Of a DNA stretch of 64,000 nt, positions 1-64,000 are shown piece by piece. The notes beneath the pieces are model-generated. The model saw only the letters and a list, made by a program, of their open reading frames with translations. It did not search any database and was not told where the DNA came from. The first letter of the stretch is position 1; each line of letters opens with the position of its first letter. The position numbers and the translations under genes are program-made. The stretch spans positions 1-64,000 of the IMG/VR virus record IMGVR_UViG_3300024999_000029. One strand, 5' to 3'. This stretch comes from a virus.

Positions 1-100
1 ACCATTGACCGTAAAATTGAACTGCTCCTTTGTGCCTACATTTTATACATCTAACATTTTTATTAATTTCATATAATCTAATTTTAGAGTAATTTTTCAT
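1..100 (-). CDS. Partial small zinc-finger-like protein
   Basis: An ATG at 100 follows AAAGGAG at a good distance and opens a frame that runs off the left edge after 33 codons. The visible part contains a CIKC knuckle, as does the next gene upstream in the operon (130-405). The rest of the protein lies outside the window, so no function can be given. Confidence 0.6.
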   Translation of the reverse strand, partial: MKNYSKIRLYEINKNVRCIKCRHKGAVQFYGQW

Positions 101-129
101 AGTAACTCCTTTTAAATAAATTTTGTATT

Positions 130-405
130 TTAAAGCAATTTTCCTTCTGTTACTATTCTAGTAGGCGGAGGAACTGGCTCTTTAGGCACTTGAACATCTA
201 ACTTTATAAAACAATCTACATCAAAAGTATTGCACCCGCATTTGTCGCATTTATTATCTTCAAAGACCATGTTTTCAAAAGTTGAAGTAATGGTATCTTT
301 AGATGAATCTTCTTTCTCTTCAAATTTTGCATTTCTGCATTTTATACAAAATAACTCATAAGCAACCATTTTGGCATTTAATTTAAGTTCTATATTTTTA
401 CTCAT
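130..405 (-). CDS. Small protein with two CxxC knuckles
   Basis: 91 residues with CIKC near residue 20 and CDKCGC near residue 54, the spacing of a one-zinc ribbon. The C-terminus is proline-rich (PKEPVPPPT). AGGAG precedes the ATG. It lies between another CIKC-containing gene at the window edge and an uncharacterised gene. Family not recognised. A structural or nucleic-acid-binding role is possible but only inferred from the knuckles. Confidence 0.7.
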   Translation of the reverse strand: MSKNIELKLNAKMVAYELFCIKCRNAKFEEKEDSSKDTITSTFENMVFEDNKCDKCGCNTFDVDCFIKLDVQVPKEPVPPPTRIVTEGKLL

Positions 406-422
406 ATTTTTCTCCTTTTATT

Positions 423-806
423 TTACATAAACAAAATCCTGTCTTCAAAAATTTCTTTCAGTGTTCTAATCAGCTCTTCATTCTCAATTTCATGAGAATC
501 AGTTATTACTACACTTTTCGGATTTTGTGAAATTAAAACACTAATTAATAAATCATCATAATTTATGTCATTCACTGGAACTATTCCAACATATTCATTC
601 ATGAACTCATCAGTAATATTTTCACCGCTATCATCATAATATCCATACATTCCATTACCACAAACAATAGTCATCATTTCATGTTTTGATTCTTGAATAT
701 TGGTAAGATGTTTAAGTAAGCCAACAAATTCTTGATATTCTTGTTTAATTAATTCAGCATCTTTTTTCTTACTGTATTCTTGAAAATCAATAATCTTTGC
801 ACTCAT
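423..806 (-). CDS. Hypothetical protein
   Basis: 127 residues, acidic, no membrane segment, no motif recognised. The opening MSAKIIDFQEYSKK resembles the start of many short clostridial phage proteins. Its start lies just past the stop of the S4-domain gene and it has only a weak ribosome site, so translation is probably coupled to that gene. Confidence 0.65.
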   Translation of the reverse strand: MSAKIIDFQEYSKKKDAELIKQEYQEFVGLLKHLTNIQESKHEMMTIVCGNGMYGYYDDSGENITDEFMNEYVGIVPVNDINYDDLLISVLISQNPKSVVITDSHEIENEELIRTLKEIFEDRILFM

Positions 807-807
807 A

Positions 808-999
808 TTAAACTACCCATACCCTTCTTTGGTATTCTCCAATTGAAACTATATCGTTTTCTTTTAGTTCCAAATTATAATGTTCATCAAATTTTATAGG
901 AACAGAATTAACATAAATCTTCCCCATACAGACTAATCTTCTAAATTCTGAACGACCATTTAACGCACCATTTTTATGTAAAAACCAGAATAAATCCAT
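808..999 (-). CDS. S4-domain RNA-binding miniprotein
   Basis: 63 residues that consist almost entirely of one S4 fold: an RSEFRRL helix, the turn MGKIYVN, then a basic pocket, LKENDIVSIG and a short final strand. S4 domains bind structured RNA in ribosomal protein S4, RluD-type pseudouridine synthases and tyrosyl-tRNA synthetases. Here the domain stands alone, as in small Firmicute S4 paralogues. AGGAGG is well placed before the ATG. An RNA-binding role is inferred. The partner could be phage or host RNA. Confidence 0.7.
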   Translation of the reverse strand: MDLFWFLHKNGALNGRSEFRRLVCMGKIYVNSVPIKFDEHYNLELKENDIVSIGEYQRRVWVV

Positions 1000-1099
1000 A
1001 TTAACCTCCTAAATTGCTTTAAAACAACGGTTTTATTGAAATTCGTAATCAATATATAGTATATTAATTAATTGTGTTGTCTATATATTGTATGCGATT

Positions 1100-1131
1100 T
1101 AATAGTAGGAGAAATAATCTCCCTACTATTA
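1100..1131 (-). terminator. Stem-loop directly after stop codon
   Basis: An inverted repeat of about 12 bp (AATAGTAGG arms) overlaps the stop codon of the gene at 1129-1515. There is no clear U-run after it, so it may be a weak terminator, a processing site or an mRNA-stability hairpin. Similar post-stop palindromes occur at 15475, 16682 and 26938. Confidence 0.4.
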
Positions 1132-1515
1132 ACTATTTAACTCATTAAACATATTTGTAAGTTCCTCTAGCGACTTATTCTGTAAGCTTTCATCTTGTTT
1201 TGCCGCCATTATCTCCAATATTTTCTGCTTTTGTTCTTTTCTTGCTCTAGCTTTAAGTTTTGAATTTTCTTCTTCTAGCTTAACTTTAACTATATACTTT
1301 ACAATTTCAATTTTTGTATCAAGTTCCTTGTCTTGTTTAGTTCTTGTATCAAGTAAACTTTCTTCTTTTACTTGCTTTAGCTGAGAATTTAGAGATTTAA
1401 AAATTGAATCTAGACTTTCAACTGACAAATCCCACAAATCTTCGGCAGATACTAACCCTTTAAATGGAAACCTCATCTTGCCCCTTACTGCACTTTCAAA
1501 CATATTTTCGCTCAT
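1129..1515 (-). CDS. Conserved phage coiled-coil protein
   Basis: 128 residues. Residues 1-45 (FESAVRGKMRFPFKGLVSAEDLWDLSVESLD) match from memory a family seen beside many Firmicute phage replication genes. Residues 45-115 are charged and helical, probably a coiled coil. It is co-transcribed with the 681-residue gene upstream. Function unknown. Confidence 0.75.
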   Translation of the reverse strand: MSENMFESAVRGKMRFPFKGLVSAEDLWDLSVESLDSIFKSLNSQLKQVKEESLLDTRTKQDKELDTKIEIVKYIVKVKLEEENSKLKARARKEQKQKILEIMAAKQDESLQNKSLEELTNMFNELNS

Positions 1516-1534
1516 CTTATTTTCTCCTTTTATA

Positions 1535-3580
1535 TTATATTTTTATTTTAATTACTCTTTCTGATTGTCCTTTTACCTTAACTAATAGTTCATTTCTTTT
1601 GGTTGATGAAAACCCAAGTCCTGATAGTTGATCCTCAACATCTTTTACTGCCATCTTACCTCCAAGTGCCTCAAATACCCTTCTGTGCTGCATTAAATCT
1701 TCTTTTAAAAACTCATTGTAAAAGCCATTCGGCTGCTCTGGATTAATACAGTTCTTTAGCATAAATAAATAATGTCTATGCCCAATATTATCTTGCTCAT
1801 CCCAATAATTTGGCGAATAACAAACAACTGATACTGGAACAAATTGATTTGTTTTCAAATTCCATACTTCTTTTGATGATACATTTGATGGCAGTTTTTC
1901 TTTGATGGTAAATCCTATGTTTTTATCAAACGTAACTTCTGCAGCTTGAACCTTTTCATTATTTTTTAATTCTTTATTGTATTTAAAAGAATATATCTGA
2001 CCATCAAATTCAATTTCAGCCTTAAATCCACTTTTCCCACCTCTATGTGTATAATTGTGAACAAAAAATTTATAAGTACCTTCTTGCATTTTATTTTTAT
2101 CCGTCCAAGTAATATTCTCAACGGCAGGTTTATTTCTTGTCGGATTGATTATATCAATATCTAATTGTCCAGTAGTATATCGGTTAATTTTATTACTATA
2201 ACAAATCTCATTACCACGAGGTTCAATACAGTGAGCGTCTAAATCATTGCCGTCATATTCATTATCATTCCATTGTATTGAAAATCTCAACACTCCTTCT
2301 ACGTTACCACCTGCGGATTTAACATTTTCTTTCATTGAACTATCAGTTATGTTTCCAGAATAAGCCCAACTAAATCCATTGTTCCATTTAAACATAGTCT
2401 TACTATCTTTATTTTCTGGAGCTATTAACGATACCATATTGCTAGAGTGTTTATTATCTAAGAATGCTTCAATTTCTTTTGTTGTTGGTAATACATTTTT
2501 TACAAAATCGTCTATTGAAATTTCCTCAACCTTAGAAAACTTTTTAGGATTAGTTGCAATTTCACTAGACATTTCTTCAAATATGTCTGACCCGCTTATT
2601 CTTTTTGCAGAATCTTTGTTTGAGAACAATATATTGTTTACGGTTATATCATCCAATGTTGCATATCTTCTGTTCAAGGACTCCATATAGCCAAGTTCTT
2701 CTATTGTTTTTTTAGCGTCTTCAAGCATTTTCTTAGTATAGATTGCTTTAGGTCTTTTATAATTTTCAGGAGCGACTATTGCCTCATACTTTCTTACTGC
2801 TGTATCCAAATCCATACCTTCGCTTATATTAATAAGCAATGTTCCTATACTGTGATTTTTTATTCTTCCAATAGCACCACCAACTTTCACAGATTGTTCC
2901 CAAGTATAATTTTCTTTTTCTTTTGTTGTCTGCAACTTATCGTATTCTTTCTTATATATTAGAAATTCAATTAATACTACTTTCCATTCTTCGCCTTTAT
3001 ATAGAGAATTTTGAGATATTAGCTCCAATACAGTTAGTAAACTTTCTTCGGTTATTTCATCTAGAGATCTTTTAAATACGTTTCTTGTATCCCTATAAGT
3101 GCCTTTAATATCTCCTTCTGACTTACCACTTTTGTCAACAAATTTGTCTGGCAATTCTAAATAAAAGTGCTGCCATTCAGTTACTTTTCCATTTTCTAAT
3201 TCTTCAAAATTTCTATCAGTGCCTATCTTTTTAAATTTGCTTATCCAAACATCTGAAACAGCTTTTGACTTTACGTATTCAGATAGAGCATTAATAACTG
3301 GCTGAAATGTTGTGCTACCAGTTTCAAAATCCCAGATAGTTTTTATTTCGTTATCCTTAATAATAACTGCATTTCCAATGTTCTTTACGAAATGCCTACA
3401 ACAACTACAATCATGCTCTCTTCTTTCTCTGTAAATTTCGTTAGTTCCTTCTGGGTAACTATCTAAATACAGATTCCACATCTCGTCTTTGTCTAAATTT
3501 ACCTCAAATAAGCGACTTGCATCTTTTGATATCTGATTGAAGTTTTCTTGTAGTAGATTCTTAAATTCCTTAAATTCCAT
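1535..3580 (-). CDS. Large phage protein with DUF2135-like beta domain
   Basis: 681 residues with no signal peptide. Residues 1-300 are mixed helix and include CSCC near residue 58. Residues about 405-540 form a beta-sandwich resembling DUF2135/Yfa[49 protein letters not shown]. The remaining C-terminal part is unassigned. The family is known in large phages but its function is not. The start is set by AGGAG before ATG. It precedes the coiled-coil gene in the operon. Confidence 0.75.
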
Positions 3581-3635
3581 TTCGCACTCTCCTTTTTATA
3601 TTTTAGTTATATTTTAATAAAAAATACCTTTTATA

Positions 3636-3860
3636 TTATATTTCACATTCTTTTAATTTCTTTTCAGCTTCTTCTTTTGTATTAAATTTCCACTGCTCTA
3701 TAAATTCAATAGGCTTAAACCATTTATCTATGTTATCTTCTACGTTTTGAAAATGAATACATGTAGTGCCATCAATATTTTCTATGTCTATTATTTCGAC
3801 TTCAATCGCTCTCGTATTTGAAGTATATGCAATCGTAAAAAATCTATCTCCAATATTCAT
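3636..3860 (-). CDS. Hypothetical protein
   Basis: 74 residues with alternating strands (RFFTIAYTS, VEIIDIEN, TCIHFQNVED), suggesting a small beta-barrel or SH3-like fold. AGGAGG precedes the ATG. No family recognised. Confidence 0.6.
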   Translation of the reverse strand: MNIGDRFFTIAYTSNTRAIEVEIIDIENIDGTTCIHFQNVEDNIDKWFKPIEFIEQWKFNTKEEAEKKLKECEI

Positions 3861-3902
3861 TTCTAAATCTCCTCCTAAATCTAATTGAAATATACTTTTT
3901 AT

Positions 3903-4058
3903 CTAAACTTCAATCTTATTATCCATACAATATTTCACACATCTTAATATGTAATGAGCATATTCTTCATTCCATATTACTCCAATATTCTCTTCACAAA
4001 GTTCTTTTGTCCAGAGATAAGATATTTTATCATTGCGTACTTCAATCGGTTTTAACAT
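3903..4058 (-). CDS. Small hypothetical protein
   Basis: 51 residues, starting MLKPIEVRND and ending NKIEV. AAAAAGGAG precedes the ATG. The codons look like those of its neighbours. Function unknown. Confidence 0.55.
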   Translation of the reverse strand: MLKPIEVRNDKISYLWTKELCEENIGVIWNEEYAHYILRCVKYCMDNKIEV

Positions 4059-4077
4059 ATTGACTCCTTTTTATATT

Positions 4078-4398
4078 TTAATCAATCTTCTGACCACAGT
4101 GCTTACATAATTTTAATTCTTCAGCACATTTATCACAAAGAATATCTACACAAGTGCTACCAAATGTCTTTTCTTCATCACAGTTTGCACATTCTACTGT
4201 GGTCATAGCTGCACCACCAAATCTAGACATTACATAATTACAATATTTGCACAGATGTTTCTCTTTGAGTCTTATTTTCTTTTCTGGATCTGAATAATAT
4301 AACAAGAGTTTCTTTGTCATTTCATCAATGTGAGATTTGTTTCTAAATTTGGTATTAAGTTTATGGCTTTCGTCCAAATTCATTTTTCTAACTTCCAT
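4078..4398 (-). CDS. Multi-knuckle zinc protein
   Basis: 106 residues. After a basic helical N-terminus there are four cysteine pairs in the C-terminal 60 residues (CKYC, CANC, CDKC, CKHC), enough for two zinc ribbons. This type is frequent among small phage proteins of unknown role. AGGAG precedes the ATG. Confidence 0.7.
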   Translation of the reverse strand: MEVRKMNLDESHKLNTKFRNKSHIDEMTKKLLLYYSDPEKKIRLKEKHLCKYCNYVMSRFGGAAMTTVECANCDEEKTFGSTCVDILCDKCAEELKLCKHCGQKID

Positions 4399-4410
4399 AC
4401 TATTCTCCTT

Positions 4411-4512
4411 TTATATTTTATATTTTATTTCAAAATCTTCTATTTCTGTAACTTCATCTATATCATCAATTTCCATATCCCCATTAAGGCTTTCGTTAAT
4501 CCAAACTGTCAT
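4411..4512 (-). CDS. Possible acidic micro-protein
   Basis: 33 codons, MTVWINESLNGDMEID then a run of acidic residues. The nearest AGGAG lies about 14 bases upstream and serves equally a three-codon ORF in another frame. Composition looks protein-like, but the evidence for translation is weak. Confidence 0.35.
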   Translation of the reverse strand: MTVWINESLNGDMEIDDIDEVTEIEDFEIKYKI

Positions 4513-4552
4513 TTCTTCATATTATTCTCCTTTCGATAAATGCCAAATTTTA

Positions 4553-4712
4553 TTAAGCTATACAAATACTACAAGCACAACCAAAACATTCTTTTTCTCC
4601 ATCAGATTCTTCACATTCATCCATATCATGTTCCATTTGCTTTGTAAGTTTTTTAACTGCATATCCATTTTCCCCTAAGTAATTTAATTGCTTCATCTAT
4701 CTTATCTTCCAT
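4553..4712 (-). pseudogene. Frameshifted cysteine-rich small protein
   Basis: A strong AAGGAGGG serves ATG at 4712, opening MEDKIDEAIKLL and stopping at 4653. The next frame continues as GENGYAVKKLTKQMEHDMDE and ends in CFGCACSICIA with stop at 4553. Joined by a one-base shift the two halves make a coherent protein with a CxxCxCxxC tail. Alternatively the second frame starts at its own ATG at 4696 (47 residues). It may be a mutation, a sequencing indel or an overlapping gene. Confidence 0.55.
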
Positions 4713-4773
4713 AAGCCCTCCTTAAAATACCATTTTTATTGAAATATTTATCCAAAGTTTTCCTTCCTCATTA

Positions 4774-4802
4774 AATATACCATTGCTTAATTCGATTGTC
4801 AA
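4774..4802 (-). promoter_or_regulatory. SigA-type promoter
   Basis: On the minus strand TTGACA (4797-4802), 17 bases, then TATATT (4774-4779). It lies after the RecD-like helicase stop and would transcribe the small genes from 4.7 kb leftward. The recurrent motif CTAAAATATAAAA lies just upstream of the -35, where an UP element would be. Confidence 0.75.
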
Positions 4803-4823
4803 TATATTTTATATTTTAGATTA

Positions 4824-7085
4824 TTAAATTTTTAGTAATTCGTTTAAAAATGTATCTCTATTAAAATTAGCTTTTAATTTGATTGCTCTGTTAACAGTAT
4901 TTATACTTCCAATGTGATAACATTTTTCTTTTGCTCTGGTTTGCCCAACATATATTAGATTAGAGTTTAACATAAACGTATGAGCTTTTGGAGTTAATAA
5001 TATAACTACTTTTGCCTGACCTCCTTGTGATTTATGAGTTGATATTGAATAAGCTAATTTCAATTGCGCCGCCATGTACTTATCGTAGATTATTTGCTTA
5101 TCATCAAAGTCTATTATCATATTAGTTTTGTTTATTCTTACTATCCTACCAATTTCACCATTAGGAACAAAAGTTTCATTATCCTCCGAGTCATCTAAAA
5201 AGCCATCCGTATACAGCGGAGCTTTGTAATTATTAACGGTTTGTATTACTAAATCATTTACATAGTAAGAAGTATCTCCTATTTTTAATCCATCTCCATA
5301 ACAGCTTGGGTTCGCTATTTTTTGTAACCTCAAATTTAATTCAACAGTTCCATAGTCACCTTTATTGTAAGATGACAGAACAAGTATATCTTCTGGTTTA
5401 TATCCTTTAGTTAATAGTTTTTTATATAATGAAATAGTATTATACACTAACTTTTCTTGATCAGATGGAATGAATATATATCCTTTATCATCTCCAAAAA
5501 ATGTTACGCCTTTTATGTCATTTGTCAAAAATTCCTCACTAAATCTAGTCTTAGTTGCTACGGTCATTAATCCGCCAGCTCCATATCTAAAAACCTGTGT
5601 TAAAGTGGTTATAGGTATCAATCCTGAATTAACTAAGTCGTGTAACACATTTCCTGCACTTACAGATGGAATTTGAGCAGAGTCACCAATTATCAATATT
5701 TTTGTTGTTTGAAAATTAATTGCTTCTAACACTTTCTTCATAATAAAAATATCTACCATTGAAAACTCATCAATTATTAAAACATCACAAAATAATTTAT
5801 CATTTTCATTATAACCCCACTCATTAGGAGGCATATATCCTAAACCTCTATGAATAGTTGACGCTATTTCATTTGTAAATCCAGATAATACTTTACTAGC
5901 TCTGCCAGTAGGCGCAAATAATTTAAACGACTTTTTATTATCTCTTAGCATTCTAATAATTGAATTTGTTGTTTGCGATTTTCCGCAACCTGCAAAGCCA
6001 TTTAAAATTGAAATATTATATTTACATATATTCTTTAAAGCGTCTGTCTGTTGATCGGTTAGTGTGATATTATCCACGGTTTTATACTTTTCAACATCAA
6101 ATTCCCATTTGGTATTATATCCTAAGCCATCTTTAATTCTCATTGATATATAAAATTCTGTATCATAGGTGTTTTTAAGGGCTACATCTTTAGTTTTATT
6201 ATCTAAATATATATCTTTATCATTTTTTATAATATCAACAAAATGTGATATGCAAGCTATGGCTAGTTTTTCGCATTGTTTCTTTAACTTAACGGCACTC
6301 ATCTTTGTATGACCGCCTTCGGTTTCATTTTCTTCTAATAAATACATAATACACGCTTTGCATCTTTGTGCTGACGTTTTTAAATCATATCCAAAATCTA
6401 TTATAGGTTTTATGTTTTTTGATATATTGTCTTTTGAAGTTTTATCCACGTCTAACAATATACTATCAGCAGTTTTAAATCCTATTCTCGACAATCCACA
6501 CAAACACTTATAAGGATTATCTCTTAATTCTTTTTTTATCTTTGGTATTGATAGATATTTTTCAAACAACTTTTTTAAAACTGAAATAGAAATCATACCT
6601 TGATATTCGTCCACCAGTTCAACTAGCCCAAAGTTCTCAATTATCTTGTTTTTTATAATATTAAATGTATATTCTTTAATATTATAAGTTTTACTTAAAT
6701 CAATATCGTCTAATCTATTGTTGATTACCCTATCAACTATATCAGGATAGGCTTCTAAAAGCGTATTAACCTGATTTGATGTAAGTATTTCAGACAAAAA
6801 TATCTTCATTGATTGAGAATCCCTTGGTTTTTCACGCTTAATATTAATTACTTTATATTGATAACCATAACCTTGCTTACTCATTTGTTCTTCAGCTTTA
6901 ACAAGATATTCAATATCATATCCTAAATCAAACATATCACCTAAAATAGTTGTGTTTTGATATTTATTTGGTTTAATTTCGGGATACTTATTAAAATCTA
7001 CATCTACACTATATATCTTATAATCAGGACTATTAAACGTCTGAAATTTAGGTGTGCATATAAATTCTTTTATATTTTCTGTCAT
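4824..7085 (-). CDS. RecD2-like SF1B DNA helicase
   Basis: 753 residues. A helix-hairpin-helix-like segment near residues 195-215 (NPYKCLCGLSRIGFKTAD) resembles the N-terminus of RecD2. Walker A is GFAGCGKS near 363, Walker B is LIIDEFSMVD near 435, and a motif V/VI region is STHKSQGGQ near 685. SF1B enzymes move 5'-3' and unwind duplex DNA. The start chosen is the ATG that follows TGGGAGG and overlaps the polymerase stop as TAATG, so translation is coupled. An upstream in-frame ATG at 7100 would place the ribosome site inside the gene. Likely replicative or recombination helicase for this element. Confidence 0.9.
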   Translation of the reverse strand: MTENIKEFICTPKFQTFNSPDYKIYSVDVDFNKYPEIKPNKYQNTTILGDMFDLGYDIEYLVKAEEQMSKQGYGYQYKVINIKREKPRDSQSMKIFLSEILTSNQVNTLLEAYPDIVDRVINNRLDDIDLSKTYNIKEYTFNIIKNKIIENFGLVELVDEYQGMISISVLKKLFEKYLSIPKIKKELRDNPYKCLCGLSRIGFKTADSILLDVDKTSKDNISKNIKPIIDFGYDLKTSAQRCKACIMYLLEENETEGGHTKMSAVKLKKQCEKLAIACISHFVDIIKNDKDIYLDNKTKDVALKNTYDTEFYISMRIKDGLGYNTKWEFDVEKYKTVDNITLTDQQTDALKNICKYNISILNGFAGCGKSQTTNSIIRMLRDNKKSFKLFAPTGRASKVLSGFTNEIASTIHRGLGYMPPNEWGYNENDKLFCDVLIIDEFSMVDIFIMKKVLEAINFQTTKILIIGDSAQIPSVSAGNVLHDLVNSGLIPITTLTQVFRYGAGGLMTVATKTRFSEEFLTNDIKGVTFFGDDKGYIFIPSDQEKLVYNTISLYKKLLTKGYKPEDILVLSSYNKGDYGTVELNLRLQKIANPSCYGDGLKIGDTSYYVNDLVIQTVNNYKAPLYTDGFLDDSEDNETFVPNGEIGRIVRINKTNMIIDFDDKQIIYDKYMAAQLKLAYSISTHKSQGGQAKVVILLTPKAHTFMLNSNLIYVGQTRAKEKCYHIGSINTVNRAIKLKANFNRDTFLNELLKI

Positions 7086-10000
7086 TAAAATACCTCCCAA
7101 TCATTTAGTATGTCTTCGAGTTCGTCTGTTTTTCTCCATACTCCACCGACACATTTAGTCTTAAATTGTTGTTTAAAATTATTTACTTTAAGCACATCGT
7201 ATAGTTTAAATGGATTCTCCACGAACAATTGTGGTTCTTTAACTTTAGTTTTTAAATCCTCTCCAGTTTTTATATTTCTTAAAGTTACGTATGGCTTTCT
7301 TTTATCATTATAGGTTTTATATTCTATAACAATATGAAATTTTTCATGTACTTCAGGGTTCATATAAATAACATACTCTAAATAATCCATTTCAAATTTA
7401 ACTTGTTCTTTAACCGACATTGATTTATCTTCTAGTTTAGAAGTTGACATACTAATTAATCCTATTGTATCTAATTCTTTATATAAAGCGTCAGTTTCTT
7501 TGTTGCTATATTTTTTAATTAATGCTTCTGTTAGATTGTATTTGGTTAATTCTACCTTTTTAATCTGTTTCCTGCCGTTAAAACTATTGAATATATCTAT
7601 GTATTGTAATAATTTCTTATTTTTACCATACTTTTTAAAGAAATTTAACCCAGTTAGTATTTTAAGTTGTCTGGCATCTACTGAAGTTTTTATATTGATG
7701 TCCATAAGTAATTCAGTGAAACTATTATATTTATTATCTCTGAGTGCATATAATTCATGAGCTATATTCATATTGCAATATTTTATACTTTTTATGCCTT
7801 TGTAAATTGTATTTGTATTTTTATTAAAGGTGTATTCATCTATTGATTCACCGAACTCAATTGATTTAATAGTGATACCCTTTTCTTTTGCTAACTCAGT
7901 ACCCATTTGTATATCTTCTTTGTTTGCAGCGTTGTTTAGGTAAGCAGTAATAAACTCAATAGGATAATAAGTTCTCAATCTGACGCAAGCATATCCATCC
8001 ATACTATATCCAGTGCTATGATTATACCCGAATTGATACTCACTTGAATCAGATATAATTTGGATAAACGCCTTTGCTTCTTCTTCTGCAATCTCTCTTG
8101 GTTTTTTAGAAATATTACAGTACCCTTCAAGTATTTTAGGTAATTGTAAGTTTAATAACTCTAAGTCCTTTTTACCAATTGCACGTCTAGTGGTATCAGC
8201 CAAAGAACCATTAAATCCACATATTTCAGTCAAAAATTTAATTGTATCCTCTTGATAAACCAAAAAACCATTATTTTGAACTAGCAATTCATTAATTTCT
8301 GATGATGGATTCTGATTAAATTCTCTAGCTATAAGTTTGTCTCTATAGCTTTTTCCCGAAGGTCTTAAACTTGCATTAACTAATGACATATCATTAATTT
8401 TTCTCGGTTTAAATTCTTTTAATAACGCAAATGCAAAATCCCCTTCAAATTGAAAAACTCCAATTTTAGATTTAATCATATCGTCCCATACATTTTTATC
8501 TTCCCAATCAATTTCATGTGATTTAAGGTAATGTGAATTTATATATTTATAAGTATCTTTCATTATTCCAACAGTTTTTAACCCTAATATATCAAACTTA
8601 ACATAATTTAAAGAGTCTACAGCTTTCATTGCACATGTTGATACAGGGAAGCTTTCATCACCCCCACTATAAAACACTCCTAAGTTATCTTGTAGTGTAA
8701 TAGGAGAACCTATCATACCACTAGGATGATGTCCTTTTGATATTATTGTACCTTTTAGCCCATCAAAATAATAAAACAAGTCTTGATTGTTATTTTTTAA
8801 ATCTATAAAACTTTGATATAATTTATTAGCTCTTGTAATTGCTTTAGGGTTTCTGATTTGATTTACATATATATCATGATTATCAAAATCAACTGTTGTT
8901 TTTTCTAAGTTTAATTCATCTATATTAACTTCTGATTGGATTATCTCGTTATACTCATTGAATATTTTTTCATATTGGTCTTTAATAATAGCTACTTCAT
9001 CTAAGTTTGCATAATCCAACCCTTTAGTTAAAACATCAATTGTACCTCTATCTTGCAATGTTCCAAATTGTGCTATATAAGATGTTTTAGATGCTCCGAA
9101 TTTATTAATTATAAACTCATAAACTTTAGCCCTATCATTTGGAGCAAAATCAATATCTATATCAGCAAGACTAACTCTATCAGCGTTACAAAATCTTGAA
9201 AATACAGTATCCCACTTTATAGGATCAACATCAATAATATCTAATATATAAGCTATTGTGCTACCGCCAACCGAACCTCTACAAAACCCATAGGGAATAT
9301 TATTTGCATTACAATAGTCAACTAACTCAGACATGAATAATAAGAAACTTTCCATGCCCTGAGTTTTAAAAGCCGTGAACTCTTCTTTTATATGCTTTTT
9401 ATATTTAGGATTATTATCAATAATTTTTTTATTTATTTTATCTTGATATTTTTGCGTTATTTTATTTTTAAATAGCACAGAAACATCCTTACCATAAAGA
9501 TTAGGATATTTAAATGTTTTGTCAAGATTAAAATCTTCTACTAAATCTGCGAATTTATTTGTATTTTCAATAGCTTCTAAATATACTTCTTTAGGCAATT
9601 CATTTTGAATTTCAAACATATTAATTAATTCATCTAATGTTTTCCATGTTAAATCAAAATCTTCTTCGTAAGCGTTTTCACTTTCATTTATACCATCTTC
9701 TGTTTTTTTATTTGAATAATCACTATTTTTAGATTTTTGCAAAATTTTTCTACACGCTGCTTTATATTCATTTGATGAATGAGTATCTGTCCCTGCTATA
9801 AGTGGAATATTATATTCTTTGCTCCAATCCCATAATAATTTATTATAATCTTTTTGATCCTTATAATTATGGTATTGAATTTCTAAAAAACATCTATTAT
9901 TATTTTTAGCCAACCAGTTTAACAACATCTGAACATAACTATCATCATCATTTCTCTTTTTCCATAACATAGAAGCTAGACACGCTGTAGTGACTAGGAT

Positions 10001-10414
10001 GTTTGAGCTTGTATTCATTAGCTCTTCTAGTGATATTCTTGGATTATAATAAAAATGCCTATCACTCTTATCTTCATTTTTGCCTTTTGATGTAGCTAAA
10101 GACATCAAAGAATTTAATTCTTTAACGCCATCAATATTTTTTGCATATAATCCGATATGATATCCTCTTTCATCGGCTTCTAATTTTGTACACACGTATA
10201 ATTCTACACCATGTATATATTTTATTTTGGCTTTATCACAATCTTGTTTTTTCTTTACCCAATCGTAAGTTCCTCCGTGATTTGAGAAAGCCAAAGCCTT
10301 TGTTTTATCTCTTTTGGCAAGTTTTATATATTCTTTATAATTTGTACATGAATCAGAGTAACCATTACAGTTACTCGTATCATCATGAACATGATATCTT
10401 ATATAATCATTCAT
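7085..10414 (-). CDS. dnaE: DNA polymerase III alpha subunit (DnaE-type)
   Basis: 1109 residues. An N-terminal PHP domain has YHVHDDTS and FSNHGG. The palm has GSVGGS near 385 and the catalytic ADIDIDF near 418, and the fingers have KGHHPSGM and KFDILGLKTVG. A DnaE-type helix-hairpin-helix region follows and the C-terminus is shorter than in cellular DnaE. It synthesises DNA from dNTPs at the phage fork. Carrying its own C-family polymerase is a trait of some large Firmicute phages. It follows the nuclease gene by 15 bases and is coupled to the helicase. GGAG precedes the ATG. Confidence 0.95.
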   Translation of the reverse strand: MNDYIRYHVHDDTSNCNGYSDSCTNYKEYIKLAKRDKTKALAFSNHGGTYDWVKKKQDCDKAKIKYIHGVELYVCTKLEADERGYHIGLYAKNIDGVKELNSLMSLATSKGKNEDKSDRHFYYNPRISLEELMNTSSNILVTTACLASMLWKKRNDDDSYVQMLLNWLAKNNNRCFLEIQYHNYKDQKDYNKLLWDWSKEYNIPLIAGTDTHSSNEYKAACRKILQKSKNSDYSNKKTEDGINESENAYEEDFDLTWKTLDELINMFEIQNELPKEVYLEAIENTNKFADLVEDFNLDKTFKYPNLYGKDVSVLFKNKITQKYQDKINKKIIDNNPKYKKHIKEEFTAFKTQGMESFLLFMSELVDYCNANNIPYGFCRGSVGGSTIAYILDIIDVDPIKWDTVFSRFCNADRVSLADIDIDFAPNDRAKVYEFIINKFGASKTSYIAQFGTLQDRGTIDVLTKGLDYANLDEVAIIKDQYEKIFNEYNEIIQSEVNIDELNLEKTTVDFDNHDIYVNQIRNPKAITRANKLYQSFIDLKNNNQDLFYYFDGLKGTIISKGHHPSGMIGSPITLQDNLGVFYSGGDESFPVSTCAMKAVDSLNYVKFDILGLKTVGIMKDTYKYINSHYLKSHEIDWEDKNVWDDMIKSKIGVFQFEGDFAFALLKEFKPRKINDMSLVNASLRPSGKSYRDKLIAREFNQNPSSEINELLVQNNGFLVYQEDTIKFLTEICGFNGSLADTTRRAIGKKDLELLNLQLPKILEGYCNISKKPREIAEEEAKAFIQIISDSSEYQFGYNHSTGYSMDGYACVRLRTYYPIEFITAYLNNAANKEDIQMGTELAKEKGITIKSIEFGESIDEYTFNKNTNTIYKGIKSIKYCNMNIAHELYALRDNKYNSFTELLMDINIKTSVDARQLKILTGLNFFKKYGKNKKLLQYIDIFNSFNGRKQIKKVELTKYNLTEALIKKYSNKETDALYKELDTIGLISMSTSKLEDKSMSVKEQVKFEMDYLEYVIYMNPEVHEKFHIVIEYKTYNDKRKPYVTLRNIKTGEDLKTKVKEPQLFVENPFKLYDVLKVNNFKQQFKTKCVGGVWRKTDELEDILNDWEVF

Positions 10415-10429
10415 TATGTGTCTCCTTAT

Positions 10430-11557
10430 TTAAATTTCATCTAACCAGCTTAAATCATTTTCATTACTACTTTCAGTTTGATTTCTATATTTATTTAGCT
10501 CATCTAAATAAGCACCATATGGTTTATGTAACTTTGCTGAAAATCCACTTAAATTAGCAAAATAGTATGACTGGTTGTTCGTTACTTCTTCCCACCAAAT
10601 ATTTTCGTCTTTTGTTTTAGCATAGTTAGATTCTTTTTTCGAAATGTCGGCTATAGTATCAACTATATCTGTTTTTAAATTATCTATTTCTTCTTGGTTA
10701 AAAGGTATATTCACATAACAGTCTTTTATTTTATATTTTAGTTGTATATTTTCAGGTAAATTTTTTATATCATTTGTTAGTTTAAGTAAATCTAAATAGT
10801 TCTCAATCTGTTCATCCGTGTATATTTTTTCTTTTTTTAGCCACATTTTTGCGTTAGCGGTAAGGCTTTCACCAATTTCATTTCTAGCTATATGCCTCTC
10901 TTTCGTTTCACCATTGGCTTGCTCTACCTCAATAGTAACATACTTCAAGAAATTCCACAATACTTTTATATTTTCGATTTTAATTCCTAGTTGTCTAAGT
11001 CCTTCCGCATATAATATTAACTGTCCTTTCTCTTTATCAATTTTCTTACCAGTATATATAGATGATGTTTTCCAGTCTACAATAACCACGTCTTCACCGT
11101 CTTTAAAAATAAAATCTATGTATCCATGAAACATAAAATTATTTATTTTTATAAGAATAAATCGTTCTATTTCAACTTTTTTATTAATTATGTTGTGACT
11201 CTGAAAGAAATGCCTTAAACAATATTCGTATTTCTGTGCTATTAGCTTGTTTTTTTCTTCATTAGTTCTATCATATTTTAGTTCCGCCATATTAAATTTA
11301 AACAATTCATCTTCGTATTTAGGCAACATTTCATCATAGGTTATTTCTTTGCTATAAAATTTTTCTAATATATTATGTGCTGCGTTTCCACTAATACCAT
11401 ATATACCATCACTTCTGTCTTCAGGTGTTTTTGTAATATATTTAAGGTAATATTCAAAACAACTGTTTTTATATGTATTGTATCTACTCCATGAATACAG
11501 TGTTGCAACATTATATTTTTCTTTTATTTTTTCTAATTCTTGTCTTGTTTTTCTCAT
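10430..11557 (-). CDS. PD-(D/E)XK nuclease, RecB/Cas4-like
   Basis: 375 residues. Motifs follow the Cas4/AddB-like nuclease order: YSWSRYNTYKNSC at the N-terminus, GNAAHNILEKF near 55, GYIDFIFKDGEDVVIVDWKT at about 146-166 with catalytic D and D-x-K, then GQLILYAEGLRQLG with the QxxxY motif. It probably processes DNA ends or recombination intermediates. The C-terminus ends NDLSWLDEI, echoing the tail of the SSB-like protein at 16719. It sits inside the replication operon. Confidence 0.85.
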   Translation of the reverse strand: MRKTRQELEKIKEKYNVATLYSWSRYNTYKNSCFEYYLKYITKTPEDRSDGIYGISGNAAHNILEKFYSKEITYDEMLPKYEDELFKFNMAELKYDRTNEEKNKLIAQKYEYCLRHFFQSHNIINKKVEIERFILIKINNFMFHGYIDFIFKDGEDVVIVDWKTSSIYTGKKIDKEKGQLILYAEGLRQLGIKIENIKVLWNFLKYVTIEVEQANGETKERHIARNEIGESLTANAKMWLKKEKIYTDEQIENYLDLLKLTNDIKNLPENIQLKYKIKDCYVNIPFNQEEIDNLKTDIVDTIADISKKESNYAKTKDENIWWEEVTNNQSYYFANLSGFSAKLHKPYGAYLDELNKYRNQTESSNENDLSWLDEI

Positions 11558-11587
11558 ATAATCTCCTTTATTTTATATTTTAAATCA

Positions 11588-12280
11588 TTAAAGCTTTTTA
11601 AATACAAATCCTCTATGCGATTTTTGTATACCAGTATGGACTGCACTAATACCACAATGAGTAAAATTATATTCAGGGTATTTTTCTACTAACCTTATTA
11701 TAATATCTGTATCTATTACCTCGTTATTTTTTATCATTTGAATTATTACATTATTTCTAGAATTTCTTTGATTTTCAGTTTTAGTAACAATTCTTAAATT
11801 CCCTTTTTCATAATTACTATTATTATTTATTCTATCAATATCAAATAATTTAGAATTACTTAAAAGTTTATCATAATTTTTTAAAGAAGAAATATATTCA
11901 ACATAAGATTCAAAACATAATAATTCATTATCAATAGTTATACCTCTTCCTCCATAATCTTTATATGCTCTATTATTTTTATCTAAAATTCTTCTTAACA
12001 TCCCTTCCCATCTTTTATATAGAATATGATATTGTGAAATTTTACCAATACATGCCACTCCAAAAATATATGGATAATAAGGATTTTTAACTATTTTAGT
12101 ACCTATCGCTCCACCATAAGCAATTATTTGTGTCCCATCTTCAAATTCAATTAAATAATGTGATCTATTAATTTTACCGACTATTTTAAAATCTCCGAAA
12201 TTATTTGAACTCCAAACTGTACCATTTTTATATTTTTTACTTTTATTTTCTTTTAATTTTATATCTATTACTTTTTGCAT
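11588..12280 (-). CDS. HNH-type homing endonuclease
   Basis: 230 residues. An N-terminal beta-rich part (VWSSNNFGDFKIVGKI) is followed by ILYKRWEGMLRRI, YGGRGITI and a catalytic-type block LFDIDRINNNSNYEKGNLRIVT, as in phage HNH proteins with AP2/NUMOD-like DNA-binding parts. It is a paralogue of the protein at 22016. It is wedged between primase and nuclease genes without breaking either, as free-standing homing endonucleases often are. It has a more distant ribosome site (AAAGGA, 13 bases). Confidence 0.8.
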   Translation of the reverse strand: MQKVIDIKLKENKSKKYKNGTVWSSNNFGDFKIVGKINRSHYLIEFEDGTQIIAYGGAIGTKIVKNPYYPYIFGVACIGKISQYHILYKRWEGMLRRILDKNNRAYKDYGGRGITIDNELLCFESYVEYISSLKNYDKLLSNSKLFDIDRINNNSNYEKGNLRIVTKTENQRNSRNNVIIQMIKNNEVIDTDIIIRLVEKYPEYNFTHCGISAVHTGIQKSHRGFVFKKL

Positions 12281-12284
12281 AATA

Positions 12285-13346
12285 CTATTTTAATCCTTTC
12301 AGATATTCATTGTGTTCTTTTTCGTTGTACAAAGTTTTATATTTTAACAAATAATTAAAAATTTTATTATTTGCATCGGCAGGACTATCTTTATCTTTTA
12401 GTAAATCATACTTATCATAGATGTAATAAATATTTCTTGTTTGATAAAAACGTTCGCACTCAGAACGGATATAATTTAAAGGTATATCTTTGTCGTATGC
12501 AATAATTATTGAAACGTCCAACCCTATTAATATTTTAACTTGTTCATCACTTAGAGAATGTGAACCTATTGCAACTCCCGTTTCGTCTTTTCTGCTATGT
12601 CTTTTTAAGACCGATTTTTCCGCTTCGTACACAATACAGTATTGATTTTCTTGTATTGATTTATAATTTTCTTGTAATCCATAAATATTAATTGATTTAG
12701 AATAAGGTTTTAATGGAAAGTATTTAGGAATATCAAATATAGAATATTCAGGAACAGTCGTTCTACCAATAATGCCTAAATATTCATTTTCTTCTCCGCA
12801 CCAATGCCTAATTGGGATAACTATTCTTTTTTTTTCTGTACTATAACCAATATTAAATTTTTCACAAGTCCAAGGCATAATTCCATCTCTAATCCAGTCT
12901 ATATGGGGTAGCTGAACATAATCTCTCAATATATCATCTGAATATAACTCAATATCATTTACATTAAATAAGTTGTTTCTTGTCTTTACTTTTTTAAATA
13001 TACGTAAAGGATCTATTTCTGTTTTTACACTTTCTTTTTGTTTGATAAATTTATATTCTAAGCCTAATAAATTGTGTATTTGTTTATTAGATTCAGGAAA
13101 TGAGATGTTTAATATATGCATACATAAGGTTAATACATCTCCTCTGATGACAGTATTATTAGGCTGAAATATTTTTACTTTTGTCGTAGTTTTATTAATA
13201 GCTATTGCTGTTTTATTTGAATGTTCTGGTAAACCTGCTCTGTATTCTTTCCCAAATTCTTTAATGTGATGGCAATTTAACGATTCTAATATATGTATAA
13301 TTTCATCATTCTCAATAATATAATCTTTTAATTCGTGTGTAAGCAT
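12285..13346 (-). CDS. DNA primase with TOPRIM domain
   Basis: About 353 residues. The N-terminal 90 residues resemble a degenerate CHC2/DnaG zinc domain that has lost most cysteines. The TOPRIM core has YCIVYEAEKS near 235, GVAIGSHSLSDEQVK and IIIAYDKD near 280. Makes RNA primers with the DnaB-type helicase encoded just upstream. A TTG at 13355 sits too close to AGGAGG, so the ATG at 13346 (12 bases away) is preferred. Neither spacing is ideal. Confidence 0.85.
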   Translation of the reverse strand: MLTHELKDYIIENDEIIHILESLNCHHIKEFGKEYRAGLPEHSNKTAIAINKTTTKVKIFQPNNTVIRGDVLTLCMHILNISFPESNKQIHNLLGLEYKFIKQKESVKTEIDPLRIFKKVKTRNNLFNVNDIELYSDDILRDYVQLPHIDWIRDGIMPWTCEKFNIGYSTEKKRIVIPIRHWCGEENEYLGIIGRTTVPEYSIFDIPKYFPLKPYSKSINIYGLQENYKSIQENQYCIVYEAEKSVLKRHSRKDETGVAIGSHSLSDEQVKILIGLDVSIIIAYDKDIPLNYIRSECERFYQTRNIYYIYDKYDLLKDKDSPADANNKIFNYLLKYKTLYNEKEHNEYLKGLK

Positions 13347-13364
13347 AAATATCAAACACCTCCT

Positions 13365-14897
13365 TTACCAATCTATAGGAACTACTGTATAACCAACCTC
13401 TTTATAAACATTTCTAGAGAGATCATGTTCCACAACCACTTGAAATACGTTTGTGCTTCCTTCTCTATTTTTAACAATAAATATTATTTGATAATTTTTT
13501 CCCTTTTTTAGTTTGACTGGTATTTCAGATTCTATATTTCCATTTCGTTTTTCTTTTCTATAAACATATAACTCATGTTTGCCATTTTCGTATTCATCAT
13601 CAAATACCTGTCTGACCATTAAACAAGTTGATGCTACGTCTACAATATTTTTAGCCATTCCTATATTATCTTGGCAATAATGTCTTTGTCTTGCACTTCC
13701 TTTTCCTAATTGAAATGTAATCCATATATGAACATTTTTACTTTCTGGTTTTATAACATCGTTGATTTCAACCATATTTTGTTGCATACTAAACCAAAAA
13801 GCCTCGCTGCTAGAAGTTTTAGCATCTGCCTTGTATGTATCAAGCATAAAATACTTGACTCCCATACTTGCGTACTTTTTAATCGTCTTGATAGCTTTAG
13901 AAGTAGTGTATTGACTAAATGGTTTTAAGATAATAGTGTTTTTATGTTGTTTTGCCCATTCAGAACATTTTGTTAATAATTCTTTTACTTCTTTTTTATA
14001 TTTTCCATCTCTGACTATATATTTTTGCAAATCTTCTTTAAATATATTGTTGGCTATCCAAACAAGGTATTCACGCTGCCATTTCTTCTTTCCTTCTTCA
14101 TTAATCATTATTACAATTTTTTCATTGCAATCAACAATACTAGGAAGCTTTAACACCCTGCTTAGTGCTGTTTTACCAACCCCACTCAAACCACCTACGA
14201 GAGTAACGTTTCCTTCTAAACAACCACCAATCTCTTTGTTTAACATTGGTGAATTATATAATGGCATACCCACCGCTATACCACCATCAAGCTCTTCTAT
14301 TAATTCATCTAAACCATCTGTGATATCGTGGGTAACGTCTTCTCCCTCAACATTAATGAAGATGTGATTTAAATTTGCTTCCCATTCTTCGTATATTTCT
14401 TCAACTGTCATATCTGCAAAGTCTTTAATTCTATCATAAACAGGAAATTTTCTTTTTAACATATCTAAAACCACGTTCCATTTATAAAGTTCATTGATAT
14501 AACCATTAATATTTTCAACTTTAACATAAGCTTTTGCATTATCAATAGTCTCATAACCTTTATATTTTTCATATTGTGCTTTCAATTTTAAATGTTTTTC
14601 AAGATATAACCCTATAGTAATTTCATCTAATACTTGTTTTCTTTCTTTAATAATAATGTCGTAACCTATTTGAAAATAAACTTTCCAGCAATTATTATGA
14701 AAACTTTTAATGTTTAATTTATCATATGTATAATACATATCTGGAACAGCCCAACAAATAGCTACAATATTAGCCTCACATGCTAGTTTATATTCCATTA
14801 CTTTTTTTGAAGCTTTTAGTAATTCTTCGTCAAACACTGATAATTGAACCTTTTTATCGTTACTCTTTGCTTTATTTGTTTGTGTGATATGTATCAA
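13365..14897 (-). CDS. DnaB-family replicative helicase
   Basis: 510 residues. An N-terminal helical domain (1-180) precedes a RecA-like motor: Walker A GGLSGVGKTA near 232, Walker B KYFMLDTYKAD near 352 and ITFQLGKGSARQRH near 400. Such hexamers unwind the lagging strand and recruit primase, whose gene follows by 18 bases. The start is unsettled. The TTG shown directly abuts GGAG, and a non-AUG start a few codons later (ATC) would be better spaced. The next ATG is 33 codons in. Confidence 0.88.
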   Translation of the reverse strand: MIHITQTNKAKSNDKKVQLSVFDEELLKASKKVMEYKLACEANIVAICWAVPDMYYTYDKLNIKSFHNNCWKVYFQIGYDIIIKERKQVLDEITIGLYLEKHLKLKAQYEKYKGYETIDNAKAYVKVENINGYINELYKWNVVLDMLKRKFPVYDRIKDFADMTVEEIYEEWEANLNHIFINVEGEDVTHDITDGLDELIEELDGGIAVGMPLYNSPMLNKEIGGCLEGNVTLVGGLSGVGKTALSRVLKLPSIVDCNEKIVIMINEEGKKKWQREYLVWIANNIFKEDLQKYIVRDGKYKKEVKELLTKCSEWAKQHKNTIILKPFSQYTTSKAIKTIKKYASMGVKYFMLDTYKADAKTSSSEAFWFSMQQNMVEINDVIKPESKNVHIWITFQLGKGSARQRHYCQDNIGMAKNIVDVASTCLMVRQVFDDEYENGKHELYVYRKEKRNGNIESEIPVKLKKGKNYQIIFIVKNREGSTNVFQVVVEHDLSRNVYKEVGYTVVPIDW

Positions 14898-14900
14898 CTC

Positions 14901-15455
14901 CTACCATAAATTATTTAGCCTTTCATTTATCCTTTTTCGGTCACGCTTAAATCCAGCATCTTCGTGATAAATATTATCAACTGTGATATTTTCCGCTTTT
15001 TCTTTTGATTGTTTTGCATTTTGAAGTCTAATAACCATATCATTAATGTTCTTCTCCACAATAACCATTGCGTAGTTAAATTTGTGCTGCTCGTCATTGA
15101 ACTTAGTCATATTTGCTTTAAAACCAGATATAATATCCATTTTACACATTTTGAAAGTGTATAATATAGTTTTAAACTCATAACTTGCATTAGGCTTTTG
15201 ATTTCTATTTGCTAAAAATTGTCCCCTTGCTAACCCTTTTAATCGCATTAGCATGTATTGAGGAAGTTTTAGATCTTTTGAATATCCCATAATATCCCTT
15301 TTTAAATATTCATATAGCTCGCACCATTCAGCCCATCTTTTTTCAGCTTCTATATCTGCCAAACGTTTAATTTCTTTTTTTACTTCTCGTTGTTTTTTCG
15401 CTTCTAATTTTTCCTGTTTATCTTTTTCAATTTCTTCTTTACTTCTTCTTTTCAT
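14901..15455 (-). CDS. Basic coiled-coil replication-module protein
   Basis: 184 residues. Residues 1-45 are a lysine/glutamate-rich coiled coil and the rest is helical (MRLKGLARGQFLANRNQKPN, MTKFNDEQHKFNYAMVIVEKN). It lies immediately before the helicase with 3 bases between. A helicase loader or clamp accessory would fit this position, but that is inferred from context only. Confidence 0.65.
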   Translation of the reverse strand: MKRRSKEEIEKDKQEKLEAKKQREVKKEIKRLADIEAEKRWAEWCELYEYLKRDIMGYSKDLKLPQYMLMRLKGLARGQFLANRNQKPNASYEFKTILYTFKMCKMDIISGFKANMTKFNDEQHKFNYAMVIVEKNINDMVIRLQNAKQSKEKAENITVDNIYHEDAGFKRDRKRINERLNNLW

Positions 15456-15474
15456 AAGAGATTATCTCCTTTTA

Positions 15475-15510
15475 GATAATAAAGGGAGGGGATAATTATC
15501 CCCTATTATC
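15475..15510 (-). terminator. Stem-loop after stop codon
   Basis: An 18-base perfect palindrome (AGGGGATAATTATCCCCT) is flanked by GATAATA and TATTATC arms that extend the stem across a small bulge. It overlaps the stop of the Sak4-like ATPase gene. There is no long U-run. It may slow polymerase or protect mRNA between two replication genes. Confidence 0.45.
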
Positions 15511-16648
15511 AAGCTTTACTATTTACTACTTTTAAAAGTTCTTTTGCATCTTCTAGATTTTCAACTTTTGTTGGGTTGATAAGTCCTAACTTCTTTGTTT
15601 TAGTTAGTAGAGGCTTTAACTTATCAGTATTTGCCTTATTCGCTTTTATAAAACTAGTTAGCTTTATGATAATTTCCTCAACTTCTTTTACTTCAAGCTC
15701 TGCCTTTTTTAAATTAGAATTCTTTTCAATATTTATTTCACTTTCTTTTGCTTGATCTTTTTTTGTCTCTTCTATAGATTTATTTCCTGATTGCTTTTCA
15801 TGTTCTATTTTTATCGCATCTTCAACTGCTTTAATAAATCCATCTGCGTCCAAGGGTATTGTATCAATAATTTCAGAAAATCTTGATTTTGAATCTATAT
15901 TAAAATTATCATCTCTAAAAGTAATTAATCTTGTTTCATTCTCAATACTACCTTTAATTTCATCTTTTTTATCTTTGCCCTTACCAATTTTTTTACCTGT
16001 TTTAGTTTGCGTAATCTGCCTATTAATCGAAGCGACGCCTAATACATGTAATTTTGTTTTCATTGCGTTAAAATATCTATGTGACATATTTGTAGTTAAC
16101 ATATCGTATTCTATTCCCGTAGGAACATCTGTCATTGTCCTCTTTTTTGTATGACCTAGAACAAACATGCTAATACCTATTCTTTTTAATTCCCATATTT
16201 TTTCAAGAATAAGTTCAATAGCTTTATCTTCTCCCGCCATATACCCGCCAAATGCAGCTTTTATAGATTTTACTGGCTTTTCAGGATTCTCCTTATTGTG
16301 AAGCCTAATAACTTCTGGTTCTACTATTGAAAATAATTCGTCAAGAGTATCATAAACAATAACTTTTAAATTCTTGTAATCCGTAAGTCTATTTTCTAGA
16401 ATATCATCTGTAACTTCTTCAAATGTATCCCAGTCTGGGATATTCTCAAACATTGCTCCCGCAATTGCATCTACTCCATCTTCCATACCACAATTGAATA
16501 TCATATATCCTTCTTCTCCCACTAGCTTCTCACATACCTCTTTTGCGAGAGTTGTTTTACCAATACCACTTTCACCTATCAAACCCAAATTATAAGCCAA
16601 TGGATCAATTTTAATTACATTTTTCTTGCCATATTTTCTATCTGTCAA
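15509..16648 (-). CDS. Sak4-like RecA-fold ATPase
   Basis: About 379 residues. Walker A is GLIGESGIGKTT near residue 24 and Walker B is VIVYDTLDEL near 100. This matches the phage P-loop family annotated Sak4, or phage nucleotide-binding protein, that works with SSB in strand annealing. C-terminal residues 265-340 are lysine/glutamate-rich, likely coiled coil. Start: a TTG eight bases after AAAGGTGG is preferred to the GTG at 16660 that overlaps that site. It follows the SSB-like gene, which supports a recombination or replication role. Confidence 0.8.
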   Translation of the reverse strand: MTDRKYGKKNVIKIDPLAYNLGLIGESGIGKTTLAKEVCEKLVGEEGYMIFNCGMEDGVDAIAGAMFENIPDWDTFEEVTDDILENRLTDYKNLKVIVYDTLDELFSIVEPEVIRLHNKENPEKPVKSIKAAFGGYMAGEDKAIELILEKIWELKRIGISMFVLGHTKKRTMTDVPTGIEYDMLTTNMSHRYFNAMKTKLHVLGVASINRQITQTKTGKKIGKGKDKKDEIKGSIENETRLITFRDDNFNIDSKSRFSEIIDTIPLDADGFIKAVEDAIKIEHEKQSGNKSIEETKKDQAKESEINIEKNSNLKKAELEVKEVEEIIIKLTSFIKANKANTDKLKPLLTKTKKLGLINPTKVENLEDAKELLKVVNSKA

Positions 16649-16681
16649 TTTAAATACCACCTTTCGTAAAATTAGGATTAC

Positions 16682-16703
16682 AAGGAGAGAATATTCTCTC
16701 CTT
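16682..16703 (-). terminator. 22-base perfect palindrome after stop codon
   Basis: Arms of AAGGAGAGAAT and its exact complement lie 16 bases after the stop of the SSB-like gene. The arms contain an SD-like AAGGAG that would be sequestered if folded. There is no U-run. It is probably an mRNA hairpin that sets expression of the following ATPase gene. Confidence 0.45.
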
Positions 16704-16718
16704 ATTTTATATTTTAGT

Positions 16719-17894
16719 TTATTCTTCGTCTAATGCATCTAACCAACTTGTATCGTCATCGCTATCTGTATCCAAATCAGTTTCTACATCATCATCATCT
16801 TTGTCAGCTTCTATCATAAAATCAAACACTAAATCTTCGTCTTTATATTGATTTTCAACTTTCATAATTATTGGCTTTTTATCATCTTCTTCGCCAACAA
16901 GTTTAATAGAAGGTCTACGAATAACCATTCTCTTTTCTCTGCTACCACCAACTGCAAGCTTATTTACGACATCTTCCATTGTATAAGCACCAATATCAAG
17001 TAACTCTTTAATATCTTCTGGAATATCATCTTCAGTAATATTAACTAAAGTTTGACCTTCGACTATATCACCTTCTAAAGTTATTTCAGTAATATCTTTC
17101 TTTACTTTTAGAATCTTTTCAATGAACTTTTTAGTATTTTCGGGCTTAATTTTATCTACTTCAAGTTCAAATATTTTACTAAATGTAATATTTTGTTTTA
17201 CTTCTTTACCATTGTACTCTTTAACATAATCAACAATTCTTACACTTATAGGATAAACAGCCTTTTCTCTGTCTAGTTTACCAACGCTATCTTTATCTAG
17301 AAGTACGGTTTGAGTAAACATAGCTTTATATTTAGTTACATCTTCTGCTTTTGATAAAAATATGCTCTTAATTTCCTTTTTTGCTTGAGTGATATCATTA
17401 TATGTTGTGTATTTAAACGAACCTTTTGCATTTACGACCATACCATTTTCTAAATGTTCTTTAATATATTCTATAGCATCGTAAGCAGATAAAAATTTCT
17501 TAGCAAAAACTTTATCTTTTGCGTCCTTTTCAATTCCGATAGTTATGAAACATTGATCTCCTATTGTTTCAAGAATATCTTCGTCAAATCTATCTTCCCA
17601 TGCTACTTTAAATTGATTTTCAAAATCATCAACTTGCTTATTTTTATCATTTTCCTTTTTACCATGTACGTAAATTTCATTATCTCTGTGTGCGCCATAT
17701 CCGCCCATCATTTCAGCGTAAACGGTATTTCCACCACCACAATCAACTCCCAAATTTAGTTGATTCCATACCCAATCTGACTTTTTTGATGTTTCATTCA
17801 TTTTAAAGGTAAAATCATTAATCTTTGCTTCACCAATTAAAACAAATAATGACTGACCTTTTTTTAGTGGTTTCTTTTCAACTTGTTTTGCCAT
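16719..17894 (-). CDS. SSB-like protein with acidic tail
   Basis: 391 residues. The body is predicted beta-rich. The last 45 residues are highly acidic and end DTSWLDALDEE, the architecture of single-strand-binding proteins whose tails recruit partners. The nuclease at 10430 ends in a similar SWLD peptide. Position upstream of Sak4-like ATPase and DnaB helicase fits. The OB fold itself is inferred and not demonstrable by eye. Strong AGGAG and the class 1 spacer precede it. Confidence 0.65.
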   Translation of the reverse strand: MAKQVEKKPLKKGQSLFVLIGEAKINDFTFKMNETSKKSDWVWNQLNLGVDCGGGNTVYAEMMGGYGAHRDNEIYVHGKKENDKNKQVDDFENQFKVAWEDRFDEDILETIGDQCFITIGIEKDAKDKVFAKKFLSAYDAIEYIKEHLENGMVVNAKGSFKYTTYNDITQAKKEIKSIFLSKAEDVTKYKAMFTQTVLLDKDSVGKLDREKAVYPISVRIVDYVKEYNGKEVKQNITFSKIFELEVDKIKPENTKKFIEKILKVKKDITEITLEGDIVEGQTLVNITEDDIPEDIKELLDIGAYTMEDVVNKLAVGGSREKRMVIRRPSIKLVGEEDDKKPIIMKVENQYKDEDLVFDFMIEADKDDDDVETDLDTDSDDDTSWLDALDEE

Positions 17895-17992
17895 AAGATT
17901 AGTCTCCTTTTATTCTTTAATTTTTATATTTTATATTTAAACCCTTTCGGGATTACTTAAAGTAAATCTATGTAAATTTAAAACTATCTATA

Positions 17993-18046
17993 TCAACCTC
18001 CGCCTCCACTCCAACCTCCACTAAACTTAAAAATCAAATTGCTCAT
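17993..18046 (-). CDS. Possible glycine-rich microprotein
   Basis: 17 codons, MSNLIFKFSGGWSGGGG, beginning inside the end of the gene at 18027 in another frame. No good ribosome site is seen. The tail codons contain three GGAGG runs. It may be chance, a leader peptide or an SD-rich RNA element. Confidence 0.25.
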   Translation of the reverse strand: MSNLIFKFSGGWSGGGG

Positions 18047-18503
18047 ACTCATTTTCTGGCTCTTTTAGAATATCAATCCCCAATATATCTTTAAATCCTT
18101 CAATCCTGTATTCTCTAAGCACAGTATCGCCTTTTAATGGTTGTGCGGAATACTTACATTTAAACAACTTAAACATTGCATCTAATATTTCTCTATACGC
18201 ATAGAATGAAAATTTGTAATCCTTATAATTTTCATCTTTCCTCAAACCAATCATATCGTGCGTTAAATCTCTTATTTCCACATCCATCTTATTGATTAGA
18301 GAAGTATAAAAATCAGGACTGTGATCAAAATTGTAAAGCAAATGTGCATATTCTTTTATCAATCCATGTAATATTTTTATTTGTTTTAGATATACTTCAA
18401 AATGTTTTCTAGTTCTAACCATCCCTAGCTGACTCATTAAACCAAATATTTCAACCCTCAGAAAGAATACCGTTTTGTATTTAAATATAATATCTTGCGT
18501 CAT
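18027..18503 (-). CDS. Hypothetical helical protein
   Basis: 158 residues, mostly helical, with no catalytic motif. AAAGGA precedes the ATG. It is co-transcribed ahead of the SSB-like gene, so it probably belongs to the replication module. Family not recognised. Confidence 0.65.
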   Translation of the reverse strand: MTQDIIFKYKTVFFLRVEIFGLMSQLGMVRTRKHFEVYLKQIKILHGLIKEYAHLLYNFDHSPDFYTSLINKMDVEIRDLTHDMIGLRKDENYKDYKFSFYAYREILDAMFKLFKCKYSAQPLKGDTVLREYRIEGFKDILGIDILKEPENEYEQFDF

Positions 18504-18521
18504 TATAAGTATCCTTTCGGG

Positions 18522-18752
18522 CTATAATATTGATTCTGCCTCTGCTTCAACTTCTTCTGGCAATAGTTCCTCTTTGACTTCTTCAATTTTATCTACTATA
18601 TATTTAGCGTTTTCATGCTTACCGTCTTTATTAATTTTGGTTACACCCATAAATATTCTAACTGCTGATAATTCATTTAATGCTTCAACCAAAGTTGTTC
18701 TAGTCATTGGATTATACCTAGTTTTTTCTGTGTAAGTGATGTTAAATTTCAT
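18522..18752 (-). CDS. Hypothetical protein
   Basis: 76 residues with an acidic C-terminus (EELLPEEVEAEAES). GGAG precedes the ATG. It sits between the methyltransferase and the replication genes. Function unknown. Confidence 0.65.
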   Translation of the reverse strand: MKFNITYTEKTRYNPMTRTTLVEALNELSAVRIFMGVTKINKDGKHENAKYIVDKIEEVKEELLPEEVEAEAESIL

Positions 18753-18803
18753 ATTCTTCTCCTTTAAGTTTTATATTTTTTGTTTCAACATGAAATGAAA
18801 ATT

Positions 18804-19601
18804 TTATTGAAATATTGATTTTTGTAAGCCTACTCCTGCAAGGGTTTCACTTTTCACAATTATTTCTAGTATGCGATTTTGAGCAATTTTATAGTAATTT
18901 TCATCTAATTCAAACCCTATGTAATTTCTGCTTGTATTTAAGGCGGCAATAGCAGTTGTTCCTGAACCTATACAATTATCTAAAACCGTTTCACCTTTGT
19001 TTGTGTAGGTGTTAATTAGCCATTCGCACAACTCTACTGGCTTTTGAGTAGGGTGCAAAGATATTGATGGATGAGGTTTTGAAAACTCTAATATAGATGT
19101 CGGGAATTTCATATCTCCTTTAGTTTCAACACATTTGAAATCTCCATAATTATTATTTTGCAAAACAGCATCATTCATCTTGCCCACAACACTACCTTTT
19201 TTATGACACGGATTACCTTTAATCTTTTGTGGATTATATATTGGTTGTTTTTTATAAAATACCATTATGTCCTCATGTTCCCTTAATGGCTGTTTATTAG
19301 CGTTTAAAAATCCACTTGATAAAACTTTCTTCCATATCAAATTATATCTATGTATTTTTTTGTTTGACAACATTGTCTCTGCAGTAAATTTATCTTGACC
19401 AAATAAAACTATTGCTCCATTATCTTTAATAATCCTTTCATACTGCTCCCATAGTAGTTGATAAGAAATTATTGTATCCCACTTGTTTTTTGTAGTTACT
19501 CCATAAGGTAAGTCACAAAGAATCATATCTATTGATTTATCGTCTATAAGTTTCATACCTTCTAAACAATCTTGTTTATATATCTTGTTTAACTTAATCA
19601 T
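18804..19601 (-). CDS. DNA adenine-type methyltransferase (beta order)
   Basis: 265 residues. The catalytic motif DLPYG (residues 30-34) comes first and the AdoMet-binding NCIGSGTTAIAA near 212 comes last, the order of beta-class N6-adenine or N4-cytosine methyltransferases. No restriction partner is adjacent, so it is probably a solitary enzyme that shields phage DNA or marks it for regulation. The last codons overlap a copy of the dispersed 26-base repeat, giving ETLAGVGLQ near the C-terminus. Confidence 0.88.
   Translation of the reverse strand: MIKLNKIYKQDCLEGMKLIDDKSIDMILCDLPYGVTTKNKWDTIISYQLLWEQYERIIKDNGAIVLFGQDKFTAETMLSNKKIHRYNLIWKKVLSSGFLNANKQPLREHEDIMVFYKKQPIYNPQKIKGNPCHKKGSVVGKMNDAVLQNNNYGDFKCVETKGDMKFPTSILEFSKPHPSISLHPTQKPVELCEWLINTYTNKGETVLDNCIGSGTTAIAALNTSRNYIGFELDENYYKIAQNRILEIIVKSETLAGVGLQKSIFQ
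18826..18850 (+). repeat. Dispersed 26-base repeat, copy 1
   Basis: Core GCCTACTCCTGCAAGGGTTT, inside the 3' end of the methyltransferase gene. It matches five other copies at 19846, 25323, 36690, 51942 and 59384 (consensus RCCYACTCYCGYAAGGGTT). Confidence 0.6.
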
Positions 19602-19655
19602 TTATGCCTCACTATTTTATATTTTAGTTCATTAAGATAAAACGAGAATTTTGTG

Positions 19656-19796
19656 TTAATCTATAGTAATAAAAGCCATTGCCGACATTAAAAATGCTAC
19701 TCCAATTTCAACTTTATTAGGGTTATACCCAAAAAACAATGCAGTAAATAATCCTAGCCAATATACAATAAAAAATACATTTAAAAATTTTCTCAT
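19656..19796 (-). CDS. Small two-helix membrane protein
   Basis: 46 residues with hydrophobic segments at about 5-23 (FLNVFFIVYWLGLFTALFF) and 30-45. AAAGGAG precedes the ATG. No family recognised. The size would fit a small phage membrane effector, but that is only a guess. Confidence 0.55.
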   Translation of the reverse strand: MRKFLNVFFIVYWLGLFTALFFGYNPNKVEIGVAFLMSAMAFITID

Positions 19797-19837
19797 TTCT
19801 TTCTCCTTTCTATAAAAATCCGATTTCATTGAGATTT

Positions 19838-20071
19838 CTAATTTTCAAACCTTACTCCCACAAGGGTTTCAAATTCGGTAGTAATTTTAATTTTCACAAT
19901 TTCATACAAATATGCTACATCTATATTATTTCTATAATCCAATGCGTCTTCATAATTATTATAAAAATATGCTTTATTTATATTTGTTGTTGGACAGCCA
20001 TACTCATTTAGATATTCATTTTCGCCAATATATTTAATAGCATATTTTACTTCTTCTGATTTTTCTTTCAT
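19838..20071 (-). CDS. Hypothetical protein
   Basis: 77 residues starting MKEKSEEVKYAIKYIGENEY. The C-terminus ETLVGVRFEN is written by a copy of the dispersed repeat, paralleling the methyltransferase tail, so the repeat has probably replaced the native end. AAGGAG precedes the ATG. Confidence 0.65.
   Translation of the reverse strand: MKEKSEEVKYAIKYIGENEYLNEYGCPTTNINKAYFYNNYEDALDYRNNIDVAYLYEIVKIKITTEFETLVGVRFEN
19846..19875 (+). repeat. Dispersed 26-base repeat, copy 2
   Basis: Core CCTTACTCCCACAAGGGTTT at the 3' end of a coding region, same orientation as the copies at 18826, 36690 and 51942. Confidence 0.6.
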
Positions 20072-20086
20072 TATTTTCTCCTTCGT

Positions 20087-20296
20087 TTAGCAGGTTACTT
20101 TTGTAGTATAAGCATTTAGGTCATTTGGCGTTTTATAATAAATGTTGTCTTGGTATGGGAATGTCGGATAATTTGGGTAACTTAGATAAAATGGGTATAT
20201 GACATTTTTATTATCTTCAAATTCCTCTGTTGTCGTTGTTTCTCTTATTAATTTCCCTTCGTTATCATATTCTTTAATGTTGGTTACTTTTTTCAT
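20087..20296 (-). CDS. Tyr/Pro-rich small protein
   Basis: 69 residues. The N-terminal half is charged with a TTTTEEF stretch, and the C-terminal half is aromatic and proline-rich (YPFYLSYPNYPTFPYQ). Strong AGGAGG. No known family. Confidence 0.6.
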   Translation of the reverse strand: MKKVTNIKEYDNEGKLIRETTTTEEFEDNKNVIYPFYLSYPNYPTFPYQDNIYYKTPNDLNAYTTKVTC

Positions 20297-20340
20297 AGCT
20301 TCCTCCTTTTATATTTAATTTAAACGAAAGTCTTATTTTA

Positions 20341-20748
20341 TTAACCGTTTCTACCTGCACCATATCCTGAATCAATATCTGCAAATCCATTATCCACATT
20401 TACAGCATTTATGGCTTCAATTATTCCATCAGAAAAATCACTATAATCAACATCATAATCAGGTTCACCATCTGACTCATCAATATCATCACCATCACCA
20501 AAAAATATAAAATCAGAATCAATATTTTCTTTAACATAATTTTCTGATGGCGTAAGATCCACTCCTGCCCAATCATATTCAAATAATCTACTACTTTTTA
20601 TCTCTGATAAAAGCTCTTCTCCTGTATATGTGTCATATCCATATTTATCTATTATTGGTTGTGCCTTTTCTTTATCTTTGACCCTTGCAAATACAGCTAT
20701 AAAACTACTAGAGCTTGAATTTGTTACAAAATCTGTGCGTATTTTCAT
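20341..20748 (-). CDS. FVTNSSSSS-leader protein 4 (last in operon)
   Basis: 135 residues. It begins MKIRTDFVTNSSSSSF, shared almost exactly with the three genes upstream, and then diverges to an acidic body ending in a glycine-rich GFADIDSGYGAGRNG. Its start overlaps the preceding stop as ATGA. The five serines use mixed TCN and AGY codons, so the peptide rather than the D​NA is conserved. It is transcribed after the radical SAM gene at 22719. A leader recognised by that enzyme is inferred. Confidence 0.75.
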   Translation of the reverse strand: MKIRTDFVTNSSSSSFIAVFARVKDKEKAQPIIDKYGYDTYTGEELLSEIKSSRLFEYDWAGVDLTPSENYVKENIDSDFIFFGDGDDIDESDGEPDYDVDYSDFSDGIIEAINAVNVDNGFADIDSGYGAGRNG

Positions 20749-21203
20749 ATGTTTGTTCTCCTTTTATATTTCATAAATTTATGCCAATTAGTAAATTTAC
20801 TTCTTATTTCATCCATGATTTTATCTTCACTTAAATCAAATTTGTTAAAAACATATTGTATATATTCGCTATCATATAACTTCCTTCTGCGCTTGTTAGC
20901 CTTTTTAACTTCCGCAAACACTTCATCTCTTGTGATTTCTCTGGTTTTTAATAAATAGTCTGCCATTTCGCTTTGAGAATACATTGTAAAATTACAAATT
21001 GGACAACTTTCTTCTGCTATAAAATAACTATCTTCTTCATCATTTTTATAATTTTCCAGCAAATGCTCTTCGCAAAACGAGTGTTCGTTTACACATCTTC
21101 TTAACCACTCTGGAAAATCCCATGTTGTTTCTTCATCTCCGCATATTTCACAAATATAACTCGAACTACTGGAATTTGTAACAAAATCTTTTCTGAATTT
21201 CAT
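20745..21203 (-). CDS. FVTNSSSSS-leader protein 3, zinc-finger body
   Basis: 152 residues. It begins MKFRKDFVTNSSSSSY. The body has CEICG, C-x-EEH and CPIC pairs that resemble a RING-like or treble-clef zinc module, then a basic helical tail. The last codons (MKYKRRTNI) are written through the spacer and SD used by the next gene, with a four-base overlap. Same leader as its neighbours but no other similarity to them. Confidence 0.75.
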   Translation of the reverse strand: MKFRKDFVTNSSSSSYICEICGDEETTWDFPEWLRRCVNEHSFCEEHLLENYKNDEEDSYFIAEESCPICNFTMYSQSEMADYLLKTREITRDEVFAEVKKANKRRRKLYDSEYIQYVFNKFDLSEDKIMDEIRSKFTNWHKFMKYKRRTNI

Positions 21204-21634
21204 TATTCGTCCTCCAAAATTATAAAATTCTCTTTATCTTCGGCAAGTTCATGTATCATATTTGAACAATATGTATCATTATGATCTACGCTTTTCCTTA
21301 AAATTGTAAACCCATCTTCGATATATTTGCTTGCATTATTATATAGTTTTGATAAATACTCATCGTCTTTTATTATTTTTTCAACTGTGTCGCAGTTTCT
21401 CCATCCATAATAATCAATAAAGTACTTATTCCACTCTTCTTTTGTTGAAATTTTTTCTCCTGCTGTTGTATCATTATCTCCCTCTGTAAACAAAACCTTT
21501 TCAATCAATCTTGAATAATTATTCAAAAACGGATATTTTTTAATTGTTTCTTCATCAATTTGTGGTAATTCTTTATACGCAACCACGAAACTACTTGAAC
21601 TACTATTAGTCACGAAATCACTTCTTATTTTCAT
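21203..21634 (-). CDS. FVTNSSSSS-leader protein 2
   Basis: 143 residues beginning MKIRSDFVTNSSSSSF. The body is acidic, mixed alpha/beta, ending ENFIILEDE. Serine codons AGT AGT TCA AGT AGT differ from those of its paralogues. GAGG precedes the ATG. Function unknown. Confidence 0.75.
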   Translation of the reverse strand: MKIRSDFVTNSSSSSFVVAYKELPQIDEETIKKYPFLNNYSRLIEKVLFTEGDNDTTAGEKISTKEEWNKYFIDYYGWRNCDTVEKIIKDDEYLSKLYNNASKYIEDGFTILRKSVDHNDTYCSNMIHELAEDKENFIILEDE

Positions 21635-21636
21635 AG

Positions 21637-22026
21637 TTACCTCCTCTGATCACAATAACCGAAAGTATATGGTATTTTATATTTATTTTCAAAAACATCT
21701 TCAACTAAAGACCAATTAAATCTACAACAAGTATTATTATCAATTACATAAAATTGTTGTTCTTCTGGAAGATTTGTGTCTCCATAATTATCTTTATTAA
21801 TTTCTTTGCCTGTTTTTACAAACAATGAACAGCCAATATCTTCATTGTTTAATATCCTTGAAATATTAAAATCCTCATCAATCTCTTCTTTGGTAAGCCA
21901 ATCATATGTTTTGTAATAAAAATCTTTAAATGCTCCATTAAATAAATCTTCTAAACTAATATTTTTAGCGGATATAATAAAACTACTTGATGATGAATTA
22001 GTTACAAAATCCTGCCTAATCTTCAT
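21637..22026 (-). CDS. FVTNSSSSS-leader protein 1
   Basis: 129 residues beginning MKIRQDFVTNSSSSSF. This start, after AGGAG, is chosen over an ATG eight codons earlier because it aligns the leader with the three paralogues. The body is mixed and ends YTFGYCDQRR, with a CC pair near residue 108. The start lies inside the HNH gene upstream by about ten bases. Confidence 0.75.
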   Translation of the reverse strand: MKIRQDFVTNSSSSSFIISAKNISLEDLFNGAFKDFYYKTYDWLTKEEIDEDFNISRILNNEDIGCSLFVKTGKEINKDNYGDTNLPEEQQFYVIDNNTCCRFNWSLVEDVFENKYKIPYTFGYCDQRR

Positions 22027-22726
22027 ATAACCCTTTCTCCTCTCTATCACTAAATTTAAATGTCCACCCTTTATGTTGTTTTCTTTTACCTTTTAAACAA
22101 TCAGATACATTAGAATTAATTAAGTCATTTTGCCTACAAAATTCTCTAACATTTGTAAATGTAAAACTTTCATTACTTGGAGATATGGCGATTATTTCTT
22201 TTAATTTATTGGTAAAATTACAATTTATATAGTTTGTAACCCATATACATGTATCTTTACTATAAACTTTGTTATTACTACCCATTTGTTTGATATCTTT
22301 ATCTAGTTGTAATAGATGTTCATTAAAGAGTTTTTCATTATATTCTTCTATTTGTTTTATATCTTTAATAAAATTCTCAAAACATAACCACTCTTGACAA
22401 ACAGTTACTCCTTTTTCGCCATATCTTTCATAAGTTGGATGGATTTTATTGTAACATCTTGTAAGCATTGATTTCCAAATAGAATATTCATGAGGATAAT
22501 CTTTTTTATTATGACATCCTAGATAACCCACTCCTACTACTGTGGGATAATTTTTATCAACAATATGCCCTTTATTTATTTGAGTAGAATTTGCATACGC
22601 TTTATATTTTGTTTTTATAAATTCTACTTCATAAATAAGATTCCTGTTTTTATCTTTATCTATTATTTGTAACACAATAAATTCTCCACTTCTATTGCTT
22701 GAATATACTTTTCCAACTTCAACCAT
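22016..22726 (-). CDS. HNH-type homing endonuclease, paralogue of 11588
   Basis: 236 residues. The N-terminal GKVYSSNRSGEF and YPTVVGVGYLG match the layout of the protein at 11588, followed by YSIWKSMLTRCYN, YGEKGVTVCQEWLCF and a degenerate catalytic block QLDKDIKQMGSNNKVYSKDT. It lies between the radical SAM gene (8-base overlap) and the first SSSSS gene, so it may be a later insertion into that operon. Confidence 0.78.
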   Translation of the reverse strand: MVEVGKVYSSNRSGEFIVLQIIDKDKNRNLIYEVEFIKTKYKAYANSTQINKGHIVDKNYPTVVGVGYLGCHNKKDYPHEYSIWKSMLTRCYNKIHPTYERYGEKGVTVCQEWLCFENFIKDIKQIEEYNEKLFNEHLLQLDKDIKQMGSNNKVYSKDTCIWVTNYINCNFTNKLKEIIAISPSNESFTFTNVREFCRQNDLINSNVSDCLKGKRKQHKGWTFKFSDREEKGLYED

Positions 22727-23804
22727 TATAAAAATTCCTCTCTATTCTATTACATAATGTAATCTCATTTACAAATGGGCATCCTCCACCACAACTATTT
22801 CTATCTACACATTTTTTGCATGAATATCTCAAACTATTTCTAAATCCTTCAAAAATACCGCTATTCCATGCTTCTTTAATCGTATATTTATTTAAGTCTA
22901 CAAGCCATTTGCTATCTTGATTACCAAAAGAACAAGGCATCATATTCATTTGTGCATCTATGTAGGCTGAATATCTCGCTCCTTCACAAAAATCCATGCT
23001 ATCCCTATTAATTTTTTCTGTGAAATTAATAATTCCACTACAAGAGCAGCTATCAAAACCAATTTTAAAGTCTACATTATTATCATCTATGAGTCTAAAA
23101 AATTCTTTTACTCGCTCATCTCCTACTTTTAATACATTTTCTTGACTTCCTAGCCCAACAGGCTTATGCATTAGGAATATAACTGCATTAATGCCTTTGT
23201 CAAAACTATTATTTCTTAATTTATTTATTGCTTCGTTTATTGTATTACTTCCTAGCACATAATGAATATTGACCTTCATCCCAGAATCTATAAACATTTT
23301 GATTGCTTTTCTTGTGTACTCACTACGATATTCACTTACAGCCACAGCCCCACAATATTGTTTAGTGATTCTTACTTCTTCATCAGTTAACCCCAATCCA
23401 GAAGTAGTATAATTAGGAATAATATTATTTTCTCTGCAATATTTTACGAACTCTTCAAATTGTTCATGCTTATTAACATCTCCTCTACCACCGAGAGCCA
23501 CCTGAAATGAATGTCCTTTTAATTGGTTAATGATAGTTTTGAAATTTTCTAATGTCATATTGGGTTTTTGAATATGTAATCCATCTTGATAGCACTCAAT
23601 ACCACTTTTAACACACAATCCTGATAATCCATGTATACACGTTGACATGATTCCAATATCCACTAATTCAGGCAGATAGCTCATAAAAGGATCAATTCCA
23701 GTATCCTCACCTTTTTCATTTATGACACCAGACCTCATATAGAATCCAGTTTTCGGATTAAACATTGATATAAATTTATTTTTCTTATCAATTTTTTTAA
23801 TCAT
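22719..23804 (-). CDS. Radical SAM/SPASM-type enzyme
   Basis: 361 residues. Cys56, Cys64 and Cys71 (CIHGLSGLCVKSGIEC) give CX7CX6C, not the classical CX3CX2C. The barrel includes QVALGGRGDVN and NYTTSGLGLT. The C-terminal part has a SPASM-like set: PCSFGNQ, then CKKCVDRNSCGGGCPF and LC. SPASM enzymes usually modify ribosomal peptides or protein maturation partners. The four SSSSS-leader proteins downstream are the obvious candidate substrates. GAGGAG precedes the ATG, and it is the first gene of its operon. Confidence 0.85.
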   Translation of the reverse strand: MIKKIDKKNKFISMFNPKTGFYMRSGVINEKGEDTGIDPFMSYLPELVDIGIMSTCIHGLSGLCVKSGIECYQDGLHIQKPNMTLENFKTIINQLKGHSFQVALGGRGDVNKHEQFEEFVKYCRENNIIPNYTTSGLGLTDEEVRITKQYCGAVAVSEYRSEYTRKAIKMFIDSGMKVNIHYVLGSNTINEAINKLRNNSFDKGINAVIFLMHKPVGLGSQENVLKVGDERVKEFFRLIDDNNVDFKIGFDSCSCSGIINFTEKINRDSMDFCEGARYSAYIDAQMNMMPCSFGNQDSKWLVDLNKYTIKEAWNSGIFEGFRNSLRYSCKKCVDRNSCGGGCPFVNEITLCNRIERNFYNG

Positions 23805-23854
23805 TTATATCTCCTCTTTTTTATATTTTTGATAAAAAGCACATTTGATTTAAT

Positions 23855-24052
23855 TTAATTAGTATATTCATAATGAGAAACATCACAATATCCATGTATT
23901 AGTATTTCATTAAAACTCTTATCTGCATTTTCTGGCGTGATCATATGTGCGGTATATACTCCATTACTTGTTGTAAATAATAATAATTTGCTTCCTTTGG
24001 GATGCGTAACTTTTATACAAGAATAAATTTGTTCGTTAAACTTAACTCTCAT
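23855..24052 (-). CDS. Hypothetical protein
   Basis: 65 residues, beta-rich (KLLLFTTSNGVYTAHMI). Strong GGAG before the ATG. It is transcribed just upstream of the radical SAM gene and may belong to that operon. Function unknown. Confidence 0.6.
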   Translation of the reverse strand: MRVKFNEQIYSCIKVTHPKGSKLLLFTTSNGVYTAHMITPENADKSFNEILIHGYCDVSHYEYTN

Positions 24053-24080
24053 ATCCTCTCCTTTCTATCAAATACATGTT

Positions 24081-24491
24081 TTAAATTATATTGTTAATCT
24101 TACCTTCCACGCTAAAACAATTTCTATCATGCTCGTTTGGAGAAATTGTACAATTATCTAAGTTCATATGTATTGGAACTTGAATTTCCTTATATCCATA
24201 TCTCTTTGACCATTTTTTATTTATTCTTTTAGATTTGTGTTTTTTAGCCTGAACCATAACTACTCTTGTTCCGTTAGCTTCAATATTATAACCTCTTTGA
24301 TTATTTCCAAGTAATTTTTCTAGATCTTCGGGAGAGAATCTGCAACTTCCCATAGTCATTGTAAAACTTGGTTTCCAATCAACAGACATATTCGTTTCAA
24401 TTGATGGATTGATAACTTCAACAGATTCCAATACCTTTTCTCCTGTTGCTAGATTTATTAAACTAAGAGTGCCGTTTTTAATTCCAAACAA
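24081..24491 (-). CDS. Hypothetical basic beta-rich protein
   Basis: 136 residues starting with TTG eight bases after GGAG. Residues 85-110 are basic (KKHKSKRINKKWSKRYG). No family recognised. Confidence 0.6.
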   Translation of the reverse strand: MFGIKNGTLSLINLATGEKVLESVEVINPSIETNMSVDWKPSFTMTMGSCRFSPEDLEKLLGNNQRGYNIEANGTRVVMVQAKKHKSKRINKKWSKRYGYKEIQVPIHMNLDNCTISPNEHDRNCFSVEGKINNII

Positions 24492-24531
24492 TTTTTATTC
24501 TCCTTTCCGTAAAAGAGTTATTTTAAAGCAA

Positions 24532-24768
24532 TTATTCTTGTGGCATTTCATAAATTACAACTAACTGACAGTAATCAGCGGGGCATATGTCTGACAATGT
24601 TTCTTGTATTTCATCTACTACTTCTAATGCTCTTTTTTCTGTCTTATATTCACCAAGCAATATGGAAAATTCTCCATCTTTAAGTGTTCCTATTTTAAGA
24701 CCATTATCGGTAATAGCTACCGAATTTACATTTAGTAAAGCCTTTCTGTTTTTAGTTCTTATCCACAT
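24532..24768 (-). CDS. Small conserved phage protein
   Basis: 78 residues. The pattern MWIRTKNRKALLNVNSVAI and GEYKTEKRALEVVDEIQ is one I associate with a widespread Firmicute phage family of unknown role. AGGAGG precedes the ATG. Confidence 0.7.
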   Translation of the reverse strand: MWIRTKNRKALLNVNSVAITDNGLKIGTLKDGEFSILLGEYKTEKRALEVVDEIQETLSDICPADYCQLVVIYEMPQE

Positions 24769-24797
24769 TATTGCTCCTCCTTCCGTAAATGACGATT

Positions 24798-25109
24798 TTA
24801 TCTAAGTTCAAAACAATAATAATCACATATAATTTTTATATTTTCACTGATTGCTTCTGTTTCATCATAACAATCAATTGACCAATGAATATCAGAGCAA
24901 AATTCTTTTAAGTCCTCAAACATATATTCATAAGCAAATAATATTTCTTTAACATCAAAGTCAGCCAATAGCTCTTTATATGATTGAGTTATTCCCATTA
25001 GTGATTTAATAGCATCAATAATTTGTCTTTCATCGGTGACAGACATATTTTCTGTGTCTATTTTGAAATTACTATAATCTTCATAATTTCGGAACATTAA
25101 AACTCTCAT
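24798..25109 (-). CDS. Hypothetical protein, possible paralogue of 52882
   Basis: 103 residues, beginning MRVLMFRNYEDYSNF. The protein at 52882 begins MRLLMYSEFEDSRNY and also continues with an AIK.L helix and an acidic C-terminus, suggesting paralogy. Function unknown. Confidence 0.65.
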   Translation of the reverse strand: MRVLMFRNYEDYSNFKIDTENMSVTDERQIIDAIKSLMGITQSYKELLADFDVKEILFAYEYMFEDLKEFCSDIHWSIDCYDETEAISENIKIICDYYCFELR

Positions 25110-25138
25110 AATACATCCTTTCTAAGTCAAATAGCTTT

Positions 25139-25279
25139 TCACTGAACTTCAATTTCCTCAATAGATAAACTAGCAACATCAGATCTAAGTGCTTCATTTT
25201 CGATATAACTCAAAGCCTTTTCTAAACTATCATAAATTGCAAGTATTTGACCATATTCCCAAACTAAATAAACTTTCAA
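25139..25279 (-). CDS. Small hypothetical protein (TTG start)
   Basis: 46 residues, MKVYLVWEYGQILAIYDSLE and on. AAGGAG lies eight bases before a TTG, and no ATG is available. This V-W-E-Y-x-x-I-x-x-I-Y-D-S-L-E-K-A pattern is common in phage miniproteins. Confidence 0.6.
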   Translation of the reverse strand: MKVYLVWEYGQILAIYDSLEKALSYIENEALRSDVASLSIEEIEVQ

Positions 25280-25322
25280 GGCGAATTCTCCTTATAAAAT
25301 ATGCGTTTCATCGTGTTTCTTA

Positions 25323-25350
25323 AATTTGTAACCCTTGTGGCTGTAGGGCT
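25323..25350 (-). repeat. Dispersed 26-base repeat, copy 3 (inverted)
   Basis: Minus-strand core AGCCCTACAGCCACAAGGGT, intergenic, opposite in orientation to copies 1, 2, 4 and 5. Confidence 0.6.
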
Positions 25351-25367
25351 GTAGCATTAGCCATCTT

Positions 25368-25775
25368 TTATATTTTCACTATATTAACAATTTGTGTAGC
25401 ATAATATTTATATTTTAAGTTTGTACCCTCATTCAATCTTTCTACTAGAGATTCTTGGATTTTTTCAATTAAATCGCTGGTTATTTCTTCATCTATATAG
25501 ATGATCGTATTAAACAAATCTGGATTCTCATCACCATACGCTGCATAGGCTATAAAATATTTCTGTTCCATACCTACTCCTTTCAATGATATCTCTAATT
25601 TATTGTAATTTTTACCGCACATTGGACAAAAGTTAATTTTAATATCTGATAATTCTAACTCATCGTCGGCAATTAAATTACCATTTCCATCAATATAAAC
25701 ACCTTCACTGCCGTTGCCCATTAAATAATCTCTTGAATCTACATCTACGCTACAATATACACATATATCTTCCAT
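25368..25775 (-). CDS. Hypothetical zinc-binding protein
   Basis: 135 residues from the ATG that follows AAGGAG. CVYC near residue 5 and CPMCGKNY near 50 form a probable zinc site, followed by a beta/alpha domain. Similar small phage proteins exist but the function is unknown. Confidence 0.65.
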   Translation of the reverse strand: MEDICVYCSVDVDSRDYLMGNGSEGVYIDGNGNLIADDELELSDIKINFCPMCGKNYNKLEISLKGVGMEQKYFIAYAAYGDENPDLFNTIIYIDEEITSDLIEKIQESLVERLNEGTNLKYKYYATQIVNIVKI

Positions 25776-25805
25776 AAAATATCTCCTTTCCATAAAATGC
25801 AAGTT

Positions 25806-26054
25806 TCAAAGTATTAAATCATCAATAACTCCGCCAGTAAGCTCAAATCTATCGCAATTATTTAAGTTGGAGCAGCATATTTTATACATAAGATCATCTT
25901 CCAAACTACTTTTTGCATGTTTGCATCTAAAACTAGGGTATACTGGACAAGGCAATTCTTCAAAAACTAGTTTCACTGGCTTGCTATCTGAAGGTTCATA
26001 TATAATGTAAGTCATATTTTCATCCATTAACAAACCTAAATCCTTGTCTTTCAT
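25806..26054 (-). CDS. Hypothetical cysteine-containing protein
   Basis: 82 residues from the ATG after AAGGAG. Four cysteines in the second half (PCPVYPSFRCKH, ICCSN, NCDRF). Function unknown. Confidence 0.6.
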   Translation of the reverse strand: MKDKDLGLLMDENMTYIIYEPSDSKPVKLVFEELPCPVYPSFRCKHAKSSLEDDLMYKICCSNLNNCDRFELTGGVIDDLIL

Positions 26055-26091
26055 ATCTCTCTCCTTCCAATAAATCACAATTTTTATATAA

Positions 26092-26448
26092 TTATTTGCC
26101 TACCATTTGTGATAATTGTTGTAATATATTTTGTATAGCAAAGTATTGCGGGTTCACAAAAGCAGTTATTGTATCTTGAAGATTGATTAAAATTACTACT
26201 GTTGGAGCTATTACCCCTATAAATGGAAGCAAACAAATTATCAGATACTCTGGATCACCCTCTCCTTCTTTCCATACCTTTATAGTTAATTTCCAAGATA
26301 TAATGGCAACAATTACTCCAAAAACCATCAATAATATATTTGTAATTCCGACAACATAAGATTGTTTCACAAACAATGGATATAAATTATCAACCGTAGT
26401 TCCTAACTTTATCGCAAGTTCTTTTAACATTTCTAAAAATTTATCCAT
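26092..26448 (-). CDS. Two-helix membrane protein
   Basis: 118 residues with two hydrophobic segments at about 32-55 (YVVGITNILLMVFGVIVAIIS) and 68-90. A holin is possible, but no lysis enzyme is adjacent, so only a membrane location is supported. GGGAG precedes the ATG. Confidence 0.6.
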   Translation of the reverse strand: MDKFLEMLKELAIKLGTTVDNLYPLFVKQSYVVGITNILLMVFGVIVAIISWKLTIKVWKEGEGDPEYLIICLLPFIGVIAPTVVILINLQDTITAFVNPQYFAIQNILQQLSQMVGK

Positions 26449-26459
26449 TTCTTTCTCCC

Positions 26460-26642
26460 TTATCTTATTATATTTTTAATTATTAACATTTCTTTATCTT
26501 CAAATTCCACAATAACTTGATGTTCGCACTCATCACATTCATGTAAATCTTCTGAAAACTTACCTTTATACGGGCAATACTGCTTCCAATTCTTCTTTGT
26601 CATAACTATTTCGCATAAATGACTGTGTGGTATGTATTCCAT
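26460..26642 (-). CDS. Small cysteine-rich protein
   Basis: 60 residues from an ATG after GAGAGGTG. Cysteine/histidine clusters SHLC, YCPYKG and HECDECEH suggest a zinc site. Function unknown. Confidence 0.6.
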   Translation of the reverse strand: MEYIPHSHLCEIVMTKKNWKQYCPYKGKFSEDLHECDECEHQVIVEFEDKEMLIIKNIIR

Positions 26643-26671
26643 TACAAGCACCTCTCAATAAAACCAATTTT

Positions 26672-26860
26672 TTAACGTAAATTTTCTATCTCAAATCTCT
26701 TTAGTTCTTCTAGCAGTTCATTATCTTCAAAATAAAATGGGTCTCTTTCTAACCCGCCTAACCAATTATTAATAAATTGTCCAAATCTCCAGTCAGGTAC
26801 TTTTCTCCAAACTCTTTCAATTTCACCCAAGAATGGCATTATTCTATTTGGATCTCTCAC
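26672..26860 (-). CDS. Small conserved phage protein (GTG start)
   Basis: 62 residues beginning MRDPNRIMPFLGEIERVW from a GTG nine bases after TTGGAGG. The class 1 spacer CTAAAATATAAAA lies just before, so the longer frame upstream is not coding. The sequence matches a widespread phage family (PNRI...L..IE.IW...PD.R..Q). Function unknown. Confidence 0.72.
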   Translation of the reverse strand: MRDPNRIMPFLGEIERVWRKVPDWRFGQFINNWLGGLERDPFYFEDNELLEELKRFEIENLR

Positions 26861-26937
26861 AAAATTACCTCCAATCATTTTATATTTTAGATTATAGGCT
26901 ATATATAAACTCATTACAAGTCATTTTTAAAAGAATG

Positions 26938-26955
26938 GGGGTAAATTATTACCCC
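26938..26955 (-). terminator. Stem-loop after stop codon
   Basis: GGGGTAA and TTACCCC arms with a four-base loop, immediately after the stop of the gene at 26970. Fourth member of the post-stop palindrome set. No U-run. Confidence 0.4.
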
Positions 26956-26969
26956 AAAATAATCAAATT

Positions 26970-27185
26970 TTACGAATGCCCTAATTGCTCCCAATAATCA
27001 GCGTCTATTTTTTCTTTCTGTTGAATACTAAAGCCTTTGATATCATTGAAATTGAATACTATAACCATATAGCCATTGACTTCTTCTAAAGCTTTTTTAT
27101 TTGCAGATAATAGAACGCATAAAGCTTCCACCGCATCATCAATTTGCTGAGTGTTAACTAACAAAGAACAATTCGTTCTAAACAT
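26970..27185 (-). CDS. Hypothetical protein
   Basis: 71 residues, NNTQQIDDAVEALCVLLSANKK-like helical start and YMVIVFNF strand. Strong AGGAGG. Function unknown. Confidence 0.6.
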   Translation of the reverse strand: MFRTNCSLLVNTQQIDDAVEALCVLLSANKKALEEVNGYMVIVFNFNDIKGFSIQQKEKIDADYWEQLGHS

Positions 27186-27199
27186 TTTTTAACCTCCTT

Positions 27200-27388
27200 T
27201 TAATTAAACGTCATTTCAATATGGCAGTGGTTATCACTAAGCGAAGACACTAAAATAGTTGAATTTCCAAACTTTATTCGCTTGCAATCTCCGTTAATAA
27301 CCTCTACTTTCTTTAATTCATCAATTGTCCCCACAATTTTGATTAATTGTCTGGCTAATTTTCTTTCAACAACATCTTTTTCAATCAT
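27200..27388 (-). CDS. Hypothetical protein
   Basis: 62 residues with a basic N-terminus (KDVVERKLARQLIKIVG). Strong AGGAGG. Function unknown. It is separated from the preceding gene by an insertion sequence. Confidence 0.6.
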   Translation of the reverse strand: MIEKDVVERKLARQLIKIVGTIDELKKVEVINGDCKRIKFGNSTILVSSLSDNHCHIEMTFN

Positions 27389-27582
27389 TCCATCACCTCC
27401 TCGAAGTTAATAAACTCCAATTATTTTAAACGACTCACTTAAAGTGTATTTTATATTCAAAGGCTTTCGCCTGTTGCTTTTATTGTGACCAGTATGATCC
27501 TCTTAGCCTTTTCATTGTTGAAATGTAATTTTCTATGTATTTTTTGTAATTATAAGGCTCTTTCGATGGATTTATGTATACT

Positions 27583-27690
27583 GTGAACTACCACCACCTT
27601 AGAGGTGGATGGCTTCCTGCTCAATAATGCTAATGCACTAAGTATCAACAGGCTATCCCCGTAATCCCTACGGGTTTTTATATATTTACG
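27583..27690 (-). ncRNA. Putative omega RNA of TnpB
   Basis: Downstream of tnpB the strand has two stable hairpins, CCCGTA/TACGGG and CCACC/GGTGG, and ends GGTGGTAGTTCAC at the element border, the layout of omega RNA scaffolds. The guide would start AGTATACATAAATCC, the flanking DNA. Confidence 0.6.
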
Positions 27691-28804
27691 CTACTAAACT
27701 TAATATCCTAATTCCTTCTTCTCGTATATTCTTAGCTGCATTGTAATCTCTGTCTATAATAATCCCACATGATTTACATATCCACTCTCTATCAGATAAT
27801 TGCAATTCGTGATTTATTTCTCCGCAATCATTGCATGTTTTGCTAGAAGGATACCATTTATCAACCTTAACTAAATATTTACCTTCGTTCTCTAATTTAT
27901 ATTTAAGCATTGTGGTGAACATGCCCCATCCATTATCTGCAACACTCTTACCTAAATTCAAACACTGACTCATTGCTCTCATATTCAAATCTTCAATTAC
28001 AATTACATTATACTGATTAACTAATTCTCTTGATTTCTTATGAAGAAAATCTTTCCTACAATTAGCAACCTTTTCATGTAACTTAGCAACTTTAATTCTT
28101 TGTTTATTTCGGTTATTACTTCCTTTTTGCATTTTAGATAATTTGCGTTGTTCTTTTGCTAGTTGTTCTAATGTTTGACGATAGAATATTGGATATTCTG
28201 CCCTTATACCTTGATTGTCAGTATAAAGATTCTTCATATCCATATCTAATCCTATAACATTGTTTTTCTCTTTAGGTTGAACATACTGCTCAAATTCAAC
28301 TAATATACTTATATAATATTTTCCAGAAGGTGTTTTAGATATTGAACAAGACTTAATTTCTTGATTACTTGGAATTTCTCTATGTTGTACAATGTTGACC
28401 CAGCCAAGTTTAGGTAGTTTGACTTTCTTATTTTTAATTCTGATGTTTCCACCTTGATTATTTGTAGTATAAGAGTTTCTATCTTTATGCTTACTTTTGA
28501 ATTTAGGAAAGCCAACATTTTTGCATCTAAAGAAATTGACGTATGCTGTTTGTAAATTCATTTGGGCATTAGCTAGAGCCAAACTATCCACTTCTTTAAG
28601 CCATTCAAATTCTGCCTTATATTTAGCAGGAGTAGGATTCTTGTGTTTTTTTAATTCTTCTTTATTATCTTTATATTGTTCATATATATCTTTACGCTCT
28701 GCTAACATTTTATTATATACAAATCTAACACATCCAAAAGTTTTGCTAAATAATATTTCTTGTTCTTCATTAGGATATAGCCTAAATTTATAAGCTTTGT
28801 TCAT
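27686..28804 (-). CDS. tnpB: TnpB RNA-guided nuclease
   Basis: 372 residues. The N-terminus is a typical MNKAYKFRLYPNEEQ. RuvC motifs are GLDMDMKN (Asp), VIEDLNMRAM (Glu) and IDRDYNAAKN (Asp). Between the last two is a zinc finger CNDCGE...CKSCG. All catalytic residues are present, so it may still cut DNA matching its omega RNA guide next to a TTTAA-like TAM. AGGAGG precedes the ATG. It overlaps the tnpA remnant by 4 bases. Confidence 0.93.
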   Translation of the reverse strand: MNKAYKFRLYPNEEQEILFSKTFGCVRFVYNKMLAERKDIYEQYKDNKEELKKHKNPTPAKYKAEFEWLKEVDSLALANAQMNLQTAYVNFFRCKNVGFPKFKSKHKDRNSYTTNNQGGNIRIKNKKVKLPKLGWVNIVQHREIPSNQEIKSCSISKTPSGKYYISILVEFEQYVQPKEKNNVIGLDMDMKNLYTDNQGIRAEYPIFYRQTLEQLAKEQRKLSKMQKGSNNRNKQRIKVAKLHEKVANCRKDFLHKKSRELVNQYNVIVIEDLNMRAMSQCLNLGKSVADNGWGMFTTMLKYKLENEGKYLVKVDKWYPSSKTCNDCGEINHELQLSDREWICKSCGIIIDRDYNAAKNIREEGIRILSLVA

Positions 28805-29016
28805 ATCTTTTCACCTCCTTGATTTTCAATATATTTTTTAATTACATCAATAGGTACACCACCTGTAGTTATCAAACAAAAACTTCTTGACCAAAAATAC
28901 TCTTTCCATAATTGCTTTCTTATTTGAGGGTATTCCTTCTTAATTAATCTACTACTTGCACTTTTATAAGTATTAATAAATTTCGATATTTCAGTATTTG
29001 GATGTGCTTTGAACAA
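28801..29016 (-). pseudogene. TnpA (Y1 transposase) C-terminal remnant
   Basis: 71 codons matching the end of IS200/IS605 TnpA: ISKFINTYKSASSRLIKKEYPQI-like helix, LWKEYFWSRSFCLITTGG and the nucleophile region VIKKYIENQ. The HUH half is absent and the frame lacks a proper start, so it is inactive. Confidence 0.85.
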
Positions 29017-29099
29017 TCTAGTTTAGGTTAAACGGACTTTCACTCCATATTTCTTCAAATTTTCTTTTCATTTTTAACCTCACTATTTTATATTTTAGT

Positions 29100-29279
29100 T
29101 TATTGGATTATTTGTAAAATTTGATTTACTGCATCCTCTACGTTAATATTTCTTAGCTGTGCTTTTTTCTTCTGGATTTTTAAAGCTTTTACTCCACCGT
29201 CAGCATAGGAAGCATTAATGCTATTATTTTTCTTTAGTTTTTTAAGCCAATTTGGTTTATAAGTTAGTCTTCTACTCAT
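29100..29279 (-). CDS. Small basic protein
   Basis: 59 residues, MSRRLTYKPNWLKKLKKNNS and on, very basic. GGAG precedes the ATG. The stop is followed by the class 1 spacer. A nucleic-acid-binding role is possible but unproven. Confidence 0.55.
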   Translation of the reverse strand: MSRRLTYKPNWLKKLKKNNSINASYADGGVKALKIQKKKAQLRNINVEDAVNQILQIIQ

Positions 29280-29317
29280 ATATTTTCTCCAATATTACTT
29301 TAAAATTCTTCTTTGAA

Positions 29318-29680
29318 CTAAACTGATAAATCTACATTTAAACACTTTAATTTTCTCTGAAGTTCAACAATAACAGACTCTACGTCTTTTATGCTTTCTG
29401 GATTAATAGATACATTTATAGTTATGTTTGCTGATTCTTTCTTATTAAAATAACCACTATCTTCCGCAACTACAATCATATCATTTAAATAATCTCTTAT
29501 TTTAACAGCATTTTCTATTGAAAAAATTGTATTACAACCATCTGTTGATGAATTCATTAAGTAAAAACTACGTCCTTCACTAAGATTGTTGATATATGCC
29601 TCTTTGCTTTTAAAATTACAAGTCAATTCATATTTTTTATTATTTATTTCAATAAATGCACCGCTATCTTCTTTCCACAT
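29318..29680 (-). CDS. Hypothetical protein
   Basis: 120 residues, beta-rich first half (FIEINNKKYELTC), helical second half ending KLKCLNVDLSV. Strong AGGAG. Downstream of it no coding sequence occurs until the IS-interrupted region, and upstream is a structured RNA locus. Confidence 0.6.
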   Translation of the reverse strand: MWKEDSGAFIEINNKKYELTCNFKSKEAYINNLSEGRSFYLMNSSTDGCNTIFSIENAVKIRDYLNDMIVVAEDSGYFNKKESANITINVSINPESIKDVESVIVELQRKLKCLNVDLSV

Positions 29681-29729
29681 AATAATCTCCTTTGTGTTTT
29701 ATTTTTGTTTCAAACTGCTATTTTATGGT

Positions 29730-29947
29730 AATTTCATATCCTTTGTTCTACGCTTTAAATTTCTTAGTGACAAAGAATCAAATTTGTCACAATCCATTCT
29801 GGAGTTTCGTGTTGATTCCCAAAAAAACTCGAAGGAAGGTGTAGTCTTAACTGAATCCTATCTGCATTTCAGACTAAGTTACTTTACTAGCTTTGTCATC
29901 TGCCCTAATGGGTTGCGTTTAAAGTGTAGAGTAAAAGATATGAAATT
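29730..29947 (-). ncRNA. Structured RNA with 30-bp closing stem and kissing loops
   Basis: The arms 29918-29947 and 29730-29759 pair over 30 positions with only three mismatches. Enclosed are a perfect 8-bp hairpin (29767-29774 with 29783-29790), a 6-bp hairpin (29802-29807 with 29825-29830) and a third (29842-29847 with 29871-29876). Loops of the first two are complementary over 7 bases (29775-29781 with 29812-29818). No ORF of note. It is richer in G+C than its surroundings. Class unknown. Confidence 0.6.
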
Positions 29948-29965
29948 TCATTAAAATATTGTTTT

Positions 29966-30090
29966 GATTGTAATTCCCTCCCCTTACAACCATGATTGGT
30001 TAGCAGAGTTGCGAAACCAATCATTCCCTCGTCTAACTTAGTTAACATACTCGGACTCTGCTGTACCTAGTTAACATCATTAGACATGCC
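29966..30090 (-). ncRNA. Structured RNA with 8-base loop-loop complementarity
   Basis: Three hairpins in a row. A 7-8 bp stem lies at 29966-29991. A perfect 10-bp stem joins 29992-30001 and 30015-30024. A compound stem joins 30031-30036 with 30080-30085 and 30041-30046 with 30070-30075. Loop bases 30002-30009 (AGCAGAGT) are the exact complement of 30055-30062 in the third hairpin. It is probably part of one transcript with the element at 29730. Confidence 0.55.
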
Positions 30091-30123
30091 GTTTTACTAC
30101 AATATCATTGTTTTATTAAATTC

Positions 30124-30205
30124 TGGGGTGGGAAGGATTTGAACCTTCCTCAACGTAAAAAGCTTTTTACGTTTCGTACGCTGACCTACCGACAAGGACA
30201 CCCCA
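30124..30205 (-). tRNA. tRNA-like element, anticodon unresolved
   Basis: On the minus strand TGGGGTG and CACCCCA can pair as an acceptor, and GGAAGG TTCAAAT CCTTCC is a normal T-arm. The centre is atypical: a 22-base perfect palindrome (30152-30173) replaces a standard anticodon arm and the D-arm is weak. It may be a decayed class II tRNA or a tRNA mimic. No CCA is encoded. Confidence 0.4.
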
Positions 30206-30227
30206 TAAAACTCATCGTTTAAATTAA

Positions 30228-30342
30228 TTATGCGGGTAAGAAATTTCATCTTACATGACTAACATCTTCGTCTAGTTACACAACCACACAGGCTGCACAA
30301 AGTTCGTCAAGCTCCATAGCGTCTTATTCCGCCACCGCATAA
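30228..30342 (-). tRNA. tRNA-Leu-like degenerate element
   Basis: Ends pair perfectly over 8 bp (TTATGCGG with CCGCATAA). The 5' part GGTGGCGGAATAAGACGC matches the D-region of leucine tRNAs, and GTAAG/CTTAC next to the acceptor could be a T-stem, but its loop is not TTCAAAT. The centre is about 30 bases too long. Probably a decayed tRNA or a tRNA-like RNA domain. Confidence 0.35.
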
Positions 30343-30359
30343 AACTATTATTTTATATT

Positions 30360-30803
30360 CTATTTCTTATTGCCTACTTTACAAACCCCACTAAGATGAT
30401 CTACTTCATGACATATTATTCTAGCTTGCAATCCTTCGGCTTCTATTTCAGTTTCTTCACCATTCGGAAGATTAAATTTTACTTTAATGATTTCTGGTCT
30501 TTTTATTTTTCTATTTAATTTTGGATAACTTAAACATCCTTCAAATCCTTCAATTGAGCCTTCTCTATATATAATTATTGGATTTATTAAAGGTAGAATC
30601 GTTTCTGATTTTATATCAGTCACAATAATTACTCTTTTAGTTACTCCAATTTGAGGTGCAGCAAGACCAATCCCATCATTTTTCTTCATTGTATCTTCCA
30701 TGTCTTGAATTATGACTAACAATTCTTCATTATATTCGGTTATATCTTCACATTTTTGCTTTAATATTGGATTGTTAAACATACACAATGGTCGTACTGA
30801 CAT
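30360..30803 (-). CDS. def: Peptide deformylase
   Basis: 147 residues with all three motifs: GIGLAAPQIG (44-53), EGCLSYP with Cys90, and HEVDH with His132, Glu133 and His136, the iron ligands and base. Removes the formyl group from nascent proteins. The length is close to phage-type enzymes, which lack the C-terminal helix of cellular ones. It lies among RNA genes and may speed maturation of phage proteins. AAAGGAG precedes the ATG. Confidence 0.95.
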   Translation of the reverse strand: MSVRPLCMFNNPILKQKCEDITEYNEELLVIIQDMEDTMKKNDGIGLAAPQIGVTKRVIIVTDIKSETILPLINPIIIYREGSIEGFEGCLSYPKLNRKIKRPEIIKVKFNLPNGEETEIEAEGLQARIICHEVDHLSGVCKVGNKK

Positions 30804-30847
30804 GATATTTTCTCCTTTGCATGAAACCTGTCATTTATTTGCATTTC

Positions 30848-31027
30848 TTATACTACTTCAAAACAATTTATCATTAAATAATCTTCATATCCAAAAGGCA
30901 TTCCACATAATTGATATCTTCCTTCTTTATTAATTCCCATGAACATATATTGAACGCTTTTTCCTTCTCTTTTTTTATAAACCATTGTTTTTCGAGGCTC
31001 TAATTTATTCAATTGGTCTCTTGTCAT
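30848..31027 (-). CDS. Small hypothetical protein
   Basis: 59 residues with basic centre (YKKREGKSVQYMFMGINKEG). AAAGGA precedes the ATG. It looks like a small beta-sheet protein. Function unknown. Confidence 0.55.
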   Translation of the reverse strand: MTRDQLNKLEPRKTMVYKKREGKSVQYMFMGINKEGRYQLCGMPFGYEDYLMINCFEVV

Positions 31028-31074
31028 AGTTATTTCCTTTCATAGTTACCTTAAAATCTGCCCTTTAATCAAAC

Positions 31075-31470
31075 TTATTTTTTAATATTTGCTAAGTCTA
31101 TATCTATATTTTGTTTTATACTATTTGGTGGAATGTGAAATTTCCAATCATAAATATCTGCTAATTTAGTTTCATTGCATATTGATACCGCATATGGCTT
31201 TTCTATATTGACATCTTCATAAAAAAATATGTTTTTATATGGTAATTTAATAAGGGATGTCGCTCCAGTGCTGTCTCTTACATAAGCATAATAGTATATT
31301 TCTTCTTTTATTGTTGCTGACCAAATAAAGAATATACCTCCAGCAGAGGCTCCAATATTTGAATTATTTTCAAGAGCTATTAAATCATATCTGTTTTCAG
31401 TCGGCGACTCACATCCAAGTAGTTGTGTAGATAATATTATTATAAGTATTAATATCATTAATTTTTTCAT
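31075..31470 (-). CDS. Putative lipoprotein
   Basis: 131 residues. A signal peptide (MKKLMILILIIILSTQ) is followed by lipobox LLGC, so Cys19 would be lipidated and the protein anchored on the outer face of the membrane. The body is a small beta-rich domain without recognised family. Phage lipoproteins of this kind can block superinfection, which is only inferred here. Confidence 0.75.
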   Translation of the reverse strand: MKKLMILILIIILSTQLLGCESPTENRYDLIALENNSNIGASAGGIFFIWSATIKEEIYYYAYVRDSTGATSLIKLPYKNIFFYEDVNIEKPYAVSICNETKLADIYDWKFHIPPNSIKQNIDIDLANIKK

Positions 31471-31513
31471 AATTTCTCCTTTTCTATAAATTAAGCATTT
31501 CGTGGGAATTTGG

Positions 31514-31585
31514 AGACTCTAGTAGGACTTGAACCTACGATGATAGTTTTGCAGACTATCGCCTTACCATCTTGGCTATAGAGTC
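31514..31585 (-). tRNA. tRNA-Cys (GCA)
   Basis: A canonical 72-base cloverleaf: acceptor GACTCTA/TAGAGTC, D-arm GCC/GGC, anticodon arm ATAGT CTGCAAA ACTAT with anticodon GCA, and T-arm GTAGG TTCAAGT CCTAC. Discriminator T. CCA is not encoded. It decodes UGU/UGC, useful for a genome rich in cysteine-knuckle proteins. Confidence 0.95.
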
Positions 31586-31591
31586 ATATTA

Positions 31592-32100
31592 AATTGTGGC
31601 TGGCGGGATTGGCTACCCGCAATTGATGGTACTGTGGCTCTAATAATCTACACTAACGCTGCAATACGTTACACCTTTCGCCTAGGACTCTTGCCACCAT
31701 GTGGGTACATTCAGGATGTTCTCACGCCTCGATTATTAGTTTAACCACGCTTTCCACATCGGATTATTGTCTTGACCGCCTTTAAATTTGGCTACAGCCA
31801 CGTATTTCCAACCCTATAAACCCCATACTTTGTTCAAGCAGCTTCCGCAAACTTAGGTTAGTAAAATTAAGGAGGATTCGCACTTGTCGAGCGTTGATCC
31901 AATTTCTCACCTTAATTTAAGTTTTTATCTGTGCTGTCTAACGTTGACAAGTTCCAATATTTCACCACACAGATTTTTAGAGGGAATATAATTTACCTAC
32001 AAATCCCGACATCTAAACACATTAGCAATTTCCACTATCCAATGCCAAACTCAGTCAAGTGTTTCGCTTTCACAGTGGTTTGTGTCAGCTAGTTTAAGCA
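31592..32100 (-). ncRNA. Large ornate noncoding RNA (about 500 nt)
   Basis: About 510 bases without ORF, clearly richer in G+C than the flanks. Perfect helices include 31640-31648 with 31731-31739 (9 bp), 31864-31872 with 31910-31918 (9 bp), 31927-31933 with 31968-31974 (7 bp), 31699-31704 with 31754-31759 and 31603-31607 with 31616-31620. Bases 31882-31888 and 31946-31952, in separate hairpins, are complementary over 7. Size, phage setting and the adjacent tRNA recall GOLLD and ROOL RNAs, though I cannot match a consensus. Confidence 0.65.
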
Positions 32101-32110
32101 AAACTATCTT

Positions 32111-32626
32111 TTATCTTGATATTAAAAACTTATTAACTGCTTCCTCCACCTTATCTAATCCTTCTTCAACTGGTATATAAGCATCAAAGTTATAATAATC
32201 TAAATCTGTCTCACTTATATGATTCTGCTGTTCTTTTGATAATGGACTTACTAATCCTTTTCTAACTACTCTTACAGACATTTCTTCAAAATCTGGAGAA
32301 TTCATTATATTAACTTCATTCCTAAATCTTGTATCTGGAATGATAATCACATCATATTCTCTACCGAAAGTTTTAATAAACTCTCTTATAACATTAACCC
32401 AAACATCTAGATTTACATTTCTACCTTTGTCTGTACCAATTTCTTGCCACTTTGATCTATTTTCACTAGTCTTTTCACGTGTAGCTCCGAAATAATTTAC
32501 ACAACAGTCTTTTACGTAATCCGCATAATGTACTATTAATACCTTTTTACCTTCTTGTTCTAGACTATTTTTAATCATCATTGCAATTGTGTCTTTCCCT
32601 GACGTTGCCTTTCCCGAAATCTGCAT
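32111..32626 (-). CDS. Deoxynucleoside monophosphate kinase
   Basis: About 171 residues. P-loop GKATSGKDT near residue 5, HYADYVK, GTDKGR, IPDTRFRNE and SETDLDYYNFD follow the phage dNMP kinase family (T4 gp1-like). It phosphorylates dNMPs to dNDPs for DNA synthesis. The ATG at 32626 is preferred over a GTG that overlaps the AAGGTG ribosome site. Confidence 0.82.
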   Translation of the reverse strand: MQISGKATSGKDTIAMMIKNSLEQEGKKVLIVHYADYVKDCCVNYFGATREKTSENRSKWQEIGTDKGRNVNLDVWVNVIREFIKTFGREYDVIIIPDTRFRNEVNIMNSPDFEEMSVRVVRKGLVSPLSKEQQNHISETDLDYYNFDAYIPVEEGLDKVEEAVNKFLISR

Positions 32627-32656
32627 TATTAACGTCACCTTAACTAACCTCCACTT

Positions 32657-33286
32657 TTATATTTTATCTTTCAAAACGTAAACATCTAGTTTCCTTACTC
32701 CAAAATCCATAGCATCTGATTTATTATTCATATACACATCAATACAATTATTCTTTATTGCTCCTCCTCTATCTTCAGTTATAAATATTCCTTCATTCGG
32801 GTAATCTTTAAAGTATGGTATGTACACTTTAGTTCCAAACGGTATTTGTTTACCTGTTGCTATTGTTCTCCATTGCTTAACATATTTACCACTTGCAGTT
32901 ACTCCAAACGCAGGATCTGAAGGTTCTTTATCACATTCATAAGCTGTATAAGCAGTAACTTTCATTCTTGATTTTTCAATTATATCAAATCTATCAAAGC
33001 TACCTCTCGATGCTAATTTTACTTCTTTCTCTTTTATATTTTGCTTTATTGGTGTAACTATTGGTTCTTTTGCTTTTGGAATATCTAAGGATTCCTTAAC
33101 TTCAATATTTAATTTAGGTGCTGGATTAACTACTTTTTCGATACCATTCTTGATACTTTGGAAAACTAGCAACGATGCTGCTGTCAATATGATTGCTATA
33201 ATAAATGAGAATCTTTTTAAGTCACGTATTCTTATTCCGTATTTTCGATTTGTTTTTAGAGATTTGAATATTAGTTTTTTGAACAT
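32657..33286 (-). CDS. 3D-domain cell-wall protein
   Basis: 209 residues. A basic N-terminus precedes a membrane segment at about 27-47 and a spacer of about 60 residues. The C-terminal 3D domain has DPAFGVTASGK, IPFGTKVYIP, EDRGGAI and IDVYM with the three conserved aspartates. Such domains (RpfB, YabE, MltA-like folds) cleave peptidoglycan. It has its own consensus promoter, so it may act in lysis or wall remodelling outside the membrane. Confidence 0.87.
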   Translation of the reverse strand: MFKKLIFKSLKTNRKYGIRIRDLKRFSFIIAIILTAASLLVFQSIKNGIEKVVNPAPKLNIEVKESLDIPKAKEPIVTPIKQNIKEKEVKLASRGSFDRFDIIEKSRMKVTAYTAYECDKEPSDPAFGVTASGKYVKQWRTIATGKQIPFGTKVYIPYFKDYPNEGIFITEDRGGAIKNNCIDVYMNNKSDAMDFGVRKLDVYVLKDKI

Positions 33287-33313
33287 TACTTTTATCCCCT
33301 CCCTTCATTTAAG

Positions 33314-33342
33314 ATTATACATGAATCATTTGCCAGTGTCAA
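33314..33342 (-). promoter_or_regulatory. Consensus SigA promoter
   Basis: TTGACA (33337-33342), exactly 17 bases, TATAAT (33314-33319). Drives the 3D-domain gene starting at 33286. CTAAAATATAAAA lies just upstream of the -35, as at 4803 and 43397. Confidence 0.88.
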
Positions 33343-33372
33343 TAACTATTTTATATTTTAGTTCTATTATTT

Positions 33373-34041
33373 TTAAATTATTACTCTCTCAAAGTCCAAT
33401 GTCTCAGTATCTATCATCCAACCTCTTAATTCATTTCTTTCGTACCTACAGGCACAATTAAATATCATTGTCTCATCTATTTTATCAACTCCAAATGCCT
33501 CATGAATATGCCCGCATAACCATATTTTAGGTTGCTTTTCTACTATTATTTCCCTTACGCTCTTACTACCAACTTCTCTACCATCATTGCACTTGTCCAA
33601 ACATTTATATGGAGGATCATGAGCAACTACAATTGATTGATTATCTATCTGCAATTTACTTAATTCATAGAATATTTTATTTTCATTAGCTTCTCTATTA
33701 GTTGTAAATGGCGTAATATGCACTAATTCAAATGGTACTAAAAATTGTTTTGTGTAGTGACAATTTGGCAAATAACTTAAATCATAACTGTCTGCTTCAA
33801 GCCAATCATCGTTCCCCAAAATATAGTATGTTCGATATTTATCTGATTGCAATATATTTAATATATCGTATAAGTCTTGTTTTTGTTTTTTACCAAATTC
33901 TAATAATGTTCCTCCCCAATTTTTCCCACCAATATCTCCACAAATTATTAATTCTTCAATATCTGATGTGTTTAAAAATTCTTTAAGGCTATGTGCAATT
34001 GTATGATTGCCGTGTATATCACTAGTTGCAAAGATTTTCAT
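33373..34041 (-). CDS. Calcineurin-like metallophosphoesterase
   Basis: 222 residues with all family motifs in order: SDIHGNH (D8, H10), CGDIGG, LGNDDW, VAHDPP and CGHIHEAFG. These place two metal ions that hydrolyse phosphoesters. The N instead of GNHD's H/D order (GNDD) is a common variant. Substrate unknown. Nucleotide signals, RNA ends or polynucleotide phosphate are possible. Its ribosome site is weak. Confidence 0.87.
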   Translation of the reverse strand: MKIFATSDIHGNHTIAHSLKEFLNTSDIEELIICGDIGGKNWGGTLLEFGKKQKQDLYDILNILQSDKYRTYYILGNDDWLEADSYDLSYLPNCHYTKQFLVPFELVHITPFTTNREANENKIFYELSKLQIDNQSIVVAHDPPYKCLDKCNDGREVGSKSVREIIVEKQPKIWLCGHIHEAFGVDKIDETMIFNCACRYERNELRGWMIDTETLDFERVII

Positions 34042-34057
34042 TTTTTATACCCCGTTA

Positions 34058-34255
34058 TTACTCAAATTTTGATTTTCTTAATAAATCGTATTCCTTTTCA
34101 GGTATCTCTATCGCTTCAGTTAAAACTATATTATCAACATTATAAGTTTTAATTTTATCTTTATAATCATGTAAAAATTTAATGTCCCTGTATTGACAGC
34201 TGCATATTCCTATTAATTCCCTATTTTCCTTTACTTCTTTAAAATATTTATGCAT
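34058..34255 (-). CDS. Hypothetical protein
   Basis: 65 residues with a CSC near residue 18 and otherwise charged helices. AAAGG precedes the ATG. Function unknown. Confidence 0.6.
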   Translation of the reverse strand: MHKYFKEVKENRELIGICSCQYRDIKFLHDYKDKIKTYNVDNIVLTEAIEIPEKEYDLLRKSKFE

Positions 34256-34285
34256 AATTTTTACCTTTCTATTAAAATTGCCGTT

Positions 34286-34501
34286 TTATATAATTATTTT
34301 ATTTACTTCGTACTGATTAAAAATTGACGAATCAATATCAAAAATTTCATTAGAACAATCACCAATCCAACCATGATGACAGTCTGACCACCTCACTGTA
34401 AATGTAGCATCGTTCCCATCAATTGTTTTACCAAATAATTTGTCACCATCATAAATTAATTTTTCATTTTTATCATAATAACCTGTAGCTTTTCTATCCA
34501 T
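34286..34501 (-). CDS. Small YopX-like protein
   Basis: 71 residues. KNEKLIYDGDKLFGKTIDG and the following strand recall the core of YopX proteins (L-x-IYxGD-x-L), but the rest is shorter than the family. AGGAG precedes the ATG. Assignment tentative, function unknown. Confidence 0.6.
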   Translation of the reverse strand: MDRKATGYYDKNEKLIYDGDKLFGKTIDGNDATFTVRWSDCHHGWIGDCSNEIFDIDSSIFNQYEVNKIII

Positions 34502-34530
34502 ATCTCTCTCCTTTATATGAAACCGAGATT

Positions 34531-34797
34531 TTATTTACTTTCTTTTATTCTTACAAAATATTCTTTACACAATTTTTCTTCACAAGGAATAGTTTCAATT
34601 ATTTTAAGCCATTCATTATTGTCATTCACCTTATCTTTATACTCTTTAATTAGATCATAAATAAAGTAAAATCCCTGTGCCATCCCAAGCATATAATATT
34701 TATGATCAGATGATTCTTGAAATATTTCTCTATGTATTTTTTCTGCTTCAGTACGTTTATAATAGTTTTTCATTTGCATCATTGGCTCTATATTCAT
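34531..34797 (-). CDS. Hypothetical helical protein
   Basis: 88 residues, mostly helical, ending VRIKESK. AGAGG precedes the ATG. Function unknown. Confidence 0.6.
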   Translation of the reverse strand: MNIEPMMQMKNYYKRTEAEKIHREIFQESSDHKYYMLGMAQGFYFIYDLIKEYKDKVNDNNEWLKIIETIPCEEKLCKEYFVRIKESK

Positions 34798-34820
34798 TCT
34801 TAATAATCCTCTCTATAATA

Positions 34821-34901
34821 TCAGTCTTTTATATATTCATTTACACATCCCTTACAAGTTGACCTGCTACATTCACCACAAAAATTCCTTGAGGATTCCA
34901 T
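34821..34901 (-). CDS. Cysteine-knuckle micro-protein overlapping 34841
   Basis: 26 codons, MESSRNFCGECSRSTCKGCV and on, with CGEC and CKGC knuckles. It lies in a different frame inside the gene at 34841-34975. It may have its own start after GGAG, or be the true C-terminus of that gene after a frameshift. Confidence 0.45.
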   Translation of the reverse strand: MESSRNFCGECSRSTCKGCVNEYIKD

Positions 34902-34975
34902 CCCACTCCGCCGCCATGACATCCACCTACTTCATCAACAATATCTAATTCTTGTTCAAATATTTCATTTTCCAT
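34841..34975 (-). CDS. Small protein, perhaps frameshifted
   Basis: 44 codons, MENEIFEQELDIVDEVGGCH followed by a glycine-rich GGGVGWN. Strong AAGGAG. The residues after GWN look less protein-like than the cysteine-rich alternative frame (34821-34901), so a one-base shift near codon 27 is likely. Confidence 0.5.
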   Translation of the reverse strand: MENEIFEQELDIVDEVGGCHGGGVGWNPQGIFVVNVAGQLVRDV

Positions 34976-34984
34976 ATTATCTCC

Positions 34985-35059
34985 TTAAATATGCTCAAAA
35001 TAATACCATTCTACAAGCCATTTTAAGCCACTTTTATTTGGTAGGCTGTATGATTTAAC
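34985..35059 (-). other. Coding-like fragment without start codon
   Basis: 24 codons, VKSYSLPNKSGLKWLVEWYY and so on to a stop, preceded in frame by a stop and by no start codon. It fills the 100 bases between two small genes and may be a gene remnant. Confidence 0.3.
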
Positions 35060-35077
35060 CTGCTGAAATTATGTGAA

Positions 35078-35221
35078 TCATTCAACGTTAATAATAATCT
35101 CACTTTTACAATTGCAAAGTTCTATATAATTTATAATATCAAACGATTCTTCAGGCGTAGCAATTAATATATGTTGGTCTGGCAATTCTAATAATTTTCT
35201 AGCCAATTCATGTGAATCCAT
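35078..35221 (-). CDS. Small phage HELARKLLELPD-type protein
   Basis: 47 residues beginning MDSHELARKLLELPDQHILI, a pattern I know from many phage miniproteins of unknown role. AAAGGA precedes the ATG. The rest has two cysteines (LCNCKSE). Confidence 0.62.
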   Translation of the reverse strand: MDSHELARKLLELPDQHILIATPEESFDIINYIELCNCKSEIIINVE

Positions 35222-35254
35222 TTATATTTTCCTTTCCTTAATGTAATGTTTGAT

Positions 35255-35425
35255 TCAAATTATTTGCAGTACTTTAATAAAATCAGTTCTATTAACAGAT
35301 ACCTCTCTATCTCCAATTTTTAACCATACAATGTCTTTATCTTTTGTAGTTTGTATTATTAATTTGCTAGTAGAAAGAACATTATAGCTATCACTCTCTA
35401 ATTTTAGTTCCATTTTAATATTCAT
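35255..35425 (-). CDS. Small hypothetical protein
   Basis: 56 residues, beta-rich (NIKMELKLES, IVWLKIGDREVSV). AAAGGAG precedes the ATG. Function unknown. Confidence 0.6.
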   Translation of the reverse strand: MNIKMELKLESDSYNVLSTSKLIIQTTKDKDIVWLKIGDREVSVNRTDFIKVLQII

Positions 35426-35456
35426 ATTTGATTCTCCTTTCTACAAAAGAAATATT

Positions 35457-35702
35457 TTAATTAGTTTTTAACCAAGGTGTCGGTATTTTATTTAACTTAT
35501 CAAAATTTGGTTCATATGTTGATAAAGTAATTTCTTTCATTTTAGGTAAATAATTTTTATCCATATATTCTGAAATTATTTGACAAGCTGTAGCCATTAT
35601 TTCTTCTTCATCCATATCGTTTACATATGTTTCTACCATAGGCAGTAAAGCACATTGTAATCGAAATAAGAAAAATTGATATTTATTTTTAAATTCGTCC
35701 AT
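35457..35702 (-). CDS. Hypothetical helical protein
   Basis: 81 residues, helical, acidic centre (YVNDMDEEEIMATACQI). AGGAGG precedes the ATG. Function unknown. Confidence 0.6.
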   Translation of the reverse strand: MDEFKNKYQFFLFRLQCALLPMVETYVNDMDEEEIMATACQIISEYMDKNYLPKMKEITLSTYEPNFDKLNKIPTPWLKTN

Positions 35703-35734
35703 ATAATCCTCCTTGATTTGAATCAGACTATCTT

Positions 35735-36010
35735 TTATTTACAATCTTCACAATATACTTCACCATTCTTTTCTATTAGTGCTTCATTTTTGCATATGTA
35801 GCTCCCACATTTGCTACAAATAACTACTGATGCTTCTAATGATTTTACTGCATCTAGCGGATCATCATAAATGCCCTCAGTAATACTCTCTGGATAAGCA
35901 CAAAAATTTGCTTTATATCCCTCTGATGAAGAATCTGAATAATAAGTCAACTCTACTCTCATGTCAGATTCTTCATTTATTCGTAAGATTAATTCATGTA
36001 AGTTTCCCAT
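35735..36010 (-). CDS. Hypothetical protein with C-terminal zinc ribbon
   Basis: 91 residues. After an alpha/beta body there is CSKCGSYICKNEALI then YCEDCK, a LIM- or ribbon-like zinc site. Strong ribosome site. Function unknown. Confidence 0.65.
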   Translation of the reverse strand: MGNLHELILRINEESDMRVELTYYSDSSSEGYKANFCAYPESITEGIYDDPLDAVKSLEASVVICSKCGSYICKNEALIEKNGEVYCEDCK

Positions 36011-36036
36011 AATTCCTCCCTAGATACTATTTCTTG

Positions 36037-36180
36037 TCATGTTTTACTCGCTTTCTCAAAATCCTCAATTGCTTGTATAGCTTCTTCTTTAGTACAATGA
36101 TATTCTTCCATATAATACATAACTGAAATCATAAAATCATTATATTCTGGTGAATATTCTTTCAACATTGATTCATTCAT
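36037..36180 (-). CDS. Small acidic helical protein
   Basis: 47 residues, MNESMLKEYSPEYNDFMISV and a CTKEEAIQAIEDFEKAS helix. AGAGGAG precedes the ATG. Function unknown. Confidence 0.6.
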   Translation of the reverse strand: MNESMLKEYSPEYNDFMISVMYYMEEYHCTKEEAIQAIEDFEKASKT

Positions 36181-36205
36181 ATAATTTCTCCTCTACTTAA
36201 AACTA

Positions 36206-36637
36206 TCATTTATTGTTTTTATATTTTTCATATGTAAATGATTTTTTATTATCCCAATCTTCAATTAAATCAGTTCTCATCTGCATCATAGTTCCTTGTC
36301 CCCAAGCGATTCTACATAATATATTCATATCCTCATATTTCAAACAAAAATGATAATTTTCAAATGGGTTATCTTCATCTATGAGACACTTGTGTTTATC
36401 AATAGCGTATTCATAGACATCTCTAAACAACAAAGTGAAATCTGCTTCTGAAAACTGATAATTTTTAGGAAAGTATAATATTTCTTCATTATCAATGAAG
36501 TTGTTTTGTTTTAAATGGTTATAAATACTATTCATAATATTGTCTCTTTTTTGTGATAAACACAGCTTATCATTTTCGAGTTGCTCTATTATTTTATTCA
36601 TAGTCTTTATTATTTCTTCACCCGCCAGTTTTTTCAT
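36206..36637 (-). CDS. Hypothetical protein
   Basis: 143 residues. Helical first half, then NILCRIAWGQGTMMQM, a strand-turn reminiscent of other phage proteins of unknown role. Weak GTAGGG ribosome site. Confidence 0.6.
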   Translation of the reverse strand: MKKLAGEEIIKTMNKIIEQLENDKLCLSQKRDNIMNSIYNHLKQNNFIDNEEILYFPKNYQFSEADFTLLFRDVYEYAIDKHKCLIDEDNPFENYHFCLKYEDMNILCRIAWGQGTMMQMRTDLIEDWDNKKSFTYEKYKNNK

Positions 36638-36689
36638 ATTTGCCCTACTTTCTTTAAAATTACTATTTTATCATAAATTTCGTTTTTGA

Positions 36690-36715
36690 ACGCCTACTCT
36701 CGTAAGGGTTACAAA
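36690..36715 (+). repeat. Dispersed 26-base repeat, copy 4
   Basis: Core CGCCTACTCTCGTAAGGGTT, intergenic between 36637 and 36738. Confidence 0.6.
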
Positions 36716-36737
36716 GTTGAAAAAGTCTAACATTTCA

Positions 36738-37217
36738 TTATTGTATATATTTTATGGGAGCTACCATTAATTCTCGATGTATAATGTCATAAACTTTAGA
36801 GTGAGTGATTGATAAAAGGATTCCAATGAGAATGTCAATTATTTCAACTTCCATATAAGCTTTCTTAGTATCAATAGTGGCATAAAATATAATTTTATTA
36901 GTCTTAATTTCATATCTATTTATATCAATAGTGCTGCATATATGTATAAACGCACAATTCCTTATAAATAATTTTTGATAATCATCTTCAAAATCTTCAA
37001 TATACATAGATATAACTTCATCTATAAATGCTTTATAATTCATTTCCATAAACACAAACATACCTAGATTTTCGTCTTCACATTTTTTAGCCTCTAAATA
37101 CTTTTTGTATTTGGGATTATTTTTGGCAATCATATCTGCTAACATTTGTAGCTCACTTACAGTGAGTTCATTACTTCGGTCAACATTCTCTTTCATTTCT
37201 TTCATATTAATTTTCAT
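36738..37217 (-). CDS. Hypothetical protein
   Basis: 159 residues. N-terminal helices, then a strand-rich half (IIFYATIDTKKAYMEVEIIDI). AAGGAG precedes the ATG. No family recognised. Confidence 0.6.
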   Translation of the reverse strand: MKINMKEMKENVDRSNELTVSELQMLADMIAKNNPKYKKYLEAKKCEDENLGMFVFMEMNYKAFIDEVISMYIEDFEDDYQKLFIRNCAFIHICSTIDINRYEIKTNKIIFYATIDTKKAYMEVEIIDILIGILLSITHSKVYDIIHRELMVAPIKYIQ

Positions 37218-37253
37218 TCTTGTTCTCCTTAATTTTTATTTGAAATGATGCTT

Positions 37254-38003
37254 TTATATAAACATTACGCCATCCTCTTTGTGAATAACAAAGTCGTCAT
37301 TTAACATATTGAACCATTCTTCCTTTGTGGCTTTATAACTAGCAAATGTAGTTGCGTTTTCTTCACACCATTCACACAATTCTTCAAGTGTTTCAAATAC
37401 TGGTGACGACGGGCTACCTTCACTCGTTGTTTCCCAAAGTTGATAACCTTCGCCTACAGGTGGTTCAAATTCTTTCCAGTCATCATGAAGTTTTTTTATT
37501 TCATCAGATTGCCAAAGTACACCTGTGCCACCACAACATTGACATTCACCATGTATCCCTAATCTTTTTGCTCTTGCTTCAGCGCATACCCAATGATTTA
37601 TACTATCATGCCCCATTGTCTTTCTTGCCCATGTGTTTATTTCTTCTGCGGTTGGAATATATCCATTGTTAAAAGGTAGCCAACTATTTCCGCCATCCTC
37701 TATTTTTTTCTTAACAATTTCTCTTTGTTCATCATTAACTGGCACTCTCGTAAAATCCATAAGTCTTCCAGCATCAAGCAGAGCTTGAACATCTTCTTGT
37801 TCTAATTGATACATCCATCCTTCTTTTCCATCTGTTCGTAAATGCGTATACCAATCATCACTTAATCTTTTTGTTTCTGGATTTTGTCCTGACCCTTTAC
37901 AGGATTTACACTCCATAGACCTGTATGGATTTATATATCCTTTCCATACTTGCCTTAATGGATAATCAAAATTCAAAGGCACTCTTTTTAATTCTCTTCC
38001 CAT
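37254..38003 (-). CDS. Phage protein with two DnaJ-type CxxCxGxG motifs
   Basis: 249 residues. CKSCKGSGQN near residue 33 and CQCCGGTGVL near 155 are DnaJ-like zinc repeats placed as the two halves of one site. Between them is an acidic and aromatic region. The family is common in large phages and sometimes lies near metabolic genes. Its role is unknown. Confidence 0.7.
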   Translation of the reverse strand: MGRELKRVPLNFDYPLRQVWKGYINPYRSMECKSCKGSGQNPETKRLSDDWYTHLRTDGKEGWMYQLEQEDVQALLDAGRLMDFTRVPVNDEQREIVKKKIEDGGNSWLPFNNGYIPTAEEINTWARKTMGHDSINHWVCAEARAKRLGIHGECQCCGGTGVLWQSDEIKKLHDDWKEFEPPVGEGYQLWETTSEGSPSSPVFETLEELCEWCEENATTFASYKATKEEWFNMLNDDFVIHKEDGVMFI

Positions 38004-38037
38004 TTTACTCTCCTTAAATTTATTTAAAATCTACATA

Positions 38038-38874
38038 TTATATAAATTCCTCAATATAACTCCTATCCTGCGTGAATATTGGAATATCTTTATCAACTAC
38101 CCATTCCTTTCTTTCAATTTGACCTTCAAAATATAAATTGCTTTCTTTTCCACCAATCATAAGTGGCTTCTCATTTTCTTTTATGATTGTCTTTTTAATA
38201 ATACATGCTCCACGTTTTTGATATGTAGGCAAGTCATTAAAATTTATTTCCTTTTCTTGAAATAACATTTCTTGAATTTGATTGCAATTCAGATTCTGAA
38301 GCTGTTTATGTGAAAAATTAGCCTGACCAACCATCTGAATAGCATTTCTAGTTGCGTCTTGTTGTCTCCAAATAAAAGCGTTACACACTTCTTCTTTTGG
38401 AATATTATAGACTCTACTATCAAATAGTGCAGCATTAATTCTTTTTGAGTAAGTCATAGACTGAGTAACAGTGTCATTATTAACTTCATTGTCTAAAATA
38501 TAACTATCAAGCTTATTTTTAAATGAATTATTAAAAGCCAATGTAGCCATACTTGCAGATACAGAACACATTTTTTGTACGTTTTTATCAAACCATGCCT
38601 CGGTTGTAATATTATCATAATCAGTAAGCAATAACTGTATTTCATCGCTTTGAGTATAAGCTATTTTACAACCCATGATATTTTCACAAAGATATCTCGC
38701 TGTTTCCCACATTGTTTGCATTAGTATCATATCAAAAGGCTTCTGAAAACCCCTTGTAAAAGAACTAAAGCACTTCCCATCAATTCTAATGAGTGTTGGC
38801 GTCCTTCTAGTTAAATATCTCCGTTCAATATTTTCATAATCTTTCATGCGGTCTCCCAATAAATCATTTTTCAT
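38038..38874 (-). CDS. Thg1-like tRNA(His) guanylyltransferase
   Basis: 278 residues. TLIRIDGKCFSSF supplies Asp32 and YTQSDEIQLLL supplies Asp77/Glu78, the metal ligands of the Thg1 3'-5' polymerase fold. The family adds G(-1) to tRNA-His or repairs 5'-truncated tRNAs. In this phage it may rebuild tRNA ends after host anticodon or acceptor damage, or act on the nearby tRNA-like genes. A second copy of its N-terminal peptide lies upstream of the neighbouring HNH gene. Confidence 0.9.
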   Translation of the reverse strand: MKNDLLGDRMKDYENIERRYLTRRTPTLIRIDGKCFSSFTRGFQKPFDMILMQTMWETARYLCENIMGCKIAYTQSDEIQLLLTDYDNITTEAWFDKNVQKMCSVSASMATLAFNNSFKNKLDSYILDNEVNNDTVTQSMTYSKRINAALFDSRVYNIPKEEVCNAFIWRQQDATRNAIQMVGQANFSHKQLQNLNCNQIQEMLFQEKEINFNDLPTYQKRGACIIKKTIIKENEKPLMIGGKESNLYFEGQIERKEWVVDKDIPIFTQDRSYIEEFI

Positions 38875-38885
38875 ACAATCCTCCT

Positions 38886-39605
38886 TTATGGTGATATTTT
38901 ACTACCCCAATTTTTATGTTCTTTCTTATGACATTTTCTACATAAAGTAATTCCATTTTTAAATTCAATATCAATAATTTCAGGCTGTTTAATTAGCCAC
39001 ATATATTTTTCATCGTTATTTACAAATGATAAATTTGTTTCTTTTAATAGTTCTTTTATCAATGTTACAATTGGTATAATATGATGTGCGTCAATTTTTT
39101 CTATACTTCCACATTTTATACATTTATAATTATCTCGTTTATAAACATTCTTGTACCAATTTACATTTCTATGTATATAACCTTTTACTCTTTTTGTTAA
39201 TGAAGTAACGCCACCTTTCCATCCAGTAGCATTTATACCAATTTTATTTTTTCTACTAATAGACATTTTATTTTTTGTTTCAATAGAATGTTTTTTCTTA
39301 TACATTCCATTATTTTCTTTGCTTATATCTCTATCCTTAATTGCTTGTTTGTATTTATTACTGTTTTTTATTTTATTACTTAATTCTATTTTTTTATTTT
39401 TATCCCAATACTCTTTTGTTTGTTGAGGTTTCTGAGATATTTTACAAGCACATGAAGTACAATAATCTTTATCTTTGGATTTTAAACGTTTTCTTGACCT
39501 TTTTACATTTTTAAACGTTCTTTCAAATTCTGTAAGGCAATTATCACATATACAGTTTAAAATATCCAATTCTCCATAATTTTTAATATTATTTTGCGAA
39601 ATCAT
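38886..39605 (-). CDS. HNH endonuclease with NUMOD3 motif
   Basis: 239 residues. A cysteine pair near residue 17 and another at 51 are followed by the NUMOD3-like KNKMSISRKNKIG and GWKGG, then a full HNH core: YKCIKCGS, DAHHIIPI and NGITLCRKCHKKEH. It is a free-standing homing endonuclease inserted right in front of the Thg1 gene. Confidence 0.88.
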   Translation of the reverse strand: MISQNNIKNYGELDILNCICDNCLTEFERTFKNVKRSRKRLKSKDKDYCTSCACKISQKPQQTKEYWDKNKKIELSNKIKNSNKYKQAIKDRDISKENNGMYKKKHSIETKNKMSISRKNKIGINATGWKGGVTSLTKRVKGYIHRNVNWYKNVYKRDNYKCIKCGSIEKIDAHHIIPIVTLIKELLKETNLSFVNNDEKYMWLIKQPEIIDIEFKNGITLCRKCHKKEHKNWGSKISP

Positions 39606-39645
39606 ATTTTCCTTTCATACGATCACCTAAATTATCTTTACTCAT
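39589..39645 (-). pseudogene. Duplicate 5' end of the Thg1 gene
   Basis: An 18-codon ORF, MSKDNLGDRMKGKYDFAK, with GGGAG before it, overlaps the HNH start. Its NLGDRMK matches LLGDRMK in the intact Thg1 N-terminus 760 bases downstream. It is probably the original Thg1 start, severed by HNH insertion. Confidence 0.6.
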
Positions 39646-39661
39646 TTTATTTCTCCCTTCG

Positions 39662-39892
39662 TTAAATATATGTTTTATTTAATTCAATCTCTTGCAGCAA
39701 TTCTTCTTTTACATCATTTCTTATTAAGTCTAATTCATCATGGTCAGAATAATGAGTTAGCACTCTTATTATATCGCCACTTCTCGTAAATAATTTTTGA
39801 GTACCATTAAATTTACACCAATACAAACCGAATGTTTTTCCAAAATCATTAGTGAACTCTTGAAGTATTGTTAAATCAGTTATTCTTTTCAT
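39662..39892 (-). CDS. Hypothetical protein
   Basis: 76 residues, DFGKTFGLYWCKFNGTQKLF strands and an acidic C-terminal helix. AAAGGA precedes the ATG. Function unknown. Confidence 0.6.
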   Translation of the reverse strand: MKRITDLTILQEFTNDFGKTFGLYWCKFNGTQKLFTRSGDIIRVLTHYSDHDELDLIRNDVKEELLQEIELNKTYI

Positions 39893-39912
39893 TATTTATC
39901 CTTTCATTGAAA

Positions 39913-40161
39913 TTAATCATATAATCCTATATTTTTATGTATAGCATCTCCTACAATTGTATATATTTCTACAAGTTTTTCGACTATCTCATGCCCTGTA
40001 ATAGCTTCATCTGGTCTGTACTTAGCAATTCCAGAATCTAATCCATGAGTTTGAAGAATTTCTATTACATTATTTGGCGAATACAATGCATTTAAATCAA
40101 CACCTTTTAACTTCTCAATAATTTCCTCTGTGTCCTTTTTTATATATTCATTTCTAGTCAT
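39913..40161 (-). CDS. Hypothetical protein
   Basis: 82 residues, helical. TAGGTG serves as ribosome site. Function unknown. Confidence 0.6.
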   Translation of the reverse strand: MTRNEYIKKDTEEIIEKLKGVDLNALYSPNNVIEILQTHGLDSGIAKYRPDEAITGHEIVEKLVEIYTIVGDAIHKNIGLYD

Positions 40162-40178
40162 AATTCACCTATTTTTTA

Positions 40179-40403
40179 TTAATTTATCGTATTTTTCTTT
40201 GCTATACACCTACAACCGTAAGGTCTACAAATTTTATTTCCATTGCCTACGGTTTTAGCAATATCTTTTCCCGTAAGAATACAACATTGTTTAAACCCAT
40301 AATCATACTTTTTTAGAAACTTACAACATCCTCCATGCCAAATGTCATCACAATATTTAATTTCATAATCTGGTAATTCTATTTCCACCATCACTTTAGC
40401 CAT
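40179..40403 (-). CDS. Cysteine-rich phage protein
   Basis: 74 residues from the ATG seven bases after GGGAG. Cysteine pairs at GGCCKF, QCCILTG, KICRPYGCRC. This MAKVMVEIELP...C opening is common in phage zinc proteins. Longer upstream starts overlap the next gene and have no ribosome site. Confidence 0.68.
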   Translation of the reverse strand: MAKVMVEIELPDYEIKYCDDIWHGGCCKFLKKYDYGFKQCCILTGKDIAKTVGNGNKICRPYGCRCIAKKNTIN

Positions 40404-40431
40404 AGCGATTCTCCCTAAAACATTCATTTTA

Positions 40432-40908
40432 TTAAAATTCATACCTTCCACATCTAATTTCTTTATACATAATATCTTTATCATTATTATTGTTTGTATA
40501 AAATTCTTTAGTCTTTTTAAATGCAGCCAAAGAATAAAAATTATCTGTTTTACAAAACCAAACGTCGAAATAAGTATCGCATTTATACACTACGGAAATA
40601 TCTGTTGATATATAAAATGTCTGAGTCTCTTCATCAGGAAATTTTATCAATACCCCATCATCTACTTCTAAAATCAATAACTGACTCAGTAATTCCTCAA
40701 ATTCTTCATTGGTTTTATATGGCTTATCATCAATATCAAAGCCCGAAAATCCATACATTACATCATCAGTATCTTTCTTTATATTCCTTAAAGCATTTCT
40801 CCATACCTCGGCTAGTTCTTCTGTTTCACATATAATTACCGTATTTTTGGTTAACTGTGGAGCTTTGATTTCTAAATTTCCAATATTAAAATCTATTTGT
40901 TCTAACAT
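40432..40908 (-). CDS. Hypothetical protein
   Basis: 158 residues, beta-rich, acidic (SQLLILEVDDGVLIKFPDEE). GAGGTG precedes the ATG. No family recognised. Confidence 0.6.
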   Translation of the reverse strand: MLEQIDFNIGNLEIKAPQLTKNTVIICETEELAEVWRNALRNIKKDTDDVMYGFSGFDIDDKPYKTNEEFEELLSQLLILEVDDGVLIKFPDEETQTFYISTDISVVYKCDTYFDVWFCKTDNFYSLAAFKKTKEFYTNNNNDKDIMYKEIRCGRYEF

Positions 40909-40926
40909 AATTTCACCTCTTTTAAT

Positions 40927-41400
40927 TTAATTACTTGCAACTTGATTTATTAGATAAGTCATTCTATCTAGATGCTTATCTGGTCTTATTTTAGTCTCAG
41001 TTTTATTAACTTTATTAAGTTGAGATACATTGCCCCATTTATTTAATACTTTTGGAGTATATTTTCTGTGTATTTGCCTATCATTTAATTGCCTGACGCT
41101 ATATTTTAACTCAGATATCTTTGGCTTTATTGCCGTAAGATGATTTATGAAATTCAAAGCCTCAATTTCATTTTTAACTTTTCTTCTTTCAATCATTATT
41201 TCTTGGATTTGTTTTGAATATTTATATCCACTACAAGCATCCATTCCAATATGATTTTCAATAAAATGCTCAACATCAGATCTTTTTCTATCACAAATAC
41301 TCAACTGCTCACGTAAATCTAAGATGTTTACATTAATATTTTCTGAAAGTTCTTCAATTCTTTGAGACAACCTATCTAATACTCCAATAGCAATACACAT
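40927..41400 (-). CDS. Hypothetical coiled-coil protein
   Basis: 157 residues from the ATG after GGAG. Helical, with heptad-like stretches at 10-45 and 60-95. Function unknown. Confidence 0.6.
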   Translation of the reverse strand: MCIAIGVLDRLSQRIEELSENINVNILDLREQLSICDRKRSDVEHFIENHIGMDACSGYKYSKQIQEIMIERRKVKNEIEALNFINHLTAIKPKISELKYSVRQLNDRQIHRKYTPKVLNKWGNVSQLNKVNKTETKIRPDKHLDRMTYLINQVASN

Positions 41401-41453
41401 TTTAATCACTCCTTTTATATTTTAGTTTATCATTGGTACTTAAAACCTTAATT

Positions 41454-41795
41454 TTATTTTCTTTTAAACTTAATATTTACTTTTACCTTTTTTTTATTTA
41501 TGTTTTCGACAATATCGTCTATCAATGTTTCTACTGCTTCTTCTTCATCTGCACAAATATCTGGAATACAGAGTCCATCATCCATTTTATATAATAAGCA
41601 TTCAGCCATTAATAATTTACTGTCTTCGTCTGACAATAGATAATGTTTGCATTCAACTCCTGTGTAGTCAATTATAATTATCTTTATAACTTCATCTGGA
41701 TAATAGCACAATTCATATTTCTCTGTTTCATATATGGTCATCACCATCTTGGTTTCCATTTCTGAATATTCTTGCTCATTAATTTGTTTTGTCAT
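41454..41795 (-). CDS. Hypothetical protein
   Basis: 113 residues. A beta-sheet region (MTIYETEKYELCYYPDEVIKI) precedes a charged helical tail ending VKVNIKFKRK. AAGGAG precedes the ATG. Function unknown. Confidence 0.6.
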   Translation of the reverse strand: MTKQINEQEYSEMETKMVMTIYETEKYELCYYPDEVIKIIIIDYTGVECKHYLLSDEDSKLLMAECLLYKMDDGLCIPDICADEEEAVETLIDDIVENINKKKVKVNIKFKRK

Positions 41796-41810
41796 CTTTT
41801 TGTTCTCCTT

Positions 41811-42143
41811 TTATATTTTCATTAAAAATTTTGCACCTGTATATTTCTTTATTATGTCTTTCACATTTTCAAAATAACATTTTACACAATTTTTATAAGC
41901 AGTATCATATAAAACTATATCTTGTATTATATTCTCGTCATCTACTTCTATATACCCCCTAGTCGCTCCTAGATATCTAATTGCATAATTGTTTTTACAA
42001 TTGCCACTACATAAATAAGTACCACCACTGGGTTTTAAATGTTCAGTATGATTGGGCAATAAATAACCGTCCATCTCTCTAGTTAACTCATTTATCAATT
42101 CATCACAATTTTCATATTTCTTAATTGTAATAAGTTCCATCAT
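41811..42143 (-). CDS. Hypothetical protein
   Basis: 110 residues, with cysteines at YLCSGNCKNN and NCVKCYFEN that could bind zinc. AAGGAG precedes the first of two ATGs. Function unknown. Confidence 0.6.
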   Translation of the reverse strand: MMELITIKKYENCDELINELTREMDGYLLPNHTEHLKPSGGTYLCSGNCKNNYAIRYLGATRGYIEVDDENIIQDIVLYDTAYKNCVKCYFENVKDIIKKYTGAKFLMKI

Positions 42144-42180
42144 TCTTTCTCCTTAATTTCCATAAAGATTCTATTTCATT

Positions 42181-42465
42181 TTAAAATCTATTAATAACTT
42201 CCTTTAAATCCTTCATATCATCTTCTGTCAATATAATTTCTTGAAATCTATGAGTTCCATGTCTTAATATATACCATATAGTTTTAAACCTATTTTTAAG
42301 TTTCGAGAAGAAACCATGTTGTTCAGAATAAAAGGCATCAATGCTAATATCAATATAATATTCTTTTGGTTCCTCACCATCAAAAAGCTTTCCAATTCCT
42401 ATAGATTCTGTTCCACAATCACACTGTATTACTATTTTAGTATTGTTTTTGTCTGTTAATATCAT
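42181..42465 (-). CDS. Hypothetical protein
   Basis: 94 residues, beta-rich with a CDCGTES turn near residue 15. GGAG precedes the ATG. Function unknown. Confidence 0.6.
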   Translation of the reverse strand: MILTDKNNTKIVIQCDCGTESIGIGKLFDGEEPKEYYIDISIDAFYSEQHGFFSKLKNRFKTIWYILRHGTHRFQEIILTEDDMKDLKEVINRF

Positions 42466-42490
42466 CGTTTCTCTCCTTTTTAGATAAGTC

Positions 42491-42910
42491 TTAGATTTTA
42501 ATTAAATTTGGATTATCATGTATATTTCCAATTATTTCTGTTTGTTCTCTTGTAAAGCTATTATTTTGTATATCTCCCAATGCAGTTCTAAATTGATGAA
42601 ATGGTGCTGAAAAATAATCAATATCTCTAACTACTACAAATCCTCCATTGACATCTATTACAATCCATTTTCTTTGCTGTTCATCTTGTAGTATATCTCC
42701 AGTGTATATCTTATTTTCTTTCTTATCTTTAAGCCTTACATACTGTCCTACTGTTTCAGAGTCTACTTCATTCCAAATAAAACTATCTTTTCCTAATACT
42801 TCGACAATATAATATTTTTCTTCCACTTCTACTAAGTTTCCAAATACCATTTTGTTAGAATTAATTGTGCCTTTATCTATGCAAATGCCTCTAAACTTTA
42901 TCTTTCTCAT
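42491..42910 (-). CDS. YopX family protein
   Basis: About 139 residues from the ATG after TTGGAGGG. It shows the YopX layout: MRKIKFRGI, ETVGQYVRLKDKKENKIYTGDIL and a final EIIGNIHDNPNLI. The family is frequent in phages and plasmids. Its function is unknown, although regulatory or anti-defence roles have been proposed. Confidence 0.88.
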   Translation of the reverse strand: MRKIKFRGICIDKGTINSNKMVFGNLVEVEEKYYIVEVLGKDSFIWNEVDSETVGQYVRLKDKKENKIYTGDILQDEQQRKWIVIDVNGGFVVVRDIDYFSAPFHQFRTALGDIQNNSFTREQTEIIGNIHDNPNLIKI

Positions 42911-42944
42911 ATGCCCTCCAATCTCAATAATACTCGTATTTGAT

Positions 42945-43319
42945 TTAAATTTCACTACTGAATGAAAAATCAGCTTCCCATTTCTCGTCACAGTCATCAC
43001 ATTCAAATTGGCACTTCATACTATCCTCAGACCATTCATACTCTCTATGATTGTCGCTTCCGCATTTTGGACATGGAGCTATTTGCATATTGTATATCTC
43101 CTCATAGAATTCTCCGCTACTGAAACCGTCTGAAAGATCTGGACTATATTTGCTTATGAAATTTAAACATCTATTGCATAAATAATAGTTATTAAATTCC
43201 CCTTCATACATTCCAGATTCATTATTGCAGCTCTCGCCAATTTCAATTTTTCTACCACAATACTCACAAATATGAACTTTTCTAGTCTTTTTAATATTTT
43301 TACTATTCCAAAAACTCAT
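42945..43319 (-). CDS. Zinc-ribbon protein
   Basis: 124 residues. CEYCGRKI and LCNRC form one ribbon, CPKCGSDNH and CDDC a second. It is the first gene after the promoter at 43361. A nucleic-acid-binding or adaptor role is plausible. Confidence 0.68.
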   Translation of the reverse strand: MSFWNSKNIKKTRKVHICEYCGRKIEIGESCNNESGMYEGEFNNYYLCNRCLNFISKYSPDLSDGFSSGEFYEEIYNMQIAPCPKCGSDNHREYEWSEDSMKCQFECDDCDEKWEADFSFSSEI

Positions 43320-43360
43320 ATCTTTACCTCACTTTTATATTTCACTTTCTTTCTAGTATT

Positions 43361-43389
43361 ATATTACCAAACTTTGGTTTTGGTGTCAA
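43361..43389 (-). promoter_or_regulatory. SigA-type promoter
   Basis: TTGACA (43384-43389), 17 bases, TAATAT (43361-43366). The spacer contains an inverted repeat CCAAA...TTTGG that could be an operator. CTAAAATATAAAA lies upstream. Drives the genes from 43319 leftward. Confidence 0.72.
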
Positions 43390-43427
43390 CATATATTTTA
43401 TATTTTAGTTAATTGAATTTGAGATGA

Positions 43428-45389
43428 TTAATCAATCATCTCAATAAACTCTGCCTCGGTCAGAACAGGAACTCCATCCTTTTTAGCCTTATCAACTTTT
43501 GAAGAAGATTCTAAACTTCCTTCAATCAAATAATTAAGAGATTTTGCATATCCAGAAGCAAACTCAGCACCTAAACTCTCAAGCAATGACTTAATCTGAT
43601 CCTTTTTGTAATTAGCAAACTTCCCTGTGGCGTATATTTTCTTACCCTTAAAAGGATTATCTGATGCAATGGCTTTAACTTCTTCTTTGTTAATTGTAAT
43701 ATTATCCAGTAAGAAAACAGTGTGAATATAGTTTTTCTTACATTTAAAGTATTCAATAACTGATTGAGCAGTTATATCTCCAAAATCTTCAATCTTAGTT
43801 AAATCATAATTATTATTTATAGCACTTAAAAGCTCATCAATATCATTATTAAAGTGTTTTGATAATCTCTTTGCTCCGCCAAGTCCAATTTGACTAATCC
43901 CTAATGCATATAAAAAGTTACACATATCGATTTTCCTTGATTTATCAATGGCAACAATTAGATTATTATAAGATTTAACTCCAAAGCCATCCATTGTGAC
44001 TATTTCTTTCTTATATTGTTCTAGTTTAAAAATATCAGTGAAGTTTATTAAATATCCTTTATCAATAAACTTTTCCAATGTGGCTTCAGACAATCCTTCA
44101 ATATTCATAGCATCTCTAGAAACAAAATGGACAAACTTCTTTAATAATTTAGCATAACAATCATCGTTTGTACAATACAATACCTTACTTTCGTTTAATT
44201 GCTCTATAATGGTAATACCACCACATACAGGACAATGTTGAGGAATTTTTAACGTATTACTTCTAGTCAGATTTTCTTCTATCTGTGGTATTATCATATT
44301 TGCTTTATATACAGTAATAATATCTCCGACACCTAATTCTAATTCTTCCAGTATGCTTAAATTATGTACGCTTGCTTTAGTTACAGAAGTTCCATCTATT
44401 TCAACAGGTTCAAAATTTGCTACAGGTGTTATTGTTCCCGTTCTGCCAACTTGCCAGTCAATATTAATCAATGTAGTTTCTTGTAATAAATCCTCAAATT
44501 TATAAGCTATACTGTGTAAGGGATGGTGAGAAGTTTCTCCTAATGAATTTGAATAAGATACTGAATCAAAACTTCCTACTACTCCATCTATTGGTAAATA
44601 TAACTCTTCGGCAGTAGATTTCATTAAATCAACATAATATTTACTAAATGAATCCGCTACTCCAGATATCTTTTTGCTAATTATAATTTGAAACCCTAAA
44701 TTACTTAACCAGTCAAATCTAGCATCTTTAGAATCAGATAATTGTTCATCACATTCAAGAATATTGAAACCATAAAAATAAACTTGTCTTTCTGAACACA
44801 TTTTACTATCAAGCTGCCTTACTGATCCTGCTACAAGATTTCTAGGTGTTTTGTATTTTTCACCTTCTGGCAATTTTGAATTAATATCATCAAAATCATT
44901 TTTATGTATTATAGCTTCTCCAGTTATTTTCAATTTACCTTTAAACGATATGGTAAGTGGTAAGTTTTTAAACACTTTAGCATTATGCGTGACTATTTCT
45001 CCAACTTCTCCATTCCCTCTAGTAGATGCTTCAATCAAAGTACCATTGTCATAATCCAATTCAATAGTTAAACCATCCGCTTTGAGCATTAAAATTATAT
45101 CTCTATTTTTTCTCCAGTTATTTAATTCATCTATGGACTTAGTTTTATCTAGTGACTTTAAAGGAATAAGATGTCTAACCTTCTGGAGTTTAGATATAAC
45201 TTCATATCCTGCTCTTTGTGTTGGGCTATTTGATAATATCAACCCCGATTCTAACTCTAGAGACTTTAATTCATCAAACAGCTTGTCGTACGTCTTATCC
45301 GTAAGAGTTGGCTTATTAAGATTATAATAAGCATTACAAGCTTCATTTAGTAATTTTACCAATTCATTAATTCTTTCAATTTTATTCAT
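43428..45389 (-). CDS. ligA: NAD-dependent DNA ligase
   Basis: 653 residues. The adenylation domain has the nucleophile in LMLKADG near 104. An OB fold follows, then the four-cysteine zinc finger (CPVCGG, CTNDDC) near 385-410, helix-hairpin-helix repeats, and a C-terminal BRCT domain (about 575-653). It seals nicks using NAD+, completing the phage DNA synthesis set. The ATG after GGAGG is used in place of one four codons earlier. Confidence 0.95.
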   Translation of the reverse strand: MNKIERINELVKLLNEACNAYYNLNKPTLTDKTYDKLFDELKSLELESGLILSNSPTQRAGYEVISKLQKVRHLIPLKSLDKTKSIDELNNWRKNRDIILMLKADGLTIELDYDNGTLIEASTRGNGEVGEIVTHNAKVFKNLPLTISFKGKLKITGEAIIHKNDFDDINSKLPEGEKYKTPRNLVAGSVRQLDSKMCSERQVYFYGFNILECDEQLSDSKDARFDWLSNLGFQIIISKKISGVADSFSKYYVDLMKSTAEELYLPIDGVVGSFDSVSYSNSLGETSHHPLHSIAYKFEDLLQETTLINIDWQVGRTGTITPVANFEPVEIDGTSVTKASVHNLSILEELELGVGDIITVYKANMIIPQIEENLTRSNTLKIPQHCPVCGGITIIEQLNESKVLYCTNDDCYAKLLKKFVHFVSRDAMNIEGLSEATLEKFIDKGYLINFTDIFKLEQYKKEIVTMDGFGVKSYNNLIVAIDKSRKIDMCNFLYALGISQIGLGGAKRLSKHFNNDIDELLSAINNNYDLTKIEDFGDITAQSVIEYFKCKKNYIHTVFLLDNITINKEEVKAIASDNPFKGKKIYATGKFANYKKDQIKSLLESLGAEFASGYAKSLNYLIEGSLESSSKVDKAKKDGVPVLTEAEFIEMID

Positions 45390-45427
45390 ATTGACCTCCA
45401 TTTTTATATTTTTATTAAATTTAAAAC

Positions 45428-46651
45428 TTAAACTACCGTAATACCCTTAAACATTGATAAATTGCCAGTAATCTTTTCGCCAACCCTTAAAAACAACCCC
45501 GATGGCTCATTATTAATTAAAAACGAACCAATTAATAATTTTCCTTTGTAAACTCCGTCCCAAGTATTAATTTCTTCATCTGGCATTTCTATATATTGCT
45601 GATATATTTTCTTTTGATTATAGTAATAAGATGTATCATCTTCTATCAATTCGCCATCATTGATAATTGACACTCCTCCTCCCTCTCTGCCAAAAATAGG
45701 TTTTGAAACATAGCCATCATTGAATTTATCCGAAGTAAAGTATGTTGGTAAGAAATGTCTTTTAATAATAATTAATTCTTCTTTCGAGAATACCGAATTT
45801 TTGCTTTCATACAATTCCCATATAATTGCCATAATAGCTTTAGATTGCATAATAAAAGCCGATGGAGGATTGATAATTTTAATATTACCATTAATTATAT
45901 GATCAATAAACATTTGTCCTATCTTTTTACCATTTTCATTTTCATCGACATCATCACAAAGATACTCAATTGGATATAAACGATATAAGTAGTTTATTCT
46001 TCGCCCGTCTGGCGTAAAAATACCATCTTCAGCAACATATAATTCATCTAATGGTATGTATTCAGTGATATGGTCACAATATTTTTGTATAAACTGTGTT
46101 GTTCTTTTATCTTCTTCGTGCCATCCATAAGAGGTAAAAAATATAGTCTCATATTTTGGAATGTCATACTCTTTAATTATTTGTTCCCATGATTTTTGAA
46201 TATTTTTTTCAAGATTATTAAAAGATTCATACCCATTTTCTGCACAAATCATTTTATTGCATATAGAAGTTTCTAAATATCCAGTTGGAGTATCACAATT
46301 GACCTCAATAACTTTTATTTGATTATCTTTTACTATTAAATCCATTCTTGTGAAGTAACTAAATAATTTGCTATATATTTTACTTAATTCCATTGTTCCT
46401 ATGGGTAATCCTAATTTCTGAAGGTATTTAAAATTATTAAATACGTATTCGTATGTTTTTTGATAGATATTACCGATATCTTTTGTTGCTTGATTAATAT
46501 TATCCCATAATTCCTTATTCATTTTATAAACATCAAAAGACATATATTGATTCCACTCATCATTTTCTAAAAGACTTCCCCAAGTAAAACCGTTTAAAAT
46601 CATTTTATCATTTATTTCTAGCCATTTTTTTAAATACTCATTATTGTTCAT
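45428..46651 (-). CDS. Glutathionylspermidine-synthase-like ATP-grasp ligase
   Basis: 407 residues. Signature GSP_synth residues: RMDLIVKD, IEVNCDTPTGYLE, SKAIMAIIWELY, KPIFGREGGGVSI and YQQYIEMP. Family enzymes (YgiC, YjfC) form amide bonds with ATP and often pair with a small lipoprotein or membrane gene. Its start overlaps the stop of such a lipoprotein gene as TAATG, so the two are coupled. Its substrate here may be that protein's tail, or it may modify a small molecule. Confidence 0.88.
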   Translation of the reverse strand: MNNNEYLKKWLEINDKMILNGFTWGSLLENDEWNQYMSFDVYKMNKELWDNINQATKDIGNIYQKTYEYVFNNFKYLQKLGLPIGTMELSKIYSKLFSYFTRMDLIVKDNQIKVIEVNCDTPTGYLETSICNKMICAENGYESFNNLEKNIQKSWEQIIKEYDIPKYETIFFTSYGWHEEDKRTTQFIQKYCDHITEYIPLDELYVAEDGIFTPDGRRINYLYRLYPIEYLCDDVDENENGKKIGQMFIDHIINGNIKIINPPSAFIMQSKAIMAIIWELYESKNSVFSKEELIIIKRHFLPTYFTSDKFNDGYVSKPIFGREGGGVSIINDGELIEDDTSYYYNQKKIYQQYIEMPDEEINTWDGVYKGKLLIGSFLINNEPSGLFLRVGEKITGNLSMFKGITVV

Positions 46652-46893
46652 TATGAAACCACTCCTCCGTGAGAACTGCCGATACCTGTAGAACCATGTG
46701 GTGAAAATATACCGCTTTTTGTTGTAGTGCTTTTCCCTGAATTAATAGTATGTGCTGGAATAACAGTAGTTCCATTTCTTTTACGGTCTTTTTCGTCATC
46801 TCTTACTTGTGGTGAGCCACAACCAGTAAATAACATTGTAGTAACACCTAAAGCTGAGATAAGAGATAGCATTTTTTTATTTTTCATTTTCAT
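46651..46893 (-). CDS. Small lipoprotein with Ser/Gly/His tail
   Basis: 80 residues. A signal peptide ends in the lipobox LFTGC (Cys25). The mature part is charged, then the tail is rich in Gly, Ser and His (GIFSPHGSTGIGSSHGG) and ends VVS. The paired ATP-grasp gene follows directly. E. coli YgiB/YjfM, partners of YgiC/YjfC, also end in Ser/Gly-rich tails, so this may be the local equivalent. Anchored on the outer membrane face. Confidence 0.78.
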   Translation of the reverse strand: MKMKNKKMLSLISALGVTTMLFTGCGSPQVRDDEKDRKRNGTTVIPAHTINSGKSTTTKSGIFSPHGSTGIGSSHGGVVS

Positions 46894-46914
46894 AATTGTT
46901 TCTCCTTTTATATT

Positions 46915-47049
46915 TTATATTTTAGGGGTAAATAATATAGGTACACCTTTATCATCAATTAAAAAACATCCATCTTCATTTTTAATAATAGAAATACTAT
47001 ATTTATTTAATAACGCTTTAAACTCTTCTAAAAATTCACTGTTAATCAT
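46915..47049 (-). CDS. Small hypothetical protein
   Basis: 44 residues, MINSEFLEEFKALLNKYSIS and GCFLIDDKGVPILF. GGGAG precedes the ATG, and the stop is inside a class 1 spacer. Function unknown. Confidence 0.58.
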   Translation of the reverse strand: MINSEFLEEFKALLNKYSISIIKNEDGCFLIDDKGVPILFTPKI

Positions 47050-47065
47050 TTTCTCTCCCTTTTTA

Positions 47066-47320
47066 TCAAAATAAATCTGTAAATTCCATTACCTTACAAC
47101 CTTCAAATTCTGCTCCCTTTTGTGTCTTATTTGCTTGTAACTGTTCTTTTTGTTCAATGAAAAAATAAGGATATTCTAAATATGTTTTATTATCCAATTC
47201 GTCAACATTAAAACCTAGTGTGCTTACGTAATTAATTACTTGCTGACACTGACTTTCATCTGTAACATGTATTGCTACTTCTCCATTTTTGAAGTTTTCT
47301 TCTAAAAACCTATTATTCAT
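47066..47320 (-). CDS. Hypothetical phage protein
   Basis: 84 residues, alpha/beta (GEVAIHVTDESQCQQVINYV). AGGAG precedes the ATG. Function unknown. Confidence 0.62.
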   Translation of the reverse strand: MNNRFLEENFKNGEVAIHVTDESQCQQVINYVSTLGFNVDELDNKTYLEYPYFFIEQKEQLQANKTQKGAEFEGCKVMEFTDLF

Positions 47321-47364
47321 GTATTTTCCTCCATTTTATATTTTATTTTTAAATAAAATCTGAT

Positions 47365-47658
47365 TTATATTAAATACCATGGCTTAATTCTTTGAAATTC
47401 TCTTGGGGTAAAAAATGTTACATAAGGCAAGTCGAAACCTTCCATATAAGCCTCATCCCACGTTCTTTTACATCTTGGATGATATCCGTCATCACTGTAA
47501 TATAATTGCCCATTTTCATATTTATATGGAATGCCCCATTTAGTATAAAATAATTTGCTGTGATGGTTTAAATTATTTTTTAGTTCTGTAAATTTAATAC
47601 CAAATCCAACGTCTATCTTTTCTATTTCAATTCTTGCCTTTTCTAATGCATTTAACAT
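47365..47658 (-). CDS. Hypothetical protein
   Basis: 97 residues, aromatic-rich C-terminus (FDLPYVTFFTPREFQRIKPW). AGGAGG precedes the ATG. Function unknown. Confidence 0.6.
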   Translation of the reverse strand: MLNALEKARIEIEKIDVGFGIKFTELKNNLNHHSKLFYTKWGIPYKYENGQLYYSDDGYHPRCKRTWDEAYMEGFDLPYVTFFTPREFQRIKPWYLI

Positions 47659-47685
47659 TTAACACCTCCTAAATCACTATAAATT

Positions 47686-47817
47686 TTAGTGTTTATTGAC
47701 TTTTTCATACATTTCCCGAAGTTCTTTAGCGCATTTTTTACAATAACATGGTACTGGATAACCATTCTGCCAAACAATATCAGGAGATTCTTCTAATTTA
47801 CATCTAGGACATTTCAT
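47686..47817 (-). CDS. Small zinc-ribbon protein
   Basis: 43 residues, MKCPRCKLEES then YCKKC, a minimal four-cysteine ribbon. AAGGA precedes the ATG. Function unknown. Confidence 0.62.
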   Translation of the reverse strand: MKCPRCKLEESPDIVWQNGYPVPCYCKKCAKELREMYEKVNKH

Positions 47818-47850
47818 ATTAATCCTTCCTTTCCAAACGAAACTTAATTT

Positions 47851-48384
47851 TCATATACTTTTCTTCTCTTGTTTTATACTACGTTTCGGATGAACTACAT
47901 TAGGAGTAAATCCTGCTTTAATCAAAGCATTATTCCATGAACCAAAAAACCGTAAAACTCTACCAAGAGTAAGTTCATCCACATCATAACAGAATGGCAC
48001 TCTGTTTAATTCTATGTATTTTTCTTTTATTACATTTAATGCATCTATTTCATTGTTTGATAATGGTTTTTCTTTTAATAATTCTAATCCTGCATTAGAT
48101 AATGCGTTTTCCCATGATCCAAATTTATCAATAAAAATAATGGCTTTGGGGAATATCATTTCTGTATTATGAGGACTTCTTCCTAATTCTTTTGCTTTTA
48201 ATTTGAGTATATTAATCAAATCTTCTTCAGTTAAACTTTTTAATATAGCAGCATTAAAATTAGTTAAATGTTTAAAATGCAGTTTTATTATAATTATTTC
48301 TTCTTCGCTATATTTCTTTAATTCATTATTTTTAATCGACTCTTGTTTGAAATACTTAAGTATTTTCTCAGCTTCTTCATTCAT
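47851..48384 (-). CDS. Homing-endonuclease-associated repeat protein
   Basis: 177 residues with two repeats: ELGRSPHNTEM...FGSWENALSNAGL near 68-105 and ELNRVPFCYDV...FGSWNNALIKAGF near 123-160. This matches the HNH-associated repeat (HEAR) that binds DNA in homing endonucleases. No nuclease domain is attached, so it is probably a regulator or a truncated relative. TAGGTG precedes the ATG. Confidence 0.75.
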   Translation of the reverse strand: MNEEAEKILKYFKQESIKNNELKKYSEEEIIIIKLHFKHLTNFNAAILKSLTEEDLINILKLKAKELGRSPHNTEMIFPKAIIFIDKFGSWENALSNAGLELLKEKPLSNNEIDALNVIKEKYIELNRVPFCYDVDELTLGRVLRFFGSWNNALIKAGFTPNVVHPKRSIKQEKKSI

Positions 48385-48465
48385 CTAAAATCACCTATTT
48401 ATTCAAGGTTTTAATATACTTTAATTATACTAAAAATCTCATTAAAACTCAAATTTGATATTAAT

Positions 48466-48666
48466 TTACGCACCAATATTGGCTACCAATACTACTTGTT
48501 CAACATCAATATTAATTTCAGTTACTTTTAATTTAGCTTTTTTAAAATCATCGCTACTCAATCTTGATAGTATTTCTGCACTCGGCTCGTCTTTAGCAAT
48601 AACTACCATCTCAAAATCTTCACACCAACTTGCGTTATCTATTCGTTCAATTTTAAAACATTTCAT
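48466..48666 (-). CDS. Small hypothetical phage protein
   Basis: 66 residues from an ATG after GAGGAGGG. MKCFKIERIDNASWCEDFEM then FVIAKDE-like strand. This order of strands is common in phage proteins of unknown role. Confidence 0.62.
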   Translation of the reverse strand: MKCFKIERIDNASWCEDFEMVVIAKDEPSAEILSRLSSDDFKKAKLKVTEINIDVEQVVLVANIGA

Positions 48667-48699
48667 TATGCCCCTCCTCATTTAAATTAAATTCAAGTT

Positions 48700-48903
48700 T
48701 CATTGAATTTTAATAATTACATTACCATCTATATCTTTTAAAGTTATACCATTATTGTCTTGTATTAGCTCTCCATTATTTGTTTTAGATATTATCGAAC
48801 CTTTAAATGTTTGATTATCATATGTTTGATTACCATATTTTTGCTGTATATTATGATACGAATATATTCCAAATATAATGAAAACAATTAATATAATTAA
48901 CAT
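48700..48903 (-). CDS. Small single-span membrane protein
   Basis: 67 residues. An N-terminal hydrophobic segment (LIILIVFIIFGIYSY) precedes a soluble, repetitive beta-rich tail (NQTYDNQTF). AAAGGAG precedes the ATG. Location in the membrane is inferred. Confidence 0.6.
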   Translation of the reverse strand: MLIILIVFIIFGIYSYHNIQQKYGNQTYDNQTFKGSIISKTNNGELIQDNNGITLKDIDGNVIIKIQ

Positions 48904-48932
48904 ATTTTAATACTCCTTTCTTAAATTAAAAT

Positions 48933-49253
48933 TCAAATTTGATTTGAAAATGCTAATATATATTTCATCCTTGCAACTTGTAATTTTAATCCTTTATCTA
49001 AATTTTCCATATTGTTAAATTTATCATAAAGCTCTTGCACTTTTTCTAAAGTTAATAAAAATCTTTTGTCGCAATTTACTTTTATACCTGTCTGCATACA
49101 CAAACACTCACATAATTCCGTATCACCTCTATTAATAATGCCTAATAATTTTACAGTGTAAGTTTTGTGATGTTCGGCATATCTAGCTTTCCCACTTATA
49201 AATACATCAAATGCATAAACTGCGTTTAAGTATAACTTATCTTTATTTCTCAT
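48933..49253 (-). CDS. Hypothetical protein
   Basis: 106 residues with CECLCMQTG near residue 48. Mixed alpha/beta. The ribosome site is distant (GGAG, about 12 bases). Function unknown. Confidence 0.58.
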   Translation of the reverse strand: MRNKDKLYLNAVYAFDVFISGKARYAEHHKTYTVKLLGIINRGDTELCECLCMQTGIKVNCDKRFLLTLEKVQELYDKFNNMENLDKGLKLQVARMKYILAFSNQI

Positions 49254-49270
49254 ATTCCACTCAGCTCCAA

Positions 49271-49720
49271 TTAAATTTCATTTTTTAAAATACCCAACAA
49301 TTCTTTCAGCATCTTATTATTTTCCTTAACCATTTCATAAACTTCTTCAACAAATAATTCCTTTTCTAGCATTGCAATATTATTACTTTTCTTTCTCAAT
49401 CTACTAATAACTGCAACCAACTTACTTTTATATGCTTCTGGAGTATTTTCAACCTTCAATATCTCTTTTTCTTCCTTAACTTCATACGCATACTTAACTA
49501 ATCTATCCCATTCTTCATATGTAAACATCTTTTCTACTGCCTCAATTGCTTCTTTATTAATATATGAACCATCTGATTCATTTCTAGGTTGAATATTTGC
49601 AAGGCTTCTTCTGGTTTTATACACACTTATTCCAACCATTTCAGTCTTTTGCTTCTTAGTTAATCCATGTTTCCAGACTGTGCGGAAGTCTTTTTTGGTT
49701 ATTGTAATTGATTTTTGCAT
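49271..49720 (-). CDS. Hypothetical basic helical protein
   Basis: 149 residues, basic N-terminus (KKDFRTVWKHGLTKKQKTEM) followed by heptad-like helices. GGAGG precedes the ATG. A DNA-binding role is possible but not shown. Confidence 0.6.
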   Translation of the reverse strand: MQKSITITKKDFRTVWKHGLTKKQKTEMVGISVYKTRRSLANIQPRNESDGSYINKEAIEAVEKMFTYEEWDRLVKYAYEVKEEKEILKVENTPEAYKSKLVAVISRLRKKSNNIAMLEKELFVEEVYEMVKENNKMLKELLGILKNEI

Positions 49721-49755
49721 ATGTTTACCTCCAATATTTCAATAAACGAGAGAGT

Positions 49756-49899
49756 TTATTCAATTTCTAATTCTAAAATAGTAATATTTTGATTATTATT
49801 CATCATAAATATTGCAAACGTTTTAAAACTATCAAAAGTTTCTTCCCATATTTCTTCATCGTTATTAATATTATACTTCCATTTCATATAAACTCGCAT
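49756..49899 (-). CDS. Small hypothetical protein
   Basis: 47 residues, MRVYMKWKYNINNDEEIWEE and a hydrophobic FKTFAIFMM helix. GGAG precedes the ATG. Function unknown. Confidence 0.55.
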   Translation of the reverse strand: MRVYMKWKYNINNDEEIWEETFDSFKTFAIFMMNNNQNITILELEIE

Positions 49900-49937
49900 A
49901 CTATATTTCTCCATTTCATTAAAAGTTTCATTTTAAA

Positions 49938-50540
49938 TTAACTCACTAAGCTATCAATCTTTTCTTGTAGCGTGGACAAATCTTCTTTTAGATTCTTTAA
50001 TTTTAATATTTTTTGGTTGATTTCAGTATCTAACATATTTTTAACCTCTTCATTAAATCCATCTTTATTAATTAATTCTTTCAAAAATCCTTTTATAATT
50101 TCTGTCTGAGGATATCCTTTAGTAATATCTTTAAACTCCCAAGACTTAAAATAATTATTAACAAACATATTTTCTATTAGCTGATAAACTGCATCACATG
50201 CTATTGCATTATTGATTTCTTCTTTATTGTCTAAGTATATCTTTTTTCTAAAAGATTGCTGATCATAGCCTAATCCAGCTAACCACTTTTCCAAAGGTTC
50301 AACTTTTGTAATGCATCTATAATCTTCATCTAATAAATAAGATACAATTCCATCAAAATATCTTCGTCTTACATTTTCAAATCTTTCAAACATCCAAGTC
50401 TCAACATCATCACATATACTACCAAAAACTTCATCATTAAATTTTTTCTGCAATGATTCAATGGTTTTTATAGTTTTATCAAGCACCAAATCTTTTGTTT
50501 CTTCCATATTGTCCTCAAAATCAAATTGACTTCTATACAT
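49938..50540 (-). CDS. Hypothetical protein with coiled-coil tail
   Basis: 200 residues, helical. The C-terminal 40 residues have coiled-coil periodicity (ILKLKNLKEDLSTLQEKIDSL). GGAGGAG precedes the ATG. No family recognised. Confidence 0.6.
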   Translation of the reverse strand: MYRSQFDFEDNMEETKDLVLDKTIKTIESLQKKFNDEVFGSICDDVETWMFERFENVRRRYFDGIVSYLLDEDYRCITKVEPLEKWLAGLGYDQQSFRKKIYLDNKEEINNAIACDAVYQLIENMFVNNYFKSWEFKDITKGYPQTEIIKGFLKELINKDGFNEEVKNMLDTEINQKILKLKNLKEDLSTLQEKIDSLVS

Positions 50541-50566
50541 AGTCTCCTCCTATTAAAATAATACTT

Positions 50567-50848
50567 TCATGGCAATTTATAAGAATATACCCATTTAGGG
50601 AATTTACCATCTTGACATAATCCTGATCTAACTCCATGCGCCCATCTATGTAATAATCCTTTTTTATTCATTGTTAAAAGTAACTTTGATAATTCCTTAC
50701 ATTTTGGCGCACCTAATCCTATAAACTCAAATTTTGTATTATATTTATCAATAAACGCATTAACAAAATCGTCATCTAATATATCCACAAATGCACAAAA
50801 TTCTTTTGATTTTAAATAATTTATAATCCATTCCTCTTTATCTGTCAT
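50567..50848 (-). CDS. Hypothetical protein
   Basis: 93 residues from an ATG after TTGGAGG. No motif recognised. Contains one CQDGKF turn near the C-terminus. Confidence 0.6.
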   Translation of the reverse strand: MTDKEEWIINYLKSKEFCAFVDILDDDFVNAFIDKYNTKFEFIGLGAPKCKELSKLLLTMNKKGLLHRWAHGVRSGLCQDGKFPKWVYSYKLP

Positions 50849-50879
50849 GCCATCGCCTCCAATCAAATTTACTTTTATA

Positions 50880-51062
50880 TTAATGTCTACAATCTGGACA
50901 ATCATCGTAGTTATGACCATGCTCACACATTGCACTTAAATACTCTTTATACTTACATTGCCATTTTTGAAAATGTATAATGGCTCTTCTATAAAACAAA
51001 TTAAGCCATAATTTCTGATACCATTTTAAGTTATATCCATCCCAAAAATTTATTCTATTCAT
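50880..51062 (-). CDS. Small cysteine/histidine protein
   Basis: 60 residues. Aromatic and basic N-terminus (NFWDGYNLKWYQKLWLNLF), C-terminal CEHGHNYDDCPDCRH likely binding zinc. Overlaps the end of the XRE gene by 8 bases. Confidence 0.6.
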   Translation of the reverse strand: MNRINFWDGYNLKWYQKLWLNLFYRRAIIHFQKWQCKYKEYLSAMCEHGHNYDDCPDCRH

Positions 51063-51270
51063 CCAATCTGTCCTCTTTTCTACCTAATAAATAATCAACC
51101 GACACGCAAAAGTAATCCGCAATCTTACACAGCATAGTCGTATTGGGTTGCCTCTGCCCTTTTTCATATCTATTAATCGTTGGATCACTAACTCCCAACA
51201 TAATGCCTAATTCTTCTTGTGAAATATTCATTTCTTCTCTTAATAGCTTTAGTCTATCGCCTTGAAACAT
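51055..51270 (-). CDS. XRE/Cro-type HTH regulator
   Basis: 71 residues, essentially a single HTH: LREEMNISQEELGIMLGVSD then TINRYEKGQRQPN and ADYFCVSVDYLLGR. Homodimeric repressors of this kind bind short palindromes. Its target is not evident nearby, although palindromes exist at 57269 and 61827. AGAGGAG precedes the ATG. Confidence 0.88.
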   Translation of the reverse strand: MFQGDRLKLLREEMNISQEELGIMLGVSDPTINRYEKGQRQPNTTMLCKIADYFCVSVDYLLGRKEDRLDE

Positions 51271-51439
51271 AATTTTCTCCTCTTAATGGACAATCTTTAT
51301 CTCTTATATCTTCTACTCTATTCACAAATTGTTGCCCAGATACTGCTCCCTTTATTTTGCAATAATATCTATCGCTTAAAAAATAACACTCTCCACAATT
51401 TTTAGGTAACTCATCCACTACGATTTCTCTTATTTTCAT
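51254..51439 (-). CDS. Small cysteine-rich protein
   Basis: 61 residues with CGECYFLS, YYCKIKG and DCPLRG, a likely zinc site. It overlaps the XRE gene by 17 bases. AAAGG precedes the ATG. Function unknown. Confidence 0.62.
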   Translation of the reverse strand: MKIREIVVDELPKNCGECYFLSDRYYCKIKGAVSGQQFVNRVEDIRDKDCPLRGENYVSRR

Positions 51440-51471
51440 ATTGCCTTACCTTTCTTAATAAACTTTCACTT

Positions 51472-51675
51472 TTATCTAATCCCTATATGTTCGATTGTGT
51501 TTCCGCATTGAGTACATTCCACAATCACTTGTTTTCCACCATCATAATAATCCCAAGGTTTAATATTTATCTCTTTGCCAGATTTTTCAAGGTCAATTGA
51601 ATTATCATATTCAACCCGTTTTATTTTCGATTTTGCTCCGCATTTTTCGCACTTTATAGTAAATCCTTTATCCAC
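51472..51675 (-). CDS. Small zinc-ribbon protein (GTG start)
   Basis: 67 residues, CEKCGAKS and CTQCGNT knuckles about 47 residues apart. A GTG seven bases after GGGAG is preferred over an upstream TTG that overlaps no ribosome site. Confidence 0.62.
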   Translation of the reverse strand: MDKGFTIKCEKCGAKSKIKRVEYDNSIDLEKSGKEINIKPWDYYDGGKQVIVECTQCGNTIEHIGIR

Positions 51676-51689
51676 ATTCTCACTCCCAA

Positions 51690-51920
51690 TCAAATTTTTC
51701 TTTTATATAAACTTTGATTTTCCACTTGCATATACTTTAAAAATCTATCATATATTTCATCTTTTACACTATAGCCAATTTTAATTGCTGCAATTAAAGT
51801 ATCTTCAGTACTTATATTCAAACTTTTTGCTTGTTCCACTGTATTATGAAAAATTGGATCATTTTGATATAATTTTAGCAATTCATTATCATTTTCTATT
51901 ATTTCACTTATATCTCTCAT
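51690..51920 (-). CDS. Hypothetical helical protein
   Basis: 76 residues from an ATG after TGGAGG. Helical throughout (ENDNELLKLYQNDPIFHNTV). Function unknown. Confidence 0.6.
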   Translation of the reverse strand: MRDISEIIENDNELLKLYQNDPIFHNTVEQAKSLNISTEDTLIAAIKIGYSVKDEIYDRFLKYMQVENQSLYKRKI

Positions 51921-51941
51921 TTTATTTTCCTCCATTTCTGC

Positions 51942-51968
51942 AACCCTACTCTCCGTAAGGCTTCAAAT
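51942..51968 (+). repeat. Dispersed 26-base repeat, copy 5
   Basis: Core AACCCTACTCTCCGTAAGGC followed by TTCAAATTA, intergenic. Confidence 0.6.
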
Positions 51969-51994
51969 TAATATTTCCATATAAAACTGTGATT

Positions 51995-52180
51995 TTATGG
52001 CATTTTATATTTTTCTATTTCTCTTAACATTGGGATAAAATTATCATCTATTTTGGTTAAAAATTCATCCCTAAAATGCTCTATTGTCATATCTGGTGTT
52101 ATGTATCCTAATTCTAAATTATGCTTTAAAAATGCAAACAATTTATTAATGAATTCTTGTAATTTTTCTGAGTTTTCCAT
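51995..52180 (-). CDS. Small protein, paralogue of 59983
   Basis: 61 residues. LQEFINKL, HNLELGYITPDMTI and IPMLREIEKYK repeat the pattern of the protein at 59983 (LEEFIN, HNLKLGYLKPEMTI, LPLMQKIKDKY), so the two are paralogues. Function unknown. Confidence 0.65.
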   Translation of the reverse strand: MENSEKLQEFINKLFAFLKHNLELGYITPDMTIEHFRDEFLTKIDDNFIPMLREIEKYKMP

Positions 52181-52222
52181 ATATTCCTCTCCTTTCTAAT
52201 TTTATAAAATATCCTTTTCATT

Positions 52223-52861
52223 TTAATCACTAATCAACCCATGTTCCAGCTTTAAACCTTTTAATCCTGTTGAAATAATCTTATGAATTATAGATCCCTC
52301 AACCTCTCCTTTTGCTTCTAAAACTGTTTTATCCATCTGTTCATTAAAACTTTTGGCTACAAAAGGAATATTAGACCTAACTTCTTGCCTTAACATATTA
52401 ATTTCGTGTAATATATCTTCTCTATCTCTTTTTGTTAAATTCTTTTTATTGTTAAGTAGTATTTCTGTATTAGTAGTTAATTGATTTAATTTTAAATCCA
52501 ACTCTGCCATTCTTTCTTTGAATTCGTTTTCAAATCCTTGACGCTTATTAACACTAGGACAACTTTCTATCTCTTTTTCACCTAGATATTTCAAAGTAAC
52601 TGGCACTCCATCCCCCTGATTTAACGTTGTGATTGCTTCGGCAAACTGATTACTAGACATTTCTATTTCTATATATTTTTTACCGCCATGATACCAATCC
52701 CTATTTAAATGTCTATCTACGCTTCCTTCAGCTATTCTTAATCTAATTGTATTTGAATGCTTAATGGAACTACCGAATAAATTCATTCCCTCATTACAAT
52801 TCACTCTACTAATTTGAAGCATTGCGTAGCTTTCGTGCTTATCTGTAATCCTATCTTCCAT
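52223..52861 (-). CDS. Conserved phage protein of unknown role
   Basis: 212 residues from an ATG after GGAGGG. RITDKHESYAMLQISRVNC, NLFGSSIKHSNTI, DRHLNRDWYHGGKKYIEIEM and QFAEAITTLN match a family frequent in phages of many hosts. The C-terminal third is helical. Its function is unknown. Confidence 0.75.
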   Translation of the reverse strand: MEDRITDKHESYAMLQISRVNCNEGMNLFGSSIKHSNTIRLRIAEGSVDRHLNRDWYHGGKKYIEIEMSSNQFAEAITTLNQGDGVPVTLKYLGEKEIESCPSVNKRQGFENEFKERMAELDLKLNQLTTNTEILLNNKKNLTKRDREDILHEINMLRQEVRSNIPFVAKSFNEQMDKTVLEAKGEVEGSIIHKIISTGLKGLKLEHGLISD

Positions 52862-52881
52862 AATTATCACCCTCCATTTTA

Positions 52882-53157
52882 TTAAAAATTATAAAATTCT
52901 TTTACTATTTTTATGCTGTTTTTTATCTCGTCTGTTAAACTACTATTGTAAGCATCATAGTCTAATAATTCTTTTATATCTTGCAAAAAATAATCGTCTA
53001 CCCATATAGCTTTTTCAATTTCTAATTCCGCCTGTAGTATATGTGGAGATCCTTTTGTTTTTGCTAAAAATTTTATAGCAGACACTACATCTTCGCTATA
53101 TTTTTTCAACAAATAGTTTCTTGAATCTTCAAATTCTGAATACATTAACAATCTCAT
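52882..53157 (-). CDS. Hypothetical protein, paralogue of 24798
   Basis: 91 residues from an ATG after GGAGG. MRLLMYSEFEDSRNYLLKKY then an AIKFLA helix, echoing the protein at 24798. Function unknown. Confidence 0.62.
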   Translation of the reverse strand: MRLLMYSEFEDSRNYLLKKYSEDVVSAIKFLAKTKGSPHILQAELEIEKAIWVDDYFLQDIKELLDYDAYNSSLTDEIKNSIKIVKEFYNF

Positions 53158-53186
53158 GCTATCCTCCATCCCATAAATCTATAATT

Positions 53187-53354
53187 TTAACTTAAATATG
53201 TTATACAATACCAAATTCCTATAGCTCCTATTAAAGTTATCAGCAATCTCATTAAATCAATGTATTTTTCATCTACTTTTAATTTTTCTAAGATATTATC
53301 CTTAATTCCAATTAATGCTGTAAGTAAAATTACGATTACTATTGCGATTGTCAT
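53187..53354 (-). CDS. Small membrane protein
   Basis: 55 residues with two hydrophobic segments (TIAIVIVILLTALIGI and LLITLIGAIGIWYCI) joined by a short charged loop, a holin-like size and layout. AAGGAG precedes the ATG, which touches the previous stop. Function not proven. Confidence 0.58.
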   Translation of the reverse strand: MTIAIVIVILLTALIGIKDNILEKLKVDEKYIDLMRLLITLIGAIGIWYCITYLS

Positions 53355-53548
53355 TATATCTCCTTATTCAATTTTTCTATCTTTATTATATCACCGCAAC
53401 CACTACATAGCTTATAGAAAATTACCACTCCTTTCTCCGAATTATACTTAATTGTTTTGTTTGGCTCAGTTTCACAATCTGGACAAACAAACTTTTCATC
53501 TTTTAATATAGCTGATTTAGTTATTTTTGTTTTTGTATTTTTAATCAT
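53354..53548 (-). CDS. Zinc-ribbon protein
   Basis: 64 residues, basic start, then CPDCETE and CSGCGDI knuckles. It begins only about 11 bases after the predicted transcription start of the promoter at 53566. Confidence 0.65.
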   Translation of the reverse strand: MIKNTKTKITKSAILKDEKFVCPDCETEPNKTIKYNSEKGVVIFYKLCSGCGDIIKIEKLNKEI

Positions 53549-53565
53549 TGATATATCTCCTCTTT

Positions 53566-53594
53566 ATTATACTTTTATATTTTATTTCTGTCAA
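53566..53594 (-). promoter_or_regulatory. Consensus SigA promoter
   Basis: TTGACA (53589-53594), 17 bases, TATAAT (53566-53571). The spacer itself contains AAAATATAAAA. Drives the zinc-ribbon gene at 53548 with a very short leader. Confidence 0.85.
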
Positions 53595-53646
53595 GCAATA
53601 ATCTCCCCTTTATTCTATTATATGTAAGAAGATTATCGCCTATACT

Positions 53647-53958
53647 TTATTGAATAAATTCATTGAATATTTCAGTCCTAATACTTGCGGATTCTTCGTC
53701 ACTATTTTTTAGCATCTCCAATCTAATATATTCCTTCGCCAAATGATTGCCTTTTTTAGCCAAATGCAATACTTCAGAGTCAAAATCGACACTTTCTATG
53801 TCCAACCCTGCAATTTCCATTACCGTTATTAACCTCTTTTTAAACACTTCTTCCATGTTATTCAACATTCTGTTAAAACTACAAAATGCTCCTTCCATTT
53901 TTTCTATTGCTTTCGGGGTTGTAATCATTTCTCTTACTGCCTCTTCAAATAAATTCAT
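53647..53958 (-). CDS. Hypothetical protein next to lysogeny region
   Basis: 103 residues, helical (KMEGAFCSFNRMLNNMEEVF). GGAGG precedes the ATG. Transcribed away from the divergent repressor gene, so it is the first gene under control of the region 53959-54225. Function unknown. Confidence 0.6.
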   Translation of the reverse strand: MNLFEEAVREMITTPKAIEKMEGAFCSFNRMLNNMEEVFKKRLITVMEIAGLDIESVDFDSEVLHLAKKGNHLAKEYIRLEMLKNSDEESASIRTEIFNEFIQ

Positions 53959-54225
53959 ACATTGACCTCCCTTTTGTATTTTGGAATTTTTATTTTGTTA
54001 CATTTTATTACAAATATGTTGACGGTTTACACTATAATAGATATAATGTTTTAGGTTTACTAATACGACAAATAAATGTATAATTACAATAACAATCGTA
54101 TTAATGATGTGGTGTGAAAAATTTCTTACTTTGGATTTGTTTACAAATTAATATTACCACAATCATTAATATAGTCAATAGGTTTTTATTAGTTTTATGA
54201 ATAATTTTAATATAAGGAGAATATA
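53959..54225 (+). promoter_or_regulatory. Divergent control region with SigA promoter
   Basis: 267 bases without ORF between the leftward gene 53647 and the rightward repressor. For the repressor: TTGACG (54019-54024), 17 bases, TATAAT (54042-54047), leaving a leader of about 175 bases. An inverted repeat AATACGA...TCGTATT (54066-54104) and a GTTTAC-rich stretch may be operators. A leftward promoter is likely but not clear. Confidence 0.65.
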
Positions 54226-54864
54226 ATGGCAACTAACCGAATAACCACATTAAGACTTAGCAAGAAAATGGAACAAGAAGATTTGGCGAAAATACTAGAT
54301 AAATCCCAAAGTTCGATATCTATTTATGAAAAAGATATTAGAAAAACACCAGTTGAAGTGCTTGAAAAGCTTGCAGATATGTTTAGTACAACTGTAGACT
54401 ATTTATTAGGCATTACCGACATAGAACAAACGCCCGATAATTTAATAGGAATGAATGATGTAATAAAAGTACCCATTATTGGTACAATTCGTGCAGGAAG
54501 CCCCATTTTCGCACAAGAGAACGTGGAAGATTATTTGCCTTTACCAAGAGATCATTCAATCAATCATAAAGACAATTTCGCTTTGAGAGTGATAGGAGAT
54601 AGTATGATTGAGGCTGGTATACAACATGGTGACACATTATTAGTAAAGAAGCAAGAGTGGTTAGACACAGATGGAGATATAATGGTGGTAGTAGTTAATA
54701 GTGACAGTGAAGCAACTGTAAAGCGTATGCACAAAGATAAGGACGGAATAGTACTGCAGCCAGCTAATAAAAATTATCGACCTTTAGTTATAAATAAAAA
54801 AGATTTAGATAGTGTAAAAATACTAGGTAAGGTTATTAAAATACTTCTTCGGGACATAAAGTAA
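54226..54864 (+). CDS. S24-type (LexA/CI-like) phage repressor
   Basis: 212 residues. Residues 5-65 are an HTH of XRE type (ISIYEKDIRKTP). The linker carries the cleavage Ala90-Gly91 in GTIRAGSPI. The peptidase has Ser126 in VIGDSMIE and Lys166 in SEATVKRM. Such repressors keep a prophage silent and cleave themselves when RecA filaments form. It is the only plus-strand gene here and stands opposite the MrpR-like gene. Confidence 0.93.
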   Translation: MATNRITTLRLSKKMEQEDLAKILDKSQSSISIYEKDIRKTPVEVLEKLADMFSTTVDYLLGITDIEQTPDNLIGMNDVIKVPIIGTIRAGSPIFAQENVEDYLPLPRDHSINHKDNFALRVIGDSMIEAGIQHGDTLLVKKQEWLDTDGDIMVVVVNSDSEATVKRMHKDKDGIVLQPANKNYRPLVINKKDLDSVKILGKVIKILLRDIK

Positions 54865-54890
54865 AAAGATGCATATGCATCTTTTTACTT
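54859..54890. terminator. Bidirectional terminator (32-base palindrome)
   Basis: Perfect palindrome with arms AAGTAAAAAGATGCAT, giving U-rich 3' ends on both strands. It separates the convergent repressor gene and the MrpR-like gene. Confidence 0.85.
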
Positions 54891-54898
54891 CCTCTTTC

Positions 54899-55846
54899 TT
54901 ATATATATTCCTTAATATCTTTTCTTGTCTGATACTGATATTTTATATCTTTTCCAAATCTTTCATTGATTTGTTCATATTCTGCTTTTTCTAAATCTCT
55001 ACCTAGTTTAGCTTTTAATTCTTTTGCCATTTGAATCATTCCACTAATCCATATATTTCTAGGATTCAAATGAGGATTTTTATAATCTTCAGCTATTCTT
55101 TTTATCCTATGGTTTATTACTATAGGGTTAAGCTTCCCATTATTATCTCCATGTATTGTTGGTCTAACAACATAACCAGTATCATGTATAGGCATATATT
55201 CTCTCCTGCTAGACGTTCCCTTGCCGTTATTTGGATAATATATATCTATATCTAGCGCATCTTTTATTATTTTAATAGTATTGTCTTTTACTTCTAAGAT
55301 GCGTTCTGTACCATCATCTCTTGTTAACATTAATAAATTTCCATCAACATCTGTTTCTTTTAAATTTACTAATTCCTCAAAATGTACTCCACTCACTCCT
55401 TCAAACAATAATGCTATTAAAACTTTATCTTGTGGATTTTTGCAAATGTTTAATATTTTATTTAATTCTTCTTCATCTTTTATAAATCTTTTTCTTTTTG
55501 CAATTTGATTTACATATCTGTCCATATTGTTGGAATTATACTTATCAAATAAATTAATCTTTGTGTCTAAATATCCATGTTGTATGCAGAAAGCTACGTA
55601 TTTTTTCAAATAACTTCTTTGAGAATTGGCTGAATTTGTAGAGCCTAATTCCAATTGATTCATTAGCATTGCAACTTCATCATTATTAAATTCATAAATG
55701 TCTTTATTTAATTGACTCTCCATACTATAAGTTTTTTCAAATAAATACCTTACCATCTTTTGAGTGCTTTTAGCATAGTTTAATGTAGTAAATCTTTCTT
55801 TTAATTCTTTATTATACTTTAACTTTTCTTTTAAATTAATACTCAT
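54899..55846 (-). CDS. MrpR-like lytic-cycle repressor (integrase fold)
   Basis: 315 residues. An N-terminal helical domain is followed by a tyrosine-recombinase fold: LLFEGVSGVHFEELVNL, LMLTRDDGTERI, IVINHRIKRIAE and RNIWISGMIQMAKEL. The catalytic arginines and tyrosine of active integrases are not evident, as in SPbeta MrpR (YopR), which represses lytic genes. It faces the S24 repressor, so the element may have a two-repressor switch. Confidence 0.8.
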   Translation of the reverse strand: MSINLKEKLKYNKELKERFTTLNYAKSTQKMVRYLFEKTYSMESQLNKDIYEFNNDEVAMLMNQLELGSTNSANSQRSYLKKYVAFCIQHGYLDTKINLFDKYNSNNMDRYVNQIAKRKRFIKDEEELNKILNICKNPQDKVLIALLFEGVSGVHFEELVNLKETDVDGNLLMLTRDDGTERILEVKDNTIKIIKDALDIDIYYPNNGKGTSSRREYMPIHDTGYVVRPTIHGDNNGKLNPIVINHRIKRIAEDYKNPHLNPRNIWISGMIQMAKELKAKLGRDLEKAEYEQINERFGKDIKYQYQTRKDIKEYI

Positions 55847-55862
55847 TATTTTTTACCTCCTA

Positions 55863-57155
55863 TTATATTGCTTTAAAAAAATCAGATATATTTTTAATAT
55901 CTTTTGGCTTCAACTCTTTTTTAGTAATTCCTTTTCCTTTAAGTGTTTCTGCGTCTATCTTTTCAATTTCATCTATTTTATTTTTTAATTTATCTCTCCA
56001 GTTTGAATCTCCTTGAAACTTAGCGAATATAGCTATATATCCTATAAACATATTTTGTTTATTCATAATACTATTATCTTGAAACTTTTTTATATTATCC
56101 CTAAACACATCTGGCTTTAAATATATTAAATAGTCAAAACATTTATTCAACCAATCTGCTATAATGTCTGCTTCCGCTCTACCAGAATATTTGAAATTAC
56201 TTTGAATTGCCTTAGTAATGATTTTGTTTTCTACTAACGCTCTTCCTGTGTCGATTAATATTTTATCAGATACAATTTTACCCTTCATATCACTATTATC
56301 ATTAATGCTTTTAATTATCATATTTTCAAGAGAATCAGTATTCATCTCCGCCTTATCATCCTCGGACATATCATTTCGTTTAAATGACTGATATATTAGT
56401 TTTTTTGCTTTCTTTTCATTATACCTAGTAATATTTACACCAAACTTATACTTTAGGTTTGGATTAATTTCTAATGCAGTTAAAATACCTACAGACCTAT
56501 TATATCCATCTACGATATTTAATTTACCAGAAATTATTTTTAACATTTTGTTTTTATCATTATATCTCCATTCATCAGTGCCATCTACTAATAAATTAAG
56601 AGATAAGTTGTCATTTGCTATAAACGTACCATTTAATAATTCTTCACTGATTTCTTTATATGATTTCGGGTTAGGCTTAATTTCTTCAAATATTAATCCA
56701 TTTCTTTCAATTTGATGCATTTTTCTTTGTGTTTCAGGATTATATATTATAACCATACGATTATATAAATCTGCAATTTCTTGTACAGTTAACTTCACAT
56801 GATAATGATTGTCGTTCATTTCTTCTGCATCTTTAAAAATTATTGGGTATTTATCTACTTTTTCTAAATTTTCATAATAATCTACTGATTCAGCTTTTTC
56901 TGAATCTAAAAAATAATTATCTGGATTTACGCACTCTTCTTCTGTAGTCATATATACAGCATCAGTAAAATGATATAATAATTTTGCTTTTAGAGTTCCA
57001 AGAGGAATGTTGTTATTTAATATACCTATTACATTACCTTCAATAACCCTTTCGCTCAAAAGCTCTACGATTTTTCCCCTAATATCCTTATTTTTATTGT
57101 ATTTTTCAATTAGATAATACAATTCTCTTTCCAGCTCATATCTCTCTTTTTTCAT
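55863..57155 (-). CDS. DGQHR/DndB- or ParB-like protein
   Basis: 430 residues from an ATG after GGGAG. Helical N-terminus, then YNPETQRKM, SYKEISEELLNGTFI and IISGKLNIVDGYNRSVGIL near residue 220. The DGYNRS motif recalls DGQHR and ParB-like nuclease folds that bind DNA. The C-terminal 150 residues are helical. It is the first gene of the lysogeny operon, behind two strong promoters. Role in maintenance or control is inferred. Confidence 0.7.
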   Translation of the reverse strand: MKKERYELERELYYLIEKYNKNKDIRGKIVELLSERVIEGNVIGILNNNIPLGTLKAKLLYHFTDAVYMTTEEECVNPDNYFLDSEKAESVDYYENLEKVDKYPIIFKDAEEMNDNHYHVKLTVQEIADLYNRMVIIYNPETQRKMHQIERNGLIFEEIKPNPKSYKEISEELLNGTFIANDNLSLNLLVDGTDEWRYNDKNKMLKIISGKLNIVDGYNRSVGILTALEINPNLKYKFGVNITRYNEKKAKKLIYQSFKRNDMSEDDKAEMNTDSLENMIIKSINDNSDMKGKIVSDKILIDTGRALVENKIITKAIQSNFKYSGRAEADIIADWLNKCFDYLIYLKPDVFRDNIKKFQDNSIMNKQNMFIGYIAIFAKFQGDSNWRDKLKNKIDEIEKIDAETLKGKGITKKELKPKDIKNISDFFKAI

Positions 57156-57197
57156 CTTGGTCACTCCCTGCTTTTATTTTTATATTTTTACTTTACT

Positions 57198-57226
57198 AAT
57201 CTATCATATTATACACAATTTGTCAA
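57198..57226 (-). promoter_or_regulatory. SigA promoter P1 of the lysogeny operon
   Basis: TTGACA (57221-57226), 17 bases, TAGATT (57198-57203), about 35 bases before the DGQHR-like gene. Strong match to consensus. Confidence 0.82.
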
Positions 57227-57268
57227 CACTTTATACCTGTTAATTTTATTTTTTAGTTCATGTTAACT

Positions 57269-57284
57269 TATTGTATACAATAAC
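57269..57284. promoter_or_regulatory. Candidate operator, 16-base palindrome
   Basis: TTATTGTATACAATAA is a perfect palindrome lying between promoters P1 and P2, flanked by GTTAAC. It is the size and position of a dimer-binding repressor site. Confidence 0.6.
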
Positions 57285-57334
57285 ATCCTCTTATGTGCAT
57301 CATCATCGTGTTTTTATTATGTTTTCATATTAAT

Positions 57335-57364
57335 ATCTTACCATGATATTATATGTCTTGTCAA
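57335..57364 (-). promoter_or_regulatory. SigA promoter P2 of the lysogeny operon
   Basis: TTGACA (57359-57364), 18 bases, TAAGAT (57335-57340). Reads in tandem with P1 toward the DGQHR-like and MrpR-like genes. Confidence 0.78.
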
Positions 57365-57404
57365 CGTTTTTTATGTTATTATTTTATATTTAACTTTATT
57401 ATAT

Positions 57405-57426
57405 TAAAAAGAGGCTTCAAAGCCTC
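57405..57426 (-). terminator. Rho-independent terminator after SASP gene
   Basis: GAGGCTT/AAGCCTC stem with TTTTT on the minus strand. It insulates the SASP gene from promoters P1 and P2. Confidence 0.85.
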
Positions 57427-57434
57427 TCAATATA

Positions 57435-57605
57435 TTACTTATTCATATTTTCCTTTGCAAACTCTATCATTCTTTTAACCATTTGTCCACCTATCTTACC
57501 AACTTCTCTAGCCGTAATATCTCCATTATAACCATCTTTTAAGTGTACTCCAACTTCACTAGCGACTTCATACTTTAGTGAATCTAATGCCTTTTTACTA
57601 GCCAT
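57435..57605 (-). CDS. Alpha/beta-type small acid-soluble spore protein
   Basis: 56 residues from the ATG after GGAGG. It has the whole family pattern: MASKKALDSLKYEVASEVGV with a GPR protease site at E-V, NGDITAREVGKIGGQMVKRM. Such proteins coat DNA inside dormant spores and protect it from UV and chemicals. A phage copy may protect phage DNA carried in the spore. It has its own promoter and terminator. Confidence 0.92.
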   Translation of the reverse strand: MASKKALDSLKYEVASEVGVHLKDGYNGDITAREVGKIGGQMVKRMIEFAKENMNK

Positions 57606-57642
57606 ATGACACACCTCCATATTTTATTTTTTGATGTTTAGA

Positions 57643-57672
57643 TAGTATTTGCGATTTTTATAAAATAAATAC
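57643..57672 (-). promoter_or_regulatory. Possible SigG/SigF promoter of SASP gene
   Basis: GTATT (57668-57672), 18 bases, AATACTA (57643-57649), close to the SigG consensus GNATR-N17-18-CATNHTA and about 40 bases before the SASP start. One mismatch in the -10. Forespore-specific expression is what the gene's product would need. Confidence 0.45.
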
Positions 57673-57681
57673 AGGGATAAA

Positions 57682-57712
57682 ATTAGAAGATGTAATCTAA
57701 CCATCTTCTAAT
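57682..57712 (-). terminator. Terminator overlapping a stop codon
   Basis: An 11-bp perfect stem (ATTAGAAGATG arms) followed by TTTT on the minus strand, spanning the stop of the gene at 57697. Confidence 0.65.
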
Positions 57713-57891
57713 ACTTCATCTCCTTTAAAATAAGGCTCTATTATATCTGTAATTTCTAAGACTTCAAAATCTTCGTTTTCAATCATTGTTGGATATTTAT
57801 TTTTTACAATATTTATTGCCTTAATCCTGTTTTCAGCATATGATACTAATATATTAAATCTTGGCTTTTTAAAACATATTACATATTTCAA
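57697..57891 (-). CDS. Hypothetical protein
   Basis: 64 residues starting at a TTG shortly after the previous stop. KYVICFKKPRFNILVSYAENR and an acidic end (FKGDEVLEDG). The ribosome site is distant, so coupling to the upstream gene is likely. Function unknown. Confidence 0.55.
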   Translation of the reverse strand: MKYVICFKKPRFNILVSYAENRIKAINIVKNKYPTMIENEDFEVLEITDIIEPYFKGDEVLEDG

Positions 57892-57898
57892 TTATTTA

Positions 57899-58171
57899 TC
57901 ACATCCCTCCATCTAACACATTTTTCTGAATAAAGTTAATAAAGTTTTCTTTTGATTGTTTTGGATCATTTGGATTAATTGCCTCACATAATTCGTGCCA
58001 AATTATCTGTTTTTTAGATATATTTGATGCGAATTCTATCAAATTGTTTTTTGCCTCCATAGGATTTTCTGTGTTTAATATTGAAACTAAGCTCCACCAT
58101 GAAAAATACAGTCTGTGAGGGTTATCTAACGTGGCTTGTAGTGTGTTGATTTGTGCGTTTAACTGATTCAT
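57899..58171 (-). CDS. Hypothetical helical protein
   Basis: 90 residues from an ATG nine bases after TGGAGG. MNQLNAQINTLQATLDNP then LYFSWWSLVSIL. All helical. Function unknown. Confidence 0.58.
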   Translation of the reverse strand: MNQLNAQINTLQATLDNPHRLYFSWWSLVSILNTENPMEAKNNLIEFASNISKKQIIWHELCEAINPNDPKQSKENFINFIQKNVLDGGM

Positions 58172-58386
58172 AAACAAAAACCTCCAAAACTTTATTAGTA
58201 TATGTTGATTATATGTCATAATTAATCATATTAAGTCATATTCTGTTCAAGCGGTATATTTTTGATTGTGAAAATATTAAAAATTGTCGTTTGCATCAAA
58301 AAACGTGCAACATGCAACAAATGCAATATATAAAATAATGTCGAATAATGTAGTTTGTGTAATCTGCAATTGTTTTATATTTTCAT
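58172..58386. other. Noncoding AT-rich stretch with TGCAA repeats
   Basis: No convincing ORF in 215 bases. TGCAA-type words occur at 58292, 58306, 58313 and 58322, with two more at 58365 and 58394. It may be an operator or iteron array. A -10-like TATAAT lies near 58212, but no paired -35 is clear. Confidence 0.4.
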
Positions 58387-58621
58387 TTATTCGTGCAAAT
58401 CGTTATTTAAAACCACTAATCCCTCACCATGTAATTTAGCATCTGCTATTTGCTTTTCTAATACTTCAACATAACTAACACCTTTATTGATCCTTCTGTG
58501 TAGTGCATTTTCCACGTAAGGTTGCATTATTAGTAGTTCTTCATTATCTTTTATATGTTAATTGATTCAATATTGATATCTCTTGCTGCCATCTACTATT
58601 TGCAAATTCTAATTTAGTCAT
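58387..58621 (-). pseudogene. Small gene split by a one-base frameshift
   Basis: ATG at 58621 gives MTKLEFANSRWQQEISILNQ and stops at 58544. The next frame continues NEELLIMQPYVENALHRR and EVLEKQIADAKLHGEG to a stop at 58387. Dropping one A from the AAAA run near 58550 joins them into about 77 residues. No spaced ribosome site exists for the second part. A mutation, a homopolymer error or programmed slippage are all possible. Confidence 0.6.
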
Positions 58622-58674
58622 TTATTTTGCACCTCGCTTTTATATTATATTTTAGTTTTAATAAATTCGTTATT

Positions 58675-58899
58675 TCAACACAATTCTTTAAAACATTCTT
58701 TAAAAGTATCATTAGAAATTTCTATCCATCCTAATTTATCAGATTCAAGTCTTACTTCTCCGCCAAGGAATCTATAATTTTTATCTTCGGGAGTATGCCA
58801 TATGGTATTTTCTTTTATATTACTTCGTTTTTCAGTTTCAAAACCATCTTCATCATAAATTGGTACTACATATGCCTTTATGCACTTATATTCACTCAT
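58675..58899 (-). CDS. Small phage protein
   Basis: 74 residues, MSEYKCIKAYVVPIYDEDGF then a RFLGGEVRLE strand and a LGWIEIS turn. AAAGGA precedes the ATG. The layout is common in phages. Function unknown. Confidence 0.62.
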   Translation of the reverse strand: MSEYKCIKAYVVPIYDEDGFETEKRSNIKENTIWHTPEDKNYRFLGGEVRLESDKLGWIEISNDTFKECFKELC

Positions 58900-58915
58900 G
58901 TTTCATATTTCCTTT

Positions 58916-59185
58916 CTATTCCCATTTTAACTTTTGCCCACACTCACAAATGTTTAATCCTTGCCAATGTTTATAATATCCATCTCCTATACTTTCACTT
59001 AATTCTGCTCTACACGATGAACATAGAGCGGGACTCCATGGCTTTATTATTGGATTAGTTGGCATTTGTTTATTCAATGCCTCAATGGCTAAATCAATAT
59101 GCTCTGAAGTTCCATAATAACCACCATGTTCGTCAATAGCTTCCTTTTCACTTTTTAGTTTTTCTATAGCTTCCATAATATCCAT
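58916..59185 (-). CDS. Phage zinc-ribbon protein
   Basis: 89 residues. An N-terminal helix is followed by PIIKPWSPALCSSCRAELSE, GYYKHW and ICECGQKLKW, a zinc ribbon that I recognise from many phages. AAAGGA precedes the ATG. Function unknown. Confidence 0.75.
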   Translation of the reverse strand: MDIMEAIEKLKSEKEAIDEHGGYYGTSEHIDLAIEALNKQMPTNPIIKPWSPALCSSCRAELSESIGDGYYKHWQGLNICECGQKLKWE

Positions 59186-59209
59186 ATTGGTTTCCTTTCA
59201 ACATAAAAT

Positions 59210-59365
59210 CTATTTTTTGTTTAATTTATCTCTGTAATTTATAAAATCTTTTGAATTAACCAACTTGCTATATTCTTCATTATTCATTTCAAGCCAATTC
59301 TGCAAAGTCATTCCTGTGAATCTAATATGCCATGTCAATATTTTAAATTTTATATCATCATTCAT
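59210..59365 (-). CDS. Small hypothetical protein
   Basis: 51 residues from the ATG after AAGGAG, MNDDIKFKILTWHIRFTGMT and on. A longer frame upstream runs through the dispersed repeat and is not likely coding. Function unknown. Confidence 0.6.
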   Translation of the reverse strand: MNDDIKFKILTWHIRFTGMTLQNWLEMNNEEYSKLVNSKDFINYRDKLNKK

Positions 59366-59383
59366 AAAATCACTCCTTCTGAA

Positions 59384-59411
59384 CCTTGTATCTCTTGGTG
59401 CTGTAGGGCTT
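59384..59411 (-). repeat. Dispersed 26-base repeat, copy 6 (inverted, divergent)
   Basis: Minus-strand core AAGCCCTACAGCACCAAGAG, intergenic once the downstream start is corrected. The second half diverges from the other copies. Confidence 0.5.
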
Positions 59412-59433
59412 AAATCACGACAAAATACTGGTT

Positions 59434-59715
59434 TCATCGTGTTTTGTCATACATGAAATAACCTCTAACTGCCTTTTTAAGTTTACTTTTAATATTAATA
59501 TCTTCATTTCTTTCCTCTAAATATAAAACTCGGAAATTACTTAATTTTGTTAAGTCCAATATTTCATATATTTCTTTTTCAAAATCTTCTAATATTATAT
59601 CTAATTTATTTTTGAAATCTTCAAACGTATTAAATCCAAATATAAAATCATTAAAACCGCCCGACTTATCATAAAAGTTAAATCCAAATAATAAATATCT
59701 AAATTCAGTATTCAT
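59434..59715 (-). CDS. Hypothetical protein
   Basis: 93 residues. YLLFGFNFYDKSGGFNDFIF repeats then helices. GGAGG precedes the ATG. Function unknown. Confidence 0.6.
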   Translation of the reverse strand: MNTEFRYLLFGFNFYDKSGGFNDFIFGFNTFEDFKNKLDIILEDFEKEIYEILDLTKLSNFRVLYLEERNEDINIKSKLKKAVRGYFMYDKTR

Positions 59716-59747
59716 ATAACTGCCTCCCTCTTGTTAAAATGTTGGTT

Positions 59748-59948
59748 TTACTTTAATTTTTCTAACGTAATTGCTTCCTCTTTTAATCTTTTTACAGTTG
59801 ATTCATAGCTCCCAATTAAAAATTTAAGTGTACTCAATCTGTCTATAATAGCCTCATTTTTGGTTTTATGATAACCTGAAATATCTTTCTCTGTGTCTAT
59901 TTCTTTTTCCCGTATTTCACCATCATCAGTTATCTGAAAATATAACAT
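59748..59948 (-). CDS. Hypothetical protein
   Basis: 66 residues, first strand MLYFQITDDGEIREKE then helices with heptad character. GGGGAG precedes the ATG. Function unknown. Confidence 0.6.
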   Translation of the reverse strand: MLYFQITDDGEIREKEIDTEKDISGYHKTKNEAIIDRLSTLKFLIGSYESTVKRLKEEAITLEKLK

Positions 59949-59982
59949 TTTTCTCCCCTTTTTTAAATGTTGGATTTATCGT

Positions 59983-60153
59983 TTAATAATATTTATCTTT
60001 AATCTTTTGCATAAGTGGTAAATAATCTTCTTTCATGTTCTTAGTGAACTGTAATAAATCTATAATAGTCATCTCTGGTTTTAAATAACCGAGTTTTAAA
60101 TTATGATTTATAAATTCTTCCAATTGTTCAATATTTTCTATAGGTTTTTTCAT
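59983..60153 (-). CDS. Small protein, paralogue of 51995
   Basis: 56 residues, MKKPIENIEQLEEFINHNLK then LGYLKPEMTI and DYLPLMQKIKDKY. Paralogous to 51995. GGAGGG precedes the ATG. Function unknown. Confidence 0.62.
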   Translation of the reverse strand: MKKPIENIEQLEEFINHNLKLGYLKPEMTIIDLLQFTKNMKEDYLPLMQKIKDKYY

Positions 60154-60199
60154 ACTTATAATACCCTCCTCTCGATCAAACGTTAGATTTATTCAATTA

Positions 60200-60484
60200 T
60201 TAGTTATCTTTAAATACATCTTTTATTTTTCTATGGTAATCATCCAAAATTCTTTCTTGTTTTTTAGTTAATTGGTCTTTAGGTATTTTTTCAAGTTTTA
60301 TCAAATCGTTTAAAGTATACACGCCTCTTAATTTTCTTATTATAAATTTAAATAGCTTACTTATATATTTAATAATTGATATAAATACCTTTTTGATATA
60401 ATCAACTAGTAATCCAATAATTACACCAACCACTAATAAAATAATATCATCTATATTTCTACTAAAAAAATCTATAATAAACAT
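60200..60484 (-). CDS. Membrane-anchored small protein
   Basis: 94 residues. Hydrophobic residues 13-30 (IILLVVGVIIGLLVDYI) are followed by a basic amphipathic helix and a charged tail. TGAGG precedes the ATG. Anchoring to the cytoplasmic face is likely. Confidence 0.6.
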   Translation of the reverse strand: MFIIDFFSRNIDDIILLVVGVIIGLLVDYIKKVFISIIKYISKLFKFIIRKLRGVYTLNDLIKLEKIPKDQLTKKQERILDDYHRKIKDVFKDN

Positions 60485-60531
60485 TTCAACCTCACTAAAT
60501 AAATTATATGAAATCCCATTTCATAGTAATA

Positions 60532-60852
60532 TTAAATCATATTACATATGTCTTCTTCTGATTCAACAATTGGCTTTACTGATTCCCATGCTTTTAACAT
60601 AGCTTCTTTAATTTCTTCAACTGAAACAAATTCTAAATATTTTTTAACTGTATATTTATTTCTACCTGCCGTATCTAATATTCTATACTCATAATCATCA
60701 CCATGAGTGATATATTGAATATTTCTTTTTCTCTTTGGTAATAGCCCTATACTGGTTATTCTAAAATTGTTTGTATAATCGCTAAACCTTATATTTATAA
60801 AAATTTTATCGCCATTTTCTCTTTTAATTTCATGATCGTAATCTTTATACAT
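60532..60852 (-). CDS. Hypothetical protein
   Basis: 106 residues from the ATG after TGGAGG. Strand-rich and basic (NIRFSDYTNNFRITSIGL). Function unknown. Confidence 0.6.
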   Translation of the reverse strand: MYKDYDHEIKRENGDKIFINIRFSDYTNNFRITSIGLLPKRKRNIQYITHGDDYEYRILDTAGRNKYTVKKYLEFVSVEEIKEAMLKAWESVKPIVESEEDICNMI

Positions 60853-60912
60853 ATTAACCTCCATTGCCTCAATTTTACCATAATAATACTTTCAATCAAA
60901 TAGATTATTCAT

Positions 60913-61113
60913 TTAAAGTTTTTCCATTCTTACAGTTCCACACTTAGGACAGGAATATAAACCTACCTCTGTTATACAACTGTTATAACCATTATCCCTA
61001 TCTACAACAAAACTACCTTTAATCCTTTCAAAATTTTCACTATTTTTATCATTATCGGAATCATATTCATCGTCCCAATAATAATTCTTTTTATACCCAC
61101 ATACACATTTCAA
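60913..61113 (-). CDS. Small zinc-ribbon protein (TTG start)
   Basis: 66 residues. CVCGYKK near the N-terminus and SCPKCGTVRM near the C-terminus make one ribbon. GGGGG precedes a TTG at about eleven bases. Function unknown. Confidence 0.58.
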   Translation of the reverse strand: MKCVCGYKKNYYWDDEYDSDNDKNSENFERIKGSFVVDRDNGYNSCITEVGLYSCPKCGTVRMEKL

Positions 61114-61164
61114 AACACTTAGCCCCCTTCTGTTATCTGTTATAATTAAATATTATTTTTTATT

Positions 61165-61443
61165 TTATTCATATCCATAAGCTTCCCATCCATCTTTCTG
61201 ATGAAAGTTAATCCACATTACATATGCTGGCTCATCATCACCTGTTAATCTAATTCCATTAATGCTTTCTTCGTCTTTATCATACATATCAGATTCTTCG
61301 GCAGTTAGCATATGTAGAGGCATATAACTATAAACATCATCTACTATATACCATTTTTTATAATTATTAGAAACTACAAGTATTGGTTTATTTAAATATT
61401 TATTTTTTATATCTTGTTTTGAAAGTTTAATTAATATATTCAT
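61165..61443 (-). CDS. Hypothetical protein
   Basis: 92 residues from the ATG after GGAGG. Strand-rich (LVVSNNYKKWYIVDDV) with an aromatic end. Function unknown. Confidence 0.6.
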   Translation of the reverse strand: MNILIKLSKQDIKNKYLNKPILVVSNNYKKWYIVDDVYSYMPLHMLTAEESDMYDKDEESINGIRLTGDDEPAYVMWINFHQKDGWEAYGYE

Positions 61444-61486
61444 AAAGTCCTCCATCATCTGTTACCTCAACATACTATTATTGATT

Positions 61487-61765
61487 TCAATCCCATCTCA
61501 AATTCTCTACATCTTGAAGTGGACGTGCTATTAATTTATAAACATCTTCTATAATTTCTATTTTAGACATTGTATCTATATTGATTATATCTAAAAATTT
61601 TACCTCTGCTAAATTAATTATAAATGGACTAAATGTAAAAACATTAATATCTTTATTACAATTATCTTTTAATAACTCTACTTGTTTAGCGGGGTGAAAC
61701 CTATCCCAATTTTCCATATTATTATTTGGCACATAGTATACGTTTAAAGAAGTGTATATTTTCAT
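61487..61765 (-). CDS. Hypothetical protein
   Basis: 92 residues from the ATG after TGGAGG. N-terminal strands, then alpha/beta. Function unknown. Confidence 0.6.
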   Translation of the reverse strand: MKIYTSLNVYYVPNNNMENWDRFHPAKQVELLKDNCNKDINVFTFSPFIINLAEVKFLDIINIDTMSKIEIIEDVYKLIARPLQDVENLRWD

Positions 61766-61826
61766 AATTAATTCCTCCATATTTTATTTCTTGATCCTCA
61801 ACCCATTTTATTATATATCATTATAA

Positions 61827-61859
61827 TTTACGTCACTAAAACGTGATTGGTGACGTAAA
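61827..61859. promoter_or_regulatory. Inverted repeat, candidate operator
   Basis: TTTACGTCAC and GTGACGTAAA are perfectly inverted around a 13-base centre. There is no U-run, so a protein-binding site or an mRNA hairpin is more likely than a terminator. It is followed by a -10-like TTATAATG on the minus strand. Confidence 0.5.
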
Positions 61860-61881
61860 CTTGAATCTGTTATACTAAAAA

Positions 61882-62091
61882 TCATACTGGAGTCCAAACA
61901 TATCCATCGTCATCTGTTACTTCTACTAAAACTTCTCCTAGCTCATCAATATTTCCCCAGCAAGCGAATGCTCTTGTTATATGCATATCTACATCTTGCT
62001 GACTACATTCTTCATTATAAACCTCTTCACCATTTAAAAATCCTTCGACTCTTGCCAATTTTATCAACCCCTTTTTACTATCTGTTTTCAT
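61882..62091 (-). CDS. Hypothetical phage protein
   Basis: 69 residues, LARVEGFLNGEEVYNEECSQ then an acidic end with DDDGYVW. Start overlaps the previous stop (ATGA). Function unknown. Confidence 0.6.
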   Translation of the reverse strand: MKTDSKKGLIKLARVEGFLNGEEVYNEECSQQDVDMHITRAFACWGNIDELGEVLVEVTDDDGYVWTPV

Positions 62092-62201
62092 TTTTTAAAT
62101 GCTATTATTATATCTTTGTTTTCAAATTCTGATTTGTTAAAAAGTTCATTAATTATATTAATAATATCAGTTACTAATTGATTATTTAAATCATCCATCA
62201 T
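62088..62201 (-). CDS. Small hypothetical protein
   Basis: 37 codons, MMDDLNNQLVTDIINIINEL and on. AAGGAG precedes two tandem ATGs and the stop overlaps the next start, so it is probably real. Function unknown. Confidence 0.5.
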   Translation of the reverse strand: MMDDLNNQLVTDIINIINELFNKSEFENKDIIIAFKK

Positions 62202-62257
62202 ATTACTCCTTGCAATTATATTTGAGTTCTGTTATACCATAAAACACATCATTTATA

Positions 62258-62590
62258 TTAACACGCTAGTGCCATCCTAGATATCCCTAATGCCATTAAT
62301 ATATGCTCAACTACCACATTGACAGACTTAGGATTATAATTTGAAAAATCTAGTACATACTCACCAATTGCATACTGTTTTCCTGATACTTCGTTCATGT
62401 TGCTGATTTGTTTTAAATCCTTATGTGATACTTTAATCTTTATTAAATCAGATAAAAATATTGCATCTTTCTTAACATTAGCTCCCACTTTAACTGGAGG
62501 CTTAAATTGTCTAAGAGTTAAATATCCATCAAATGTATTACTAGTGGCAATATCTCCATATCCAAAATAAATTATATTATCTTTAATCAT
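62258..62590 (-). CDS. Hypothetical protein
   Basis: 110 residues, strand-rich N-terminus (NIIYFGYGDIATSNTFDGYL) and a helix near the end. GGAG precedes the ATG. Function unknown. Confidence 0.6.
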   Translation of the reverse strand: MIKDNIIYFGYGDIATSNTFDGYLTLRQFKPPVKVGANVKKDAIFLSDLIKIKVSHKDLKQISNMNEVSGKQYAIGEYVLDFSNYNPKSVNVVVEHILMALGISRMALAC

Positions 62591-62629
62591 TTTATATCTC
62601 CTCTCTGTTATCTTAATAAATCAAGTCTT

Positions 62630-62863
62630 TCATTTATTTAACTGCTTTTCTAAAAAATTTACAGTCATATTATAATAGCCAGATGGCTCAGTATATTGCA
62701 TACAGTCATAATCATTCTGTAATTCTGCATATTCGAGAGTATTAGCTATATTTAAATCTGTCAGTATTTTTTCTATCTTCCCATTTAATACCAACATTTT
62801 CCCTCCAGTGTTTTCACGTTGTTTTAAAAGTTTTAGTAACTCTTTAGGTATTTTATTCTTCAT
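62630..62863 (-). CDS. Hypothetical protein
   Basis: 77 residues, basic N-terminal helix (KELLKLLKQRENTGGK) then alpha/beta. GAGGTG precedes the ATG. Function unknown. Confidence 0.6.
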   Translation of the reverse strand: MKNKIPKELLKLLKQRENTGGKMLVLNGKIEKILTDLNIANTLEYAELQNDYDCMQYTEPSGYYNMTVNFLEKQLNK

Positions 62864-62906
62864 AGTCTCACCTCTTTCTGTTATACCATAAAATAGTTCT
62901 TTTGTT

Positions 62907-63167
62907 TTATTTTGCTAATAATTTATCCACTTTTTTATCAAAAGCAGCGTTCATTTCCTCTCTTAGCTTTATTTTATATGTTGCTTTTATCTCATCTACT
63001 ATTTCTTTAAATGCATCTTGAATCATTTCTTCGACATCACTGGGATCAAACAAATATGTATCGCTTCTTTCTAAATCATCCCTAAATTGTTCTATTATTA
63101 TTTCTTTAAAAGCTTGTTTTAGTTCTACCTCATCTTCCGAATTAAATATCTTAGCAATATTTTTCAT
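62907..63167 (-). CDS. Hypothetical helical protein
   Basis: 86 residues, all helical with heptad-like pattern (QDAFKEIVDEIKATYKIKLR). AAGGAG precedes the ATG. Function unknown. Confidence 0.6.
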   Translation of the reverse strand: MKNIAKIFNSEDEVELKQAFKEIIIEQFRDDLERSDTYLFDPSDVEEMIQDAFKEIVDEIKATYKIKLREEMNAAFDKKVDKLLAK

Positions 63168-63221
63168 AACATTCTCCTTTATTATATTTTAGTTATGTCA
63201 TATTTCAAGCAAACAGTTCTT

Positions 63222-63905
63222 TCATATAGTTTTAAATAATAACCCATATTCGCTTAATTTTATATATTCTTTTGATATTATCTTTTCATTTTCTTTAATG
63301 ACCTTATAAAAACATTCGTTAAATATATCTCTATCTTCTAACCATGTTTTAAAATGCTTTACAGCAGTCATTCTTTCTGATTCTGGATACTCTGCTCCTA
63401 AATCTGTTATATGAGTATCTGCTTCGAGAACATAATAAATTTCTTTCCCTAAATTATCGTGTTGTTCCGTATTCATTTTCACAATTTCATCTAGCATACC
63501 AAAATCTGGATCACCTAATTCAATTCTCAATTCTTCTAATCCTTTTGCTTCTGTCATACTTATGCCACCTAATAAAGTTAATATTAATTCTTCCTCTTTT
63601 GTGTTATATGTCTTCCACATTGGACTTAAAACTCTTGTAAATCTATTCAATAGATTCTCGGTAGACAATTCAGCAAACATTCCAGAGTCAGATAAGAAAC
63701 AATATAACTGACTTACCCAACGATAAACATCATTTGTTTCCACGTATTGGGCTTCACTTCCAACATATTTTGCTATCATATACTTTAATATTTCAATCCT
63801 ATTCAACTCTATTTTATTAGCTTCTAAATAATCTGAAAACCAATTTTTAGAGAAAAGAATTATTTGCTTATCAAGTTCTGTTATCTCATGTCTATTTTTA
63901 TACAT
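63222..63905 (-). CDS. Hypothetical protein
   Basis: 227 residues, helical, with an acidic centre. No motif or family recognised. AGGAGG precedes the ATG. The largest unknown of the right end. Confidence 0.62.
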   Translation of the reverse strand: MYKNRHEITELDKQIILFSKNWFSDYLEANKIELNRIEILKYMIAKYVGSEAQYVETNDVYRWVSQLYCFLSDSGMFAELSTENLLNRFTRVLSPMWKTYNTKEEELILTLLGGISMTEAKGLEELRIELGDPDFGMLDEIVKMNTEQHDNLGKEIYYVLEADTHITDLGAEYPESERMTAVKHFKTWLEDRDIFNECFYKVIKENEKIISKEYIKLSEYGLLFKTI

Positions 63906-63949
63906 ATCCGACCTCCTGTTATATTATTTTTTTGGTTAAAAATAACCTT

Positions 63950-64000
63950 TTATTTTGAATTACATTTAATACATTTAATAGGTAAATCTGTTTTAAATCT
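63950..64000 (-). CDS. Partial zinc-knuckle protein, C-terminal end
   Basis: The last 16 codons before a stop at 63950 read RFKTDLPIKCIKCNSK. The CIKC knuckle recalls the genes at the left edge. The start lies beyond the window. Confidence 0.55.
   Translation of the reverse strand, partial: RFKTDLPIKCIKCNSK

Follow-up and report, generated by a model that had tools for sequence, protein, structure and literature searches.

Among the radical SAM/SPASM enzymes, anSME acts on a Ser or Cys of a protein; it recognises C/S-x-P-x-R in sulfatases and carries the canonical cluster motif CX3CX2C. SuiB (streptide synthase), PqqE, SkfB, CteB and ChlB have a fused or paired RRE, and their substrates are short precursor peptides, the leader being N-terminal and the core C-terminal. 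In the FxSxx-COOH/FxsB system (Haft and Basu 2011; PMC7159879), a radical SAM/SPASM enzyme is paired with a small protein carrying a short aromatic/Ser motif in STAND-type conflict systems, and this motif is C-terminal and released by a metallopeptidase. SPASM clusters have been discussed as electron sinks (PMC8326336), and AVAST (Avs) anti-phage systems with an MBL nuclease and a trypsin-like protease have been described (PMC12799240). The tagged protein reported here is matched by PHROG 7397 and the enzyme by PHROG 7293, both phage families for which no function or mutual link is recorded.

Locus layout and comparison with known systems

The window, i.e. the entire 64,000-nt stretch of DNA analysed here, holds four tandem minus-strand genes (20341-22026) whose N-termini follow the pattern MK[IF]RxDFVTNSSSSS[FY]. 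The ORF calls confirmed what the sequence-only reading had described, namely four tandem genes with a common 16-residue N-terminus and a radical SAM/SPASM gene upstream of them, across an HNH gene. The features are as follows:

22719..23804, minus strand: radical SAM/SPASM enzyme, 361 aa, the proposed maturase (motifs, Pfam/TIGR, model)
22016..22726, minus strand: HNH endonuclease, phrog_2081, with a NUMOD-like C-terminus (profile match)
21637..22026, minus strand: tagged protein 1, 129 aa; tag MKIRQDFVTNSSSSSF at 21979..22026
21203..21634, minus strand: tagged protein 2, 143 aa; tag MKIRSDFVTNSSSSSF at 21587..21634
20745..21203, minus strand: tagged protein 3, 152 aa; tag MKFRKDFVTNSSSSSY at 21156..21203
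20341..20748, minus strand: tagged protein 4, 135 aa; tag MKIRTDFVTNSSSSSF at 20701..20748

The ATG of tagged protein 1 at 22026 is preceded by an RBS-like gaggag; the listing from an upstream GTG is 21637-22050. Within the whole 349,050-bp record of this giant phage, the tag occurs four times, always at 20341-22026, and the enzyme family is represented by a single gene, which adjoins the tagged genes. The HNH gene in between overlaps both of its neighbours by a few bases, matches the phage HNH endonucleases of phrog_2081 (E 2.5e-65) and is probably a free-standing homing endonuclease inserted in the operon, outside the tag/enzyme system.

The likeness to FxSxx-COOH/FxsB lies in a small protein with a short aromatic/Ser motif, a radical SAM/SPASM enzyme and an association with STAND-type conflict. 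However, the motif is N-terminal here and is borne by folded proteins, no peptidase is conserved in the bacterial flanks, and the enzyme matched no curated equivalog family. Compared with anSME, which is among the nearest folds, the tag lacks C/S-x-P-x-R, most tag-linked enzymes carry CX7CX6C, and no sulfatase was noticed among the recurrent neighbours. SuiB, PqqE, SkfB, CteB and ChlB are likewise among the nearest folds and include the nearest solved sequences, but the RRE of such RiPP maturases was found neither fused to the enzyme nor nearby, and the putative core is situated at the protein N-terminus. No curated family describing the tag and enzyme as a system was found, and text searches of non-subscription literature for the tag motif, alone or with radical SAM, gave no description. 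From the sequences and structural models, on which all functional roles proposed here for the pair are based, we infer with a probability of about 0.78 that a dedicated radical SAM/SPASM maturase recognises and modifies the flexible N-terminal tail MKxRxDFVTNSSSSSF on several small folded proteins.

Constraint on the tag peptide

Residues N10, S11 and S12 are present in all 349 distinct tagged proteins from phages and bacteria, and S13 in 347 of them, the other two having Thr. Position 9 is always T or S, position 7 F or Y, and position 16 F or Y in 348 of the 349; S14 may be replaced by T, A, E, V or C, and S15 by N, A or C. Since S14 and S15 are replaceable, the tag is not strictly an SSSSS motif: the invariant SSSSS leader proposed earlier holds for the four genes of the window, but across the family the fully invariant part is reduced to N-S-S. 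No match to the tag was obtained when PDB sequences were searched.

All four window genes mix TCN and AGY codons for the five serines (TCA AGC TCT AGT AGT, TCC AGT AGT TCG AGT, AGT AGT TCA AGT AGT and TCA TCA TCA AGT AGT). Among the tagged genes collected, 29 of the 32 possible TCN/AGY patterns over the five serines are in use, and mixed serine patterns were found in 58 of 59 arrays with at least three tags. The breadth of these patterns therefore shows selection on the peptide and not on the DNA, in line with what had been proposed from the mixed codons of the window. It also bears on the idea that the N-terminus acts as a nascent chain or mRNA, in a regulation of the start region, and not as a mature tag. 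Such regulation would be compatible with the position of the tag, which lies at the exact start codon in every case, but codon usage this varied indicates that the mRNA is not under selection, and in all cases the accompanying enzyme is of a type whose substrates are finished peptides; we regard this explanation as very improbable.

Bodies of the tagged proteins

Tagged proteins span about 90-720 aa, and clustering of their bodies by sequence gives at least 66 groups. The earlier statement that the bodies share nothing is correct inside the window, where no significant mutual similarity was found (best E 0.66), but three of the four bodies recur as families in other phages. Tagged protein 1 has a body with no relatives among the sampled sequences. 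The body of tagged protein 2 belongs to a family of 31 members with the motif FVIAYK..P..DEETLxKYPFL, that of the Cys-rich tagged protein 3 to a family of 25 members with the motif xCEICG, and that of tagged protein 4, which has an acidic C-terminus, to a family of 12 members with the motif CFARIADEEKA. Tagged protein 3 also gave a weak match to a RING-type zinc finger (E 1.7e-4, under the curated cut-off). In the AlphaFold model of tagged protein 2, residues 1-11 are predicted to be disordered (pLDDT <50) and a well-ordered body starts from residue 14, this prediction for the tag referring to one modelled body family. Searching the tagged-protein model against PDB and BFVD gave nothing significant (best E 0.06 and 0.13, respectively).

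With bodies as diverse as these, the shared part may be a handle alone. The tag would then serve for docking only, the enzyme would act elsewhere in the body or on a third molecule, and the tagged proteins would be adaptors or carriers, comparable to separate RRE proteins; an enzyme without an RRE of its own and the additional small protein conserved next to the tagged one in bacterial immune operons would suit such a role. However, no acceptor residue is conserved across the at least 66 unrelated body clusters, and the residue identity of the tail, with N-S-S in every protein and neighbours restricted to T/S or F/Y, is stricter than is usual for binding alone. Docking without modification of the tail is therefore considered rather unlikely.

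Radical SAM/SPASM enzyme

The enzyme of the window was modelled with high confidence (pLDDT 95.6, pTM 0.93), and the model matches radical SAM structures, the nearest solved folds being SuiB (E 6e-12) and anSMEcpe (3e-11), followed by PqqE, CteB, SkfB and ChlB; SkfB and PqqE are the nearest solved sequences. The three cysteines of the cluster loop and ALGGxGD, as the GGE-like SAM-binding motif, are in place as well, which agrees with membership in the radical SAM superfamily. In its fold and its cysteines, the enzyme conforms to SPASM enzymes that modify peptides and proteins. The radical SAM cluster motif reads C56-X7-C64-X6-C71-Y and the SPASM motif C329-X2-C332-X5-C338-X3-C342 ... C351, with additional cysteines at C253, C273 and C291. 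The assignment to the SPASM type was upheld by Pfam SPASM (21.6 bits, cut-off 21.5) and TIGR04085 (27.2, cut-off 27), both scores being just over the cut-off, and the C-terminal CX2CX5CX3C with flanking cysteines is present in the window enzyme and in 85 of 86 CX7CX6C enzymes.

Cluster spacing differs by clade, with CX3CX2C in one and CX7CX6C or CxCx3Cx3C in others; by sequence, the latter two represent a non-canonical spacing of the putative radical SAM cluster site and account for most enzymes, CX7CX6C being that of the main clades. If it binds a cluster, the CX7CX6C loop would, to our knowledge, be without precedent in the radical SAM superfamily. Most C-terminal SPASM cysteines have been lost in the phage clade that carries canonical CX3CX2C, and the same tag is retained there. 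This loss and the non-canonical spacing in most enzymes were counted against the maturase reading. A co-variation of Lys4 tags with CX3CX2C and of Arg4 tags with other spacings, seen at first in 21 of 21 Lys4 loci, failed on wider sampling, the exceptions being L238 (Lys4 with CX7CX6C) and L242-L245 (Arg4 with CX3CX2C).

No N-terminal winged-helix that could represent an RRE was found in the 361-aa enzyme model. The bacterial flanks contained no conserved small third gene as a candidate for a separate RRE, the exception being an HTH gene present at 17 loci. The enzyme differs in this respect from many RiPP maturases, which was likewise counted against it as a maturase.

Linkage of tag and enzyme

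The number of radical SAM neighbours near the tag had been set beforehand as a test, and a strong link was found. A same-strand member of the enzyme family lies within 8 kb at 62 of 72 viral tag loci, and a member lies within 8 kb at 70 of 79 bacterial ones. At three further viral loci, the enzyme is located elsewhere on the contig. The pair recurs in dozens of other phages; tags are carried, for example, by the cultured Vibrio phage D479 (OZ195776), and a bacterial tagged protein accompanied by its enzyme is that of Butyrivibrio (L117:8001-8381). In the reverse direction, a tagged gene was present at 22 of 23 enzyme loci from sampled genomes, which were chosen without selection on the tag. 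The loci are partly non-independent, near duplicates being found among the viral contigs (several of them) and in L242/L244. A pattern search of 341 Clostridia-class genomes gave matches that look like genuine N-terminal tags only beside this enzyme family, and the only clusters found in nearly all bacterial flanks are the enzyme and the tagged protein. This two-way linkage supports the proposal of a maturation system in which several substrates are recognised by their shared N-terminal tag. A coincidental neighbourhood, for which no supporting point was found, is refuted by these counts across phages, Bacillota, Desulfobacterota, Pseudomonadota and other bacterial groups, and its probability is negligible.

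The system had been thought to be phage-borne, which proved too narrow, as the pair also occurs on chromosomes and plasmids and partly inside AVAST-like immune operons. This distribution also affects the proposal that the tag directs sorting or packaging (to the capsid, phage nucleus or membrane) through some other factor, the neighbouring radical SAM gene having a separate job. A shared leader on unrelated phage proteins does recall the internal proteins of T4, which carry capsid-targeting sequences, and a hydrophobic stretch directly follows the tag in some long bacterial members (L203, L237-L239). However, tags are found in single chromosomal or plasmid cassettes remote from virion genes, and the constant partner in bacterial flanks is the enzyme and no structural gene. 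Sorting is not needed to explain the tag and is made less likely by the presence of the tag in single cassettes on chromosomes; overall, it appears quite improbable, and capsid targeting was set aside because of the same chromosomal occurrence.

Two observations were counted against the maturase reading. The enzyme family is missing from at least one 332-kb phage contig on which a tagged gene and three radical SAM genes of other kinds are present. In Straboviridae phages, of which KP15 and UPEC03 were examined, the enzyme has distant homologues that lack a tagged neighbour.

Association with bacterial immune operons

In one cellular branch, the tag/enzyme pair is found at the end of a STAND/AVAST-like anti-phage operon. 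L202, L241 and L243 have an MBL gene (PADLOC Avs1a) and an Avs2-like STAND gene, followed by a small gene, the tagged gene and the radical SAM gene, and in two of the three a trypsin-like domain is also encoded ahead of these last three genes. Although these parts are shared with AVAST, radical SAM is unmentioned in PMC12799240, and an Avs-type STAND gene accompanies the pair only in the cellular branch (L202, L215, L235, L236, L241 and L243). In the window, the tagged and enzyme genes tested had no PADLOC match and no STAND-sized gene is adjacent; the STAND part is also absent from the regions seen of the phage systems. The tagged protein of the AVAST-like operons had no PADLOC match either. 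The small conserved gene beside it is untagged and may be a paralogue of the tagged gene, the similarity being weak (hhalign 79%).

Proposed mechanism and significance

The maturase reading comprises two parts, one maturase and a modular tail on otherwise unrelated folded proteins. Enzyme and substrates would be made together from one operon, with genes overlapping or abutting. The tail would enter the barrel and undergo a covalent change within the invariant N10-S11-S12(-S13) segment, probably by an oxidative route in which the auxiliary clusters would serve as electron sink. As to the chemistry, we tentatively rank first a cross-link from the aromatic F/Y7 or F/Y16 to a carbon of T9-S13. The oxidation of Ser to formylglycine or a similar residue comes second and is a weaker candidate, to which a reaction of some other type is given equal weight, and epimerisation is placed below both the cross-link and Ser oxidation as somewhat doubtful. 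In bacteria, the modified protein would serve a stand-alone cassette or, in one branch, the AVAST-like immune operon. The phage arrays may be copies recruited to rework the host, or may act in counter-defence, their proteins being related to the immune component. A speculative possibility is that, in bacteria, the modified protein is a functional component of STAND-type anti-phage immunity and that the arrays of large phages, with an enzyme of their own, are its counterparts or decoys.

Overall, the data point to an undescribed protein-modification system common to phages and bacteria. If the maturase reading is true, a portable tag on folded proteins, and not a peptide precursor, would constitute a new class of radical SAM substrate, and protein engineering would benefit from a peptide tag able to recruit a radical enzyme. 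Through one shared chemistry, the function of at least 66 uncharacterised protein clusters would then become accessible to testing, and the link to AVAST-like operons ties the phage arrays to a bacterial immune component.

Organization of the tag operon

The window covers the first part of a 349,050-bp virus record, and its tag operon is set in a block of replication genes (DNA polymerase, primase, DnaB-like helicase, Sak4-like protein, DNA methyltransferase). The gene layout claimed in the sequence-only reading was recovered, in transcription order:

22719-23804, minus strand: radical SAM gene, first
22016-22726, minus strand: HNH endonuclease gene (phrog_2081), second, inside the operon
after the HNH gene, minus strand: four genes with products starting MK[IF]RxDFVTNSSSSS[FY], the tag

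These genes abut or overlap, with RBS-like sequences ahead of their ATGs. The four bodies behind the tag, said earlier to share nothing, were without detectable kinship to one another, and the remainder of the record yielded no further tag and no second gene of this enzyme family.

The HNH gene is missing from operons of relatives such as locus L032, and a second HNH endonuclease of a related PHROG (phrog_2081) lies at 11588-12280, also in the replication region. Elsewhere, this phage window holds a transposase-family gene (phrog_506; 27686-28804), IS605 OrfB/TnpB-like by appearance, an abutting small gene that looks like its TnpA-like partner (28801-29016), and, as the sole tRNA gene noted, a tRNA-Cys (GCA; 31511-31585). 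A separate 154-kb viral contig (IMGVR_UViG_3300025011_000018; L022/L103) also has the window's four tagged genes, along with a 100% identical enzyme; it and the window record are probably the same phage species.

Linkage of tag and enzyme

Counting radical SAM neighbours from the tag, the check proposed earlier, bore out the pairing in viruses and cells alike, in counts that include near-duplicate loci and rest on crude gene calls. Viral contigs scanned with the four window N-termini gave 136 confirmed stretches and 72 kept loci, 62 of which had the enzyme by HMM, always on the tag's strand and, with L030 as the one exception, upstream of the array wherever a tag had been called. Among the ten viral loci without a nearby enzyme, the tag in L069, L078, and L085 sits no more than about 110 bp into the sequence stretch, the enzyme was present elsewhere on the contig in L036, L056, and L089, and L080 is a 15-kb fragment. 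L050 and L058 share one set of four tagged genes and seem to represent a single partial phage, and the 332-kb contig L067 has radical SAM genes, all of other kinds. From 84,980 bacterial and archaeal species genomes, 79 loci were kept, mostly from Lachnospiraceae and other Clostridia, and 70 contained the enzyme; on chromosomes, the arrangement seen most often was a gene for a tagged protein of about 124 aa with the enzyme gene immediately after it.

The enzyme was also sampled in genomes not chosen by tag, and was found in 6 of 341 Clostridia-class genomes, 6 of 299 from the Butyrivibrio family, 3 of 247 from the phylum of locus L129, and 10 of 349 Bacillota genomes. Combined, these gave 23 distinct enzyme loci, and a tagged gene adjoined the enzyme in 22; the exception (L208/L210) aligns to just a portion of the enzyme model and is possibly a decayed copy. 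New tag variants emerged from these samples (among them NSSSTSF, NSSSVSY, NSSSESF, NSSSASF, NSSTTSY, NSSSTNF). Alphaproteobacterial plasmids carry an MKxKxDFVSNSSSTSF tag with the enzyme, and in the cultured Vibrio phage D479 a divergent enzyme accompanies five tagged genes (MKxRxGFVSNSSSSSF). This 258-kb phage (OZ195776.1) gave unusually many radical SAM matches (seven) in a PF04055 search, three of them exceeding the curated cut-off.

Distantly related radical SAM genes occur in 171 phage records, for the most part from Straboviridae-type phages that infect Enterobacteriaceae; in the two examined, Klebsiella phage KP15 and Escherichia phage UPEC03, no tagged neighbour stood beside the gene. 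The cluster spacing of this type is CX7CX2C.

Constraint on the tag

Of the supposedly invariant SSSSS, S11 and S12 held in all 349 distinct tagged proteins, whereas position 13 (S, 2 Thr), position 14 (S/T/A/E/V/C), and position 15 (mostly S, also N/A/C) vary. Position 7 was F/Y, position 9 T/S, position 10 N, and position 16 F/Y with one N. Because the search patterns fixed N10, its invariance is partly imposed; positions 11-13 were restricted to S/T/A, within which the invariance of S11 and S12 is not imposed. TCN and AGY codons cannot be interconverted by one base change, and 29 of the 32 possible patterns are in use for the tag serines, mixed within 58 of 59 arrays with at least three tags. 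The tag peptide is therefore under selection, as previously proposed. The bodies fall into at least 66 clusters at the blastp threshold, some of which are probably remotely related.

Predicted structures and proposed mechanism

The AlphaFold model of the window enzyme (56 sequences; pLDDT 95.6, pTM 0.93) is nearest in fold to SuiB, anSMEcpe, and PqqE, and by sequence the nearest solved structures are SkfB and PqqE. Its N-terminus has a few strands and lacks a winged-helix RRE. The main enzyme clades have complete SPASM cysteines, with a CX7CX6C loop or CxCx3Cx3C replacing CX3CX2C; of the last four SPASM cysteines, most have been lost in a phage clade whose loop is the canonical CX3CX2C. In the model of tagged protein 2 (143 aa), residues 1-11, its most conserved part, are predicted to be disordered, with an ordered body from residue 14 onward. 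An invariant disordered tail on a variable folded body, as predicted here, fits the picture expected of a site for recognition and modification.

A maturase-tag system is the most likely explanation for tag and enzyme, with the modification itself inferred: tagged proteins would be produced together with their enzyme, which would covalently change their N-terminal tail. Variation tolerated at positions 14 and 15 argues against S14 and S15 as modified residues, and N10-S13 and the flanking aromatics are candidates. FxSxx systems likewise pair a radical SAM/SPASM enzyme with a small protein bearing a motif, within STAND conflict systems (PMC7159879), but they carry that motif at the C-terminus and include a peptidase.

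Cellular context and AVAST-like operons

Across Lachnospiraceae loci, enzyme and tagged protein are the only genes that recur nearly everywhere; an HTH gene is found in 17 loci. Long tagged proteins (about 470-500 aa) with a hydrophobic membrane-like stretch straight after the tag were seen at L203, L237-L239, and L246. In a second cellular branch, the tagged gene/enzyme pair ends a longer operon. A SMEK-domain gene, tagged gene, and enzyme occur together on plasmids of Agrobacterium, Rhodobacter, and Rhizobium and at locus L235; most SMEK-domain operons include a small gene, and NACHT accompanies SMEK in L215. At L202, L241, and L243, tagged gene and enzyme share the operon with an MBL gene that matches Avs1a (E 3e-79 to 4e-29), an Avs2-like STAND protein, and a small gene; two of these three operons also encode a trypsin-like domain. 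MBL-protease pairs are among the known parts of AVAST immunity (PMC12799240).

Run against bodies with the tag removed, a profile of the tagged proteins from these STAND/AVAST-like operons detected phage tagged protein L065 (E 2e-8) and Lachnospiraceae tagged proteins (E 7e-6). Avs-like or SMEK-domain STAND operons ending in tagged gene and enzyme were found at nine loci (L202, L215, L216, L218, L219, L235, L236, L241, L243), in most of which the small gene precedes the pair. These nine operons are possibly an undescribed AVAST subtype, and by association the tagged gene/enzyme pair is a candidate for an immune role.
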